Origin: Candidatus Heimdallarchaeota archaeon
GTDB taxonomy: Archaea; Asgardarchaeota; Heimdallarchaeia; Heimdallarchaeales; Heimdallarchaeaceae
DNA length: 64,000 bases
Assembly (NCBI GenBank): GCA_021399345.1
Contig: JAAFKI010000051.1
Location: forward strand, 1 to 64,000
Direction of reading: 5' to 3'
A program made the position numbers and the translations under genes. Shown one piece after another: positions 1 to 64,000 of the stretch (positions are counted from its first letter, which is position 1; the number at the start of each line of letters is the position of its first letter). The notes below the pieces were generated by a model. It was not told the origin of the DNA. It made no database searches and saw only the letters and a list, made by a program, of their open reading frames with translations.

Positions 1-1476
1 AACCCATCAGTTACTGCTGTAAACCATGTTTCTATCATAACTGGTAATCATCCAGATAAACATGGGATTATGGGAAATACATTCTATGACTGGGAAACGA
101 ATAAATCATATTCACTATTCTCTGATGATTCTGATGATTATAGAGATACAAACACTGGTCTGCATCTTTTGACTACAAAACCTTCAGTTATTCATGCAGA
201 AGAACAAGGTATTAAAACAGCAGTTTTCGCTTGGCCTTATGTTGACTTTGGAACTGAATTTGAGGGGATAGCCCCAACATATCTTTATGACTATGATTGG
301 TTTAGTGCCAATAATTTAAGAACTGATAAAGGTATAGCAAATAAGGTTGCAGATACTCTGATAGATGATCCTGATATAGGTTTAGTATATGCATGGTTAC
401 CAGGTGTTGATAGTATTGGTCACTCAACTGGGCCTGACTCAGCAGGTATCAAGCAAGTTATTGATTTTTCTCTTGATGTAGCTCTTAGAACATTTTTTGA
501 AAAATTAGAATCTGCTGGTTTGTTGGAAGAGACAGTTGTGATATTAGAATCTGACCATGGTATGGCTGCTGTAACAGATGATGATTATTTCTTAGAAACA
601 AAATCATTCTATCTAGATGCTGTAGCAAATACAGGACTTCATCCCTACATCGCACATGATGCGGCATTCGAACTTCTATACTTCATAAATGAAACAAACA
701 CAATTAAAGTAGAAGAATTTGCTGGATATCTTAAAGGACAAGATGGAGTTCAAGCTGTCTTTGTCAATGATGAGCACAATAGCATAAATCTTGATAATCC
801 AGCTAGAGGTGTAAATATATCTGTGTGGTTAGAACCTGGAAGATCAAGGAATTTTGGTGGTTCATATCTAGGAATGCATGGATACCTCAATAATAACACC
901 GACATGAGAGGAGTGTTCTTAGCTGCAGGACCAGGAATTGCAAAGAATAGTGCTATAGGTGGAATAGATATGATAGATATAGCACCAACCGCACTAGATT
1001 TACTAGGGATTGAATCTGGTTTTGCTTCTGATGGATCTGTTCTTTCATCTATTTATGGTACTAGAACTGAAGCATTTTCTTTTCCAGATATGTATGCCCC
1101 CACAATCACAACAATAACACTCAACCCTACAGAACCAAGAGAAGGATTAGATAATATTATTGAAGTGAAAGTAAACGAATTTGGAACAATAGTAAGTGCA
1201 GAAGCTGAGATATCTATAGATAATGGAACTGTAAGAACAATTGATTTAGTGGATATTGGTAGCAACAACACATTCTTTGGAACCATGGGTGATTTCGTAG
1301 AAGGACAGGTGGTATCAGTTATTGTTACAGTTGAAGACTCAATAGGTTTTCAAGCAATTGGTGATACTGTAATATTTACTGTTAATGCTCCACAGAAAAC
1401 GAGTTATAGCTTAATCTCTCTATTATCATTGGTTTTTGTAATTCCGTTTGTTTATAGAAGAAAGAGAAAACAATAA
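1..1476 (+). CDS. Type I phosphodiesterase/nucleotide pyrophosphatase (alkaline phosphatase superfamily), 5'-truncated by window edge, C-terminal TM anchor
   Basis: Frame is open from base 1 (NPSVTAVNHVSIITGNHPDKHGIMGN...), so the real start lies upstream of the listed ORF; LESDHGM and MHGY metal-site motifs; C-term LISLLSLVFVIPFVYRRKRKQ. Confidence 0.85.
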   Translation, partial: NPSVTAVNHVSIITGNHPDKHGIMGNTFYDWETNKSYSLFSDDSDDYRDTNTGLHLLTTKPSVIHAEEQGIKTAVFAWPYVDFGTEFEGIAPTYLYDYDWFSANNLRTDKGIANKVADTLIDDPDIGLVYAWLPGVDSIGHSTGPDSAGIKQVIDFSLDVALRTFFEKLESAGLLEETVVILESDHGMAAVTDDDYFLETKSFYLDAVANTGLHPYIAHDAAFELLYFINETNTIKVEEFAGYLKGQDGVQAVFVNDEHNSINLDNPARGVNISVWLEPGRSRNFGGSYLGMHGYLNNNTDMRGVFLAAGPGIAKNSAIGGIDMIDIAPTALDLLGIESGFASDGSVLSSIYGTRTEAFSFPDMYAPTITTITLNPTEPREGLDNIIEVKVNEFGTIVSAEAEISIDNGTVRTIDLVDIGSNNTFFGTMGDFVEGQVVSVIVTVEDSIGFQAIGDTVIFTVNAPQKTSYSLISLLSLVFVIPFVYRRKRKQ

Positions 1477-1546
1477 TTTCTCTTTAACTTTTTTTCTTCA
1501 AAAATAAAGCAATATATACTAGTATGTCACACTTTATTATGATATT

Positions 1547-3346
1547 ATGAAATTCAGAATAATTTTCAGAGGAGTGTTAACTTTAGCTTTCCTCTGGGGT
1601 TTAGTTTATGCTGTTGCAATTGGGACTATGTTAATAGTCTTCTACGTTGGGGAAATAACAATAGTGTCACAAACATTTTCTATAGTTCTTTTACCAATAA
1701 TAATAGCAATTTCAATAGTATTTATCCAGTTTTTAATTTCTCCTTGGCTTCTAGATTTAAGTTTCAGATGGTTACATAAAATGACATGGATTGATCCTAT
1801 GCAATTACCTCCACATTTGGCACAATTTATATCAGATCAGTCTCAATTGCAAGGGCTTTCAATCAAAAAAGTAGGGATGATACATGACCAAAATCCTACA
1901 GCTTTAACATATGGACGTTTAAAAAAGAATGCTAGGCTTGTTTTATCAGATGGTATTATTAATCTTTTAACAAAAGAAGAACAGATAGCTGTTGTTGGTC
2001 ATGAATTAGGACATATTGCCCATCGAGATTTTCTCTTTATGACTATTGCTGCCGCAGTACCAATGATTCTTTATACATTCTATATTTTTTCACGAGGTTT
2101 TTTGAGAGTAGGATTAATCTCTGGTGGAGATGATAGCAAAGCCGCTGCAGGAATTGCTGCTGCTGCTATTGTGACCATGGTAGTTTCTTATTTGTTTTAT
2201 ATAATCAGTCAGTTTCTAGTCATGTTTCTAAGTAGAGTTAGGGAATATTATGCAGATAGATTTTCCGGACAAGAAACAAGAAATCCTGCAGCGCTTTCAA
2301 CGGCTCTGGTAAAAATTGCTTATGGTATGGTACAATCTCAAGCTCAATATGCTCAAACTATGAATGACAAAAAAGTTGATAGAAGAGATAGAACCAGAGC
2401 TTACAGAAGATATGGTTTTACTAATGCTACAAGATCATTAAACATCTTTGATATTAATGCAGCTAAAGGTTTAGTAATGACAGCTTATGCTCAATCTCAA
2501 GTTGGTGATATTGATCCAGATATGGTTGTAAAAGCTGCAGCATGGGATTTAGAAAGTCCTTGGGGCGGTTTCTTAGAACTTCAGTCTACTCATCCACTTG
2601 CTGCCAAAAGATTACTAGCTCTTGATGATTTAGCTGAAGAAATGGGTATGAAAAGAGCATTTCCTGATTTAGGTGTTGATCAAATAAAGGAATCATTATG
2701 GGATGAATTTCTAATTGATCTTTTCTTGATGTATATTGCCCCAGCTTTGGTTTTCATCTTACCTGGAATTATTGGTATTTTCTATGCATTTGGACTCTCT
2801 CAGTACACCTCAAATAGTTGGATGTGGATTGGACTTGGTTCTGGTTTCGCATTAGCTGGATTATTATGGGTTTGGAGAACAAGAATCAAATTTCCCCGGC
2901 TTGGTGAGGAACTACCTCTCATTTCTATAATGGGTGCAGTTACTGATGTATCAGATGATGGATATGCCGAGGCATCTCCATTTAGAGGAAAACCAATTCA
3001 TTTGCAAGGAACAATAATAGGTCGAGGGCAACCTGGATACTATTTCAGTGAAGATGTTGTACTACAAGATCCTTCAGGAATTATAACTTTGGATTATAAT
3101 CCTTTATTTGGGTTCATGAGATGGATTACAGCTCTCTTTAGAGTCGACCGTCTGATTGGTTCTCAAGTTACAATTGAAGGATGGTATAGGAGAACACCAA
3201 GGCCTGTGGTTATGATCAGAAGGATGTATACTCTTGATGGTGGTACCAAATTCAGCTCTAATAAAAATATTTTCAGTTGGGTAATCGCAGGGGCACTATT
3301 CATAGCTGCAATTGTGTGTATATTTTATGGTATTCCAATAGCTTAA
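1547..3346 (+). CDS. M48 family (HtpX-like) membrane metalloprotease with C-terminal OB-like soluble domain
   Basis: HELGHIAHRDF zinc motif, several TM helices. Confidence 0.88.
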   Translation: MKFRIIFRGVLTLAFLWGLVYAVAIGTMLIVFYVGEITIVSQTFSIVLLPIIIAISIVFIQFLISPWLLDLSFRWLHKMTWIDPMQLPPHLAQFISDQSQLQGLSIKKVGMIHDQNPTALTYGRLKKNARLVLSDGIINLLTKEEQIAVVGHELGHIAHRDFLFMTIAAAVPMILYTFYIFSRGFLRVGLISGGDDSKAAAGIAAAAIVTMVVSYLFYIISQFLVMFLSRVREYYADRFSGQETRNPAALSTALVKIAYGMVQSQAQYAQTMNDKKVDRRDRTRAYRRYGFTNATRSLNIFDINAAKGLVMTAYAQSQVGDIDPDMVVKAAAWDLESPWGGFLELQSTHPLAAKRLLALDDLAEEMGMKRAFPDLGVDQIKESLWDEFLIDLFLMYIAPALVFILPGIIGIFYAFGLSQYTSNSWMWIGLGSGFALAGLLWVWRTRIKFPRLGEELPLISIMGAVTDVSDDGYAEASPFRGKPIHLQGTIIGRGQPGYYFSEDVVLQDPSGIITLDYNPLFGFMRWITALFRVDRLIGSQVTIEGWYRRTPRPVVMIRRMYTLDGGTKFSSNKNIFSWVIAGALFIAAIVCIFYGIPIA

Positions 3347-3442
3347 CTGGATAACATTCCTTCTTTTTTTCTTTCTTTTTTACTCATAAGTGAATAAAGC
3401 GTCACAGTTATAAAGACAGAATTAGAATATTTTTCAATTCTG

Positions 3443-4429
3443 GTGAAATTGATGGCTAGTGAAGAAAAAAAGACCAAAACAGCAGTCAAAAAAGAAACTC
3501 CTGAAAAAGCCGAGGAAGAAGTAGAAGAAGTTAAGGAAGAAACTCCACTAGAGAAATACAAGAAGGCTGGAGAAGTCGCAAAGAGCATTTTACTAAAGTT
3601 AAATGAGATGGTTAAACCTGGGATTAAGGCTTTAGATTTGTGTGAAACAGCTGATAAGATGATTGCTGATGCAGGAATGAAACCAGCATTTCCTCTGAAT
3701 GTTGCTATAAATAATCATGCAGCCCACTACGCCTGTACATGGGAAGACGAATTAACTATCAAAGAAGGCGATGTTGTAAAGCTTGATGTTGGTGTTCATC
3801 ATGACGGTTTTATTGCTGATACCGCATTTACTGTAGCTTTTGATGATGTTCATAAGGATCTGATTAAAGCAAGCAAAGAAGCCACTGAAACAGCAGTAAA
3901 GGTAATCCGTGTTGGTGGTTATACTGGCAAACTTGGTGATTTAATTGAGAACATAATTGAAGGATATGGTTTTAAAACTATTAAAGATCTATCTGGTCAC
4001 CTTTTGATGCAATATAGAGTTCATGGACCAAAAACAATTCCTAATGTATCCGGTAGAAAAGGAAATCTAGTTTTACAAGATGAAGCTTTTGCCATAGAAA
4101 CATTCGCAACAACAGGTGCTGGAGAATCTGGACAAGATCGAACAAAACTCAATATTGTTAGATTGGCAGAAGGAAGGTTTCCATTGAGAACAGATGCAGC
4201 CAAACAAGTAAGAAGATTATTGGATAAAGAATATTTCAGACTTCCAGTGGCTACACGATGGATCTATAAGGAAATTGGTACAGCAAGAGCTAAAATGGGA
4301 ATCAGAGAACTAATTCAAGCAGGAGCACTTTATCAATATCATGTACTTGCCGATACTGCAGGTTCATTTGTGAGTCAGCACGAGAACACAGTTTACATGA
4401 CTCCAGAAGGTCCTATTCAAACAACTTAA
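3443..4429 (+). CDS. map: Type II methionine aminopeptidase with charged N-terminal extension
   Basis: LDVGVHHDGFIADTA, SGHLLMQYRVHG, AIETFATTGAG and QHENTVYMT metal-ligand motifs all present. Confidence 0.9.
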   Translation: MKLMASEEKKTKTAVKKETPEKAEEEVEEVKEETPLEKYKKAGEVAKSILLKLNEMVKPGIKALDLCETADKMIADAGMKPAFPLNVAINNHAAHYACTWEDELTIKEGDVVKLDVGVHHDGFIADTAFTVAFDDVHKDLIKASKEATETAVKVIRVGGYTGKLGDLIENIIEGYGFKTIKDLSGHLLMQYRVHGPKTIPNVSGRKGNLVLQDEAFAIETFATTGAGESGQDRTKLNIVRLAEGRFPLRTDAAKQVRRLLDKEYFRLPVATRWIYKEIGTARAKMGIRELIQAGALYQYHVLADTAGSFVSQHENTVYMTPEGPIQTT

Positions 4430-4553
4430 TTTTCTTTCCTTTTTATTTTATTTATTTCCATTTTAATGAAAACTTATTTCCAAAATATCCCTTCTTCTCA
4501 ATGAAAAATAATTATAAACAAGCTGGAAACATCTTTATCTGAAGTGTACTATA

Positions 4554-5720
4554 ATGGGTTTTGTGTTAGAATCACTTTATCTTTTTTTAGTAATAGCCTG
4601 CGTTGTATACTTCATTGTTTTAGTCCAAAATAGTAAGAATGGTTGGCAAACAATTGCGATTAAAGATGATGATCTTCCACTAGTAAGCATAATAGTACCT
4701 ACGTTAGAAGAGGAAGATAATATCGAACGTTGCCTTGAAAGTTTGTTAAAATTAGACTATCCTAGAATGGAAATCATTGTTTCTGATGGTGGTTCTCAAG
4801 ACAGAACTGTAGAAATAGCAAAGAAGTTTTCAGTTAAGATGGTAGTTGATTCTTATCTTCCCAAAGGATGGATAGGTAAATCATATGGGTGTCAAATTGC
4901 GTATAAAGAAGCAAAGGGCGATATACTGCTGTTTACAGATGCAGATACATATCATTCTCCTCAATCATTAAAAACAACAGTAAAACATCTATTAGCATCT
5001 GAAAGTGAGTTGTTTTCATTATTTCCCTACCAGAAAGCAAAACGCTGGTATGAATACCTTCTCAGTTTCTTCTACTTTTTGAGTTTCTTAGGCGGGGGAC
5101 CAATTAACAATATCAATAATCAATATGCAAAGGATTCAGTAATGGCAAGCGGCCAGTATATGCTTTTTACACGAGAAAGCTATAACAAAATTGGTGGTCA
5201 CGCAGCTGTAAGTAAATCTTTAGTTGAAGATTTAGCTTTAGCTCGATTGTGCAAAGATAAAGAAATGAGATTAAACTTCAAAGAATCAACATCTCTTGTT
5301 TCAACTCGTATGTATCCTAATGGATTTTCAAGTTTCTTTAAAGGGTTTAGAAAATCAATTTATGAGGGTTTTTGGCTATTAAGCAAATTTAGACTAATGT
5401 TCATTATCCTTTGGTTAATTTATATGCTTGTTTCTCCCTATTTCTTAATTCGTTATTTACTGATTCCAGACAATTGGTTATGGTGGAATTATACTATAGG
5501 AATAATAGTCAATGTAACCCTATATCTTCTTTATGCCATAATTCTCTACATATACTGGAGAAAGAAAGGTAGCTGGAATTTCATCATTTTCCTATTTTAT
5601 CCTATAACAATGCTCATAAATCTAATAATCATCCTAGTGTCCTTCTATTATGGTTTTAGAGGGATTAAATTTTCTTGGAAAAGTAGATATTATGATACTG
5701 AGAAGAGTTCCTCAAAATGA
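4554..5720 (+). CDS. Family 2 glycosyltransferase, membrane anchored (paralog 1)
   Basis: SIIVPTLEEEDNIERCLESL, SDGGSQDRT, FTDADT (DxD) plus C-terminal TM helices. Confidence 0.85.
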   Translation: MGFVLESLYLFLVIACVVYFIVLVQNSKNGWQTIAIKDDDLPLVSIIVPTLEEEDNIERCLESLLKLDYPRMEIIVSDGGSQDRTVEIAKKFSVKMVVDSYLPKGWIGKSYGCQIAYKEAKGDILLFTDADTYHSPQSLKTTVKHLLASESELFSLFPYQKAKRWYEYLLSFFYFLSFLGGGPINNINNQYAKDSVMASGQYMLFTRESYNKIGGHAAVSKSLVEDLALARLCKDKEMRLNFKESTSLVSTRMYPNGFSSFFKGFRKSIYEGFWLLSKFRLMFIILWLIYMLVSPYFLIRYLLIPDNWLWWNYTIGIIVNVTLYLLYAIILYIYWRKKGSWNFIIFLFYPITMLINLIIILVSFYYGFRGIKFSWKSRYYDTEKSSSK

Positions 5721-5821
5721 ATATTTCAAAGATTCTCATCTTTCTCCCATATTGGATATTCTCTGTCAATAAAATATTTAAATAAGCTGTTATAATTTAT
5801 AGAGCAACCATTAATGTTGGA

Positions 5822-7072
5822 GTGAAAAAGGTGCATTGGATAATTGAATCACTATATCTATTCTTAGTGATTGTCTGTTTTGTCTACTTCTTTGTATTAG
5901 TCCAAAACAGTAAGACTAGTTGGCAGATTCTTGATTTAAAGGAAGATGAATTGCCATTTGTATCAGTTATCGTTCCAACATTAGAAGAAGAAAATAATAT
6001 CTCTAAATGCCTTAATAGTGTTACGAAACTTGATTACCCTAATTATGAAGTCCTTGTAGTTGATGGAGGATCAAAAGATAAGACTGTAGAAATAGCAGAA
6101 TCTTATGGAGTTAAGGTCTTAGTAGATGCAAATCTACCAACAGGATGGATAGGTAAGTCATATGGGTGTCATATAGGCTATTTGGAAGCAAAAGGTGATG
6201 TGATTCTGTTTACAGATGCTGATACCAAACACGCACCAGAATCTCTTAAAATTACTGTTTCCCATCTATTAGGATCTAATGTTGCGCTGTTTACAATGTT
6301 ACCTTATTTGGAAGCATACAGATTTTATGAGTTCTTTCCAAGCTATCTGTATTTCCTTAGTTTCCTCTGTGGAGGTCCTAGAGAAGATGTAAACAATAGA
6401 TATAACAAAAATTCTTTTATGGCTTCTGGACAATATATGTTATTCACAAGAGAGGGATATGAGGAACTCGGTGGCCATACATCGATAAGTAGTTCTTTAG
6501 TTGAAGACGTTGCTCTAGCTAAACTTGTTAAAGAAAAAGAACTAGGGTTAAGCTATACAGATGGAACTAATTTAGTTCAAACTAGAATGTATCCTGATGG
6601 CTTTGGTCAGTATTTCAGAGCCTTTAGAAGAGCTATTTGGGGGGGTATAGTAACTCTAACACCTTGGAGAATCTTCTTTATGATCTTGTGGTTGATCTAT
6701 TTTATACTAGCTCCAATATTTATGATTCAATCATTCTTTAGTAACGGACCTTATTTCATTTGGGCAAATTATACTATTGGAATTATAGTTAATACAGGAT
6801 TGTATCTAGCATATGCTGCAACCTTCTACTTCTATTGGTACAAGAAAGGAGATCTTAAGTGGTATTTGGCTTTATTCTTCCCAATTACACAAATAGCTAA
6901 TTTCATTGTAATCGGAGTAGCTATTTATTTTGGTTTACGAGGTAAAAGGGTCTCTTGGAAAGGAAGATATTATTCAACTCAAGGAACTGAAACTCTTAAG
7001 AAGCAACAAAAAAAAGATTTAACAGATAGGAAAGTTCCCGCTGTTAAGAAAATAGACAAATCAGTTGACTGA
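5822..7072 (+). CDS. Family 2 glycosyltransferase, membrane anchored (paralog 2); GTG start
   Basis: High similarity to the preceding ORF; VDGGSKDKT, FTDADT. Confidence 0.85.
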   Translation: MKKVHWIIESLYLFLVIVCFVYFFVLVQNSKTSWQILDLKEDELPFVSVIVPTLEEENNISKCLNSVTKLDYPNYEVLVVDGGSKDKTVEIAESYGVKVLVDANLPTGWIGKSYGCHIGYLEAKGDVILFTDADTKHAPESLKITVSHLLGSNVALFTMLPYLEAYRFYEFFPSYLYFLSFLCGGPREDVNNRYNKNSFMASGQYMLFTREGYEELGGHTSISSSLVEDVALAKLVKEKELGLSYTDGTNLVQTRMYPDGFGQYFRAFRRAIWGGIVTLTPWRIFFMILWLIYFILAPIFMIQSFFSNGPYFIWANYTIGIIVNTGLYLAYAATFYFYWYKKGDLKWYLALFFPITQIANFIVIGVAIYFGLRGKRVSWKGRYYSTQGTETLKKQQKKDLTDRKVPAVKKIDKSVD

Positions 7073-7102
7073 TTCACCTAAAAATTTTTTTAATTCCAAT
7101 CT

Positions 7103-8605
7103 ATGTTTAAAATTATGAGATTTGTTCTAAGCATTGATCAAGGCACTACTGGTACTAGAGCTATGATTTTTAACAAACGAGGTGAAGAAATAGCTAAGGA
7201 CTATGTTGGGCATGAACAATTTTTTCCTAAACCTGGTTGGGTTGAACACCATCCTACAGAGATCTGGGAAAAGTCAAAGATTGTTATGAGAAACGCTCTA
7301 GATAAAGCAAAAATTACCTCCGAAGCGATATGCTCAATTGGAATAGCGAATCAAAGAGAAACAGTTGTTGCATGGAATACAAATACAGGTTTACCTTTGC
7401 ATAAAGCTATTGTTTGGCAGTGCAGACGAACTGCTGATATGTGCTCTCAACTGAAGAAAGAAGGATTTTCTGATTTGTTTACCAACAAAACTGGTCTGTT
7501 TTTAGATCCATATTTTTCTGGTACTAAAATCAAATGGTTGTTGGATAATTCATCTAAAGTTCAAGATGCTTTAAAATTCGGAAATCTTGCAGTAGGAACA
7601 ATCGATAGTTGGTTAATTTGGAACCTAACAGGAAAGCATTTAACAGATTATTCAAACGCTTCAAGAACGCTATTATTCGATATTCATAAAGGTCTCTGGA
7701 GCGAAGAACTTCTAGAAGTTTTAGATATACCTTTGCACATTTTACCAGAGGTTAGACCAAGCAGCGATAAGGAAATTTATGGGTATACCCGAAATGGAAT
7801 ATTTGAAAGCTCAATTCCTATTGCTGGTGTTGCAGGTGACCAACAAGCAGCTTTGTTCGGTCAAACTTGTTTTAAGGCGGGATCTATTAAGAATACTTAC
7901 GGAACTGGTAACTTCATGTTACTGAATACTGGTTCAAAACCAGTTAAGTCAGACAGTGGATTATTAACGACAATAGCTTGGAAAATAGATTCAGATATAC
8001 AATATGCCCTTGAAGGTAGTGTTTTCATCACTGGAGCAGTTATTCAATGGTTAGAAGAAGGAATTAGAATCTTAGAAAATAAATCGGACCTTGAGAGAAT
8101 TATGAATGAGCTAACAAATACAGATGGTGTTTTCTTTGTTCCTGCTTTTGTTGGATTAGGAGCACCACACTGGGATGCATATGCTCGTGGAATGATTATA
8201 GGCTTAACGAGAGGTACTACTCGAGACCACATAATAAGAGCCGCTATGGAATCAATTTGCTATCAGTCAGAAGACATTTTCGAGCTGATGAAAAAAGATT
8301 CAGGATTATCTATAGATATGCTCCGAGTTGATGGGGGAGTAACTAATAATGCTCAACTATTACAATTTCAATCTAACATTTCCAATGTTGCTGTTCAAAA
8401 ACCAGTTATAAATGAAACAACAGCTCTCGGGGCTGCATATCTAGCAGGTTTAGCCGTTGACTACTGGACTAGTTTAGAAGATATAAGTCAAAATTTTCAA
8501 GTAGAAAAGGAATTCTTACCCAATATGAACCAAAGTGAAAGAAATTTATTGCTTCAGACATGGAAAAGAGCTCTAGAACGATCAATGAATTGGAGCGAAG
8601 TTTAG
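7103..8605 (+). CDS. glpK: Glycerol kinase (FGGY family)
   Basis: SIDQGTTGTRAMIF, WQCRRTADMC, GVAGDQQAALFGQ, TYGTGNFMLLNTG. Confidence 0.93.
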   Translation: MFKIMRFVLSIDQGTTGTRAMIFNKRGEEIAKDYVGHEQFFPKPGWVEHHPTEIWEKSKIVMRNALDKAKITSEAICSIGIANQRETVVAWNTNTGLPLHKAIVWQCRRTADMCSQLKKEGFSDLFTNKTGLFLDPYFSGTKIKWLLDNSSKVQDALKFGNLAVGTIDSWLIWNLTGKHLTDYSNASRTLLFDIHKGLWSEELLEVLDIPLHILPEVRPSSDKEIYGYTRNGIFESSIPIAGVAGDQQAALFGQTCFKAGSIKNTYGTGNFMLLNTGSKPVKSDSGLLTTIAWKIDSDIQYALEGSVFITGAVIQWLEEGIRILENKSDLERIMNELTNTDGVFFVPAFVGLGAPHWDAYARGMIIGLTRGTTRDHIIRAAMESICYQSEDIFELMKKDSGLSIDMLRVDGGVTNNAQLLQFQSNISNVAVQKPVINETTALGAAYLAGLAVDYWTSLEDISQNFQVEKEFLPNMNQSERNLLLQTWKRALERSMNWSEV

Positions 8606-8793
8606 TTAACTGTCTTTTCCTTTCCTATAGTAGGTGTCTATATAATTTTGCTTTCCTTTAAACAATACATCTACCGACAATATTTGGTAAATCTAGTATT
8701 CCATTATTGGATTAAATTAACTTTTTCTTTAATCTACTAGTCACTCTCTAGTTTCAAAAGAAATATTATCTATTTATAATAAATTATTCGGTG

Positions 8794-8809
8794 CTAGACA
8801 AATGTCTAG
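8794..8809. repeat. Inverted repeat CTAGACA-AA-TGTCTAG in long intergenic region
   Basis: Perfect 7-bp arms, 2-nt spacer, read directly. Confidence 0.5.
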
Positions 8810-9199
8810 TAAAATATTTTGAAGAAAGACTCTGCTAATCTTCTAGTTGTAAGATATTTCATAAAACTACCACTAACTGATAATTAACGGCCTGAAATCA
8901 AGATTTACACTTTTTAGGTGTATCTTTTCTATACTGCAGGTAAGATGCTTAAGGGTTTCTCTATACTTTTGTCCATTAACTTATTCTAGTAAGCTCTTAA
9001 TGAAATATAGAATCAATTATCTTAGTGACCAAATTAATCTTATCTGAAAGAAGAAGATTCTTATCTTCAACAAATATTTGCTTTATACTAACTAATATTT
9101 CTTTTAATAAACTAATTATTTGTTTAATAAACGTATTACAAAACATTTTTTAAGTTACTTCATATAGCTCAATAACGACTCTTTGGATAGGGGTAAAGG

Positions 9200-9586
9200 T
9201 TGACAACTCTGTACGATTATATTGGGGAAAAAGATAAAAAAGTTGAAGAGGAAAGAATAAAGGAAGAAGAATCTCGTAATGAGTTTCTTACCAAAATGGA
9301 AAAACAGAAGCGCTTAAGTGTTAATTTTACAGGTTTTGATGGGCGATTATCTGATTTGGTAGATGGGATTAGAACCATTCCAAACTACAACAATCTTAAA
9401 GGGTATGTCAGAGAGAATGTTCTTCCAGATAACCCGGAAATTTCATACGAAAAATTATCTTTCAAGACTGGAATACATGAAGGTGTGGCTTTAGTTATTC
9501 TTTACGACTTGTATAATGATAAGTTAGAAGAAGAATTAAAGGATCTTGATGAAGAAGATGTTGATCGTGACTTTCGTTATGATTAA
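9200..9586 (+). CDS. Hypothetical charged small protein (TTG start)
   Basis: 128 aa ORF in a gap between other genes, no recognised domain. Confidence 0.6.
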   Translation: MTTLYDYIGEKDKKVEEERIKEEESRNEFLTKMEKQKRLSVNFTGFDGRLSDLVDGIRTIPNYNNLKGYVRENVLPDNPEISYEKLSFKTGIHEGVALVILYDLYNDKLEEELKDLDEEDVDRDFRYD

Positions 9587-9595
9587 ATTACTATT

Positions 9596-10300
9596 TTACT
9601 TGCCATAATTGAGTCGATCACTCAAGGATTTAGGAAGATCTAAATCGGTCATTTTCTCTTGAACAGGTTTGTAATCATACTTCAGATGAATCATAGCAGC
9701 ACTGTATGGATTTGTACTCACAATAGAATAGTATGCTCCAGGTTTTCCATTGCGTGGTTGCCCTACAGAACCTGGATTTAAGAAATTGTGTTTCTTGATT
9801 TTAGCTTTAAATGGAACATGTGTATGTCCTACCATCAGAACATTTGTTTTTGTAATCTCAAATGCTTCCTCAAGCATTGTTTTCCATTTTTTATCTGAAT
9901 AAGTGTCCATATAATCAAAAGTTTTGAATGGAGACCCATGAACTAAATAGATACTACAACCATCTCTTTCAATTGTTTTTCTCCGAGGTAGAGATGTTAG
10001 CCATTTCTTGTTTTCAGCATGAATATTATCTTGCGTCCATTGAATCATTGTATATGCAGTTGGATTGAAATAAAAAGAAGGTTCATCTCCAATTACTCCT
10101 GCATCATGATTACCTAACATTGAAATGGAGCACTCTTCTCTAATTAGTTCAATACATTCATTTGGAAACGGATAATATCCTACAATATCACCTAAACAAA
10201 TAATCTCATCGATATTTTTTCTTTTCTGGATGTCTTGTAAAACAGCCTCTAAAGCATAAATGTTTGAATGAATGTCCGAAATTACAGCTATTCTTGGCAT
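9596..10300 (-). CDS. Metallophosphoesterase (YfcE/MJ0936-like phosphodiesterase)
   Basis: ISDIHSN, GDIVGYYP, GNHD, GHTHVP motifs. Confidence 0.9.
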   Translation of the reverse strand: MPRIAVISDIHSNIYALEAVLQDIQKRKNIDEIICLGDIVGYYPFPNECIELIREECSISMLGNHDAGVIGDEPSFYFNPTAYTMIQWTQDNIHAENKKWLTSLPRRKTIERDGCSIYLVHGSPFKTFDYMDTYSDKKWKTMLEEAFEITKTNVLMVGHTHVPFKAKIKKHNFLNPGSVGQPRNGKPGAYYSIVSTNPYSAAMIHLKYDYKPVQEKMTDLDLPKSLSDRLNYGK

Positions 10301-10483
10301 AAGAAGACCTCCAAATTAAGTAATGTTAGCACACTTTTTAAGTTCTACTCAAAGATGAACCAACAAATCGTAGTTTTAGATATCTTTGAAAAGCATTAAT
10401 TGATTGATTAATATAATTTGCGCTATCGAAGAATAGTTCTGAAAAGCAGCAAAACTTTTCAAGATTGTGGAAATCTTATGGTA

Positions 10484-11404
10484 ATGAGTTTAGCAACTAA
10501 AATTGGTAATATAACAATTAGAAATCCAATGATACTGGCTTCTGGAGTTTTAGGGACGACTTATTCCACTCTAAATCGAATGTATGAAGCTGGTCTTGGA
10601 GCAGTAATAACAAAAAGCATTGGAGCTAAATCTAGATCAGGCAATCCTAATCCTAGTGTTTTTGCACTAAATGAAATTCGAAGCGTGATTAACTCCGTTG
10701 GATTGGCAAATCCAGGATACCAAATCTTTAGAGAAGACATTGAAATTCTAATGAAGAACTCTACTCCTACCATTGTTTCAATATTTGGTGAGAATAAGGA
10801 GGAATTTAAAGAAGTTCTTGAGGGATTAAAGGATCTTCCTGTACTAGCCTTTGAATTAAACTTTAGTTGCCCTAATACTGAGATGGGAGGAGCACAAATT
10901 GGAACAGATCCTGATTTAGTTTATAAAATTGTTAAGGAACTAAGAGCAAAAACCAAAACACCTCTCTGGGTTAAATTAACCCCCAATGTATCAGATGTAA
11001 TAGAAATTGCTTCTGCTGCAGTTAAAGGAGGATGTGATACTTTAGTTGCAATAAATACACTGAAAGCTATGGTTATTGATATTCACACTAAACAACCAAT
11101 TCTAGGGTATAAGAAAGGGGGCTTATCTGGTGCTGCAATAAAACCTGTTGGAATAAGATATGTGTATGATCTTTACGAGCATTTTGGGGATAAAATACCT
11201 TTGATAGGCGTAGGGGGGATTTTTAGAGGAGAGGACATAATAGAATACCTTTTAGCTGGAGCTTCAGCTGTAGAAATAGGAACTTCTCTAGGCGTTGCAT
11301 ATCCTGAAAATATGGTTAGATTCTTCCAGATGAAGATAAAGAAATATATGAAAGAACACCAATTTGGTTCAATTAGTGAAATAACCGGAGGTGTACACAG
11401 ATGA
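10484..11404 (+). CDS. pyrD: Dihydroorotate dehydrogenase catalytic subunit (type 1B); start probably internal to the listed ORF
   Basis: NPMILASGVLGTT, ELNFSCPNTEMGG, LVAINTLKAM, GVGGIF; followed by pyrK homolog. Confidence 0.9.
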   Translation: MSLATKIGNITIRNPMILASGVLGTTYSTLNRMYEAGLGAVITKSIGAKSRSGNPNPSVFALNEIRSVINSVGLANPGYQIFREDIEILMKNSTPTIVSIFGENKEEFKEVLEGLKDLPVLAFELNFSCPNTEMGGAQIGTDPDLVYKIVKELRAKTKTPLWVKLTPNVSDVIEIASAAVKGGCDTLVAINTLKAMVIDIHTKQPILGYKKGGLSGAAIKPVGIRYVYDLYEHFGDKIPLIGVGGIFRGEDIIEYLLAGASAVEIGTSLGVAYPENMVRFFQMKIKKYMKEHQFGSISEITGGVHR

Positions 11405-12252
11405 CGAATCAAACTCTTCTTAATGATAAACCAATTATGGGCGTAATTGTTGAAAAATGGGAAGAGTGCTTTGAGACTTATGGTTTCAAAATAGAACTAC
11501 CAGTTAAAGTTCAAAATGCTAAACCAGGACAATTTATTATGCTATGGGTTCCAGGAGAAGATGAATACCCAATAGGTATTGCAGGGTTGAAGGATAGTAT
11601 TCTAGAAGTTGGAATAGCTAAAATGGGTCCTGGAACAGAAGCTATGCATAAGAAAGAAGTAGGTGACCTAGTTGGAATCAGAGGTATTTACGGAAAACCA
11701 TTTACTCCACCAGAAGATGTGAATCACCTTCTAATTGGAGGAGGGTTTGGTATGACACCTTTGAAATTGCTTACTGAAACACTTATGAGCAATGAGAATA
11801 AGCAAAATATACATGTTTTTGAGGGAGCGCGATCAAAAGATAGATTAATGTATCTTGAGTGGTTACGAGACCTACACGATCGAGGTAAAATTATTTTTCA
11901 TGCATGTACAGACGATGGTTCGTATGGTTACCAGGGTTTTCCTACCGTTGATTTAGAAATGTTCCTTCAAGAAACAGAAACACCATCAGTGATTTATGCA
12001 GCAGGTCCAGAAAAGATGATGAAAGCAATTTTTGATTTAGGTAAGAAATTTGCTAATGTTGTTGATATGCAAATGAGTCTAGCTGATAGATACATGAGAT
12101 GTGGGTTTGGAGCTTGTTCTAGCTGTGCTGTGGACCCTACAGGTTGGAGGATTTGTGTGGATGGACCTATTTTTAACACAGAGAAACTTGAGAAAATAAG
12201 TGATTTTGGTGTCTACAAACGTCTTGAAACAGGCGAAAAAAAGAGGATTTAG
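11401..12252 (+). CDS. pyrK: Dihydroorotate dehydrogenase electron transfer subunit (FAD/2Fe-2S)
   Basis: CGFGACSSCAVDPTGWRICVDGPIF 2Fe-2S motif, overlaps pyrD stop. Confidence 0.88.
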   Translation: MTNQTLLNDKPIMGVIVEKWEECFETYGFKIELPVKVQNAKPGQFIMLWVPGEDEYPIGIAGLKDSILEVGIAKMGPGTEAMHKKEVGDLVGIRGIYGKPFTPPEDVNHLLIGGGFGMTPLKLLTETLMSNENKQNIHVFEGARSKDRLMYLEWLRDLHDRGKIIFHACTDDGSYGYQGFPTVDLEMFLQETETPSVIYAAGPEKMMKAIFDLGKKFANVVDMQMSLADRYMRCGFGACSSCAVDPTGWRICVDGPIFNTEKLEKISDFGVYKRLETGEKKRI

Positions 12253-12298
12253 GAAATTGTAGTTCTGCAAAATCTTATTGAAGATAGATTTTTCCTTT

Positions 12299-13078
12299 TT
12301 ATTTTGTATCAGAATAGATTTTTAGAACCTCAAGTTCAACTCTATTCCATTGTTTGATTTTCTCCCACCGTGATCCTATCCCGGCTATAATTACTATTTT
12401 AACTGGTTTAGCTTCACAATTTCTTACTAAATCTATTAGAGCAGTCTGTGTTGATCCAGATCTTATTATATCATCTACAATCAGAATTTTTTCTTCAGAA
12501 CGAATGAATTTAGTATCAACTCCTATAGTTTCAACTCTCCCTTGAGATGTTGATTGTATATCTGCAGTAATGAATATCGTAGTACCTAAAGGTTTTCTCT
12601 TTCTGGCATAGATACAATCAATGTTTAACAGATGAGCTAATGTCATAGCTATTGGAATGCCATCAACTTCAGCAGTAATTATCTTATCTACATCATGTGG
12701 GATAATCCCATGATATATTGCTAAAAACAAAATAGCTTTTAGTGTTTTAGAATCATTAAGCAAATGAAGATTAGATATTCGAATGTTGCCAAACTCATCT
12801 ATGTCTTTAATAATATGATCTGTAATAAGCTGATCAATTGACAAATTGAAACTTGCATCTTGAGTAAGTGCTCGTAAAAGTTCATCTTTTAGTTTGGATT
12901 TTGGTAAAGCTTTTCCATTAATATAACGTGAAAGATTGGCAATAGATACTTCTACTCCATTTCTTTCCAGTGCTGCTCTCATGCTATCAAGAGTGTCGAA
13001 TCCTTTAAAGGCCATCTGAAGTAGATTCAAGGTCATTAGTTTCTCTTGAGCATCTTTATAGCTCTCTGCTGAACTCAT
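12299..13078 (-). CDS. HTH + phosphoribosyltransferase-domain regulator (GfcR-like, orotate PRTase-like)
   Basis: N-terminal HTH-like segment (VSIANLSRYINGKALP), PRPP motif ILIVDDIIRSGSTQTA. Confidence 0.8.
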   Translation of the reverse strand: MSSAESYKDAQEKLMTLNLLQMAFKGFDTLDSMRAALERNGVEVSIANLSRYINGKALPKSKLKDELLRALTQDASFNLSIDQLITDHIIKDIDEFGNIRISNLHLLNDSKTLKAILFLAIYHGIIPHDVDKIITAEVDGIPIAMTLAHLLNIDCIYARKRKPLGTTIFITADIQSTSQGRVETIGVDTKFIRSEEKILIVDDIIRSGSTQTALIDLVRNCEAKPVKIVIIAGIGSRWEKIKQWNRVELEVLKIYSDTK

Positions 13079-13092
13079 TTGAAATAATTCCC

Positions 13093-13106
13093 ATATACAA
13101 GTATAT
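13093..13106. promoter_or_regulatory. Inverted repeat ATATAC-AA-GTATAT in divergent gfcR-like/pyrF intergenic region
   Basis: Perfect 6-bp arms close to the regulator start codon; candidate operator or TATA element. Confidence 0.3.
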
Positions 13107-13200
13107 TTTTGTTACTGTTGCTTTCAAATAATATTTCATTAGTTTGTGAGTATATTTCTGATAAACAAATTGTTAAATATCCTCATAAGAATCATTTTCC

Positions 13201-14013
13201 ATGGTTTCATCTCAGAATTCATTTCTTCAAAGGTACCAGAAGATTGTTTCACACAAGAATAGTATCTTGTGTATTGGACTTGATCCTGTTCTACCTTCTC
13301 AAAGAAGTAAATATACGATGAAGGATGATGATAGACTTGATTTCATGCGAACAATGATTAAAGATGTAGCTCCTCATACTTCTGTAATTAAAATGAATAG
13401 ACAGTTCTTGATTGGTCTTACCGCAGATGAAATAAGATCACTAAACATTCTCATTCATCAAAATGAGATGTTATCTATTATTGATCACAAATTGAGTGAT
13501 ATTGATTCTTCTAATGAATCAGCAATTTTCTGGTTTAAAGAAGAAGGATTTGATGCTTTTACATTTTCTCCATTTGGAGCCAATATTGAAAAAGCTTCTT
13601 TGCTTGCTCATCAAAAGGATTTAGGGATTATAGTTTTGACACTTCTTTCTAATCCAGAAGCTATTTTTTACAAGATTGCACAATTAGAAGAGAAACCTAT
13701 CTATCTTTATATCGCAGATCGGTGCAAAAGAGCTCAAGTTGACGGTTTTTGGATAGGGAATGCTGAGCATATAGATTCTAAGGATGTAGGACGAATTAGA
13801 GAAAGAATAGGAGACAATGTAGTAGCAATGACTCCATTGTATGGTAAACAACACCTCATTGTAAAAAGTACAATTTTTCACTATGATGGAAAATCTTTGA
13901 TAACAGTTGGAGGACCAATTATCTATTCAGATGATTCTGTTCAAAAAGCTGAAGAATATAAACTTCTTCTAAATGGATTTAGAGAAGAGATGTCTCAACG
14001 AAGAAACAAATAG
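13201..14013 (+). CDS. pyrF: Orotidine-5'-phosphate decarboxylase (long form)
   Basis: ILCIGLDP, catalytic DHKLSDID motif, VGGPIIYS. Confidence 0.85.
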   Translation: MVSSQNSFLQRYQKIVSHKNSILCIGLDPVLPSQRSKYTMKDDDRLDFMRTMIKDVAPHTSVIKMNRQFLIGLTADEIRSLNILIHQNEMLSIIDHKLSDIDSSNESAIFWFKEEGFDAFTFSPFGANIEKASLLAHQKDLGIIVLTLLSNPEAIFYKIAQLEEKPIYLYIADRCKRAQVDGFWIGNAEHIDSKDVGRIRERIGDNVVAMTPLYGKQHLIVKSTIFHYDGKSLITVGGPIIYSDDSVQKAEEYKLLLNGFREEMSQRRNK

Positions 14014-14019
14014 TTGCTC

Positions 14020-14610
14020 CTAAACACTCTTTTCCCAGCTTGAGAATACCATTTTGCCATCTTTTGTTGTTAGAAAACCTCTAAGTAACTTGCTTTTGTC
14101 TAATTCTGATCTACACATTGGACAGGATTTTTTCTTATCTAACCAATCAATGAAGTGTTTTACATGTCCAGCATAGTTGCATTCAGGGCATAGAATAACT
14201 TTAGTTTCGATTTGATCATCTATTTTAAATTCTTGCAAGCAAATTATGCATTTCTCTCCAGATATCGCCTCTTCAACAAGAGTAGCCCATTCTGAAATTT
14301 CAGGAGTTTCTTCAGCAAGTTCAATTTGATCTTTATCTTGAAATTGATTGAGTAAATTTGAAATTCTCTGTTTATTAACGAAGGATAAAGATGTAGAGTT
14401 ATCCACTTTCTGCTCTAAGTTTGTAAGTAATTTTGCTGCTTGTTGCTTAAAACTACTAACCGTCTTCTGAAAAGATTTCCCTATTCTTTCAGATACTCTG
14501 AGTTCATTTTCATCTGTTTCTTCTTTTACTTTTTTTCCACAAAAAGAACAGAAAAAACTTATGTCTAGTATTTCTTTTCCACAAAATGGACAGGATTTAA
14601 TTGAAACCAC
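14020..14610 (-). CDS. RING-like zinc finger protein with N-terminal double zinc ribbon
   Basis: CPFCGKE...CSFCGKK at N-term; CIICLQEF...CPECNYAGHVKHFIDWLDKKKSCPMC at C-term. Confidence 0.75.
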   Translation of the reverse strand: MVSIKSCPFCGKEILDISFFCSFCGKKVKEETDENELRVSERIGKSFQKTVSSFKQQAAKLLTNLEQKVDNSTSLSFVNKQRISNLLNQFQDKDQIELAEETPEISEWATLVEEAISGEKCIICLQEFKIDDQIETKVILCPECNYAGHVKHFIDWLDKKKSCPMCRSELDKSKLLRGFLTTKDGKMVFSSWEKSV

Positions 14611-14619
14611 CTACCTAAG

Positions 14620-15504
14620 CTAACCTTTTGGAATTTCCTTCTTAGCTTGACATTGAGGACAATAGAACCAACTACCTCCAGAGGGAGGGTAATATCTATA
14701 CATGCCTAAACCGCATGTATCACATACTTCAGAATGGTCTTCAAACTCAAGAGCAATTTGTAGGAAATCATGAGTTTCAAAAAAGTATTTGGCAAATTTT
14801 GTTGTTTCTAGGTTGAGTTCCGCTTCTCCAATCTCAACTAAAGCACCATGAATTTTATGGGTAGTTATATAATCGAAAGATTGGCGAGATTTTACTCGTC
14901 CTTGAGCTAATGGGTTCATTGTAATGTAAAGATTTTCAGATGAATTGACTATCATTTCAAGCAAACTTCTATTTTGAACACCAAAACCAAGCAGATTGAA
15001 AGGAATGAGGTAGATTTTGATATCAGGATTAGCTGTTATGAAGAATGAAACAGTACCAATTGGTTCAATACTAAATAACCCTATATGTTCAGTAAATTTA
15101 GAAACAACGTTAGAATATTTCAGAACTATATCAGTATCTCTTTGATCAGTAATAGAATAGTCTAAGAAAATCACAAAAGGTTTAAACTCTAAGGCTTGTA
15201 ACAATGTTGTGATTGTACTAATATCATCAAAACGGACGATAACCATTATGGGGAACTCTTTCATCTCTGCATGTAATGCATTAAGAAAATTTACCATTTC
15301 CTCATCATATAGATAGAACAAACATCCATTAGAACCAGCTTCTTTTAATCTCTTAAGTAAAGGTAGAAGAACTTCTTGATTCTTAATAGGAAATGTTTCA
15401 GGAATAGCATCAAAGTCTGCATAACGGACGAATCCAGAGATTACATCAGGAATGATATCTTTTAATTTATCCAATTCACTCATTAAACTCAAGAACATAT
15501 ACAC
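14620..15504 (-). CDS. Hypothetical protein with C-terminal zinc ribbon
   Basis: CDTCGLGMYRYYPPSGGSWFYCPQC. Confidence 0.65.
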   Translation of the reverse strand: MYMFLSLMSELDKLKDIIPDVISGFVRYADFDAIPETFPIKNQEVLLPLLKRLKEAGSNGCLFYLYDEEMVNFLNALHAEMKEFPIMVIVRFDDISTITTLLQALEFKPFVIFLDYSITDQRDTDIVLKYSNVVSKFTEHIGLFSIEPIGTVSFFITANPDIKIYLIPFNLLGFGVQNRSLLEMIVNSSENLYITMNPLAQGRVKSRQSFDYITTHKIHGALVEIGEAELNLETTKFAKYFFETHDFLQIALEFEDHSEVCDTCGLGMYRYYPPSGGSWFYCPQCQAKKEIPKG

Positions 15505-15520
15505 AGTCTTTATTTAAAAT

Positions 15521-16795
15521 TTATCGCAATGAAGGGAGGTTTTTAGAAAAAAAATCATCATTTTTAACAAAAAGCTGAGATTTATCTTCTTTTTTTATCA
15601 GATAACTGCTTTTTCTTGTTTGAAGCATTTCAATTATGTGTCGAAAAACATGTTTTTCAAAAGGAAGAGTAAGGATTTCCTCAAATTTCATGAGACTAAT
15701 ATCTGAAGGTTTATTTTCCAATTCAATAGCAGCTTCCCGTATTTCGTATGCTTTTTGCCAAGATTCTTCATAAATCTCCCCCATGAGAAAAGCTATCCTA
15801 GACAGTTTAGTGGCCATTTCAAGATTTGTTCTTAATGTCCCTTCTGGAATATAACGCGGTTCAAAGAAATTTATTCCATATTCCTTACTCATTTGATAGC
15901 CTTGTTTTATTGGATTTAGTAATTTGTATTTTCCCCAAATTTCCATATCGGGTTGGCCATAAATTGAGTTATTTTTGTACAGCTCATCATACAGAATCAA
16001 TAACTCTGGGTAATATTCATCTATTATTTTCAGGAAATCTTCTTTGTTTCTTCCAGGTTTTAACGTTAATCCTCCAGTTATAACAAAATCTGCTCTAGCT
16101 TCTTTTAATTGCTGAAAAAGCTCCATAAGATTTGTCTTTGTATCTCCTATCCATGGAATTACAGGAGTTATATAACAACCTGCAGAAATTCCTTCTTCTC
16201 GAAATTTTTTGAGAGCTGAAAGCCTATCATTTGTTGAACTCGCATTGGGTTCAAAAATAAGTTGCTCTTGTGGGTTAGAGAGAGTAATTGTAAAAGCGAC
16301 CCTTGCAAATGTATCTAGATTGATTTTCTTTATCAAATCAATATCTCGTAGGACTAGAGCATTCTTAGTTAATATTCTAACTGGGAAACCATAATCATAA
16401 GCTACTTGAAGAACTTTTCTTGTTATTTCTAATTCTGCTTCAGCAGGTTGATAAACATCGCAAATATTGCCAAAAATATTAATGATGAATTTTGGATTAC
16501 CACTTGGTATTTTTTTTCTATTTGATTGAGGTATGAAATCCAAAAGGGTGTTTGTTTTTTCTCTATTGATTGGTAGAAATCCTTTGTTAATCAGATGTTC
16601 TTCAAGTAATTCAGGTGCATTAATCTTAGCTCTAATCTTATTACTATAATCATCATGCATGAAATACTCATCAGATTTTCCATCACAGTAAGAACAGTTG
16701 TGAAAGCATCCTTGATAAATATTCAAATGAATATGGTGAGGACTTCTCTTAGATGTCCGAATTAGCGATTTTGCTTCATATTTCTCAATAATCAT
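15521..16795 (-). CDS. Radical SAM protein, SplB/DNA-repair-photolyase family
   Basis: YQGCFHNCSYCDGK CxxxCxxC; NIYQGC motif; GNICDVYQPAE. Confidence 0.85.
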   Translation of the reverse strand: MIIEKYEAKSLIRTSKRSPHHIHLNIYQGCFHNCSYCDGKSDEYFMHDDYSNKIRAKINAPELLEEHLINKGFLPINREKTNTLLDFIPQSNRKKIPSGNPKFIINIFGNICDVYQPAEAELEITRKVLQVAYDYGFPVRILTKNALVLRDIDLIKKINLDTFARVAFTITLSNPQEQLIFEPNASSTNDRLSALKKFREEGISAGCYITPVIPWIGDTKTNLMELFQQLKEARADFVITGGLTLKPGRNKEDFLKIIDEYYPELLILYDELYKNNSIYGQPDMEIWGKYKLLNPIKQGYQMSKEYGINFFEPRYIPEGTLRTNLEMATKLSRIAFLMGEIYEESWQKAYEIREAAIELENKPSDISLMKFEEILTLPFEKHVFRHIIEMLQTRKSSYLIKKEDKSQLFVKNDDFFSKNLPSLR

Positions 16796-16870
16796 ACCAA
16801 TCTTCCAGGAATTACTGAGAAAATAACCACATTTGAATATTTAAAGGAGAAAATGAGGAAATTGGATAAA

Positions 16871-16968
16871 TTCAGCTGCGTTTGAATTCTACTCTGAATC
16901 CACCTTTAGGATATTTCCAATCAACGCTACCATGAGGACACACAATACGACAGATCCCGCACTCAAGT
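16871..16968 (-). pseudogene. Degenerate duplicate of fixX 3' end (C-terminal ~33 codons, no start)
   Basis: Reverse complement encodes [33 protein letters not shown], versus intact FixX [32 protein letters not shown]; hand alignment 16880-16967 vs 19532-19619 has 12 mismatches in 88 bp, no gaps. Confidence 0.9.
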
Positions 16969-17036
16969 AATAATTTCAGAAAATCATTTAAAGATGAATA
17001 TATATTATTATACAGTATTACTGGGTGTGAGATGTT

Positions 17037-18284
17037 GTGAGTGATAGTAATTTAATAAAGCTAATCAATCCTATATTGATTGCAAGAGTTCCACGCGAAG
17101 AATATACTGAGAATCTCACACTACAGAATGTACTTTCAGCAAAAAAAGACAATATGAACAAATTTTGGGATGAAAAGATAGCATTAATTATCACATTTAT
17201 TGTTTCCATTGGATTCTTGATTCCTGCTGCGATTTATGATATGGTGAGTGTTTTTAGATCAAGTGAAAATTATTCTCAAATTTTACTTCTACCTCTAAAC
17301 ACACAATTTAAGTTGTTTTTATATTTTTCATTTCAGTTTGGTATCATTCTGTTTATAGCTCTAATTTTCTATTCAGCATTAAGATATTACTTGATTCAGG
17401 TTAATTATAGTCCAACAAATTACAAGTACAACTGCATAAAAAATGAGGATTTGCTATATATTCTACTCAATGAAGAAAATTGCTTAGATGAAATTATATT
17501 TTCAAAATGGAAAACTGCTGCTAATTTTGATGAGAATCATCAAACTGAAGAAAATCTACATTCAGGTGAAAGAGAGTATTTTCTTTTCTTTGCTAAAGAT
17601 TACTGGAACTGTCAATTTGCAATTCAGCCTGAATTTAAAGAAAAACTAAGTATGATTTGTATACCTTTCTTTTTAATGTCAACAATCATAATATTGGTAC
17701 CTTATATTCAAAAGATCAAGGGTAACTATTCATTTATAATAGTTCTAATAATTCCAGTTTTCGTTGTAATTGTCGTTCTTATATTATTATTAATTGAGAA
17801 AAAAATTAAGAAACCTTTAGGTTATATAGTCACAGTTCTAATTCTATTAGCTTTCATTGTAAATAATATAATGGTTGTTTTGTTTATTATATATACGAAT
17901 ATCTTTGCCTTTACAACCAATACTAAAAAACCTGGTTTTATAGCATCCTATTATAATATCTCTCTTTTTGCATTTTATTTCTATTCGTTTCTTGTCATAT
18001 TAAGCGTTTTAGGTTCTCTAGTTGATAGGAAAAAACAGATTCGCAGTTTTAAGCAACATTACAAAAAACAAATTATACGTATTGAAAAAACGGTTGCTCA
18101 AACAACTAATGATAATGGAGACTTAAATGGTAAATTAATCTTATTTTATAAAAAACAGAGTGTTTTTGAGAAGGCTTCGATTCTCCCATTAAATTTTGGA
18201 AAATACATTGTAGGTTTTACAACATATCTAGGTTTTATAAGTCTTATTTCAGCTATTTTTACTTACATTCTGAATACACTTTGA
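17037..18284 (+). CDS. Uncharacterised multi-TM membrane protein (GTG start)
   Basis: Multiple hydrophobic segments; no recognised domain. Confidence 0.75.
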   Translation: MSDSNLIKLINPILIARVPREEYTENLTLQNVLSAKKDNMNKFWDEKIALIITFIVSIGFLIPAAIYDMVSVFRSSENYSQILLLPLNTQFKLFLYFSFQFGIILFIALIFYSALRYYLIQVNYSPTNYKYNCIKNEDLLYILLNEENCLDEIIFSKWKTAANFDENHQTEENLHSGEREYFLFFAKDYWNCQFAIQPEFKEKLSMICIPFFLMSTIIILVPYIQKIKGNYSFIIVLIIPVFVVIVVLILLLIEKKIKKPLGYIVTVLILLAFIVNNIMVVLFIIYTNIFAFTTNTKKPGFIASYYNISLFAFYFYSFLVILSVLGSLVDRKKQIRSFKQHYKKQIIRIEKTVAQTTNDNGDLNGKLILFYKKQSVFEKASILPLNFGKYIVGFTTYLGFISLISAIFTYILNTL

Positions 18285-18369
18285 ACCCATTCAAGTACAA
18301 AAATGATTTTTTAGCTTTAAATATGGAATACCGGTTATAGAATCAGGCGTTTTACTCAAAATAAATTGA

Positions 18370-19527
18370 ATGATCTTTATGGAAGAGAAACAAGAAAAAC
18401 CATTTCAATGCGGAATATGTAAACGTAGATTTAAGCGTAAAGATTACCTAAAAAGGCATATGATGGTACATACCAAGGAGAAACCATTTCTTTGTGATAC
18501 CTGTGGCAAAGCTTTTTCTCGAAAAACTTCTTTAAAAAATCACTTCAGAGTGCATACAGGAGAGAAACCTTTCATATGTAAAGAGTGTGGAAAGAAATTT
18601 TCAGATAAAGGTAATCTATCAAAACATCTGAGATTGCATACGGGAGAGAAACCATATATATGCCATTTTTGTAATAAGGAATTTTCGAGATCTCATCATT
18701 TACAGTCTCATCTTAGAATTCATACTAATGAAAAACCATTTAGTTGTACATATTGTGACAAGTCATTTTCTAGAGAATTTATTCTGAAAAACCATTTGAA
18801 AATACATACAAACCAAAAACCATATGAATGTAATTTTTGTGAGAAAAAATTTCGTCAACTAGCTCATTTAGAAAGTCACCTTCGGATACATACTGGTGAG
18901 AAACCTTACTATTGTTCTGAATGTGGTAAGTCATTCAGAACCTCATCCTCCCTTATTAGCCATAAAAGAACTCATTCTGGAGAAAAACCATACAAGTGTA
19001 CAAGATGTGGAAAGGAATTTTCGAGATTATTTACCTTAAAATATCATATCAAAAATAATTCGTGTTGGTATAACAAAAAATCGTCTATTCAATGGGAAAA
19101 TTTGTGCAAAGATATAGCAGAAATTCTCTTTGAAGAAAAAAAATGGAAATGGAAACCTAAAATTCTTACCCCAGAATTGGTTAATAGAAAGTGGATAATT
19201 CCTGAAATCTTAGTATTCTCACAAAATGACAAAAAGGAGCTAATTGATGCAAAAAGATCCATTGATTCTATAAGAAAAAAAGATTTAGATGTATATCCAT
19301 TGTATGCTGATATTATACATTTCTGGTGTTTAGTTCCAACAAAAAGGAGAATTCAATCTAGTAATGTTAAAGTGTTAGATTCAGATGATATAATTGGTCT
19401 TCTAAAAAAGAAAGTATCTGAACAGAATTCTGAGAGAATAGACAAAATAATTTCACAAATTGAAATGTTGAAAAAAGGAATGATTATTAAAGATCAGACA
19501 ATTTTGTCTGACTTCAACGAAAACTAA
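18370..19527 (+). CDS. Eight-finger C2H2 zinc finger protein fused to putative PD-(D/E)XK nuclease-like C-terminal domain
   Basis: Eight tandem C-x2-C-x12-H-type units with HTGEKP/HTNEKP/HSGEKP linkers; C-term WENLCKDIAEILF...IIPEILVFSQNDKKELIDAKRS...YADIIHFWCLVP. Confidence 0.85.
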   Translation: MIFMEEKQEKPFQCGICKRRFKRKDYLKRHMMVHTKEKPFLCDTCGKAFSRKTSLKNHFRVHTGEKPFICKECGKKFSDKGNLSKHLRLHTGEKPYICHFCNKEFSRSHHLQSHLRIHTNEKPFSCTYCDKSFSREFILKNHLKIHTNQKPYECNFCEKKFRQLAHLESHLRIHTGEKPYYCSECGKSFRTSSSLISHKRTHSGEKPYKCTRCGKEFSRLFTLKYHIKNNSCWYNKKSSIQWENLCKDIAEILFEEKKWKWKPKILTPELVNRKWIIPEILVFSQNDKKELIDAKRSIDSIRKKDLDVYPLYADIIHFWCLVPTKRRIQSSNVKVLDSDDIIGLLKKKVSEQNSERIDKIISQIEMLKKGMIIKDQTILSDFNEN

Positions 19528-19835
19528 CTATGTTTAAATTCTACTCCAAATCCACCTTTAGGATATTTCCAGTCAACGCTACCATGAGGACAAATAATGC
19601 GACATGTGGCACACTCAAGACACGCAACATAATCGAAGACAACGGGTCCTTCTGCTTCCTCTTCTTCTGTAAATTTGTAGCAATCTGCTGGGCATCCATA
19701 TACACAATCATAAGTTGTACACTTTGCCTTACAGATTTCTGGATTTATCTCAATATGTGCATAATTTTGATCGGTTGTGATTTTTGTTAAATCTAGTTTT
19801 TCCTCTAGTGTTTTGGGTTTGTTTGATTTGCTCAT
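19524..19835 (-). CDS. fixX: FixX-like ferredoxin of ETF:quinone oxidoreductase
   Basis: KCTTYDCVYGCPADCY and CLECATCRIICPHGSVDWKYPKGGFGV. Confidence 0.92.
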   Translation of the reverse strand: MSKSNKPKTLEEKLDLTKITTDQNYAHIEINPEICKAKCTTYDCVYGCPADCYKFTEEEEAEGPVVFDYVACLECATCRIICPHGSVDWKYPKGGFGVEFKHS

Positions 19836-21127
19836 AATGATCTCACCGCTCCTATTAAAAGTTTAATTAATCCAAATAATTTACCTTTTTTGAAAACATA
19901 TCCTATGGCTGATGTAACTATTCTCTTTCTAGGATATCCGTTATTTCGTAATAGTTTTTCGAACAATCCTGTCAATAAATCAGGAACATAAGTAAACATC
20001 ATTTTATTTTCTAGAAAGTGTGAAGCTCTTTTGAATGTTTTAAGGTCTTTGTAAGCGAAGCTCTCTTTAAGTTTCTTCTTGTATAGTTTGGTTTGTTTTT
20101 TAGTATAATCGTTTGTTTGTAATATTTCTATAGCAGCTTCACCAGCTACTTTGCCTGATTCTAAGGCGAAATTTATCCCTTCAATGTATAATCCTGCATT
20201 CAGAACCATACCAGCTGCATCACCGACGACTAAAACACCATTACCATATAATTTTGGCATGTGCTTGAAACCACCCTCTGGAATGATGTGAGCAGAATAT
20301 TCTATCATTTCAGCATCTTTCAGCAGTTTTTTGACATAAGAATGCTCTTTGAACTCCTCAAAAACTTCAGGTGCTTTCAGCTTTTTCTTAGTTAAAACAT
20401 CCATATTAAGGATGAGCCCAAAAGAAACTGTTTCCTGATTTGTATAGTAGAATCCTCCACCAGGAATACCTTTTGAATACCCTAAAATTTCGTTGTTCAT
20501 ACCTTCGTTATCATCTAAATGAAATCGCTCTTCAATTTTTTTCTTAGGTAATTTATAGGTCTCTTTCATACCAAGAGCAAAATGACGAGGTTTTGGTTTT
20601 TTAGCTAGTTTTGCTTTCTCAACTAGCATGGTATTTGCACCTTCTGCAATAATTACTAGCTTTGCTTTGAGAACTTCCTCACCTGATTTTACACCAACAA
20701 TTTGTTTATCATTCCACACTAAGTCTTCTACCATTGTATCTGGTAATATCATAGCTCCAGCTTCTTCTGCTTTGTCTGCTAACCATCGGTCAAACTTAGG
20801 TCTTATAACTGTCACACCATTGTATGGAACTTGATTGAAATTCCTTAGATCTGCATCAATTGTAACACTTTTAGACTCAGAAAGTAGAGTTATTTTTTTG
20901 GTTGTAAGATATCTTTCAAATGAATTCTCATCCTCCCAGTAATTTGGGACTAATTCATTCAGAATGGGACCATATAAAGCTGCACCACTAACATTTTTTG
21001 CACCAGAATATTGTCCTCTTTCTAAAACAACAGTTTCGATACCAGCTTTAGCAAGTGTTAAAGCTGCTGAAATACCAGCAGGTCCAGCACCAACAATAGC
21101 CACATCAAAATCAAATTCTTCTGACAT
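19832..21127 (-). CDS. fixC: FixC-like ETF-quinone oxidoreductase flavoprotein
   Basis: VAIVGAGPAGISAALTLAKAGIETVVLERG, VVGDAAGMVLNAGLYIEGINFALESG. Confidence 0.92.
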   Translation of the reverse strand: MSEEFDFDVAIVGAGPAGISAALTLAKAGIETVVLERGQYSGAKNVSGAALYGPILNELVPNYWEDENSFERYLTTKKITLLSESKSVTIDADLRNFNQVPYNGVTVIRPKFDRWLADKAEEAGAMILPDTMVEDLVWNDKQIVGVKSGEEVLKAKLVIIAEGANTMLVEKAKLAKKPKPRHFALGMKETYKLPKKKIEERFHLDDNEGMNNEILGYSKGIPGGGFYYTNQETVSFGLILNMDVLTKKKLKAPEVFEEFKEHSYVKKLLKDAEMIEYSAHIIPEGGFKHMPKLYGNGVLVVGDAAGMVLNAGLYIEGINFALESGKVAGEAAIEILQTNDYTKKQTKLYKKKLKESFAYKDLKTFKRASHFLENKMMFTYVPDLLTGLFEKLLRNNGYPRKRIVTSAIGYVFKKGKLFGLIKLLIGAVRSL

Positions 21128-21182
21128 TATAATTTGATTTCTAAGTATTTATTTATAAACTCTGTTACTTGTCAAATTCGTA

Positions 21183-21881
21183 TTATTCAGACGAGTTTAA
21201 GCCATATCCCCAATTTCCATTTTCATCATAATTGAAGGATTTGAACATACCACAAGCATTCCAAATATCATCAAACCAAGTTTGAATTAAACGGGGAACA
21301 TCCTCTGTTTTTGCATAATCTTCAATGTAAATCTCATCTAGTTTTATTACATCTTCTTGTATAGGTGTTGGAATGGCTCCCAGTATTTCTTTATTCAATT
21401 TCATTAAATATCCTTCAACACCAATAAGAGAAAGATACATACTAAAAGGAGGTTTGACATTTATTCGTTTGAAAACTTCTACATAATCTGGAATTGCTGT
21501 AATTACTTCCTTCTCAAAATCTATACTAGGGATTTCTTTTTTCTCAACAATTGGTTTGAGTAGACTCCCTTCTACAGCTTCTATAATCCCTCTTCGATAT
21601 AAATGAGCATAAGATCTTGCTCCTCCTGATAAATCAGTGGTATATGTAAGAAAACCATCGAATGTGTGGCTCATTTCCATCCCTATATATCTGATAGGTT
21701 TCAGATACTTTGGATTTCGCGAGATAATTTCAATATTGTAGTTTTTATCGATAGTTGAAGATTCTTCGGCGATAAGATGTAATACTATCTTTGCTGTTTC
21801 AGGAATTTTAATAGGAGCTCTATTGTTTTTCAGTTCATTTATTCGTTCATTTCTGAAAAAGCCTTTCACGATAATAACCAC
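21183..21881 (-). CDS. Hypothetical protein resembling the region C-terminal to AlbA_2 domains, without the AlbA_2 domain (GTG start)
   Basis: FFRNERINELKNNRAPIKIPETAKIVLHLIAEES resembles RFRxERI...VPLPxGxxLVLHLVP from AlbA_2 proteins (from memory). Confidence 0.55.
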   Translation of the reverse strand: MVIIVKGFFRNERINELKNNRAPIKIPETAKIVLHLIAEESSTIDKNYNIEIISRNPKYLKPIRYIGMEMSHTFDGFLTYTTDLSGGARSYAHLYRRGIIEAVEGSLLKPIVEKKEIPSIDFEKEVITAIPDYVEVFKRINVKPPFSMYLSLIGVEGYLMKLNKEILGAIPTPIQEDVIKLDEIYIEDYAKTEDVPRLIQTWFDDIWNACGMFKSFNYDENGNWGYGLNSSE

Positions 21882-21921
21882 CCGATTTTTTATTTAAAGT
21901 TTGTTTAAAAAGAAAAAAGGA

Positions 21922-22890
21922 TTATCCTTGAAGCTTTTGCTTAAGGATTGGAAGGATTACATGAAGATCTCCAATAATACCATAATCAGCAAAGTTAAAG
22001 ATTGCAGCTCCTTCATCAGTGTTTATAGCTATCAGAGTTTTTGCTTTGATTCCACTCACGTGTTGTGGGGCTCCACTTATGCCTGCAGCAATATAAAGGT
22101 CTGGTGAAACTGATTGTCCTGTTTGTCCAATCTCATATGTTTCTTCAATCCAATGAACATCTGTACACGCTCGAGTAGCTTCTATTTCACCACCCAAAAT
22201 ATCAGCAAGTTCTCTAATAATTTGGAATTGTTCTTTTCCACCAACTCCTCTTCCACCTGCAACTATAATTTTTGCGTCTTTCAAATTAACAGTTCTTTCA
22301 GCTTTCTTGATTTCTATATGTTTTACAAGCATATCTTCTTCACTAAAAGTAACATCAAAAGATTCAACATTTGGTGAACCGCCATCTGGATTTTCATTCA
22401 CAAAGAATGCGCCTGCTCTAGAAGTTGCGAACTTAATAGCACCTTCAATTCTAGTCACTTTCATTGCTTGATCATCTCTAACTGGTGTATGGAAGTGTAG
22501 ATCATCACCAACTATTGAAATATCATTGATTCGTTGAGCACATGAAACTCCATGATGAACTGCAAGTCTTGGAATTAAATCCTCTCCATATACTGTTCCT
22601 GCAGCAATAACTAACTTAGGTTCAGTTTTTTCAATAACCTCTAGCATTGCTTTAACATAAGGTCTACTGAGATAGACTTCTAGTTCAGGAGCTTTTACAG
22701 ATACAACTCTTGAAGCACCATGCTTTCCAAGTTCAGTTATCCATTCATCTTTAATCTGATGACCGAATAAAGCAACTATAATTTCACTGATTCCAGAAAT
22801 CTCTGTTAATTTGTTTAAGACTCCAAGAGTGTTTTCCTCGATAATATCTTCTCTAATTTGACCAAAAACTAATGTTTTCACCATAATCAC
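21922..22890 (-). CDS. etfA: Electron transfer flavoprotein alpha subunit
   Basis: VAGGRGVGGKEQFQIIRELADILGGEIEATRACTDVHWI; YIAAGISGAPQHVSGI; AINTDEGAAIFNFADYGIIGD. Confidence 0.93.
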   Translation of the reverse strand: MIMVKTLVFGQIREDIIEENTLGVLNKLTEISGISEIIVALFGHQIKDEWITELGKHGASRVVSVKAPELEVYLSRPYVKAMLEVIEKTEPKLVIAAGTVYGEDLIPRLAVHHGVSCAQRINDISIVGDDLHFHTPVRDDQAMKVTRIEGAIKFATSRAGAFFVNENPDGGSPNVESFDVTFSEEDMLVKHIEIKKAERTVNLKDAKIIVAGGRGVGGKEQFQIIRELADILGGEIEATRACTDVHWIEETYEIGQTGQSVSPDLYIAAGISGAPQHVSGIKAKTLIAINTDEGAAIFNFADYGIIGDLHVILPILKQKLQG

Positions 22891-23699
22891 GCTCCTAGTT
22901 TTACCTCATCTTCTTTCAGTTTCGCTAGAAGATTTTCAACTTTTTCCTCAGGTTCACCTTCTTTGATTATGTAACTTTCTTTCTCAATAACAATATTAGA
23001 GAATGAAACTTCAATTAAAGAAGCTGCTTCTTTTCCAACAACACTTGAACTAAGCCCTAAATCAGCAGCAGTCCATTTTGGAATTTCTGCTCTTTTAGCT
23101 GTTAGAATTCCTCTCATGGATGTATATCTTGGAGTAAAATATTGACTATCACTGCAACTAATCACTCCTTTATTAGGCATAGCGACAATCTTTCTACCAC
23201 CTTCTAGAACATGTCCAACTTTATAACCTGAGTCTATAACTTCAATTTCTTCAGCATAGAGAACACTTGGTAAACCAAGTTTCTCAGATAACATAGCTCC
23301 AATTGCATAGGAACCAGTTGATTGTTCTTCAACTCCTAGAAAGACTAAATCAAATTCTCCTATTTTTCCTAAAGCTTCAACATATACTTTAGCTAACAGA
23401 AGAGGGTCATCTGTGTAGATGGTTTCATCTGCTATCTCAATAGCATCAGTACAACCCATTGCTATTGCTTCTCTCAAAGCTTTGTTGGGTTTTAAACCTC
23501 TCACACACACAGCTGTAACTTCTGCTCCAAGCTGATCTTTAAGCTTTAGAGCTCCTTCCAGAGCGTTTTTACTTGAAGGGTTAATGACTAAATCATCTTC
23601 ACTAACGCGTGTGGAATCAAAATAATCCACTCCTTGAAGCTTGACCTGTGTGCTTACTATTTGTTCTATAAACACAATAATCTTCATAATATTCAACAA
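22887..23699 (-). CDS. etfB: Electron transfer flavoprotein beta subunit
   Basis: NPSSKNALEGALKLKDQLGAEVTAVCVRG; downstream overlap with etfA. Confidence 0.93.
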   Translation of the reverse strand: MLNIMKIIVFIEQIVSTQVKLQGVDYFDSTRVSEDDLVINPSSKNALEGALKLKDQLGAEVTAVCVRGLKPNKALREAIAMGCTDAIEIADETIYTDDPLLLAKVYVEALGKIGEFDLVFLGVEEQSTGSYAIGAMLSEKLGLPSVLYAEEIEVIDSGYKVGHVLEGGRKIVAMPNKGVISCSDSQYFTPRYTSMRGILTAKRAEIPKWTAADLGLSSSVVGKEAASLIEVSFSNIVIEKESYIIKEGEPEEKVENLLAKLKEDEVKLGA

Positions 23700-23820
23700 A
23701 ACTGAATAAAGATGTTAAATAAATATTACTACATATCAAATATTCGTAGATGGGGAAAAAAGATTTATTTCAAAGAGAAAATCTTAAGAAAATGTAAAAC
23801 CTCAATAAATTTGAGATATC

Positions 23821-24879
23821 ATGACTATTGACAGAAAAAAAGTCATCGAAACCCAAATCGAACTAAGCAATCTAATAGGATGCCCTGGGCATGAAGTTGA
23901 GGTAACTGACTACATTCTAGTAAAACTGGAAAAATTAGCTGTAGATAAAGCCTGGATTGATCCTCTAGGAAATGTATTAGCAATCAAAGAAGGTTCTGAC
24001 CCCAACGGATTAAGAATAATGCTTGATGCGCATGTTGATGAAGTAGGATTTATGATTTCACATATTGATGATTTTGGCTTTATCACTATTGAAACGCTTG
24101 GGGGAATTGACAAACGCTTGATGTTGGGAGCTTTAATTCAATTTCACACTACAGAAAGAAAAAGAATTATCGGTGTTGTAGGGACATCTCCACCTCACAT
24201 AACCAGACAAGAAGATAGAGAAAAAGTTCCACCCATAAATGAAATGTTTGTGGATATAGGGTGTAAATCATATCAAGAAGTAATAGATATGGATTTAGAT
24301 ATTGGTTCAGTAGGAACATTCTACACTGAATGTAAACAGCTTAATGACAATATCCTATTAGGAAAAGCATTTGATGATCGTACAGCATGTAATGTTTTGT
24401 TACAAGTACTTGAACAGCTAAAGGATATTGAAATCCCAAATACACTTTTGATTACTTTTGCAGTGCAAGAAGAAGTTGGAGGTAGGGGAGCTACAGTAGC
24501 AGGTTTTACTTTGGATCCAAGTATTGCTTTAGCTCTTGAGAACACTATTGCTAGCGATGTTCCTGGTGTTCCTCCAGCAAAAATGATCACAAAACTAGGA
24601 AGTGGACCTGCTGTAACAGCAGCAGATAGATCATTAATTGTACCAAAGAAGATTCTTGATAGAATCAAAACTGCCGCAGACATGGATGGAATTACATGGC
24701 AATATAAGAAACCAGTATATGGCGGAACAGATGCGGGTAGAATCTCTTTAACAAGATCTGGTGTTCCTTCTGGTGTAGTTTCTGTCCCATGTAGATACAT
24801 TCATGCTAATGCAGGTTTACTTCAGATTGATGATATAGTAGATACAATAAAACTTGTTATAAACTTTTGTAAGATTTAA
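23821..24879 (+). CDS. M42 family metallopeptidase (aminopeptidase)
   Basis: LDAHVDEVGFMI, KAFDDRTACNV, AVQEEVGGRGA. Confidence 0.93.
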   Translation: MTIDRKKVIETQIELSNLIGCPGHEVEVTDYILVKLEKLAVDKAWIDPLGNVLAIKEGSDPNGLRIMLDAHVDEVGFMISHIDDFGFITIETLGGIDKRLMLGALIQFHTTERKRIIGVVGTSPPHITRQEDREKVPPINEMFVDIGCKSYQEVIDMDLDIGSVGTFYTECKQLNDNILLGKAFDDRTACNVLLQVLEQLKDIEIPNTLLITFAVQEEVGGRGATVAGFTLDPSIALALENTIASDVPGVPPAKMITKLGSGPAVTAADRSLIVPKKILDRIKTAADMDGITWQYKKPVYGGTDAGRISLTRSGVPSGVVSVPCRYIHANAGLLQIDDIVDTIKLVINFCKI

Positions 24880-26432
24880 TCTTTCTTCTTAAACGGATCT
24901 GGCCCTCTGAACCAAGAGAATGCTGTAGCAAAGAGCATGAAAACTGCAAACACTGCAAAAAGAACTTTCATTGCAGGTACATAATTAGCAACATCAGCTA
25001 AGTCTCCACCATTTCTTCTTTGGAAATAATTTTGACTATATACGAAAACAGCTGTTGCCAAAGCAGTTCCTAAACTAAACCCAACATTAGTAGATAAGCT
25101 GAGAAGACCATTCGCAACTCCTAGTTTATTTTCTGGAGATGATGACATTACAGAAGTATTATTAGGCGCAATAAAGGCTCCTAGTGCAATACCAATAATA
25201 ATTGCTATAATCACAAGAATCCAGTTCTTTACATCAGCTCTTACAAAAACCGCTCCGAACACTAGAGAAAGGGTCATAGTACCAATTCCAAGTGTGGTAA
25301 TATATTTTGCATCAATTTTACCAGATAAATATCCAGAAATAACAGCTGTTGCTGCCATAGCTATTGGCGTTCCTAAGATTATTAATCCTGTTTTTATCTG
25401 AGACAAACCTAGAATATCTTGAACAAATAATGGCAGCTGAAAGATGATAACACACAACCCTAGATAAGCAAATACAGCTGAAAAAATACCTATCGAGAAT
25501 CTTCTATTCTTAAACATAGATAGATCCACCAAAGGATTATCCGTTTTCTTTTCCCATAAAATAAATGCTATAAAAAGTAATATGCTCATTCCTAAACATA
25601 TTCCACTCCACGTTGCAGTATAACTACCAAAAAGACTCACTTCGTCAAAAATGCTTGCAAAGATACTGAAACTAAAAACCATTAAAAAGAGAGAGAATGC
25701 TAAAAATGTAGAACCTGGAATATCTGATTTTCTTCTTGTTTCTTCAATTGGAGGTGTTTTAGGGATAATTACTTGAACCCAGAATAATCCTATTAGCCCT
25801 ATAGGAACATTAATCAAAAATATCCATCCCCAGCGAAGATAAACGGTGATAACACCTCCCAAAATTGGTCCTATAGATAGAGCTAATGCAATAATTAAGG
25901 AATTCAAACCAATTGCTAACCCTCTGTTCTGTTTTGTTGTAAATCTAGTAATTATGGCCATACCATTAGCTACTAAACCAGTAGCTCCTATTCCTTGCAA
26001 CACTCTGAAAATAACCAGAGCAAGGAGCGTTTTAGCAAAAAAACAGAGAAGAGAAGCTAAAGAAAATATAACCATTCCTATTTGAAAAACCAGTTTATTG
26101 GAAAACCTGTCACCTAAATCTCCTGCAATAGTTGTAAAAGCTATCATGGTTAATAGATAGCTTAAGATAATCCACTGGACTGCGTTCTGTGAAACTCCTA
26201 GACTATCTCTAATAGTTTTCAAGCCTATAAATACAATTGTTCCATCAAGTGACGCAAGAAATGCTCCTAAACCAGTAGCTGAAACTAGAACCCAGATTTT
26301 AATTGGAGACTTAGATTCCTTATTATTCTCTGTAGAAATAACATTCATTAAGAACAAATTTTTGTTTTCACACTTTATTAAAAAACTTTTGCAATAGGTC
26401 GATGAAAAAACTAATTTAATGTAAATCTTCAA
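24876..26432 (-). CDS. MFS transporter, DHA2/EmrB-QacA type; start probably internal
   Basis: FLASLDGTIVFIGLKTI, GDLGDRFSNKLVFQIGM, ~14 TM. Confidence 0.88.
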   Translation of the reverse strand: MKIYIKLVFSSTYCKSFLIKCENKNLFLMNVISTENNKESKSPIKIWVLVSATGLGAFLASLDGTIVFIGLKTIRDSLGVSQNAVQWIILSYLLTMIAFTTIAGDLGDRFSNKLVFQIGMVIFSLASLLCFFAKTLLALVIFRVLQGIGATGLVANGMAIITRFTTKQNRGLAIGLNSLIIALALSIGPILGGVITVYLRWGWIFLINVPIGLIGLFWVQVIIPKTPPIEETRRKSDIPGSTFLAFSLFLMVFSFSIFASIFDEVSLFGSYTATWSGICLGMSILLFIAFILWEKKTDNPLVDLSMFKNRRFSIGIFSAVFAYLGLCVIIFQLPLFVQDILGLSQIKTGLIILGTPIAMAATAVISGYLSGKIDAKYITTLGIGTMTLSLVFGAVFVRADVKNWILVIIAIIIGIALGAFIAPNNTSVMSSSPENKLGVANGLLSLSTNVGFSLGTALATAVFVYSQNYFQRRNGGDLADVANYVPAMKVLFAVFAVFMLFATAFSWFRGPDPFKKKD

Positions 26433-26982
26433 ATTCTTTGGCTAGGATGTCCATTATATAGACATCATGATATCTTCCTTGAAGAAAATGTGCTTCTCTT
26501 TTCAAACCTACTTCTTTAAAGCCAATCTTCTCGTAAACATGGATTGCTTTTTTATTATAATCCATTACCATCAATTCTAGTCTGTGAAAATTCAATATCA
26601 TAAAACCAACTTTAAGCAAGCTAATCATTGCGTCTGTGCCATAACCTTTGTCATGATTTTTTGGATCGTGAATTGAAATACCAATAACAGCTGATCTATT
26701 TATTTGCAGAAAATCTCCGATACCACATGTACCTAAGAATTCTTTAGTTTCTAGTGTTTCTATGGCAAAATTATAACCTTTTCCTGATTTAGCTATATCA
26801 TGAGAGTATTGAATGAATTCTTCTTCCATCATGGAAGACATTGGAATAACTGTTCCTAATCCAACACGTGATTCATAAGTATTCCAGTGTTTCATAATAT
26901 CCTCTAAATCACTTTTTTCTAGAGGTCTTAATCTAACTTTTTCTCCTTCAAAAGGTGATTTTGTTTGATAAATGTCTGGCAT
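26416..26982 (-). CDS. GNAT acetyltransferase (RimJ/RimL type)
   Basis: VRLRPLEKSDLEDI, KGYGTDAMISLLKVGFMILNFHRLELMV, AIHVYEKIGFKEVG. Confidence 0.88.
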   Translation of the reverse strand: MPDIYQTKSPFEGEKVRLRPLEKSDLEDIMKHWNTYESRVGLGTVIPMSSMMEEEFIQYSHDIAKSGKGYNFAIETLETKEFLGTCGIGDFLQINRSAVIGISIHDPKNHDKGYGTDAMISLLKVGFMILNFHRLELMVMDYNKKAIHVYEKIGFKEVGLKREAHFLQGRYHDVYIMDILAKEFEDLH

Positions 26983-27129
26983 AAGTTTTGTTCAACATAA
27001 GATTTTAAGAATGTTTAGTTAACATATTACTAATAGAAAGAGGTCAATCTTCTTTTATGTAAAAAGTCATTTATATATCTGAATTAGACTAGACCATCTA
27101 AAATTTACAATCCAAAGAAAGGGATAATC

Positions 27130-30100
27130 ATGAGCTATATTAACAATTTAATGCAAAAAACCTTCAAAAGGAGATTAGGAAAGAACATAGGAACTTTGGT
27201 AGCTATAGCTCTTGGTGTATCTCTAATGGTGGGAGTGCAGATTACAATTACTAGTTTTACTGCAACAGCTGTAGACTTCTTTACAGATGCTATAGGAGAA
27301 AATGATATAATAATCAGTGGATTTGGTTTACCAATTACTGATTACGAATCAATCATTGATACAATTGATAATTCTGGTATTGATTATGCTGCTATTAATG
27401 CTAGAATAACGCAAGATGTAGCCGTTTATAATCTTGTATCAGGTGATTTAGAGAAGGGTGTAAGTCTTACGGGTGTTGAATTAAATGAGGATCCAGTATT
27501 TGGTAAGTTTTATGATGAAAATGGCACGGAAATTAGAAGGCTTGATTTAATAAAACACTTTTCAAATGAATCACATGTTTTACTAGGTCCTGATCTGAAG
27601 GACGATTTGAACATTACAGTTGGGTCGAATATCAAAATAAGAATAGGAGAGTTTGATCCTATTGGACTTAAATTTGATTACAAAACTTATGATATGCAAG
27701 TAGCAGGTTTTCTCAACGATGAGGGGAAGGGGAAAGAATTAGGTGGGAGAGTAATTTGGACAAGTATCGATAATATTAGATCTATAGTAGGCTTTGCACC
27801 CAATCAGATTACAGAATTAAATATTGCATTAAGTTCTAATCACGATGAAAATCCAATTGATAATGATTATGCAATATATATAGAGGAACAATTGAAATTG
27901 ATTCTTGATGCAGAAAATAATGGCTTGATAATAATAGCCTTTAGAGCTTTACTTCTAGAAATAACAGATGAAGTTTTAGCTGATGTTCTACTAGCTTTCA
28001 ATCTTTTTGGAGCATTAATAATATTTTCAGGAATTTTACTCCTGGTAAATATTCAACTTATACAAGTAGAGGATAGAATCCAACAACTGGGAATCTTAAG
28101 AGCAGTTGGAGCTAGACGGAGAGAGATTGTAAGATTATTTATGGTAGAATCAACACTTTTTGGTTTGATTGGTTCTCTTTTAGGAGTTGGGGGAGGATAC
28201 GGAATGTCAATTTTCTTAGTAAATCGCATAGGTAAAACATTCTTTGATGGAGCAATTGGTTTAAGGCCCACAGTAACAATAGGAGCTGTTGTCTATTCGA
28301 TTGTCCTTGGACTAATTCTAGCTGTAGGTGCAGGTGTATTTCCTGCTATAAGAGCAGCTAGAATAGATGTAATAGAGGTAATTAGAGGAATAAAGAAAGT
28401 AGGTAGAAAGAGAACAGGAAAAATTACTCTAGGGCTTGGATTAGCTTCTCTTCTAGGTGGAATTGGTATCCTTGGAGCTCAGCTTGTTAGTTATGATTCA
28501 TTTTTCACAAAAGCTGGATGGGACACTGCGATAGAACAATGGATGTTTATGGGGGCAATTGCTGCTGTGTTAATGGGTGTGAGTTTATTACTCGGATATT
28601 TATTTTCGAAGAAATTTTTAGGGAATGGTATAGGTCTTACTTTTATTGGTATAGCAATAGGCATGTTAATATTTAGTGTGCCTCAGCTAAAGGATGTTCG
28701 AGAAAATAGTAAGATTCTAGTAACTCTTGCAGTAGTTCTAGCTTTAGGATCTATTATTTGGGTAGGTGTGAATTTAAAATCAGTAACTAACTTCATCAGA
28801 ACAGTTTTGTATAGAACTCGTCTGAAAAAAGGAGTATCTTTAGTTTCAAGCAAATACATGACCTCTAAAAGTATGAGAAGCACTTTGACTTTTGGGATTT
28901 TTGCTCTTGTTTTAACAATGAATATATTTGCAGCTGTCTACCAAACAACTTATTCATACAATACATTAGAATCTGTTGAGTTTCTAAGTGGAGGAGCAAG
29001 CATATTTATTGAGTTAGACACTCCAATTACCAATGAAACGCTTGTAAACGTTGAACAAGACCTTTATGCAGTAGATGAAGCTATTACTAATGTAAAAGGA
29101 ATTAATTCAACAATTGCGATAATACAAGTAGATGAAGAAATAAGTGAGCTTGAAATCCCTACGGATATTTTACCAACATATGTTCACATGATTTACAATG
29201 ATACCTTTAAGGAAGGGGACGATTATAAATTTGACTTTATGCTTGATTCTTCTATACCTTTCTTCTTCGAAGATTACAAACCAGGAGGTTCTGAAAATTT
29301 TCAAAGAGAATATAGCCATCAAATATGGGATTTCTACTACAACCGAACTAAATTTAGCCGAAATGGAACGGAAATTGATAATGTAAATGGTCTACCTACT
29401 GTCTTAACAACAAGTCCCTTTCTATTACCGGGTAACATATTTAACATTACTAGTTTTATTGGATCCCCTGTTGAAGTGATAGTTTTAGCAAATGTTAGAC
29501 AATATCCTTTCAGTCAAGGCCAGGGTTTGCCTGCAATTCTAATAACACCAGATTTCTATCCGAAACTGATCCCAAACTTTGCACTTTATCCAAAACATAC
29601 AAGATATTTAGTTAGTACTAGTGAGGATTTCAAAAATGGACGAAACACAGAAATAGCAAGTAATATTGAAGAATTTTTCAACGGTAACGATTCTCTGCTT
29701 GTTCAAACTGAAGATTTTGTAGCAGCGTCTTCTTATGATGTTTGGGAAGTCATGTTGGAATTTGTAGATTTCCAAGTAAAAACATTTGATTTCCTACAAT
29801 ACTTTGTAGGATTTGGACTAATTGTTGGAGCTCTTGGAATGATAATCATAGCAGTTAGAAATGTAGCGGAGAGGAGAAGAGAAATTGGTATGATGAGAGC
29901 GATAGGTTACAAGAAGAGACAAATCATTGGTACGATCATGATAGAAATATTCATCCTAGCAATACTAGGTCTAGTCATGGGATTCCTAAATAGCTTGATG
30001 TTAGGGTGGGCTTTTGCTAATATCTATGACTGGAGTTTAGTTCTCCCAGGTTGGAGAATATTGATTTATACGGGGATTATGATTGGAATTGCTATTGTAG

Positions 30101-30168
30101 CATCAATAGTTCCAGGAATAAGAGCGAGTCAAATAACTCCAGCTGAAGCAATAAGATATGTAGGGTGA
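27130..30168 (+). CDS. ABC transporter permease, duplicated FtsX/MacB type
   Basis: QQLGILRAVGARRREI and RREIGMMRAIGYKKRQI repeats with TM bundles; adjacent ATPases. Confidence 0.9.
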   Translation: MSYINNLMQKTFKRRLGKNIGTLVAIALGVSLMVGVQITITSFTATAVDFFTDAIGENDIIISGFGLPITDYESIIDTIDNSGIDYAAINARITQDVAVYNLVSGDLEKGVSLTGVELNEDPVFGKFYDENGTEIRRLDLIKHFSNESHVLLGPDLKDDLNITVGSNIKIRIGEFDPIGLKFDYKTYDMQVAGFLNDEGKGKELGGRVIWTSIDNIRSIVGFAPNQITELNIALSSNHDENPIDNDYAIYIEEQLKLILDAENNGLIIIAFRALLLEITDEVLADVLLAFNLFGALIIFSGILLLVNIQLIQVEDRIQQLGILRAVGARRREIVRLFMVESTLFGLIGSLLGVGGGYGMSIFLVNRIGKTFFDGAIGLRPTVTIGAVVYSIVLGLILAVGAGVFPAIRAARIDVIEVIRGIKKVGRKRTGKITLGLGLASLLGGIGILGAQLVSYDSFFTKAGWDTAIEQWMFMGAIAAVLMGVSLLLGYLFSKKFLGNGIGLTFIGIAIGMLIFSVPQLKDVRENSKILVTLAVVLALGSIIWVGVNLKSVTNFIRTVLYRTRLKKGVSLVSSKYMTSKSMRSTLTFGIFALVLTMNIFAAVYQTTYSYNTLESVEFLSGGASIFIELDTPITNETLVNVEQDLYAVDEAITNVKGINSTIAIIQVDEEISELEIPTDILPTYVHMIYNDTFKEGDDYKFDFMLDSSIPFFFEDYKPGGSENFQREYSHQIWDFYYNRTKFSRNGTEIDNVNGLPTVLTTSPFLLPGNIFNITSFIGSPVEVIVLANVRQYPFSQGQGLPAILITPDFYPKLIPNFALYPKHTRYLVSTSEDFKNGRNTEIASNIEEFFNGNDSLLVQTEDFVAASSYDVWEVMLEFVDFQVKTFDFLQYFVGFGLIVGALGMIIIAVRNVAERRREIGMMRAIGYKKRQIIGTIMIEIFILAILGLVMGFLNSLMLGWAFANIYDWSLVLPGWRILIYTGIMIGIAIVASIVPGIRASQITPAEAIRYVG

Positions 30169-30172
30169 TACA

Positions 30173-30877
30173 ATGAGTGAAGAAATAATACTAAAAACAA
30201 AAAACCTGCATAAGAAATATGCTGAAGGAACATCAATGGAAGTACATGCTTTAAGAGGTGTTGATATAGAGATCAAAAAAGGAGAAATGGTTGCGATCAT
30301 GGGTCCAAGCGGATGCGGCAAAACTACTCTCTTAAACCTTCTAGGTGGCATTGACCAACCTTCAGAAGGAATTATTTATATCAACAATCAAGATATAAAT
30401 CAATTAACAGATACTGAAGTAACTGAATTTAGGCTCCATAATATCGGGTATATTTTTCAGTTGTTTAATCTGTTTGAATTTCTTTCAGCTTTAGACAATA
30501 CAGCTCTGCCTTTACTATTAACTAAAATAACTAAGTTGGAAGCTGAAGAAGAAGCAAAAATGATGCTTAGACAAATGGGTCTGGGTGACAAGATTTTTCA
30601 TCTTCCAAATGAGCTAAGTGGAGGAGAGCAGCAAAGAGTAGCTGTATCAAGAGCCCTCTTGATGAATCCTGCAATTATTCTTGGTGATGAGCCAACTGGT
30701 GATTTAGACCAAGAAACTTCAACAGAAATTATGAATTTATTTGTTTCAATTAATGAAAATTACAATCAAACATTTCTTGTTGTTACTCATTCAGAACATA
30801 TAGCGAAATTTTGCCACAGAACTATCCGCATTGTAGATGGGGTGATTGTTGATGATGGGAAGAAGGTGAAAAAATGA
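30173..30877 (+). CDS. ABC transporter ATPase, LolD/MacB type
   Basis: GPSGCGKTTLLNLLGG, LSGGEQQRVAVSRAL, ILGDEPTGDLD. Confidence 0.94.
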   Translation: MSEEIILKTKNLHKKYAEGTSMEVHALRGVDIEIKKGEMVAIMGPSGCGKTTLLNLLGGIDQPSEGIIYINNQDINQLTDTEVTEFRLHNIGYIFQLFNLFEFLSALDNTALPLLLTKITKLEAEEEAKMMLRQMGLGDKIFHLPNELSGGEQQRVAVSRALLMNPAIILGDEPTGDLDQETSTEIMNLFVSINENYNQTFLVVTHSEHIAKFCHRTIRIVDGVIVDDGKKVKK

Positions 30878-32727
30878 ACGAATATGTAACTATACCAACT
30901 TATGGTACTGTGGAACTTACCCTAGGGGTTCTAATTAACAAACTAAATAGAGATTCACTTGATTTATTTACAAAAAGAGTACGTAGATATCTAAAACAAA
31001 AACTAAAAGCTATGTCAATAGATGTACTTGAGGTTAATACATTTCTTATTTTTACATGTAGTTTTCCTCTTGAAGAAGTTGAAAATGATGAACAAAGAAA
31101 AACTGTTGTCAACCAAGTTGAGAATATAATTCAAGATTATTGTAAAAAAGAATGTGGCCTCTATGCAAAACAAATCCGCAAAAATGTTGAGATTCGAGAT
31201 ATAACAAAAATGATTGTTCAATTAGTAAAAAGCTCAACTTCTGAAAAAGACAAATCTTTGTTGGAAAATATTGTGGAAATAACAGCTGATATTGATGATA
31301 GGGTTATTTATCATGTAAGTGATGTTTTGCTAAACAGCTTTATCGCCATTTGGGATTTTCCTAGAGATTATCCGGACATTATTATGTTTCCAGATTTAAT
31401 CCTAAAACGAGAAGTAAGTGATAAAAAGCAAAATATTCCTCTCAGATTAATAGCTGAAAATTTGCTTATAATGCAATTTGGAAAAGCATGTTCAAACAAT
31501 CTTAAGCCTATATTGAAATCTTTAGAAGAAGCAATATTAACACTTGAGAACTTGTTACAAGATTCTAAAAAGATTAAGAATTTAGAAGAGAATATGAGTA
31601 ATAAACTATGGAGAACCTTGAGAGTGATTTTTGGCTTGCTTTCTTCAACACAACAAGTAGTTTCAGTTCAATTAAAGCAAATCAACCGAATTGCTCAAGT
31701 AAGAAATGATCTAGTTGAAGAAGTTAGGAAACTAGACTATGCTCCATTATTGGATTATATAATGCTTCTTGATACAATTATGCAGTGTTCTGACCATATT
31801 GAACGATTGAATAATCTTCAAACACAAGTAAAACAAAATTATCAAACTTTACTTAATATCATAAATCATTTCAAAGATGTTCCTGAAAGAGAAGTTGAAG
31901 ATGTTAAAGATTTATCCTTGATATTCATCAAAACATTAGCAGAAATTCAGCTAATGAAATTTTTCTCAGATAAGTTTCGTGATTTAGCTTATTTCCAAAC
32001 TATTCCAACTAAAGTTTCTCTAGAAAAAGTAGAAAAAATAGCTATAGATTCAGATATAATTCTAAAAGGGGTTGCACTTTTCAAAACTTATCGTCTAGTT
32101 GGGTCAACAGTTTATGCTCTACGGGGAATAGATGTTGAACTTAAGAAAGGAGAAATGACTGCTTTAGTTGGACCTTCAGGATCTGGCAAGACGACATTAC
32201 TAAATCTTCTTTCAGGGTTAGATACACCAAATAGAGGAGCGGTGTTCCTTTTAGGTAGAAACATAGATACAATGACTGATGCAGAAGTCTCGATGTTTAG
32301 ACGAAGAAATATGGGATTCATTTTCCAATATTATAATCTAATTCCACAATTAACAGTTCTCGAAAATGTTATGTTACCTGCTCTGATGATAAATAGACCA
32401 AAGAAAGAAGCAAGAGCAAAGGCAATCGAATTGATTAAAGAAGTTGGATTAGAAAGATTTCAGAATCAGTTTCCAATAAAACTATCAGGCGGGCAAATGC
32501 AACGTGTAACCATAGCCCGTTCCATGATTAATGATCCAGCTGTCCTTTTTGCAGATGAACCAACAGGTGACTTAGATTCAGAAACAGGTCAGGTAGTTAT
32601 TGACTTAATAAGAAAATTTGCCAAAGAAAAGAATACAGCGGTTATATTAGTGACTCATGATTTAGAGATGGCAAAGATTTGTGACCGAATAATTGAGATG
32701 GGAGACGGAAGATTAGTTTCTAATTAA
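30874..32727 (+). CDS. ABC transporter ATPase with ~390 aa uncharacterised N-terminal domain
   Basis: C-term GPSGSGKTTLLNLLSG, LSGGQMQRVTIARSM, LFADEPTGDLDSETG; helical N-terminal half without a recognised motif. Confidence 0.9.
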   Translation: MNEYVTIPTYGTVELTLGVLINKLNRDSLDLFTKRVRRYLKQKLKAMSIDVLEVNTFLIFTCSFPLEEVENDEQRKTVVNQVENIIQDYCKKECGLYAKQIRKNVEIRDITKMIVQLVKSSTSEKDKSLLENIVEITADIDDRVIYHVSDVLLNSFIAIWDFPRDYPDIIMFPDLILKREVSDKKQNIPLRLIAENLLIMQFGKACSNNLKPILKSLEEAILTLENLLQDSKKIKNLEENMSNKLWRTLRVIFGLLSSTQQVVSVQLKQINRIAQVRNDLVEEVRKLDYAPLLDYIMLLDTIMQCSDHIERLNNLQTQVKQNYQTLLNIINHFKDVPEREVEDVKDLSLIFIKTLAEIQLMKFFSDKFRDLAYFQTIPTKVSLEKVEKIAIDSDIILKGVALFKTYRLVGSTVYALRGIDVELKKGEMTALVGPSGSGKTTLLNLLSGLDTPNRGAVFLLGRNIDTMTDAEVSMFRRRNMGFIFQYYNLIPQLTVLENVMLPALMINRPKKEARAKAIELIKEVGLERFQNQFPIKLSGGQMQRVTIARSMINDPAVLFADEPTGDLDSETGQVVIDLIRKFAKEKNTAVILVTHDLEMAKICDRIIEMGDGRLVSN

Positions 32728-34079
32728 ATTCGTTTTCTTTCTATTTTTTTAATTTTCTTAACCCATCTATCGAACTTTTCTGGGTTTTCTGGATAATTTT
32801 GAGACAGTTTCTTTATTTTCTCTGCAAGAAGTAAACCTTTGGCAACTTTAATGAGTAGTTTGGGTTTTCTTAAACCTTTGAATACCTTTTGTAATATAGG
32901 TAGTTTAACAGCTGTTGAGTACATTATGGAGTCTACGTCTTCTTGCGAAATAATACCTTTTTCAAAAAGAAAAGAGAAATCGCTGAAAGGAACTGAATTG
33001 AGCAGCTTGTGAACTGCTATACCTAATCCTCCATCATAACCATACTCCTTCCATATTTTGATGTTATATTTCCAGAGAAAACTCTCAGTGAAATCTTGAT
33101 TTCTTATTGCTAACTCAACAATTTCTGAAGCATAGTATGCACTCAATAACGCTGGTCCATGCCCCTCACCGCTAATTGGGTTAACAAGTGTAGCTGCATC
33201 TCCACAAGTGATGAAACCATCACAAACCATTGAATATAGAGGTAAGCGACCAGGAAGAGTGTCTCCAGCTCCGTCCAAAACTTTGGAATCCGGAAAGATT
33301 TTTTTCCGAAGTATTTCTAAAATGGTTTTGGTATTCGAATCTTTGTTATTATCGTTCAATAACCACCCAACTCCAATATTCAGCTGTTTTTCTCCTTTAG
33401 AAAAAATCCAAAAATATCCAGGAGGTGGCATCTCATCGTGATATTCTATTCTCATTTGCTTTTGATAATCATGTGGTTTGGAGGTTTCGATAATTTCTCT
33501 ATAGGATACAATGGTTTCTCTTTTGAGTAGTTTTTTTGAAAACTTATTACATACAGAATCTGGGATAGTTCTTCTAACAATACCTGTGATACCTGAACAA
33601 TCGGCTACTATCTTGGCATAGATACTGATAATATGACCATTGGATTGACGGATTTTACATCCTACTACTTTGTTTTTTTCAATTATCGTTTCAACCGCTT
33701 TATGATTTGGTTTGAAGGTTACACTTGAATAATCTGTAAGAGACTTCAGTAGTCGTTGACCATATTTTAATCTATCAATAGTCTGTGAAGTGAAATCTAT
33801 AGATAATTCGAAATCCAAAACAGGACGAAAATGTGCTGAATCAAGGTTCTCTGCAACTTCCTCACCTCTTGGTTGCATTATTCCAGAGAGCTCAAATAAT
33901 CTTCTTGTTGAATTTGGACTCAATGCATCTCCACATGGCTTGTAACCTACTTCTTTCTTTGGTTTTTGATCTATCAGTATTGTTGAGATGTTTCTTTTTC
34001 CAAGATTAATAGCCAAGCTTACTCCTGCGGGTCCTGCACCAACAATTAGTACATCAGTATCAATGTGTTGCTTCAGCAT
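32724..34079 (-). CDS. FAD-dependent geranylgeranyl reductase family protein
   Basis: DVLIVGAGPAGVSLAINLGKRNISTILIDQKP; YKPCGDALSP; GDAATLVNPISGEGHGPAL. Confidence 0.85.
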   Translation of the reverse strand: MLKQHIDTDVLIVGAGPAGVSLAINLGKRNISTILIDQKPKKEVGYKPCGDALSPNSTRRLFELSGIMQPRGEEVAENLDSAHFRPVLDFELSIDFTSQTIDRLKYGQRLLKSLTDYSSVTFKPNHKAVETIIEKNKVVGCKIRQSNGHIISIYAKIVADCSGITGIVRRTIPDSVCNKFSKKLLKRETIVSYREIIETSKPHDYQKQMRIEYHDEMPPPGYFWIFSKGEKQLNIGVGWLLNDNNKDSNTKTILEILRKKIFPDSKVLDGAGDTLPGRLPLYSMVCDGFITCGDAATLVNPISGEGHGPALLSAYYASEIVELAIRNQDFTESFLWKYNIKIWKEYGYDGGLGIAVHKLLNSVPFSDFSFLFEKGIISQEDVDSIMYSTAVKLPILQKVFKGLRKPKLLIKVAKGLLLAEKIKKLSQNYPENPEKFDRWVKKIKKIERKRI

Positions 34080-34160
34080 TAGAATGTTATTGAAATCATG
34101 AGATTAAAAATTTTTCATAACGATTAAATTTTTACAGATGAGATATCTTAAATATTCAAA

Positions 34161-34640
34161 GTGAATCCTAATTCAATAATGCAACCCAATTCTAAAATAC
34201 ATTTTTACCAAGAAATAATAAAAAAAGCTCACGATTCATTCCGTGAATTTCTTGTTCATTTACCAGAAGACATTCTTGAATGGCAAATACATGAATCTTT
34301 GAATTCTGTTAGGTGGATAATAGAGCATGTAATACATGATCAGTTGTGGATAGCTAATGTAATAATGAATAATTATGAAGAAGGTTATCATTTCGAGGAA
34401 AGCGTTGATCAATATTCTCTGGATGAACTTGTAGAGAAGTATGATGATGTTTTTATAGCGATTGAAGAGAAATTTGCAGATCTCAAAGAAGAACATCTAA
34501 ATGAAGCAAGAATGTATAAAGAATTTAGTCTCTCTGTTGAAGATTGGCTATATGAATACATTCATCATTTAAATCATCATAGCGGTGAAATTAGTTTAAT
34601 ATTAACAGCTTGGAAGAGAAAGAAGCGATCTTTACAATAA
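34161..34640 (+). CDS. DinB-like family protein
   Basis: WQIHESLNSVRWIIEHVIHDQLWIANVI...YEYIHHLNHHSGEISL. Confidence 0.75.
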   Translation: MNPNSIMQPNSKIHFYQEIIKKAHDSFREFLVHLPEDILEWQIHESLNSVRWIIEHVIHDQLWIANVIMNNYEEGYHFEESVDQYSLDELVEKYDDVFIAIEEKFADLKEEHLNEARMYKEFSLSVEDWLYEYIHHLNHHSGEISLILTAWKRKKRSLQ

Positions 34641-34646
34641 GAACGC

Positions 34647-35531
34647 CTATAATGACTCCAACAACTCTTCTGGAAGAGCTGGTTCAATATGTATAATTAA
34701 ATCCTTGAAATCTTTATCTTGTTCTAATTCGGCTTTAACTTCTTCAGAAATCTCGTGAGCTTCAATGATTGATAGCTTTGGATTTACTAAAATATGAAAG
34801 TCTCCAGTATAGGAACCCAAAACGGACCTTAATCTAATGATATGTACTTCCTCTACATGTTCAAAAGAAAGCACTTTTTCCCTTAGTTTATCAATTATTT
34901 CCTGAGGTGGTCCTTTATCTAGTAATTCTGGTAGAGAACTCTTAGTTATTTCATAACCAGTGTACAAAATCAAACATACTATGACCAATGCAAAAGCAGG
35001 ATCTAACCACCAAACATTATATTTGACACCAAGATATGCAAACCCTACAAAAATAGAAGAAATTGCATCTGTTCTATAGTTTTTGGCATTTGCTATGTAT
35101 ACAGCAGAATTTAGCTTCTTTCCAATTGTCATCACTCCAAAGTAAAGAAGTATTTTACCTACGAAAGAAATAGCTGCAGCGACAAGAACAAATATTTCTA
35201 AATCATAAGGTGTCCCCTCTACAAGTTTGATAATTGCATTTTCAGCAATAAAGTAAGAAGAAAGAAACATAGTAGATGCAATAACTAAGCTTGATATCAT
35301 CTGAAATTTATGATGCCCAAAAGGGTGATCCTGATCTGCAGGCTTTCTGCTTCTTCTTTCTCCAACTCCTGCTATAGATGCACCCACAAGATCTAGAACT
35401 GAATCAAAACCATCAGCTATCAAACTAATTGATCCAGAAATAGTTCCAACTACTAATTTCAAAGTCATCAAAATTATATTCCCTCCAATTGAGAGAATAT
35501 TAGCAGTAGCTGCTAGTCCTATTCTTGCCAT
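34647..35531 (-). CDS. Cation diffusion facilitator transporter
   Basis: SISLIADGFDSVLDLVGA, DHPFGHHKFQ, YRTDAISSIFV, C-terminal cytoplasmic domain. Confidence 0.92.
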   Translation of the reverse strand: MARIGLAATANILSIGGNIILMTLKLVVGTISGSISLIADGFDSVLDLVGASIAGVGERRSRKPADQDHPFGHHKFQMISSLVIASTMFLSSYFIAENAIIKLVEGTPYDLEIFVLVAAAISFVGKILLYFGVMTIGKKLNSAVYIANAKNYRTDAISSIFVGFAYLGVKYNVWWLDPAFALVIVCLILYTGYEITKSSLPELLDKGPPQEIIDKLREKVLSFEHVEEVHIIRLRSVLGSYTGDFHILVNPKLSIIEAHEISEEVKAELEQDKDFKDLIIHIEPALPEELLESL

Positions 35532-35610
35532 TAGATGATAAACTCTTATGTATTCAATAAATTTTCTGTTTAGAATAAAACTACTTACTCAGACTAGAAA
35601 ATGAAAAAGA

Positions 35611-36960
35611 TTACTTACCTCCACTTACCCGAAGTGGAGAAAGTAACATCCAAGGAGCCTCATGTCCGCTACGATTTTCTGTCTCCTTACTCATATTTTC
35701 AAGTTTTTCAAATATCTCAAAAATTGTACATCCTATGACTGCATTCTTAACGGGATATTGTAGTTCTCCATCCTTGACATAAAATCCTTGATTGATCTGA
35801 GCTGAAACCTGTGGATTATCTCCTCGTGAATGAATAGAAGATGACATCAGATATATCCCTTCTTTCATATCTGTAAGTAAATCATCCTTTGAAACAGAAC
35901 CAGCTTTTATTTTCATTGTGTAAGGTGATGGTTGTGGTCTTGAAGCAAATGAACTCCTTGATGCGTGACCAGTGTTTTCTAATCCAACCAATGGAGCAGT
36001 ATAAGAATCTGTAATGTAGGTTTGCAGAATACCGTTTTCAACTAGAGTTAGTTTCTTTGGGACAACTCCTTCATCATCAAAACCTGCAGAATCTGTTCCT
36101 TCTGGAATAAATGGATCATCAGTTATAGTCAGCTTTGATGAAGCAATTGCATCACCAATTTTATCTACAAAGAAAGCCGTTCTATTAAAGACACTGAAAG
36201 CATTAATTCCACTAGAAAGTATGGGACTTATAGTTCCATAAGCACTATCTGGATCAAGTAAGATTGGTAATGATGCAGTTTCGATTTTTTGAGAACCTAA
36301 CATTTTTTTAGATCGTAATCCAGCTTCTGTTCCAATTTTGATATGGTCAAAATTTTTCATTTGGGTTGCAGCATCATAGTAATAGGCATTACCAATATCT
36401 TCTCCTTCTTGTATCTTGACGCCTAGATATCCACTTACAGAAGTTTGAGAGGCAAATCTGTCTACACCTTCGGAATTTAGAATATATCTTTCCCCTATTC
36501 CTGCATTGAAATTTCCGCTTATAATTGCATCATCTCTAACAGTTGCTTCTTGAATGGAATCAAGAATTAAATCTGTAAATTCTTCAACCGAAATATCTAC
36601 TACTGCTTCATCAAATCGACCAGAAATTGTAGGAGCTGCTTTAGGATCATAAGGTAAGGATTTGAAATTTGGATCAGGAGGACTTACTTCTGCAAGAGCA
36701 TAAGCATCCTTTACTGTTTTTTCCAGTGATTCTTCTGTAAAAATGGTTGTAGATGCCATTCCTATTGCATTATCCTTTATAACTCGAATTCCTAAACCAG
36801 AATTGCTAGTATCTGTAAAACGTCTAATAGAACCACGTTCAATCTGAATACTTTTTACAGACCCGAATATTGTGTACGCTTCAACTTGGTCTGCACCAAG
36901 GGATGTACCATATTTAATAATATATTTTGCTAGATCGTGAAGATTTTCTTCAGTTGACAT
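35611..36960 (-). CDS. tldE: TldE/PmbA family protease subunit; start likely MSTEENLHDLAKY
   Basis: RRFTDTSNSGLGIRVI; ATG overlaps tldD stop; listed ORF N-term overlaps TldD. Confidence 0.88.
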   Translation of the reverse strand: MSTEENLHDLAKYIIKYGTSLGADQVEAYTIFGSVKSIQIERGSIRRFTDTSNSGLGIRVIKDNAIGMASTTIFTEESLEKTVKDAYALAEVSPPDPNFKSLPYDPKAAPTISGRFDEAVVDISVEEFTDLILDSIQEATVRDDAIISGNFNAGIGERYILNSEGVDRFASQTSVSGYLGVKIQEGEDIGNAYYYDAATQMKNFDHIKIGTEAGLRSKKMLGSQKIETASLPILLDPDSAYGTISPILSSGINAFSVFNRTAFFVDKIGDAIASSKLTITDDPFIPEGTDSAGFDDEGVVPKKLTLVENGILQTYITDSYTAPLVGLENTGHASRSSFASRPQPSPYTMKIKAGSVSKDDLLTDMKEGIYLMSSSIHSRGDNPQVSAQINQGFYVKDGELQYPVKNAVIGCTIFEIFEKLENMSKETENRSGHEAPWMLLSPLRVSGGK

Positions 36961-38378
36961 TATTTTGACCCTCCTACGACAAGATTGGAAACAGCGAGAT
37001 TCGGGCCTCCACCGGTTACTGGGACCCATTGTCCCCCCTTTCCACAAGTACCTTCGAAGGCTGGTTCCCAAGGTTTCCCAATTGCAAAAGTGTTCTGCAG
37101 TACTTCTAATGTCATGCCCGACATACCTACGTTACCCATCATATCTGTTATTTCACCGTTTTCAATGAAGTATCCCATTTGGCAAGAGAAGTAGAACTGT
37201 CCTTTGGCAGGCATAACATACCCACCATAAGAATCCTTCAGATAGACCCCATCTTTAGCGATTTCAGCTATTTCCTCAATTTTCATCTCTCCTCCATCAA
37301 CATATGTGTTGCCCATTCGAGCTTGAGGAGTCACATTAAAATTCATCGCTCGTCCGGAACCATTTGGCTCCATTCCTAAAGCTGTTGCAGTTTCCAAAGT
37401 GTGGAAGTACTCCTTAAGGAAACCACCCTCAACAAGAACTCGTTTTCGAGCTTTGGTTCCTTCTGAATCATAAGCAAATGACCCCCTTAATCCTTTGACT
37501 GTAGGATCATCATAAACATTTATTTCTTCAATTCCGACTTTTTCACCAATCCTTCCTTCAAGAACTGATGTTTTAGCTATAATGGCATCAGCTTCGCATG
37601 CGTGGCCAAAAGCTTCATGAATGAAAACTCCTGTTAACGATGGGTCCATAACTACATTCATTTTTCCTGATGGAGGTTCCTTAGCTATTAATAGCTTTTC
37701 AGCCATAACTGCAGCTTTTAATCCTTCTTCTTCAGGATCCCATTTCTCAATCAATTCCCATCCTCCAGCTCCACCAGCAGAATCAAAAACACTTTGCATT
37801 TTTGTTCCTTCTCTTCCTATGATATTTTTCATAATTCGTATTACATGAGTTTCATTTTCAACTTTGGTCCCTTTACTATTAATAATAATCTCATTTCCAT
37901 GGGATTCTTGATAAGTTGAGGAAGATTCAGCAATTGAATCAGAATACTCTCTAGCTGCTTTTTCTGTTTTAACAACTTTTTCGAATTTGGCCTCTTTATC
38001 TACTGCTCGAGGATCTATTTCAATGGTTGTTGCTCCCTTTCCTTCAAATACCCAGCTGTCACTAATACTTCTTTCCTGTTTGGTATATTTTGAACCAGTT
38101 CGTGCCATTTTCACAGCCTTTTCAGCAGCTTGCAATATTGATTCCTTATCTGTTTTGACAATAGTTGTAAAACCCCAAGCATTGTCAATCAATGCTCTAA
38201 TGGCAATACCTCCAGTAGTTTGATTACTAACACTGTCAAATCTACCGTTTCTAACTGTGAAAGATTCTCCCATTGCGTAAGCATATCTTATGTCTAGAAA
38301 ATCTTTCGAAGAGAGAGACACCTTGTTGATTGCGTATTCTAAAATGTCCAACATACGTTCTTTCTGTTCTGATATCAT
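36960..38378 (-). CDS. tldD: TldD metalloprotease
   Basis: IHEAFGHACEAD (HExxxH), GGIAIRALIDNAWGF. Confidence 0.92.
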   Translation of the reverse strand: MISEQKERMLDILEYAINKVSLSSKDFLDIRYAYAMGESFTVRNGRFDSVSNQTTGGIAIRALIDNAWGFTTIVKTDKESILQAAEKAVKMARTGSKYTKQERSISDSWVFEGKGATTIEIDPRAVDKEAKFEKVVKTEKAAREYSDSIAESSSTYQESHGNEIIINSKGTKVENETHVIRIMKNIIGREGTKMQSVFDSAGGAGGWELIEKWDPEEEGLKAAVMAEKLLIAKEPPSGKMNVVMDPSLTGVFIHEAFGHACEADAIIAKTSVLEGRIGEKVGIEEINVYDDPTVKGLRGSFAYDSEGTKARKRVLVEGGFLKEYFHTLETATALGMEPNGSGRAMNFNVTPQARMGNTYVDGGEMKIEEIAEIAKDGVYLKDSYGGYVMPAKGQFYFSCQMGYFIENGEITDMMGNVGMSGMTLEVLQNTFAIGKPWEPAFEGTCGKGGQWVPVTGGGPNLAVSNLVVGGSK

Positions 38379-38423
38379 AATATAAACTTAATTGTAAAAC
38401 AATGAGGAAAAAACTAGCTAATA

Positions 38424-39449
38424 CTATACTCTTATCGAGGTTTGTTTTCCGCAGCTTTTACAAGTTCCTCCATTTGAGAGTTGTTTGATTTTAACATTAT
38501 ACGATAACCTTTCAACCAAGGTTTTGCCGCAATTTAAGCAAAAAGTTGTATTTATTTCAGAGTAAGGAAGGTTTCCAGTAAAAACGAATTTAAGACCTTC
38601 TTCTTCTGCGATTCTTTTGGCTTCAATTACCGTATCAACTGGAGTTGGAGGTACATGTTGCATTTTGTAATGAGGATAAAATCGACTAAAGTGAACAGGT
38701 ACATTTTCATCCATTTCATTAATTACCCACCGTGAAAATTGTCTTATTTCATCAGAAGAATCATTGTAATCGGGTATAAGTAGCATGGTTAATTCAATAT
38801 GAATACCCTCTTTCCACATTCTGATAGCATTTTGTTTGACGTATTTCAGAGCAGGAAAAGTTGTTACTTCTTTATAAAAATCCTCATTGAAGGCTTTGAT
38901 ATCAAAATTAACTGCATCAATAATTGGTAACAATTCTTCAAGTGGTTTTTCATTAATCATTCCATTGGAAACAAGAACATTTCCTATATTATTTTCATGA
39001 GCTAGCTTTCCTGTGTCTCGTATCCATTCCAAGTTAATCAAAGGTTCATTGTAAGTATAAGCAATTGTGTCACATTTGTTTTTTCGTGTCATATCGATAG
39101 CATTCTGAGATGTAATTTGAATCAAATTATTGCTCTCAGCTGATATTTGGCTGATACTCCAATTCTGACAATGAGCACAATGAAGGTTGCATCCTGCTGT
39201 TCCAAAACTCATTGTTGAAGAACCTGGTTTGTAATGATAAATTGGTTTCTTCTCTATAGGATCAGCATGAACTGAAGTAAATCTATTGTATCCAAGTGCA
39301 TATAGCTTCCCATCAATATTTTTTCTCGCCTGACAGTTACCTAATTCTCCAGACTGAATTATACAGTTTCTTGGACATAACAAACACTGAACTTTCTTTC
39401 CATCTCTTTTCTCATAAAATTCTGCTTCAAACAATGCCAATTGAACCAC
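38424..39449 (-). CDS. AmmeMemoRadiSam-type radical SAM enzyme (paralog A)
   Basis: CLLCPRNCIIQSGELGNCQAR; GTAGCNLHCAHCQNW; C-terminal zinc ribbon CLNCG...CKSCG. Confidence 0.9.
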   Translation of the reverse strand: MVQLALFEAEFYEKRDGKKVQCLLCPRNCIIQSGELGNCQARKNIDGKLYALGYNRFTSVHADPIEKKPIYHYKPGSSTMSFGTAGCNLHCAHCQNWSISQISAESNNLIQITSQNAIDMTRKNKCDTIAYTYNEPLINLEWIRDTGKLAHENNIGNVLVSNGMINEKPLEELLPIIDAVNFDIKAFNEDFYKEVTTFPALKYVKQNAIRMWKEGIHIELTMLLIPDYNDSSDEIRQFSRWVINEMDENVPVHFSRFYPHYKMQHVPPTPVDTVIEAKRIAEEEGLKFVFTGNLPYSEINTTFCLNCGKTLVERLSYNVKIKQLSNGGTCKSCGKQTSIRV

Positions 39450-39651
39450 TTAAACATTATTCGCCGATAAGCGAGTTAATTGAAGTAAGCTTAACTATAA
39501 ATCTGTCGATTAATGATTTACAGATTTGTACATCTCCAAATTTTATAGAATATTATTCTTAAAAAGAAGATGCTCGTTTTTTTTTACCGCTTGTTATTCA
39601 TTTCTGGGTGACTTATACCAAAAACTAAAAAAAGATGAGAATAAACTACTC

Positions 39652-40341
39652 ATGGTTACGGGTAATATGTCAAAGGATGAATCCGAGAGTAAAGATTTGA
39701 ATATCATAAAGTTGAGAAAAGGAGAAACTGTTGATATTAGCAAAGCTTTAGGGTCAAATAAACGTATATCAATTCTAAAATACTTATCTGTGGAAGAGCT
39801 CAACTTATCTGAAATTGCTAACAAAATTAACAGTACTCCTCAAGCTGTTTATCATCATTTACAGATTCTTGAGAAATCAAAATTAATCTATGTAGTCAGA
39901 GAAGAAAAAATTAAGAATATGGCTAAAACCATAAAGTATTATCGCGCAAGTTATCAACCTGATGCAATAAATCTTCTTCTTTGGGCTCCTCTTGAAGAAT
40001 TGGAACTCACAGAATTGGAATCAAGGGTTCCTTTACCTGAAAGACCTGTACAGAGAATTGTCAGAAAAATGGCAGATAAAGTTTTTACAGATTTGAATGA
40101 GTTTAAAATTGAAAGTCTAACATCAGTAATTAAGAATATGATAGATTTAACTCATGAATCTATGAACTCCCTCAAAACTGACTATGGATTAGACATGGAT
40201 GATAAACTCTGGAACTTAATTCTACTTTTTTCTAATCTTTCAGTTTTAAATGCGGTAAAAAAAATGACTGAAGATAAGAAACAGAGGAATAAAGTCAATA
40301 CCTTATTATCCCTGCTATTTGAGGAATTAGAAGAAATATGA
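39652..40341 (+). CDS. ArsR-like winged-HTH transcriptional regulator
   Basis: SNKRISILKYLSVEELNLSEIANKINSTPQAVYHHLQILEKSKLI. Confidence 0.82.
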   Translation: MVTGNMSKDESESKDLNIIKLRKGETVDISKALGSNKRISILKYLSVEELNLSEIANKINSTPQAVYHHLQILEKSKLIYVVREEKIKNMAKTIKYYRASYQPDAINLLLWAPLEELELTELESRVPLPERPVQRIVRKMADKVFTDLNEFKIESLTSVIKNMIDLTHESMNSLKTDYGLDMDDKLWNLILLFSNLSVLNAVKKMTEDKKQRNKVNTLLSLLFEELEEI

Positions 40342-40359
40342 GGTAAATAATAAGAAAAC

Positions 40360-42987
40360 TTACTTCTTACTTACCTTGTTGTTGTTGTTAGATGTTGATG
40401 AAGAGAAATCAAGAGTTTTCTGACTTGATGTTTGAATATCTTTAAGTTCCACTTTCACACCAATCCGCTTTACATCCCTTAAAGCTTCTTCTAGATAATG
40501 CTCTTTGTCGATTTTTTGAACGTCAACGAGAGTTGGATGTTGAGCTCGTTTGTATAGGGAAGAGTTTCCTTCAAGAATTATGAAGGGAAATCTTTCAAAA
40601 TCCTTCCATATTTCATCTAAATTTAGATCCATTTTCATAGAATAATCTTCGAGAGCACCGATTGCAGGGGTTTTTGATTTGTAATCTTTCGGATTCCTTC
40701 TGATGGGACCAAAAATGGTTGTTTTTTGGATAAGTTCTTCTCCAGAAATTTTCTTGAATGCAAGACATAACTCAATCACTTTTTTTCTAGCTTTTTCAAG
40801 ATTTCCATCTTCCAGAACACATTGTAATGCGGCTTTTTGAACTTCTTTTGCGAATGGTGAAGTATCACTACGGATTGCTTCAAAACCAATAATTGTAAGG
40901 TCACCAGTTACAACACTGATATAACTGTATCTCTTCTTCGTTTCAGGAGCAAAAACAATTCTTAAGGCTAAATCAACAAATTCTAATTCCATTTCTTTTG
41001 GAAGCTTGGACTCATAAAATTCCAACAATTCTTGAACTTCAGGAGCATCTGATAACTTAAAAGAATGCCCTTCCTTAATTCTTTCTGCTAAATTAAATAT
41101 TGTATCTGTGTCAGCAAGTTTCACAAAAATACTATCTGTATCTCCATAAATTACCTGACATTTATTATCAGATATTTCTTGTGTCCATTTATCCACTTTC
41201 TTAATATATTCCTTAGCAATACTTGTGATTGCATTAGAGATTTCAGTATCATAAAAGCGACTTCCTACGTAATTATGACTGCCATAAAGTGAGTTAGCTG
41301 TGACTTTCAATGCACTTGATTTAGTCTTTAATTTGCGGAGCTCTTTTTCTAAGCCTCTTTTCTTATCAGAATCTAAATAAGTTCGAAGATATGTTTCAAG
41401 ATCAGAGATTTCTTTCTTAATTTCCTTTCTCTCCTCCAAAAGACCCCTCATCATCACTCGTATCCCTGTATCAGGTTCGTTACGAAACTTTTTCTCAGGT
41501 AATGCCATGGACCCCTCATAGCTTTCACCTCCAATGTTGAATGCGACCATGATTGATGGAAACATTGATCTAAAATCAGCTATTAATACAGCGGAATGCA
41601 AAGTACCTTTCGGAACTAAAACAAACCCTCCAATTGCAATTGATCTTGTGCTCTTTCTGTAGGCTAATTCTTTTCTCGTTGGTTCAGGTGGTATTAATGT
41701 ATTTTTATGTTTCAAAATTCTAAAAAGTTGAAATTCTCCTATGTGCCTTGGAGTTGAGTATATACCCTCAGAAGGGCGAAGACCTACATATTTTATAACT
41801 TCAACCCATTCTAACATCCCCATTTCGAAAAACAGATGATAGATTATTTTTGTGTCTAAAGTGCATGAGTCAATAAGCTTTTTCTTGTAATTCTTTTGAT
41901 TCTTTAAGTAAACATTAGACCAATATTGATTAATTGTATCATAATCGGCTTCTCTTTCGATATTCAGAAGTTCTCTTGAGAATTCAGTTAAATTTTTCTT
42001 ACCAGATTTTGTTCTCAACCATCGAGTACTTTTAACAAGATCGTAGGAAATGTAACCTGGGATTCTATAACCTAAATATCCTACAGGCAGTTTAATTTTA
42101 GCATCTTGAAATGGTCCAAGTCTCTCAGAATCTAACCCAAGAATTTCCATGCGAGCAATAAGATAAGGCAAGGTTACTTGATTTCCATTAAAAGTAACAA
42201 TTATTTCTGGTGATATTGAATGTATTTCATTGATTAGATTATTAATAAGTTCTCTTTCACAATCATTTTCTTCTTTTTCAAGAAAGAAGTTTTTAGACTC
42301 TATATTTATTCCATCTTGACTCCAGCTTAGAGACGCAGTAATAATTCTTTGTTTGCTTTCTTCTTGAATACTGGAAAAATTCTGGATTTTTTTACCTTCT
42401 TTTGTCAAAGAGTTAATAACTATATTTAGACTAAGAATAGTGAATTGAAAAGATTCTTTTTTTTCCGAATTTTTAATATTATGAAAATCAGTTTCTAAAA
42501 CTCTTCCAAATTCATGAGATTCTTTCTCTTCATAATTAGATATTTCAATCCAATTGAGACTTTTGATATTTGTGTCTATAAGAAATCTTGAAACATAAGA
42601 AATATCCTTTTCATAGCTTTTAATCCCTTTTTCTTTTAATTTATTACTATATTTATGAATACGCCAAGGATTTCTACCAAGTATTTTGTAAAGAAAAGTT
42701 GGTTTATTCTGATAATATTTGTATTTAGTAATTTGGTAATGGTTCTGTATCCAATCACCAAATTCCTTTTCAGTATAAAGAAGACTCTGAATAGCATTTG
42801 TAGTCTCTGCAAGGTCATCAATATAGAAATATGGATAAAAACCAGTAACATGGATGATCAGAGTCTTATTATCTTTTGTCTTCCCTCTAATTCGAACAAT
42901 AGGTTCTTCAGTTTCATCCTCCTTTTCACGAATAAAAAAGTCTAAATCTACTAATAAGAATTCCAAAGGAGAGGGAGTGTCATTCAT
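40360..42987 (-). CDS. Family B DNA polymerase with degenerate 3'-5' exonuclease motifs
   Basis: Pol motifs A DFRSMFPSI, B KVTANSLYGS, C YGDTDSIFV intact; exonuclease positions degenerate (LNIVIN, FNGNQVT). Confidence 0.92.
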   Translation of the reverse strand: MNDTPSPLEFLLVDLDFFIREKEDETEEPIVRIRGKTKDNKTLIIHVTGFYPYFYIDDLAETTNAIQSLLYTEKEFGDWIQNHYQITKYKYYQNKPTFLYKILGRNPWRIHKYSNKLKEKGIKSYEKDISYVSRFLIDTNIKSLNWIEISNYEEKESHEFGRVLETDFHNIKNSEKKESFQFTILSLNIVINSLTKEGKKIQNFSSIQEESKQRIITASLSWSQDGINIESKNFFLEKEENDCERELINNLINEIHSISPEIIVTFNGNQVTLPYLIARMEILGLDSERLGPFQDAKIKLPVGYLGYRIPGYISYDLVKSTRWLRTKSGKKNLTEFSRELLNIEREADYDTINQYWSNVYLKNQKNYKKKLIDSCTLDTKIIYHLFFEMGMLEWVEVIKYVGLRPSEGIYSTPRHIGEFQLFRILKHKNTLIPPEPTRKELAYRKSTRSIAIGGFVLVPKGTLHSAVLIADFRSMFPSIMVAFNIGGESYEGSMALPEKKFRNEPDTGIRVMMRGLLEERKEIKKEISDLETYLRTYLDSDKKRGLEKELRKLKTKSSALKVTANSLYGSHNYVGSRFYDTEISNAITSIAKEYIKKVDKWTQEISDNKCQVIYGDTDSIFVKLADTDTIFNLAERIKEGHSFKLSDAPEVQELLEFYESKLPKEMELEFVDLALRIVFAPETKKRYSYISVVTGDLTIIGFEAIRSDTSPFAKEVQKAALQCVLEDGNLEKARKKVIELCLAFKKISGEELIQKTTIFGPIRRNPKDYKSKTPAIGALEDYSMKMDLNLDEIWKDFERFPFIILEGNSSLYKRAQHPTLVDVQKIDKEHYLEEALRDVKRIGVKVELKDIQTSSQKTLDFSSSTSNNNNKVSKK

Positions 42988-43167
42988 CTCTCTAACACCT
43001 TTCACGTACTGTTGATGTACATTAATCCCTCCGTATTATTTAAACTCTTTTTAAATACTAGGGGGATTTATGAACAGTTAGAAAAAAAGTCAAGTTTTCA
43101 GTATTTAAATCACATTTGGATACGTTAAATTTTTAATCTATTAAGTCACATTTTATTATGTTGTTAT

Positions 43168-43545
43168 ATGTCCTCTAGAAGAACACCGCCAGATGTGTAT
43201 AAAAATAAGAAGAAATTGGAACTATCAGCTCAGACTAAAAGTGGAACAATTGAAGAGACAATTACCCTAACTAAACCATCTGAAGATGATGATCCTAGAC
43301 CCCATTATTGGTTTATACTGATGTTATCATTTGGTCAAAGATCAGGATATGTGTATGACCGTTCAGGATTACATATACCAGAACCAGATGCCTATGTTTA
43401 TAGTGTTGAACTATGGAAATTCAAGGGATCTGCACTTAAAGGGGTAGAAAATGTGTCAAATAGAGTAGACTTTGATTTAGCAGTTAAAACATTTCAGAGT
43501 TTACAAGAAGATTTAACTAAACAGGGTTTCAAATTGCTTAATTGA
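43168..43545 (+). CDS. Hypothetical protein
   Basis: 125 aa ORF in gap, no recognised domain. Confidence 0.6.
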   Translation: MSSRRTPPDVYKNKKKLELSAQTKSGTIEETITLTKPSEDDDPRPHYWFILMLSFGQRSGYVYDRSGLHIPEPDAYVYSVELWKFKGSALKGVENVSNRVDFDLAVKTFQSLQEDLTKQGFKLLN

Positions 43546-43550
43546 ATTAG

Positions 43551-44117
43551 TTATATCAGACTTACAACTAATGTAGCTATTATTGGAATAAAAGAGCTAA
43601 GAACTATTATGACTAGTTTCTTAGGCTGGTAGAAGGGTTTCTTTAAGTCTCCAAGCTTTGCTTCATCCTTTTGCATAATCTTTACATTCAAATATAGAAT
43701 TGCTGCAAAAAATATCAAAATAGAGAATGCTATACTCAGGATTTTCCATAAAGCGAGTGTTTTATCGAAATAAACGATACTAAAACCATATATTGGTAAA
43801 AATCCAATATAAAAAAACATAATTTGAAGAGCAATTTGTGCATAAATTGTTTTTGAGGGTTCAATTTTTGTTGTGAAAAGAGCTGTTTTTGCAGATAAAG
43901 ATACAGCTACATAGAGAAAAAATATCGATATGATTATCAATATTATTCCTAAAACCCCCAAACCTACATGTATTCTATGTTTTACAAAACTATTGCGAAT
44001 TAGTGCTTGTCCTCCTCCTAAAAGTGCAGCTAAAATTATCGCCCCAAAGGGATTGAGAGTTTTTGGTTTTTTGATAATAGGAGCCTTGGCTAGGAGGTCT
44101 TTTTCAGAAATTACCAC
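43551..44117 (-). CDS. Hypothetical membrane protein
   Basis: About 4-5 hydrophobic segments. Confidence 0.65.
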   Translation of the reverse strand: MVISEKDLLAKAPIIKKPKTLNPFGAIILAALLGGGQALIRNSFVKHRIHVGLGVLGIILIIISIFFLYVAVSLSAKTALFTTKIEPSKTIYAQIALQIMFFYIGFLPIYGFSIVYFDKTLALWKILSIAFSILIFFAAILYLNVKIMQKDEAKLGDLKKPFYQPKKLVIIVLSSFIPIIATLVVSLI

Positions 44118-44567
44118 TTAATTCCCCTCTGAAGGTTCTTTTGCAAGTTCGTTTTCGCGTAAATACCTTTCAGCTGCCCTTATAACTTTTCTTGTGTTTT
44201 CAAAAGTTAATGTTTTCAGAGCTTCTTCATAAGTACACCACAAGAATCCAATATGTTCCTTTGAGATTTTTACTTCAGTTGTTGATGATATCCCAATCAG
44301 ATAAATGACTGTTTTTTTGATTTTATGAGGACCTCTTGTGAAATAATAAGTAATTTTATGTTGAAACTCTTCCAAAACGGATATATCTTCTATTCCTGTC
44401 TCCTCAAATGCTTCTCTGAGAGCAGCTTGAATGACTGTTTCCTTGCCTTCTATCCTGCCTTTGGTCAACCCATACCTATTCTCTGTTATTCTACTTCGTC
44501 CATAGTTGAGCAGTAAATAGCGACCAGAATTATAAATTACAATACCAGCAGATGTTTCAAGTTGCAT
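44118..44567 (-). CDS. NUDIX hydrolase (diadenosine polyphosphatase type); start likely MQLETSAGIV
   Basis: Nudix box GRIEGKETVIQAALREAFEETGI. Confidence 0.92.
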   Translation of the reverse strand: MQLETSAGIVIYNSGRYLLLNYGRSRITENRYGLTKGRIEGKETVIQAALREAFEETGIEDISVLEEFQHKITYYFTRGPHKIKKTVIYLIGISSTTEVKISKEHIGFLWCTYEEALKTLTFENTRKVIRAAERYLRENELAKEPSEGN

Positions 44568-44673
44568 ACTATCATCGGCGTTTTTATTAAGATTTGACTT
44601 TTTGTTAATAAGCTTATTGTAATTGTCTAAAAGTAGGAGATAGTTTAATAACACTTAGAATGAATAAAAAATA

Positions 44674-45519
44674 ATGATTCACTTAGTAGCTTTCATTGAT
44701 ATTGAAGTAGGTCTAGGGAGAACAATCTATCAAGATAAAACTCTTCAAATTAGTGAATTCTTAATCTGGCCAATGATAAGTGCTCTCAATAATTTTGTTA
44801 GTGAGTGTACTGCTAGTGAAAGAGGACTAGTTAATGCAGCTTTAGAAGACATAAAGATATATCTTTATTCACCTTTGGGAGAATCAAACCCACTTAGAAT
44901 TGTTTTTTTCACAGATTTGTTTGATAATAACGAGTATTTGGAGAAAAAAGGACAAGCTATCTTCAGTGTTTTATCAAAATATATCTCATTTGAAACTTTT
45001 GATCCTCCAACTGAAATTATTGGAAGAGCAAGGGCAATAGCAAAGTACACCCAAAATTTCCCAACAGAAATTTTAGCTCCTCAATTCTTGGATGAATTAC
45101 GAAGAAAATTGATGAAACTTGAAGAATCCGAAAGCATTTATGTTGCCGATTTCTTCATTGGAGACATAGATCAAGGGAAAGTATTCACATTCTTAGAAAG
45201 TACTGAGTTACAAGAAAAAGATAGTGTTGTATTGTTTTCAGAATTATTAACTGCATTTTCAATAGACAGCGAAATATTCGTTAAATCGTCTCTATCAAGA
45301 AAGGAAAGGAACAGATTAGAAAACCTAGAAATAGATACAAGTGAGCTAATTGAAGGGTGGTTCTTGAGACAACTATCTGAACAAGAAAGTGATTTTTGGT
45401 TGGTAGGCTACTTCTATTACGATAAAAGAAAAGAGGAAGAAATTAAACAGTATCTAAATTGGGCAGCTGTTAAAATGAAAGAGGAATTAAGTGTACTTAA
45501 CCTTAAAAGGCCTTTTTGA
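44674..45519 (+). CDS. Hypothetical protein
   Basis: 281 aa ORF, no recognised motif. Confidence 0.6.
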   Translation: MIHLVAFIDIEVGLGRTIYQDKTLQISEFLIWPMISALNNFVSECTASERGLVNAALEDIKIYLYSPLGESNPLRIVFFTDLFDNNEYLEKKGQAIFSVLSKYISFETFDPPTEIIGRARAIAKYTQNFPTEILAPQFLDELRRKLMKLEESESIYVADFFIGDIDQGKVFTFLESTELQEKDSVVLFSELLTAFSIDSEIFVKSSLSRKERNRLENLEIDTSELIEGWFLRQLSEQESDFWLVGYFYYDKRKEEEIKQYLNWAAVKMKEELSVLNLKRPF

Positions 45520-45524
45520 AATAA

Positions 45525-47030
45525 TTAATTTTTAACTGTTTTTTCTTCTTCCTCTTCCTTGACTGGAAACTTCCATGCCATTAGAAGGTTAAATGGAAAG
45601 AGGACCATGCTTATGATAAAAACAGCTAGAAAATTGACTCTTGAAATGATCAATCCAGCAAGAATAGATGTTGGAAACCAACCTAATTGATGAAGTCCTT
45701 GAACCATACCATAAGTCTCAGCTCTTCGCTTTCTATCAAAATTAGTTAAAATAGACATTATCCCTGGCATCCAGAATGCAACACTTGCACCCATTCCAAC
45801 CCAGCCAATCATGATTATATACAATCTATATTGTGGAAGAGTGAAATACGCTATAATATTAGAAGTGAAGAATAAACTTCCTGTAAGTTGACTCAGCAGT
45901 AGAAGTTCTGATTTTTTTAATTTATCCGATATTTTAGTAACTGGGATAAAAATTAATAATGTACTAACACTGAAAGCAAGTTGAAGAACAGCTATATTAC
46001 CTTCATTAAAATCATATTGAGTAACCAAACTTCCCCAGAAGATGCTAATGCTTAACCCCCATGTTAATGCATCTAAGATGAAAAATCCAATTGCATAAGG
46101 AACTCCTGGATTACGAAATATATCTCTGAATAGAGTTAGGTTTGTTTCAACTTCATTATAGTAATCACTTCTTACAGATTGTTTGTTTCTTCTCTTTATG
46201 AGATAATAGGGAATGGAGAGATAAAGAAATATTGATTTGAACATTTGTAGGAACATTTGATAAACTGCTATCAACGATTGCAAGAGCTGTTTGGATATGC
46301 TTGAAGTATAATCTTTTATTATGTGGGGTTCTTTCAAAGCGAACAGCTGATAGAGAAACATAATCAATCGTAGAACCGCTAGAACATAGAAATATACCCA
46401 TATTTCAATTCTATCTGTTAAAACACGAATAACTAAAGGTCCTATTAAACCAGTTGCGTAAAATGCTAAATTGATAATGCTGAACGATGATGCTGTTTTC
46501 TTTTTTTCTGCACTTTCAGCTACTAAAGCACTCACTGCCGGATCACCAAAGCCAAAAGCAATAGATACACAGGATAAACCCAAAAATGCTACAGCAAGTG
46601 CGTAAGTTATAGGAAAGCCAGTTGTTGCAATTTCAGAAAAACTAGCTATTTTCAGAGGAAAGCTTGCTCCAAAGGAATAATAGGAAAATGGATATTTTAT
46701 GGAAAGAAGCCCTGAAGTACCAAATAATAACATTGAGATAGGAAGAAAGATAAAACTTCCAAGAACTACTCTTTTTCTACCTATCTTGTCACTTATTTTT
46801 GATGCAAAAACCATCGGTATAATTTGGATAAGAGCTGCTAAAGTCATGATCAAACCAAGAGTTTCTTCAGGATTAACATTTCTTCCAGTTGACTCAATCA
46901 TTTTAACAATAAAAGGTTGTAAAATTACATTATAGAAACCATGAATCAATCCTGAAATAAGATTAGCTACCACTAGAACGCGTATATTTACTCTTCTAGA
47001 TGGATGCAAATTTACCTCATGGATTACCAT
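45525..47030 (-). CDS. MFS transporter
   Basis: SKISDKIGRKRVVLGSF loop motif, ~12 TM. Confidence 0.88.
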   Translation of the reverse strand: MVIHEVNLHPSRRVNIRVLVVANLISGLIHGFYNVILQPFIVKMIESTGRNVNPEETLGLIMTLAALIQIIPMVFASKISDKIGRKRVVLGSFIFLPISMLLFGTSGLLSIKYPFSYYSFGASFPLKIASFSEIATTGFPITYALAVAFLGLSCVSIAFGFGDPAVSALVAESAEKKKTASSFSIINLAFYATGLIGPLVIRVLTDRIEIWVYFYVLAVLRLIMFLYQLFALKEPHIIKDYTSSISKQLLQSLIAVYQMFLQMFKSIFLYLSIPYYLIKRRNKQSVRSDYYNEVETNLTLFRDIFRNPGVPYAIGFFILDALTWGLSISIFWGSLVTQYDFNEGNIAVLQLAFSVSTLLIFIPVTKISDKLKKSELLLLSQLTGSLFFTSNIIAYFTLPQYRLYIIMIGWVGMGASVAFWMPGIMSILTNFDRKRRAETYGMVQGLHQLGWFPTSILAGLIISRVNFLAVFIISMVLFPFNLLMAWKFPVKEEEEEKTVKN

Positions 47031-47127
47031 GAAGTTTGAATAATAAAGATAGTTAAAAAGTAATTGCTGAATATCATATTTTTGTCCAAAGGATAGATTT
47101 TATATACACTTTATAGGTGGGAAGCTT

Positions 47128-48510
47128 ATGACAGATTATTTGGATACTCCTATATCGTGGGGTTCAGAAATCATTAATGGATTTGTACCAAGTCAATATG
47201 AAGATCAAACTAAGTTTTTACATCCACCAGAATTTTCCAAAACCCCAATGTTTGAAGGAACAGTTAAGGAAGCTTTACTGAGAAAATTATCCAATCCATT
47301 GGGATATGACCTCTCATTTGATAAGCTTATTGAACAGAAATATCAAAAAGGTAAACCTATTGTTTTTGTAGTTGATGATTACACAAGACCGAATAATCAT
47401 ACTAAAATAATTTTACCTATAATGATTGAAAAAGTCCTTTCTCTAAACGTTTTGAAAGAGGATATCAGAATTCTAATAGCTACAGGCACACACAGACTTC
47501 CAAAGGAGTCGGAATTTACAAAGATACTTGGAGAGCAAATCTCTGAAGAATATAGATCACAAATAGTTTCACATGATTGTGATATTGAAGGCGTCTATGT
47601 TGGAGAAAGTGATGCTGGAACTCCCATGGAATTTGATAAATTAGCCTTTGAGGCATCAATATTGGTTCCAATAACTGATAGTGAATTACACTATTTCGCT
47701 GGTGTAGCGGGAACTATTAAAGAAATATGTCCTGGAATTGCTACTAGAAACACTGTAAGGCAAAACCATCCTAAAATGTTTGACAGAAAACTAGGTTTCC
47801 ATCCTGGTTGTAAACTAGGAGGAACAGAAGAAAACCCAGTAATTACTGATATTAAAAATATGGTTAATATTATTAAAACAAAAGTAACAATTTTCGGTAT
47901 TGATACAATAGTTACAGAAGGAAAAATAGTTTACATTAGTACTGGAGATTTAGTAGAATTACATGATGAAGCAAAACAACATATTGTTAAGATGAGAACT
48001 CTACGATTACCAAAAGCTGCTGGAATTGTTGTTAGTGGAATGCAAAGCTGGGGGATTAATCTCTATCAAGCTGGTAAAGGAATCCACGCTGCTTGGAATG
48101 CGGTTAAGCACGATGGCAAGGGAGAAATTCTAGCGGTTGCACCTCTTCCCGACGGTATAGGCAATGCCAATTATGAACAAGTAATGAAAGAAACAGGTGA
48201 TATGCCACTCCAAGAAGCTCTTGAATATATCTTAGATAATTACTGTACAACTGAGACATTCAAAATAGGGAACCAAAAACCGGTAGATACCATGAGAATT
48301 GTAAAGATGATTGGAGAAGGAAATCTGAAAATGATCTCAGATTGGGATGCCGAACAATTAAGAAAGTACTATCGAGTTGATCCTATAAAAAATCCGGAAG
48401 AATCTCCTGTAGATACGCTAAGAAGAGCAATTTCAAAATATATGTCTAAAAATCCAGATGAACTAATTTACATAATGGATGATCCTGGATTATATGTTAT
48501 TATTGAGTAG
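47128..48510 (+). CDS. LarA-like nickel-dependent racemase family (DUF2088)
   Basis: VVDDYTRPNNHTKIILP, IATGTHRLPKESEF, HYFAGVAGTIKEICPGIATRNTVRQNH. Confidence 0.85.
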   Translation: MTDYLDTPISWGSEIINGFVPSQYEDQTKFLHPPEFSKTPMFEGTVKEALLRKLSNPLGYDLSFDKLIEQKYQKGKPIVFVVDDYTRPNNHTKIILPIMIEKVLSLNVLKEDIRILIATGTHRLPKESEFTKILGEQISEEYRSQIVSHDCDIEGVYVGESDAGTPMEFDKLAFEASILVPITDSELHYFAGVAGTIKEICPGIATRNTVRQNHPKMFDRKLGFHPGCKLGGTEENPVITDIKNMVNIIKTKVTIFGIDTIVTEGKIVYISTGDLVELHDEAKQHIVKMRTLRLPKAAGIVVSGMQSWGINLYQAGKGIHAAWNAVKHDGKGEILAVAPLPDGIGNANYEQVMKETGDMPLQEALEYILDNYCTTETFKIGNQKPVDTMRIVKMIGEGNLKMISDWDAEQLRKYYRVDPIKNPEESPVDTLRRAISKYMSKNPDELIYIMDDPGLYVIIE

Positions 48511-48532
48511 GATCATTTTTCTTTTATTCTTT

Positions 48533-48790
48533 TTATATTTCTAAAGCTTCTTCTGGCCACATTTTCTCCACAACTTCGCTGTTGCATTTCATACAGAGAT
48601 TTTTCTTTTGGATAATCCCATCTCTGTCTGTAGAAAAGTTCTGAATTAAACCACGGTCACAGAGAATATCAGATTTACAATCTCTGCAATAAAAATATCT
48701 TCCTGTTTGTTTAGGTGACCATAGATATTTACTACAGGAGGCACAGCGATCTCTAAAATCACATTTCATGTGTTGAGCAATAATAGTCAA
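48533..48790 (-). CDS. Small Cys-rich zinc ribbon protein
   Basis: CASC...CRDC...CMKC over 85 aa. Confidence 0.65.
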   Translation of the reverse strand: MTIIAQHMKCDFRDRCASCSKYLWSPKQTGRYFYCRDCKSDILCDRGLIQNFSTDRDGIIQKKNLCMKCNSEVVEKMWPEEALEI

Positions 48791-49018
48791 CTATTTGTCC
48801 TCCTTTTTCATATACCAGTCATGATATGCTCTTTTACGTTCTCTATCTTTTCTTTCTGTTTCTTCAGTAGTTTCCCCAACAATTTTTTTCTGTTCATTAC
48901 GAACTGTAGTTTTAACGTTATCAAGCTCTCCTCTTTTGAAAGAAAGACCACAATCTAAGCAAACCATAAAAGGAGCTTTATATTTTACTTCGCCACCGCA
49001 ATCTGGGCATCTCGCCAT
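48791..49018 (-). CDS. Small zinc ribbon protein
   Basis: CPDCGGEVKYKAPFMVCLDCGLSFKRGE. Confidence 0.7.
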   Translation of the reverse strand: MARCPDCGGEVKYKAPFMVCLDCGLSFKRGELDNVKTTVRNEQKKIVGETTEETERKDRERKRAYHDWYMKKEDK

Positions 49019-49120
49019 ATTTACACCTTCTGTTCAATGAATACTAGCAAATTGTCTTTTAAAAGTTAGTCTATTGTGTCAAAAAAAAGTATACCAAATA
49101 CACACTTCTTAAAAAAATCA

Positions 49121-49194
49121 TGGTGCACGCACCGGGATTCGAACTCGGGTTTCAGCCGTGGGAGGGCTGAGTCCTACCACTAGACTATGCGTGC
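49121..49194 (-). tRNA. tRNA-Gly(CCC) with genome-encoded CCA
   Basis: Minus strand GCACGCA...CAGCC-CTCCCAC-GGCTG...TTCGAAT...TGCGTGC-A-CCA; acceptor and anticodon stems pair fully; one A-C mismatch in T stem. Confidence 0.93.
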
Positions 49195-49265
49195 TAGAGA
49201 TAGATAAAAACAAGCTAACTTTCTTTTAATTCTTTCCATGTAATCTTTATTTAATTACACATAAA

Positions 49266-50453
49266 CTATGTTCTTACTAAGGAATCAACTGTTTCCAGGA
49301 AAATTAGTATTTCATTCTCAGTATTGTAAAGATGAGTTGATATTCTTACTAAGTCATTGAATTTAAGCTCATACATATACAGATGAGAACACAAAGCCCC
49401 ACTTCTTACTTGTATATTTTTCATATCATCTAGAACCATAGCCAAATCGTGTGCTTCAATTTTTTCACTGCCAAATGACAAAATTGGTCCATATTCAGCT
49501 CCCTCAATTTTGTTTAACTTAATAGAAGGAATGCTTTCTAAACCAGCTCTTAGCTTAGAATGTAATTTTTTCTCATGCGCCTGAATCTTTGATAACCCAA
49601 AATTCGATAATAGTTCTAGACTATTAGTCATTGCATTTATATTGGCAACATTAATTATCCCTGTTTCAAACTTCGAACCTGAAGAATTAAGGAGATAGGA
49701 ATATTCTTCAAGTGCAATTATTGAACCTCCTCCAACAATTAGAGGATCCATTTCATTATAGATTTCATTATTAGTAATCTGGAATGCTGTACCTGCAGGT
49801 CCTAAAGCACCCATGCATCCTGAAGATACAACTATATCTGGTGTTTCTTTATCAAACATAATCTCTTCATGGCCCACTGAATAACTAATATCTAGAATGA
49901 ATGTGGCATCCACTTCTTTACAGATTTTAGCTATCTTATTCCATTCTCTCTTCACACCATTAGTAGCTGTTAAAGAAGAAAGAAGCACAATGTCTTTTGG
50001 AGAATGTATTGTTTCACTAATATTCTCAACAAGGTTTGTTTCATCTTCGATATTAAGATAATCAATCTTTGTACCAAAAGAATTATTAGCTTTTATTGCA
50101 GGAGCTAAAATAGAATGCTCCTCTAGAATACTAGTAACAACTCTTTTTTCACCTATATTCGGCATTGAATGAAAGACACTTGTTAGAACCGTTTCTCTTG
50201 ATGGAAAAAATGAAATTTGGGCTGGTTCTACATTGAATATCCTCGAAAGTGATTGCCTATTTTTTTCCAGAAGTCGATTACTAGAAGAAATTTCACTGTG
50301 TACCCCCCTAACAGGTGCTCCTCCTCCGTTTTTGTAATATTCATGTATTTTTTTCATAGAAGAAACAGGAATTTTTCCAATTGTAGCTGAATCTAGATAA
50401 ATTTGATCAGGTTTTAGGTTAAATTCAATTCCAAATCTTGTAGTAATCGTCAT
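49266..50453 (-). CDS. Class V aminotransferase-fold (cysteine desulfurase-like) protein lacking the PLP lysine, paralog 1
   Basis: IYLDSATIGKIP; FILDISYSVGHEEIMFD; VVSSGCMGALGPAG where HK is expected; VRSGALCSH. Confidence 0.8.
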   Translation of the reverse strand: MTITTRFGIEFNLKPDQIYLDSATIGKIPVSSMKKIHEYYKNGGGAPVRGVHSEISSSNRLLEKNRQSLSRIFNVEPAQISFFPSRETVLTSVFHSMPNIGEKRVVTSILEEHSILAPAIKANNSFGTKIDYLNIEDETNLVENISETIHSPKDIVLLSSLTATNGVKREWNKIAKICKEVDATFILDISYSVGHEEIMFDKETPDIVVSSGCMGALGPAGTAFQITNNEIYNEMDPLIVGGGSIIALEEYSYLLNSSGSKFETGIINVANINAMTNSLELLSNFGLSKIQAHEKKLHSKLRAGLESIPSIKLNKIEGAEYGPILSFGSEKIEAHDLAMVLDDMKNIQVRSGALCSHLYMYELKFNDLVRISTHLYNTENEILIFLETVDSLVRT

Positions 50454-50628
50454 GGTTCTGTTAGGTTTATTCATAGTAGATTTTAAAATCTTCCTTGCTA
50501 TGAAATCAAAAAGTTTGAATACTAATAAGAACATAATTAATTAGGGAAAATCTAGAGGATGATCGTAAGGCATTTGGTAAAGCATTAGCGATGCCAGAAA
50601 GAAGCAAGGTGACCTATGATTTTCTCTT

Positions 50629-51822
50629 TCATATTTCTTCCATTATTGATTCTAATGTTTCTAGAAAAGAATTGATGTCTTCTTTTGTGTTATAAAGATG
50701 AGTAGAGACTTGAACTAGTGATTCTCGCTTCAATTCATCCATAAAAAGATGAGAACATAATGCTCCACTTCTAACATAAATGTTAGTCAGATCTTCTAGA
50801 ATAATTGCTATATCATGAGCATCAATATCTTCACTAAAGAAGGAAATAACAGGGCCATATGATAAACCATCTTTCTCAACAATATCTATCTTGTTAATAT
50901 TCTTAAGGCCATCATAAAGGGTTTTCCTTAATTCTTGCTCATGTTTTTTGATTTTTTCAAAACCAACATCTGAGAGCAGTTGCAGACTATTTGCTAAACC
51001 GGAAATAGAGGCTATATTCAGTGATCCTGGCTCATATTTATTTGGAACTGATGCTAATCTATAGCCAGATTCATTTACGGAAACAACAGCCCCTCCACCT
51101 ACTAAAACTGGGTTGAATTCTTTCTCTATTCCATCTGAAATGATTTGAAAAGCGGATCCATGAGGACCAAGAGCACCTATATCTCCAGATGAAATGATGA
51201 TGTGTGGAGAAATCTTATCAAAATTATATGCTGCATGACCTACCCCATTTGATATGTCTAAGATAAATAATAATTCATTGTCTATTGCTAATTGAGATAA
51301 ACTTTTCCAATCTCTTTGAACTCCCATTCCTAGAGTTAGAGATGACAGAACGATTGCTTTTGTTTTTGTATCAATCTTTGCTTGAATGGAAGAAACTAAA
51401 TCGATTTCTTCTTCTATTCCTGTAAAGTTTAGCTGCGTTCCACAGAATTTATTCAAATTCAAAAGTGGTGTTATTACTGAATGATCATCTAGAGAACTAG
51501 CAATAATTTCACTTTCTTTATCGAATCTTTGAGAAAAAAGTGCATTAAACATAGCGGTTTCTCTTGATGGTAGAAAAGAGACACGTGACCTGTCAACATA
51601 GAAGATATCTCCGATAGTTGAACGAGATTTCTCTAGTGTACGACTAGCATTGATTGCAATTTTATGTGTGCCCCTGCTAATCCCCCCTCCATGTTTGGAA
51701 TAAAAATCACTCATGACTGATACTGAGGACTTAGGTAGTCTTCCTGCAGTTGCAGAATCTAGATAAATTTCGTTTTCATTAATGATGAAATCTATCCCAA
51801 AGTGATTTTTGACAGTCATCAA
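50629..51822 (-). CDS. Class V aminotransferase-fold protein lacking the PLP lysine, paralog 2
   Basis: IYLDSATAGRLP; IIISSGDIGALGPHG; VRSGALCSH; strongly similar to neighbouring ORF. Confidence 0.8.
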   Translation of the reverse strand: MMTVKNHFGIDFIINENEIYLDSATAGRLPKSSVSVMSDFYSKHGGGISRGTHKIAINASRTLEKSRSTIGDIFYVDRSRVSFLPSRETAMFNALFSQRFDKESEIIASSLDDHSVITPLLNLNKFCGTQLNFTGIEEEIDLVSSIQAKIDTKTKAIVLSSLTLGMGVQRDWKSLSQLAIDNELLFILDISNGVGHAAYNFDKISPHIIISSGDIGALGPHGSAFQIISDGIEKEFNPVLVGGGAVVSVNESGYRLASVPNKYEPGSLNIASISGLANSLQLLSDVGFEKIKKHEQELRKTLYDGLKNINKIDIVEKDGLSYGPVISFFSEDIDAHDIAIILEDLTNIYVRSGALCSHLFMDELKRESLVQVSTHLYNTKEDINSFLETLESIMEEI

Positions 51823-51904
51823 TGAATTGATTGAAATCAGATTGATTTAAACGTTTGTTTCCAAACACCATTTTTTTATATGTAATTCAAATTTCAAGCA
51901 TGTT

Positions 51905-52360
51905 ATGTTAAATAATCTAGATAAATTGGCAATAAATTTGGAAGAGAATATTAACAATTATTTGAATGTATTCAACGATTTACTGGACAACATATCTAAT
52001 TTATCTAGTAGTAAAATTAATGATGTCCTCTGGAAACTGAGGTCTGATTTAGAACTATTGATAATAGAATTTAAATTTGCTTTAGAGAAGGAAGATAAAA
52101 CAGAGAGATGGCAATCTTCATTCAAAGAAGAACTTAAAGGGACAAGTTCAAAACAAAAAGCTATAACGATGTTGGAAAGATATAGGAAGAGCAATCAGGA
52201 AACCCAAACAATTTTTAAGAAGAAACCTGAACAGAGTTTCCGATATTTTTGGAAATTAAAAGAGACTATTTCCTCAATTCTTTCAGCATTTCCAGAGCAG
52301 AAAATTGAGTGGTCTAATGGTGAGTTGAAGAAGGTTTCTGAGGATGTTTTTGAAATTTGA
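51905..52360 (+). CDS. Hypothetical helical protein
   Basis: 151 aa ORF, coiled-coil-like composition. Confidence 0.55.
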   Translation: MLNNLDKLAINLEENINNYLNVFNDLLDNISNLSSSKINDVLWKLRSDLELLIIEFKFALEKEDKTERWQSSFKEELKGTSSKQKAITMLERYRKSNQETQTIFKKKPEQSFRYFWKLKETISSILSAFPEQKIEWSNGELKKVSEDVFEI

Positions 52361-52408
52361 TTACATCTAACAGCAAATATAAAACAGTAAAACACTTTGG
52401 TTACTTGT

Positions 52409-52897
52409 ATGAGTTCTCATTCACCTGAGTTTTTAGAAGATAAGGAAAAAATCAGGCAAGCTATGAAACTTGAAAGATACGTCTGCCCCCATAGAGAAAT
52501 TAACTATCCTTGTGTAATCTGTAAAGATTGCAGCGATATGGATTTAAAGCAATTTCCACTTAAAAATGGGTTTATCGAGAAAACTAGAAATTCCAGTTTG
52601 ATTTCACTTATTTTTGAACTTAGAGATCCTTTCGATGATATGTTACTCAAACGACTAAGTGTAGCACTTTATGAAGCTACAGGAATTGTTCAAAAGGAAC
52701 CAGAACCAGGATTTTCCATTACATTTTATATATCTGAAGCATTACTAGAAAAAATATCTGAAATTGAGAAACTCATAGATTTTATAGCGGATTTCCAGCA
52801 TAAATTCCTCTCTGAAACAATAGCTGCAAGAAGTGCTTTAAATAAATGGGAAAGATCAACAACAAAGCGGCTATTATGGGACATGAGTTTACAATAA
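52409..52897 (+). CDS. Hypothetical protein with N-terminal Cys/His cluster
   Basis: YVCPHREINYPCVICKDC. Confidence 0.6.
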   Translation: MSSHSPEFLEDKEKIRQAMKLERYVCPHREINYPCVICKDCSDMDLKQFPLKNGFIEKTRNSSLISLIFELRDPFDDMLLKRLSVALYEATGIVQKEPEPGFSITFYISEALLEKISEIEKLIDFIADFQHKFLSETIAARSALNKWERSTTKRLLWDMSLQ

Positions 52898-52905
52898 AAA
52901 GAAGA

Positions 52906-54051
52906 TTAAGAAACACTCTTCCAGAATAATCCTATTTTATCAGCGTGATTTCGAACTTCAAACATTTCTGTAGTAGAAACTCTTCTCTTAATCTCAGGAA
53001 ATCTATCAGTTTGAAGAACAATATAATCGGGATGATATTGGCCCATAATGTTTACAAGTGGTGTATTAAGATTCTCATTGATCCAGTCCAGAAGAGGAAT
53101 AGAACAACACTTTGTGTGGTTTGGCATAACTAGGTGACGAATTATATACTCGCCTGATCCTCTGTCTTCAATCATTCTCATATTTCTTTGAAGCGCCTCC
53201 CAATATTTTGGTGCTTTGGAGTACTTGGTTGCACATTCTTTGTTTGAATATTTCATATCTGGTAGCCAAATATCAAAAAGATCTGCAATCAGTTTCATGC
53301 TCATATCAGTAAGATACATGTTACTATTCCACAACATTGGGACATCAACTTGTGTATGTTTGAAAGATTCTAAAATCACATGTAAGTTTGGTGTAGGTTC
53401 TCCTCCAACAAAATTGATATTTCTCGCATTCTGTTTAACCAGAGTGAAATAATGTTGTGCAAGCTGAATGGCTGATGTCCCTCTCCCCTTAATTCTCTCA
53501 AACCCAAATTCGTGACTTATATCCCAGTTTTGACAAAACTGACAATCAATAGTACAGCCCAAAAAGAATATTGTACCGCTAGGGACAATAGGACTTTCTT
53601 CCCCCATATGAATGAAAGCTGAGCTAACATATGCCTTATCATCAACTCCACATTTTCCAACTTCTCCTTCATCACGGTTGGCTCTGCATCTATTCTCACA
53701 GAATTCACAGGAAGAAAGAACATCTTTAAAGATAGTTAGTTTCAGCTCTAGATAATTATTACTTGTGACGTCCTCAGCTTTGTACAGCTCTGCAATTTCT
53801 TTCTCAATCTTTTCAAGTGGAAGATGCTGTTTCTCTGCTATCCACTTCTTGAATTTTGGATGGTAGTGTTCATGAATATTCATTAATTCATCTTTATCTT
53901 TGTAACCATTAAAAGGAACATGAAATAATCGGGCTAGTTTGTAACGGGGTATACGTTTCCCCTGAAATATTTCTCTGTAATACACTAGACGATTTTCTAA
54001 TTCAACTTGTTGCCAAACAGTCATTGTATCTCTTTTTGAAAGAGTCCACAT
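52906..54051 (-). CDS. Radical SAM enzyme, PflA-like/AmmeMemoRadiSam related (paralog B)
   Basis: CEFCENRCRANRDEGEVGKCGV; GCTIDCQFCQNWDIS; NFVGGEPTPNL. Confidence 0.88.
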   Translation of the reverse strand: MWTLSKRDTMTVWQQVELENRLVYYREIFQGKRIPRYKLARLFHVPFNGYKDKDELMNIHEHYHPKFKKWIAEKQHLPLEKIEKEIAELYKAEDVTSNNYLELKLTIFKDVLSSCEFCENRCRANRDEGEVGKCGVDDKAYVSSAFIHMGEESPIVPSGTIFFLGCTIDCQFCQNWDISHEFGFERIKGRGTSAIQLAQHYFTLVKQNARNINFVGGEPTPNLHVILESFKHTQVDVPMLWNSNMYLTDMSMKLIADLFDIWLPDMKYSNKECATKYSKAPKYWEALQRNMRMIEDRGSGEYIIRHLVMPNHTKCCSIPLLDWINENLNTPLVNIMGQYHPDYIVLQTDRFPEIKRRVSTTEMFEVRNHADKIGLFWKSVS

Positions 54052-54066
54052 TAATAAAAAATATGT

Positions 54067-54085
54067 AAAGTATCTGAAATACTTT
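54067..54085. promoter_or_regulatory. Inverted repeat AAAGTAT-CTGAA-ATACTTT in divergent radical SAM intergenic region
   Basis: Perfect 7-bp arms, 5-nt spacer; lies between divergent genes. Confidence 0.35.
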
Positions 54086-54207
54086 GTGCTGGAATAATAT
54101 TAAAAGAAATAGGCCGAACATCAACTTATAGATAAATGTTAAGGAGGAAATTCTCAAAAAAAAGATGTTAGTTTAATAAGATTTAATAATGAAGTTCAAA
54201 AAATATC

Positions 54208-55248
54208 ATGAAATTAATGTCACAGTCTCCACTGCACGAAGCTGAATATTACGATGTACTTGATGAAGAAAATAAAGTAATCCTATGTCGCTTATGCCCC
54301 ATAGAATGTACTTTGCTAGTTGGAGAGATTGGTAAATGTTCTTCGCGTATAAATCTTGAAGGGAAAATGTATTCTCTAACTTATGGATATACAGATATGA
54401 AGATAGATATGATTGAAAAACAACATGTTTTTCATTTTCATCCAAATTCAAGAGCACAAACATTTTCTACTTACAATTGTAATCTTGATTGTGATTATTG
54501 TGTAATGCCTGATAAGATTGGGGTTGATCCAGCTCAAACTAGTGCAAAAAAACTAGCTCCTGATCAAGCTGCAATGTTTGGGATGGCATCAGGTTCTAAA
54601 GTTATGGCTTTTGGTGAAGCTGAACCACTAATATCTTTTGAATGGGTTCGTGATACAGCGATTCTTGCTCAGCAGAGAAATCTGAAAGTGTTATTGAGAA
54701 CCAATGCATATTTCAATGAAGAACCTGTTAAGGAGATTCTTGAGTATGTTGATGCGGTTATTATTGACATAAAGTCAGTTACTGATACCGGGTATCAACA
54801 AAAGTGTCATGCAGGTACTTTCAAAGAAATTAAGAAGATTATCAAGTTGATTTATGAAGAGGAAAAACTTCTCGAACTAAATTTCGTTATCCATGGAGCA
54901 CTTGAGAATACTGAAGGACAAACTAGAGAACTAGCCGAATGGATAAAAGAAGAACTTTCAGTATCTGTTCCGCTACACTTAGATAGATTGCTCCCTGCTC
55001 ATAGACTTAAAGAAGTACAACCTACAACTACAGAATTATTAGAGAAATGTTATCAAATAGCTAAGGACGTAGGCTTAGAGTTTGTTTATTTAAACAATGT
55101 ACCTGATCATGAAGCATCACATACTTATTGTCCAAAATGTGGAGAATTGCTTATTTATAGAGGAGCTTCAGCAACAGAAGTAAGGAGAATCTCTTTACAA
55201 GGAAATTGTAATAAATGTGAAACTAAGCTCAATATAGTTTTCAAATAA
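54208..55248 (+). CDS. AmmeMemoRadiSam-type radical SAM enzyme (paralog C)
   Basis: CRLCPIECTLLVGEIGKCSSR; YNCNLDCDYC; C-terminal zinc ribbon CPKCG...CNKCE. Confidence 0.85.
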   Translation: MKLMSQSPLHEAEYYDVLDEENKVILCRLCPIECTLLVGEIGKCSSRINLEGKMYSLTYGYTDMKIDMIEKQHVFHFHPNSRAQTFSTYNCNLDCDYCVMPDKIGVDPAQTSAKKLAPDQAAMFGMASGSKVMAFGEAEPLISFEWVRDTAILAQQRNLKVLLRTNAYFNEEPVKEILEYVDAVIIDIKSVTDTGYQQKCHAGTFKEIKKIIKLIYEEEKLLELNFVIHGALENTEGQTRELAEWIKEELSVSVPLHLDRLLPAHRLKEVQPTTTELLEKCYQIAKDVGLEFVYLNNVPDHEASHTYCPKCGELLIYRGASATEVRRISLQGNCNKCETKLNIVFK

Positions 55249-55261
55249 AAGATTGAATTTT

Positions 55262-55582
55262 TTAAGCAATTGATTCAATAGTAAAATCTACAATCATTAT
55301 GTTTAATTGTCCTTCCAGTTCCTCTTTTACCAAATCAATGAATCTGTGAATATCCTCAGTTCCATCCCTGTAAGAAGCTCTGAAAAGAAATTGAATTTCT
55401 ATCCAATCTTCGTAAAAAAAGGTTGTTTCTAATCGAGGTTGTCTTTTAGGTTCTTTTTCTGCAATTTCTTTTTGTACCATGTTTAGATGAAGATCGAATT
55501 CTCCTAAGTCTTCATACTGACCTTCATCATTTGGTTGTGCAGTAATCCCACAATAATAATGGTAAAAACCTGAAGTTGTCAT
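55262..55582 (-). CDS. Hypothetical protein
   Basis: 106 aa ORF immediately downstream of lonB. Confidence 0.6.
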   Translation of the reverse strand: MTTSGFYHYYCGITAQPNDEGQYEDLGEFDLHLNMVQKEIAEKEPKRQPRLETTFFYEDWIEIQFLFRASYRDGTEDIHRFIDLVKEELEGQLNIMIVDFTIESIA

Positions 55583-55588
55583 TTCGGC

Positions 55589-57532
55589 TCATTTCTTCTT
55601 ATCAGTGTTAAGTGCTGAATGTTCTAAAGCTAAGTCTTCATACTTCTTAGCAATATAGCTATATTCCTTTGGAAGAGCATTTCGAAGTACTTCGTGAAAG
55701 TTTGTTACTGGGATGATTTCCACCATTCCTTTATACCTTTCTTCTAACTTAACATCATCTATATTTTGAATTGGTACAATGACTCGCTTTATTCCAGCTT
55801 CAGTTGCAGCTTCAATTTTTGCAGTAACTCCACCAACTGGAATAACTATTCCTCTAACTGTTAAACTACCAGTCATAGCAGTATCCTGCCTAATTGGTGC
55901 TTTCTCTAGAGCTGATATGATAGAAACAGCTATTGAAATAGAAGCTGAATCTCCTTCGACACCAGAATAAGAACCAACAAATTGAATGTGGTAATCAAAG
56001 TCTGAAATATCTTTACCGACATACTTCTTTACAATTGCTGAAACATTCTGTACAGCTTCTCTAGCAATAATTCGTAATTGACCTGTCGCAATGATTTTTC
56101 CTTCTCTTCTACTGAAAGCTGGAACAACTTCTGCTTCGATAGGCATAACAATACCTGATCTTTGATTGATGACAGCAAGGCCATTTACTCTTCCAACTTT
56201 GGCATCATCAGTTTCAAAGATTTTGTAGAGTTTTCTTGAATCGGCATAAGAATCACTCATTTGATTTTCCAAAGTTCTTGCAATAACCTTGGCATTTCTA
56301 AGTGTCTCAGCAGATACTAAATCCTCTCCATTTTCTTTGGCTAAGTCGCCTGCAGCTCTAATTAACCCTCCTAATTCTCGTAATCGTAAAGTAAGATGGT
56401 CTTTCTTGTCAGCTCTTCGTTGAGCTTCATAAATTATTTCTTCAACTGCTTCATGTTTGAAGTGAGGAATCCTTCGATCTTTTACAATCTCTTGCGCACA
56501 AAAACGAGCTAGCTTTCGTCTGTTCTCAGGAGTATCTTTCATAGTGTCAGTCATATAAACCTCATAGCCAGATCCTTGAATCCTTGATCTCAATGCAGGA
56601 TGCATGTTACGAGTAGTTTCAATATTACCAGCTGCAATTAAAACAAATTCACAGGGAACTGGGTCGCTTCTAACCATTGCCCCACTACTAAGCTCTGATT
56701 GACCAGTGATTTGTAGTTTACCCTCTTGCATGGCAGTAAGTAGTTTTTGCTGAGTTCTCATTTCAAGAGTCCCTATCTCATCACTGTAGAGAACACCAAG
56801 GTGAGATTTGTGAATTAAACCACTTTCTACACGTTCGTGAGGTGGAGTTCCTAATCCTCCAGATTGGAAAGGATCGTGTCTAACATCACCAAGGAGAGCC
56901 CCAGCATGTGATCCAGTAGCATCATTAAAGGGTGCTTTTTCCTTCTTACTATTATCTACTAATAGTTTTGGTACAAGCATTTCGCTTTTAGATCTGGATT
57001 GATTAAGCATAAAGAAAATGAAAAAACCTACAAACATAGCCATCAAAAGAGTCTGTGGTTGACTAGCTGGATTACCAGCAGTAGCTATCAATGCATAACC
57101 AATTATAGCAAGTAAGATTGCGATAGAAATAATAAACCGCTTATTTCCACTTTTTCTAGCCAGCTCTGCATCCATCTCAACTTTTCTAGCACCATGACCT
57201 GCGGGAAGGTTTGCTACGCGTGGTTGGTTTGGATATTTAGGGTTGGCTATACATAAAACATCAACAAGCTCCTCTTTAGGAAGAAGTTCAGCCATTGCTT
57301 GACCAAGCATGCTTTTACCTGTACCTGGTTCTCCAATCAAAAGAACATGTCTTCTCTGTAAGGCAGCTTTTTTGATAATTTCAGTAGCATTTTCCTGACC
57401 AATTACTTGATCAATTAAACGAGGAGGTACAGAAATTTCACTTGTATCATTGAATTCAATGTCCAATAGTACTTTTTTTCTTGCCTTAGGCTTTACCTTT
57501 TTCTTGGCTTTAGATTGAGTTCCAGACGCCAT
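55589..57532 (-). CDS. lonB: Archaeal Lon protease (LonB), membrane anchored; start likely MASGTQSK
   Basis: LIGEPGTGKSMLGQAMAELLP; two TM segments; Ser-Lys dyad GDSAS and GGVTAKIEAA. Confidence 0.94.
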   Translation of the reverse strand: MASGTQSKAKKKVKPKARKKVLLDIEFNDTSEISVPPRLIDQVIGQENATEIIKKAALQRRHVLLIGEPGTGKSMLGQAMAELLPKEELVDVLCIANPKYPNQPRVANLPAGHGARKVEMDAELARKSGNKRFIISIAILLAIIGYALIATAGNPASQPQTLLMAMFVGFFIFFMLNQSRSKSEMLVPKLLVDNSKKEKAPFNDATGSHAGALLGDVRHDPFQSGGLGTPPHERVESGLIHKSHLGVLYSDEIGTLEMRTQQKLLTAMQEGKLQITGQSELSSGAMVRSDPVPCEFVLIAAGNIETTRNMHPALRSRIQGSGYEVYMTDTMKDTPENRRKLARFCAQEIVKDRRIPHFKHEAVEEIIYEAQRRADKKDHLTLRLRELGGLIRAAGDLAKENGEDLVSAETLRNAKVIARTLENQMSDSYADSRKLYKIFETDDAKVGRVNGLAVINQRSGIVMPIEAEVVPAFSRREGKIIATGQLRIIAREAVQNVSAIVKKYVGKDISDFDYHIQFVGSYSGVEGDSASISIAVSIISALEKAPIRQDTAMTGSLTVRGIVIPVGGVTAKIEAATEAGIKRVIVPIQNIDDVKLEERYKGMVEIIPVTNFHEVLRNALPKEYSYIAKKYEDLALEHSALNTDKKK

Positions 57533-57694
57533 AAATATCACAAATATAGATAACCGTATTTTCAATTGATAAGGTTTACTGACGTTAATAAAGATATGTT
57601 TTAAGTCAAAATTTCTGTGAGTTATGAACAAATTCTATCTTTAATTTAAATGAAAAGGCTTTAATTTCCAATCGATTATAATTGCAAGAGTAAT

Positions 57695-58585
57695 ATGAAA
57701 ATACTTGCAGGTCCCAACTCAGAACAACTTGCTCAGAAAATAGCTGAACAATTGAATCTTACAATGTTAAGTTTATCTTACAAATACTTTACAGATGGTG
57801 AAACCTATTTTAAGATTGAGGGAAATTTAGAGAAGGAAGACGTAATTATTGTTCAAACAACCTACCCAGATCAAGAAAAAAGGTTACTTGAACTAATTTT
57901 TCTAACTAATACATTAAAAGAACTAGGTGCAGATAAAGTAATTGCAGTAGTTCCATATCTATGTTATGCTAGAGCTGACAGAAGAAGACTAGATGGTGAA
58001 GTTGTATCCCATACTATTACTATGGATTTACTTCAGCAAGCAGGACTAGATTCACTTATTACAATTAACGTTCACAATCAAGAAGTATTTCATAAAACAA
58101 CAGAAACTTTGGAAAAGTATAATCTTAGTGCTCTTCCAGCAATTTCTGATTTCTTAAAGGATAAAGTAAACGAAGAATGGATTATAGTTGGACCTGATAA
58201 AGGTAGTCAAGAAGAAATTAAAACATTAGCCAAGGAACTTTCTTTACTGAGTTTCATATTAGAGAAATATAGAGACCCACAAAGTCATGAAGTACGATTC
58301 AAAGAAGCAGATTTTGTTTGCGAATCAAAAACAATCATTCTTTTTGATGATGTAATCACTTCTGGAGGTACAGCTATCAAAGCAAGTAAGATTCTTCTTG
58401 ATAAAGGACCTTCTAGTCTTAAATTTATAGTTGTTCATGGTCTCTCTGATTCTGAGGTTTTCAAAAAGATGTATAATATAGGTGTCGATTCTATTCTGTC
58501 AACAAACACTGTGCCAAGAGAAGATATAGAACAAATTGATATCAGTTCTCTGATTAGTAACTTTATTGGAGAAAAATTTCTATGA
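57695..58585 (+). CDS. prs: Ribose-phosphate pyrophosphokinase
   Basis: PYLCYARADRR, VGPDKGS, ILFDDVITSGGTA. Confidence 0.93.
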   Translation: MKILAGPNSEQLAQKIAEQLNLTMLSLSYKYFTDGETYFKIEGNLEKEDVIIVQTTYPDQEKRLLELIFLTNTLKELGADKVIAVVPYLCYARADRRRLDGEVVSHTITMDLLQQAGLDSLITINVHNQEVFHKTTETLEKYNLSALPAISDFLKDKVNEEWIIVGPDKGSQEEIKTLAKELSLLSFILEKYRDPQSHEVRFKEADFVCESKTIILFDDVITSGGTAIKASKILLDKGPSSLKFIVVHGLSDSEVFKKMYNIGVDSILSTNTVPREDIEQIDISSLISNFIGEKFL

Positions 58586-59610
58586 AAAAATACCTAGCAC
58601 ATATCTGTGGTCATTTTCAACCATTGGGGTATGAAGAGCTTTATGCAGTATTAGAAGCAGAAAATGTGAAGTATCATGTAGTAGAAGTAAACTCTCAAAT
58701 CGTTATTTTCGAAACAGATGATAATCCTATATACGCTGTGAGTAGATGTGCTTTTGTTCATTCACTTCTTGAGTTAACAGATACTGGAGAAATTGATGAA
58801 CATAAAATAATCTTTCAACACACATATGAAATATCAGAACTGGGAACAGGTTCAACTTTTTGTTCAAGAGTAACTAGAATTGGTAAAAAGGAAGTTAAAA
58901 TTAAATCAGTGGATTTAGAAAGAGATTTGGGAAATCATATCTACAAGAAGTTTGAAGAAAATGAACTTGAGGTTGATTTGAGATCCCCAGATTATACTTT
59001 TCGAACAATTCTAATAAAAAATCGATTCTTCTTAGGTTTAGAAATATGGACAATTGATCGCAAAAAATACTCGATTAGGGAGCCTGGAAAGAGAGATTTT
59101 TTCAGACCAGGAGCAATGAGAACTGATTATGCCAGAGCCTTGGTGAATCTGTCTAGAATAAGAAGAGGTGAAATCTTTTTTGACCCTTTCTGTGGAGGAG
59201 GAGGTTTCCTTTTAGAAGCGTCATATTTGGGGGCTTATACAATAGGTACAGATTTAGATCCTTATGCAGTCAAAGGTTCAGTTAGAAATATGAAACAATT
59301 CAAGCGATCAAATTATGAAGTTCTTCAAGGGGATTCTCGCAACATACCTATAAAATTCTTTCATGCAGCTGCAACTGACCCTCCTTATTCATTGCAATCA
59401 TCTACTCATGGAGAAAAAGTTTCAAAATTGACATATGATTTTTTAACTGAGTCAAAAGAATATTTGATGAAAAACAGACATCTTGTCTATTGTACCCCTT
59501 CTACTCTCGAACCTGAAGCAATTGTCGAAAAAACTGATTATCAGATAGTAACACTAATAGATACATTCATTCATAAATCGTTAACTAGAAGAATCCTTGT
59601 CTTAAAGTGA
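58582..59610 (+). CDS. tRNA (guanine-N2)-methyltransferase, Trm-G10/Trm11 type
   Basis: FFRPGAMRTDYARALVNLSRIRRGEIFFDPFCGGGGFLLEA; ATDPPYS. Confidence 0.88.
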   Translation: MKKYLAHICGHFQPLGYEELYAVLEAENVKYHVVEVNSQIVIFETDDNPIYAVSRCAFVHSLLELTDTGEIDEHKIIFQHTYEISELGTGSTFCSRVTRIGKKEVKIKSVDLERDLGNHIYKKFEENELEVDLRSPDYTFRTILIKNRFFLGLEIWTIDRKKYSIREPGKRDFFRPGAMRTDYARALVNLSRIRRGEIFFDPFCGGGGFLLEASYLGAYTIGTDLDPYAVKGSVRNMKQFKRSNYEVLQGDSRNIPIKFFHAAATDPPYSLQSSTHGEKVSKLTYDFLTESKEYLMKNRHLVYCTPSTLEPEAIVEKTDYQIVTLIDTFIHKSLTRRILVLK

Positions 59611-59614
59611 TTGA

Positions 59615-60535
59615 ATGTCAAATGAGATGTCCATAATTTTCCTAGGAACCTCTTCGGCTCCTCCTCAATCAACCAGAAAACAGAGTGCATTAGTTGTAAA
59701 ATACAAAAGTCATACTCTTCTCTTTGACGTAGGTGAAGCAACACAATACCAGATGATTGACCAAAAAATAAAGTTCACTAAATTAACAATAATTCTTACT
59801 CATCTCCATTCTGATCACACACTAGGACTTATGGGATTACTTATAACAAGGAATTTTCGCAATATTAAAACTCCAATCACTATAATAGGACCAGCTTGGA
59901 CATCAAACTTTGTTTCTCTTCTATTTTTAGCTTATAGATTTAAGCCAGAATATGAAATTAAAATAATAGAGACTTCTGGTGGAAATATTTTAGAGAATAA
60001 GGATTTTAGTTTAGATTCATTTCCTATTACTCATTCAGATACTAGTTTTGGTTATAGATTAGTTACTAAGCCAAAAAGGCGCAAATTCAATGTTGAAAAA
60101 GCAACAGAAATGAATGTTCCACGAGGAGAAATGTGGAAAAAGCTTCAGAATGGTATTTCTGTAGAAATAGATGGAAAAACTATTTCTCCTTCCGATGTTC
60201 TAGACAAAGTAGAGAAAAATAACCTTAAAATTGTCATTACAGGTGATACTCCTTTTGATGAGAAAGTAATTGAATTTGCAAAAAATGCTGATCTCTTGAT
60301 TCATGATGCTACCTACCCCCCTTATGAAGAAGAAAGAGCGAAAAAACATCTTCATTCTACTTGTATTGATGCCGCTCAAGTTGCAAAAAAAGCAAAAGTA
60401 AAACGGCTAATAATGACTCATATATCTGAACTTCACAAGAATTTGGAAGAATCCTTAAGAGATTCTAGGGAAATATTCTCAAATTGTGAGTTTGCAGAGG
60501 ATGGATTAAGAATTGAATTAAAACCTAAAGACTAG
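59615..60535 (+). CDS. rnz: Ribonuclease Z
   Basis: FLGTSSAPPQSTRKQSALVV, LTHLHSDHTLGLMGLL, ITGDTPFDEKV. Confidence 0.93.
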   Translation: MSNEMSIIFLGTSSAPPQSTRKQSALVVKYKSHTLLFDVGEATQYQMIDQKIKFTKLTIILTHLHSDHTLGLMGLLITRNFRNIKTPITIIGPAWTSNFVSLLFLAYRFKPEYEIKIIETSGGNILENKDFSLDSFPITHSDTSFGYRLVTKPKRRKFNVEKATEMNVPRGEMWKKLQNGISVEIDGKTISPSDVLDKVEKNNLKIVITGDTPFDEKVIEFAKNADLLIHDATYPPYEEERAKKHLHSTCIDAAQVAKKAKVKRLIMTHISELHKNLEESLRDSREIFSNCEFAEDGLRIELKPKD

Positions 60536-60974
60536 TGATTTCAGAAAATTTTCTGATTACCAACTCTTTCCCATCTTCTGTTTTTGGTACAAACCAGTCT
60601 AAGAATTTATCACAATCATCGGGTTGAATAATTAATTCAACATCTCCTAATGGTGAAGAAGTACCTTCAGTAGTAAAAGCAATTTTATTAGCAAAAAGCG
60701 CTTGTTTGTGCAGAGGGATAATTAAAGAATTAGAGTAATAATCACGTCTTATACATTGCCTGACTGAATCTAATATGAAATTTTGCCTTATGTGATTGAA
60801 TAATCTTTTCAAAACATCAATTGGAAGGTTTTCGGCAGTAAAATAAGTGATTTCCTCATCATCAATACGTTTGAGTTCAGGTTGAACACAAAGTAAATTC
60901 TCGATACACATCATAACTTTGCTTTCTTCTTCAGTAGAAAAAAGAGGTACTCGCAAACTCAATTTTATTTGCAT
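60525..60974 (-). CDS. RNA-binding domain protein (UPF0201/DUF54-like)
   Basis: PLGDVELIIQPDDCDKFLDWFVP; pairing with UPF0200 gene. Confidence 0.75.
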   Translation of the reverse strand: MQIKLSLRVPLFSTEEESKVMMCIENLLCVQPELKRIDDEEITYFTAENLPIDVLKRLFNHIRQNFILDSVRQCIRRDYYSNSLIIPLHKQALFANKIAFTTEGTSSPLGDVELIIQPDDCDKFLDWFVPKTEDGKELVIRKFSEITSL

Positions 60975-61552
60975 TATCTCACCCTTTTGTTCAATTCTTC
61001 AAGAAGACTTAATGAATGTTCTCTAAAAGATTCAAGAGCATTATTATTTGGAATCACATAATTTGAGAAAGCGATAGTCTCTCCTAATCCAAGTTTTAAT
61101 TCATCTTCATCTCTCAACCGAAAATCTTTTTCAGTTTGGGGAGCATCTTTCCGCCCTCTCAATTTAAGTCGATCATATCTTAGTCTTGGATCTACATGTA
61201 TCGCAACAATCAGAAAATCATTATTAAGATGATTCTTGAAATGTGTAACTTCAGCTTGACTTCTGATTCCATCAATGATAATCATGAGAATACCTTGTTG
61301 TTTCAATTTCTCTATTGTTTCACAAGTAAGATGGGCTACAGCTGTCTCACCAAAATCTTCTCTTAGCTTGATCATGTATTTTCTGCTCATCTCAGGGGTA
61401 GGTTCGAATCCTTCCTCAATGACTTTTGTTCTGACTACATCACCCATTACAACAGTTTGATAACCCAGTTTTTCAGCGAATCTAGCGAATTCACTCTTAC
61501 CAGAACCAGGCATTCCAGTAACTCCAATGATTGTTGCTTTGGGTTTAGTCAT
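60974..61552 (-). CDS. UPF0200 P-loop nucleotide kinase-like protein
   Basis: GVTGMPGSGKSEFARFAEKLGY, IDGIRSQAEV. Confidence 0.88.
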   Translation of the reverse strand: MTKPKATIIGVTGMPGSGKSEFARFAEKLGYQTVVMGDVVRTKVIEEGFEPTPEMSRKYMIKLREDFGETAVAHLTCETIEKLKQQGILMIIIDGIRSQAEVTHFKNHLNNDFLIVAIHVDPRLRYDRLKLRGRKDAPQTEKDFRLRDEDELKLGLGETIAFSNYVIPNNNALESFREHSLSLLEELNKRVR

Positions 61553-61656
61553 TTAGTTCATTGTGAGAATAATTAAGGTAATTAAAAATGTTGTTAAAGC
61601 AAATTGATTGTAACCTCGTCAAAATTTATAAAATGATAGAAAATTGTTATTTGAAA

Positions 61657-62223
61657 ATGGTACGTGCATTCATATCTATCAACTTTGAAGATGAAAATGT
61701 CTTGAAAGGAGTACAAGAAATTCAGGATCAAATCAAGAATTCAGGTGCAAATGTAAGACTAGTAAATCCTGAGATCTTGCATATTACCATGGAATTTCTA
61801 GGTGAGATATCGGAAGAACAAGTAACCATCTTATCAGAGATGCTTTCAGAAATAGAATTTGAAAGCCTGAAACTTCAAGTAAAAGGACCTGGTGTTTTAC
61901 CAAATGAGAAACATATCAGGGTTGTTTATTGCGAAATAAACGGAGAGATTGAAAAACTGAAGGAAATTCAAAAGGAAATCAGAAATAAATTAAGAACTAA
62001 GGGTTTCAAAGTTGATTCTAGACCTTTTAAACCTCATTTAACAATAGGAAGAGTGAAATCGCCCAAAAATAAGGACGAATTGATTAAGGTTATAAATAAC
62101 CTTTCAGAATATAGCTGCGGAGTTCAAGAAATTAGTTCAGTACAACTCAAAAAATCTATATTAAAAACAGAGGGACCAGAATATTCAGTACTCTATAAAG
62201 TAGAAGCATTAGATAAAAGGTGA
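61657..62223 (+). CDS. thpR: RNA 2',3'-cyclic phosphodiesterase (2H, ThpR)
   Basis: Two HxTx motifs: LHITMEFLG and PHLTIGRV. Confidence 0.92.
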   Translation: MVRAFISINFEDENVLKGVQEIQDQIKNSGANVRLVNPEILHITMEFLGEISEEQVTILSEMLSEIEFESLKLQVKGPGVLPNEKHIRVVYCEINGEIEKLKEIQKEIRNKLRTKGFKVDSRPFKPHLTIGRVKSPKNKDELIKVINNLSEYSCGVQEISSVQLKKSILKTEGPEYSVLYKVEALDKR

Positions 62224-62227
62224 TTTC

Positions 62228-63715
62228 ATGAGTAAAAAAGCCCCAAAGGATACTTCAAAAGTAATTGAAAAGAAAGTTTTGGAAGTAATTCAAGTCCAAT
62301 GGGAACAACATGAGAGGGTAAGAGAGATTCTTTCAATTCTCAGAGAAAAGATACAACAGGATTTAGGTTCTTTAGGGTATATTGGGAGAGTTGAAACTCA
62401 AGGTTCTTTTGTCAGAAAAACCTATCTAAGTGAAGATGAGACATTCGATCTAATGCTAATCCTGCAAAGAGCTGATAAACCAAAGATGCACCAAATTCTA
62501 GATGCTTTGGAAAAAAGATTGAAAAAAGATAGAATAAAAAAGGATCCAATAACAATCACAAAACATACAGGAAAAATCCCCTATCTTAGAATTGTTGCGG
62601 GTGATGAACTCATTAATCTCTTTGTAGGCTTTGAAGTAACACCAGGAGAAGAAACAAAATCCATTTTTGATTTAATCCCGATGCATTCTCAATACCTGAT
62701 TACGCATATGAAAGAAGAAGATAGAAATGAAGTTCTTCTACTGAAGAAATTTCTGAAGACCATAGGTGTTTACAGAAATGAAGTAGGTGCAATTGGTTTC
62801 AATGGATATCTTTGTGAATTACTCATTTTGTTTTATGGGACATTTGAGAAAACTATCGAAAACATTGGAAAATGGAGACCTAGAACGATTATTGATTTGA
62901 AGAAAAACTTTGAGAAGTCAGAAGATGTAGATCTTCTAACAAGTGAAATGTTATTGAAATATTATCCTTTATATGTACCAGATCCTCTAAATCCTAAGGA
63001 TAATGTTGCAGCTGATGTATCTGTTGATCAATTTACCTCATTGGTGGCTGCAGCTAATACATATAGGTTTGAACCAAAAATTAGTTTTTTTGAAGATTTA
63101 CTCTGTGAGATTCCATCATATTCTGACCTTATGCGAAAAATCATCTTTTCAGGTAGACAACTTGTAATTCTAGCTACTAAGCGAAATTTTCAGGAAACTG
63201 AAATTTGTTGGCAAAAAGCAATTTCAATGAAGAATGGCTTTCAGGTAGAATTATTTAACAATAACTATATTTTGGAAAGATCAAAAGCATTTGTCTCTGA
63301 TGAGTATTATGGCTTATTTTTGTCATTGCTGGATTTAAACCCACAGATTTCAATTAGAAAAGAAGGACCTTTAATTACATCAGAGGAGTCTCTTAAATTC
63401 CTTCAGCAATATACTAAGCACGTTGATGTTGTAGCTGGACCATTTATAGATAATGAGCGCTGGGTAATTCACTTTACAAAGAAAGGTCAGAATGTATTCG
63501 AATTTCTTGAAAGTTTGGTGAAGAAAAATACTTTCATGTTGAATGTTGATTCATTCCTTAAAATCGAAATTAAGGAAAAACTAAAGATTTTTGGGGCAGA
63601 TGAAAAGCTTGGTGAAATCTATGAAACTGATATTTCTTTAGCAGAAGATCTTTTTCTATTCATAGAAAGGAAACCTTTGTGGATATGTAATTTAGAACAA
63701 GCTGATCAAATATGA
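62228..63715 (+). CDS. cca: Archaeal class I CCA-adding enzyme family protein with altered active site
   Basis: GSFVRKTYLSEDETFDLMLIL, GFNGYLCELLILFYGTFE, DPLNPKDNVAADVS align with archaeal CCA enzymes; follows thpR. Confidence 0.88.
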   Translation: MSKKAPKDTSKVIEKKVLEVIQVQWEQHERVREILSILREKIQQDLGSLGYIGRVETQGSFVRKTYLSEDETFDLMLILQRADKPKMHQILDALEKRLKKDRIKKDPITITKHTGKIPYLRIVAGDELINLFVGFEVTPGEETKSIFDLIPMHSQYLITHMKEEDRNEVLLLKKFLKTIGVYRNEVGAIGFNGYLCELLILFYGTFEKTIENIGKWRPRTIIDLKKNFEKSEDVDLLTSEMLLKYYPLYVPDPLNPKDNVAADVSVDQFTSLVAAANTYRFEPKISFFEDLLCEIPSYSDLMRKIIFSGRQLVILATKRNFQETEICWQKAISMKNGFQVELFNNNYILERSKAFVSDEYYGLFLSLLDLNPQISIRKEGPLITSEESLKFLQQYTKHVDVVAGPFIDNERWVIHFTKKGQNVFEFLESLVKKNTFMLNVDSFLKIEIKEKLKIFGADEKLGEIYETDISLAEDLFLFIERKPLWICNLEQADQI

Positions 63716-63734
63716 AAAAAGAAGAAAGGAAAGA

Positions 63735-64000
63735 TTAGTTTTTTAATTTCCTTCTAACGAAAATGGGAATTACTAAAGCAACCAATAGTATCCAGAAAGT
63801 CGAAAAACTTGTTTTGACATAAACAGCTGGATTTTTGAGAGGATAAGGGTCAATTGTATTGAATGGACCATCTAAAGGATACTCAGCCCTCCTCCTCAGA
63901 TCATCCCAATAATTTCCTTCGAGTGTTGTTTTATCATACCAAGTTGTGTTAAATCCTTCATCAAAAGCTTGACTCTTCCCATTTTTGTTGTTTTTTATGA
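63735..64000 (-). CDS. C-terminus of NosD-like/beta-helix cell-surface protein with TM anchor, truncated by window edge
   Basis: Minus-strand open frame ending ...WYDKTTLEGNYWDDLRRRAEYPLDGPFNTIDPYPL...FWILLVALVIPIFVRRKLKN*. Confidence 0.6.
   Translation of the reverse strand, partial: IKNNKNGKSQAFDEGFNTTWYDKTTLEGNYWDDLRRRAEYPLDGPFNTIDPYPLKNPAVYVKTSFSTFWILLVALVIPIFVRRKLKN

Follow-up and report, generated by a model that had tools for sequence, protein, structure and literature searches.

Homing endonucleases include a PD-(D/E)xK family (I-Ssp6803I) as well as free-standing genes (PMC3943268). R2 proteins possess one to three N-terminal zinc fingers together with a restriction-like endonuclease (PMC12222951), and Cleave-and-Rescue (ClvR) elements pair a nuclease that targets an essential gene with a recoded rescue (PMC7951863). 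Circular Heimdallarchaeum genomes have been described with a homing-endonuclease element located at the gene for 16S rRNA, but without mention of zinc fingers (PMC8813620). For a natural zinc-finger nuclease or C2H2 homing enzyme in archaea, no published precedent was found in the open-access full texts searched (subscription papers and preprints were mostly outside the scope of this search). To our knowledge, no natural system among homing endonucleases and R2 reads its target by a long C2H2 array. Long arrays of fingers connected by HTGEKP linkers are regarded as eukaryotic.

We analysed a stretch of 64,000 nucleotides (the window) from a Candidatus Heimdallarchaeota archaeon, which is part of contig 175 in a 3.27-Mb genome (88.6% complete). 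One of its ORFs (385 aa) very probably encodes a natural zinc-finger homing endonuclease, with DNA binding, cleavage and homing by recombination being inferred. As in homing endonucleases, a nuclease gene occupies the long target of its own product within a conserved gene, the target is altered or interrupted in the carriers, the distribution is sporadic, and in the same genome the nuclease domain is also fused to PF18780. In contrast to them, recognition of the target falls to a long array of tandem C2H2 fingers that is in codon register, neither intron nor intein is involved, an altered gene end is carried along, and there is a finger-only partner that matches the host's own allele. R2-type retrotransposons also use zinc fingers and a restriction-like endonuclease for site-specific insertion, and R2 is among the top fold matches of the domain; however, R2 has a reverse transcriptase, whereas the 385-aa protein consists of fingers and nuclease only. 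With engineered zinc-finger nucleases it shares a C2H2 array followed by a C-terminal nuclease domain, but it is natural, has eight fingers and a natural genomic target, and its PD-(D/E)XK domain is unrelated by sequence to any named family. The likeness to engineered ClvR lies in a nuclease against a conserved gene, a tightly linked recoded resistant version and cargo; unlike ClvR, the system is natural, archaeal, finger- rather than RNA-guided, and sited at the target gene. Homing itself is already known, and we regard the mode of recognition as distinctly new.

The finger array and the C-terminal domain

The sequence-only reading had proposed eight tandem C2H2 fingers fused to a PD-(D/E)XK-like domain, and the Pfam matches bear out the array (eight zf-C2H2 units; PF00096, E 7e-45; zf-H2C2_2, E 7e-63). 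The fingers are tandem beta-beta-alpha units with C2H2 ligands and TGEKP-type linkers (TKEKP, TGEKP, TGEKP, TNEKP, TNQKP, TGEKP, SGEKP), as is required of a C2H2 array. Re-reading of the ORF gave the same linkers and the same helix contacts at positions -1, 2, 3 and 6 as listed before (R/D/Y/R, R/T/S/N, D/G/N/K, R/H/H/S, R/F/I/N, Q/A/H/S, T/S/S/S, R/F/T/Y), and the ORF sequence also has the Cys as final ligand of the last finger and the domain of ~150 aa behind the fingers.

Table 1. Features of the window discussed in the text (position 1 is the first nucleotide of the window)
Feature	Position	Strand
Left direct repeat: vestigial ferredoxin 3' end, continuous with host 3' flank	16880-16967	-
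Insert, ~2.56 kb, missing at the locus in the nearest relatives	16968-19531	.
Companion membrane-protein gene inside the insert, 415 aa, ~seven hydrophobic segments	17037-18284	+
ORF of the putative zinc-finger nuclease (385 aa), with eight C2H2 fingers and a PD-(D/E)XK domain	18370-19527	+
Eight C2H2 fingers, whole array	18403-19065	+
Finger 1	18403-18471	+
Finger 2	18487-18555	+
Finger 3	18571-18639	+
Finger 4	18655-18723	+
Finger 5	18739-18807	+
Finger 6	18823-18891	+
Finger 7	18907-18975	+
Finger 8 (last ligand Cys)	from 18991	+
PD-(D/E)XK nuclease domain (predicted)	19057-19524	+
Codon of E243 in the nuclease domain	19096-19098	+
Active-site codons P278-E279	19201-19206	+
Active-site codons D293-x-K295	19246-19254	+
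Predicted target in the host: gene for the ferredoxin-like subunit of ETF:quinone oxidoreductase (PF05187)	19524-19835	-
Right direct repeat: 3' end of living ferredoxin gene, target altered (TGCCAC for TGGAAC)	19532-19619	-
Altered target site GTGTCTTGAGTGTGCCACATGTCG; insertion edge after GTGT, finger-8 end	19600-19623	-

The C-terminal ~150 aa had no Pfam match, nor did they match by sequence any homing endonuclease family described in Pfam, and a PDB search with the domain sequence alone returned no useful match. Nevertheless, an alignment of the domain in 22 relatives revealed an invariant W-E in helix 1, P-[E/D] and [D/E]-x-K. An AlphaFold2 model of the domain built from the 22-domain alignment (pLDDT 81, pTM 0.77) is predicted to run helix-strand-strand-strand-helix-strand (H7-24 E29-32 E51-54 E60-66 H74-82 E86-91), with P-E lying directly ahead of strand 2 and D-x-K closing strand 3, i.e., the alpha-beta-beta-beta-alpha-beta core and conserved P-(D/E)...(D/E)-x-K motif of PD-(D/E)XK enzymes. 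All structure readings refer to this domain-only model, because the full-length model was good for the fingers and poor for the nuclease. Its best PDB matches in Foldseek are PD-(D/E)XK enzymes (Bax1, EcoO109I, McrC, R2 endonuclease, Card1, AvaII, MspJI, VRR-NUC), and the viral fold matches are of the same kind; FokI is absent among the top matches. The TM-scores are modest (0.3-0.5). Such scores are common across the diverse PD-(D/E)XK fold. A non-nuclease fold, or a lack of conservation of the E and DxK residues among homologues, would have refuted the original proposal, and neither was found. Alignment, AlphaFold2 and Foldseek support the assignment of the domain as a PD-(D/E)XK nuclease, and hence, computationally, a sequence-specific endonuclease with the architecture of engineered zinc-finger nucleases; catalysis is inferred, not shown.

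The search for the fusion in archaeal genomes, also suggested previously, retrieved it from many Heimdallarchaeota metagenome-assembled genomes (MAGs). Matches to the domain are present in 20 of the 227 genomes of the phylum by single sequence and in 24 by profile, nearly all in the genus of the window, and all named relatives are Candidatus Heimdallarchaeota MAGs. Chance or contamination as the origin of the fusion can be ruled out, as it recurs in many Heimdallarchaeota MAGs that are independent of each other. The same is true for eukaryotic contamination: the neighbouring genes are archaeal and syntenic with the sister genomes, and relatives are present in many MAGs. A viral or plasmid origin was rejected as well, with no relatives found in IMG/VR, phage or plasmid collections. 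The window's own genome encodes a second eight-finger protein with the same nuclease domain (L002) and a protein in which this domain is joined to DUF4379 treble-clef repeats (L003; assigned via the Pfam matches in the relatives L038 and L039). Proteins with the nuclease domain and five DUF4379 (PF14311) repeats (L003, L038, L039, L040/L057) can be found in four genomes or more, with G026 having a copy interrupted by a stop or frameshift. C2H2 fingers and DUF4379 repeats are not the only DNA-binding arrays on this domain: a 576-aa protein of the window's genome (L173, 2133-3860 on the minus strand, G000:C64) has it (profile E 2.3e-10) joined to a third kind, repeats of PF18780, the 'homing endonuclease associated repeat'.

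The ferredoxin locus and the predicted target of the fingers

Within the genus, the radical-SAM gene is followed in conserved order by the genes for the ferredoxin-like subunit and ETF:QO, and the first two genes are adjacent or nearly so in 14 of the 17 congeneric loci read. In the window, and in none of the other loci read, a membrane-protein gene and an intact finger-nuclease gene lie between them, placed in the 3' end of the ferredoxin-like gene beside the ETF:QO gene; the flanking genes are syntenic with the sister genomes. The companion membrane protein has no homologue in the genus and no Pfam or PADLOC match. The insert is bordered by a direct repeat of 88 bp (76/88 identical). The left copy represents the old gene end, because it continues into the normal 3' flank of the host, and the right copy, which completes the living gene, was probably brought by the insert, as we infer.

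G019, a genome of a different clade, has a decayed insert that agrees with that of the window in site and orientation; here, a duplicate of the ferredoxin end is followed by a small ORF for a membrane protein, the remnant of a nuclease gene broken by stops, and an intact ferredoxin gene. The alignment score of this duplicate to G019's own ferredoxin end is 85 (shuffled maximum, 33). Since the nearest relatives of both the window and G019 are empty, two independent insertions are the simplest reading of these sequences, although a single old insertion followed by many losses is not excluded. Note that other, unrelated inserts are located at the radical-SAM-ferredoxin junction in G011 (L096, 3700-7600; 1133-aa ORF) and G012 (L097, 5509-6648; 380-aa ORF); this junction may be an insertion hot spot.

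According to the textbook C2H2 code, the array is predicted to read 5'-nnG nnn nGA nnG nGG nAC nTG GnG-3' from finger 8 to finger 1. This fits the coding strand of the ferredoxin gene over the insertion edge (in G026 GTGT/CTTGAGTGTGGAACATGTCG, the slash marking the edge; the G010 allele is GTGTTTAGAATGTGGGACATGTCG), with finger 1 fitting poorly and the edge lying at the finger-8 end, i.e., on the side where the nuclease domain attaches. For scoring, a matrix was written from general rules (R-1 = G, Q-1 = A, D-1 = C, N3 = A, H3 = G, S/T3 = T or C, R6 = G, otherwise weak preferences). The ferredoxin match had been seen by eye before this, and rpS11 (see below) served as the independent test. In insert-free close relatives the site scored 18.0, 20.3, 22.2 (L085) and 18.7 of a maximum of 26.3, with runners-up near 9. 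Scanning 5,000-19,000 positions placed the insertion site at rank 1 in 14 of 17 sister loci, L085 included; it did not rank first in L084, L090 and L093 and did so only narrowly in L092. Twelve of the 40,320 possible finger orders performed as well, and in the parallel orientation the score fell below zero. A genome-wide search with a pattern of 11 fixed bases, from which the non-fitting 5' base of finger 1 was omitted, yielded 16 matches across 21 genomes, of which 10 lie at the insertion site (reversed-pattern control, 3), and in eight congeners (G010, G011, G012, G013, G019, G021, G025, G026) the insertion site was the sole match.

The genome of the window had no match to the 11-base pattern. 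At the site its ferredoxin gene has TGCCAC in place of TGGAAC, which replaces Gly by Ala and lowers the score to 13.9; the vestigial copy is changed as well (score 11.3). G018, with no insert, also has a changed allele (score 6.8). The intact ferredoxin gene of G019 still scores 18, though its nuclease is dead. The sequence-only reading had proposed a target prediction with a genome scan as a check and had missed target and role, and it was the surroundings of the gene that pointed to its function: judged from the sequences, the fingers read the insertion site of the gene, with binding inferred, and since they read it, the ORF behaves like a homing endonuclease. 

Relatives at rpS11

In most genomes of the genus, a related finger-nuclease gene is located in the 3' end of rpS11, directly 3' of a gene group which we take to be rpS13-S4-S11 from our own reading of the sequence. 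Scored by the unchanged matrix, these arrays have their best sites on the antisense strand of S11 TPLPH[D/N]GC, in exact codon register (nRC ANC CRT YRT GNG GNA RNG GNG, finger 8 to finger 1). The wobble base of the codon is the middle base of each triplet and is faced by helix residue 3, and the near-fixed residues -1 and 6 face invariant codon positions. For two distant relatives (L034 and L036), the matrix matches were only weak and on short contigs. In L036 (G053) a divergent finger-nuclease gene lies opposite a PLP gamma-lyase gene with an apparently early ORF end, possibly a third target gene.

About half of the genomes with the rpS11 element also encode finger-only proteins; in nine genomes such a gene (four or five fingers) precedes the nuclease gene. 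Residue 3 of the finger-only proteins matches the host's own S11 wobble bases in 34 cases with no mismatch (2 unassigned), whereas fingers 1-4 of the nucleases match in 9 cases and mismatch in 44 (15 unassigned); when alleles were reassigned to arrays 20,000 times, the match count was never as low. Note that these counts are not all independent, because some genomes share near-identical alleles. We know of no counterpart to a nuclease paired with a putative shield, both reading wobble bases. As to the finger-only protein, whose role is inferred, a shield of the host S11 against related nucleases and a repressor of its own operon just downstream are about equally well supported.

These proteins match their own site immediately 5' of their operon and the fingers do target the adjacent gene, which would also suit a transcription regulator of the ferredoxin or S11 operon with an idle nuclease fold. 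We consider this very unlikely, as the active-site residues are conserved, the insertion at the target is flanked by repeats, and a regulator would leave unexplained why nuclease-bearing arrays avoid the resident allele and nuclease-less arrays match it.

A vestigial S11 tail 3' of the nuclease gene (29/29 nt) is present in the window's own genome, and shorter tails in at least six further loci; among the S11 loci examined, no clear tail was found in L043, L044, L045, L048 and L050. The cargo between nuclease and tail is variable (YaaC-like, PLD/DrmC-like, NERD nuclease with transposase, HIT, TPR); it varies between species in L041, L042, L047, L049, L051, L053, L056 and L099, the NERD nuclease being accompanied by an rve transposase. 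Part of this cargo resembles defence parts (PLD/DrmC-like, NERD nuclease) and the nuclease fold is restriction-like, so that a role in defence against viral or plasmid DNA may be considered. It is nonetheless hardly credible: the targets predicted for the fingers lie at the point of insertion in conserved genes of the cell, viral, phage and plasmid collections contain no relatives, and PADLOC gave no meaningful match to the nuclease, only a weak spurious one over the fingers.

In G020 the downstream host gene follows S11 directly (L117). Its S11 24-mer is the same as in the element-bearing G010, yet no element lies behind it; this could be a resistant allele left after loss of the element or an allele transferred alone. 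The S11 alleles of carriers are changed at synonymous positions and the insert is fixed across most of the genus. rpS11 is an essential gene. This agrees with addiction following the logic of cleave-and-rescue, in which regaining a sensitive allele exposes a cell to harm by the nuclease, the linked altered end protects carriers, and the element moves by ordinary recombination. We regard addiction as possible but doubtful: the window element is sporadic and sits precisely on its target, and a distant species has a second insertion there, homing being the more direct explanation of these facts. Addiction and homing are not mutually exclusive and can both hold.

Proposed mechanism and its implications

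Homing is thus preferred for the window element, and a family of natural zinc-finger homing endonucleases with recoded, cleavage-resistant target ends, their cleavage being inferred, is the best explanation of the data as a whole. It has the marks of selfish genes that spread themselves by homing: the nuclease gene is found where its own product is predicted to bind, within a conserved gene (ferredoxin; S11), the carriers' own site is altered or interrupted (self-resistance, judged by sequence), and the distribution is sporadic with empty alleles in close relatives (at S11, G020). Among the elements of this explanation, the fusion, the fold family, the conserved active site, the repeat-flanked insertion, the agreement between fingers and insertion site and the altered own site can be read from the sequences.

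In the proposed mechanism, the eight C2H2 fingers would read ~24 bp within a conserved gene of the host, in this case in the 3' part of the gene for the ferredoxin-like ETF:QO subunit, and the C-terminal PD-(D/E)XK domain would cut beside finger 8. An uninterrupted sensitive allele would be cut, and repair from the element-bearing copy would insert the element; both binding with cleavage and homing by recombination or repair are inferences. The target gene would remain whole because the element supplies its own version of the 3' end, whose altered recognition sequence should resist cutting in the carrier, a resistance that is likewise inferred. The relatives in most genomes of the genus would act on rpS11 in the same way, and the nuclease-less finger protein may serve as a shield or autorepressor by reading the S11 allele of its own host. 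Whether all this amounts to a modular zinc-finger drive, in which arrays track synonymous variants via residue 3, recoded ends resist and a nuclease-less array for the own allele shields, remains a tentative proposal, for which we would claim somewhat less than even support.

If the homing reading is true, nature has made zinc-finger nucleases unaided, in an archaeal group near the origin of eukaryotes, and has put them to use as homing genes whose target is recoded and resistant, resembling engineered cleave-and-rescue designs. Many evolved arrays are paired with a genomic target and avoided alleles, and therefore the C2H2 recognition code and its evolution would be directly testable. The finding also raises the question of the origin of the long HTGEKP-linked arrays that have been attributed to eukaryotes.
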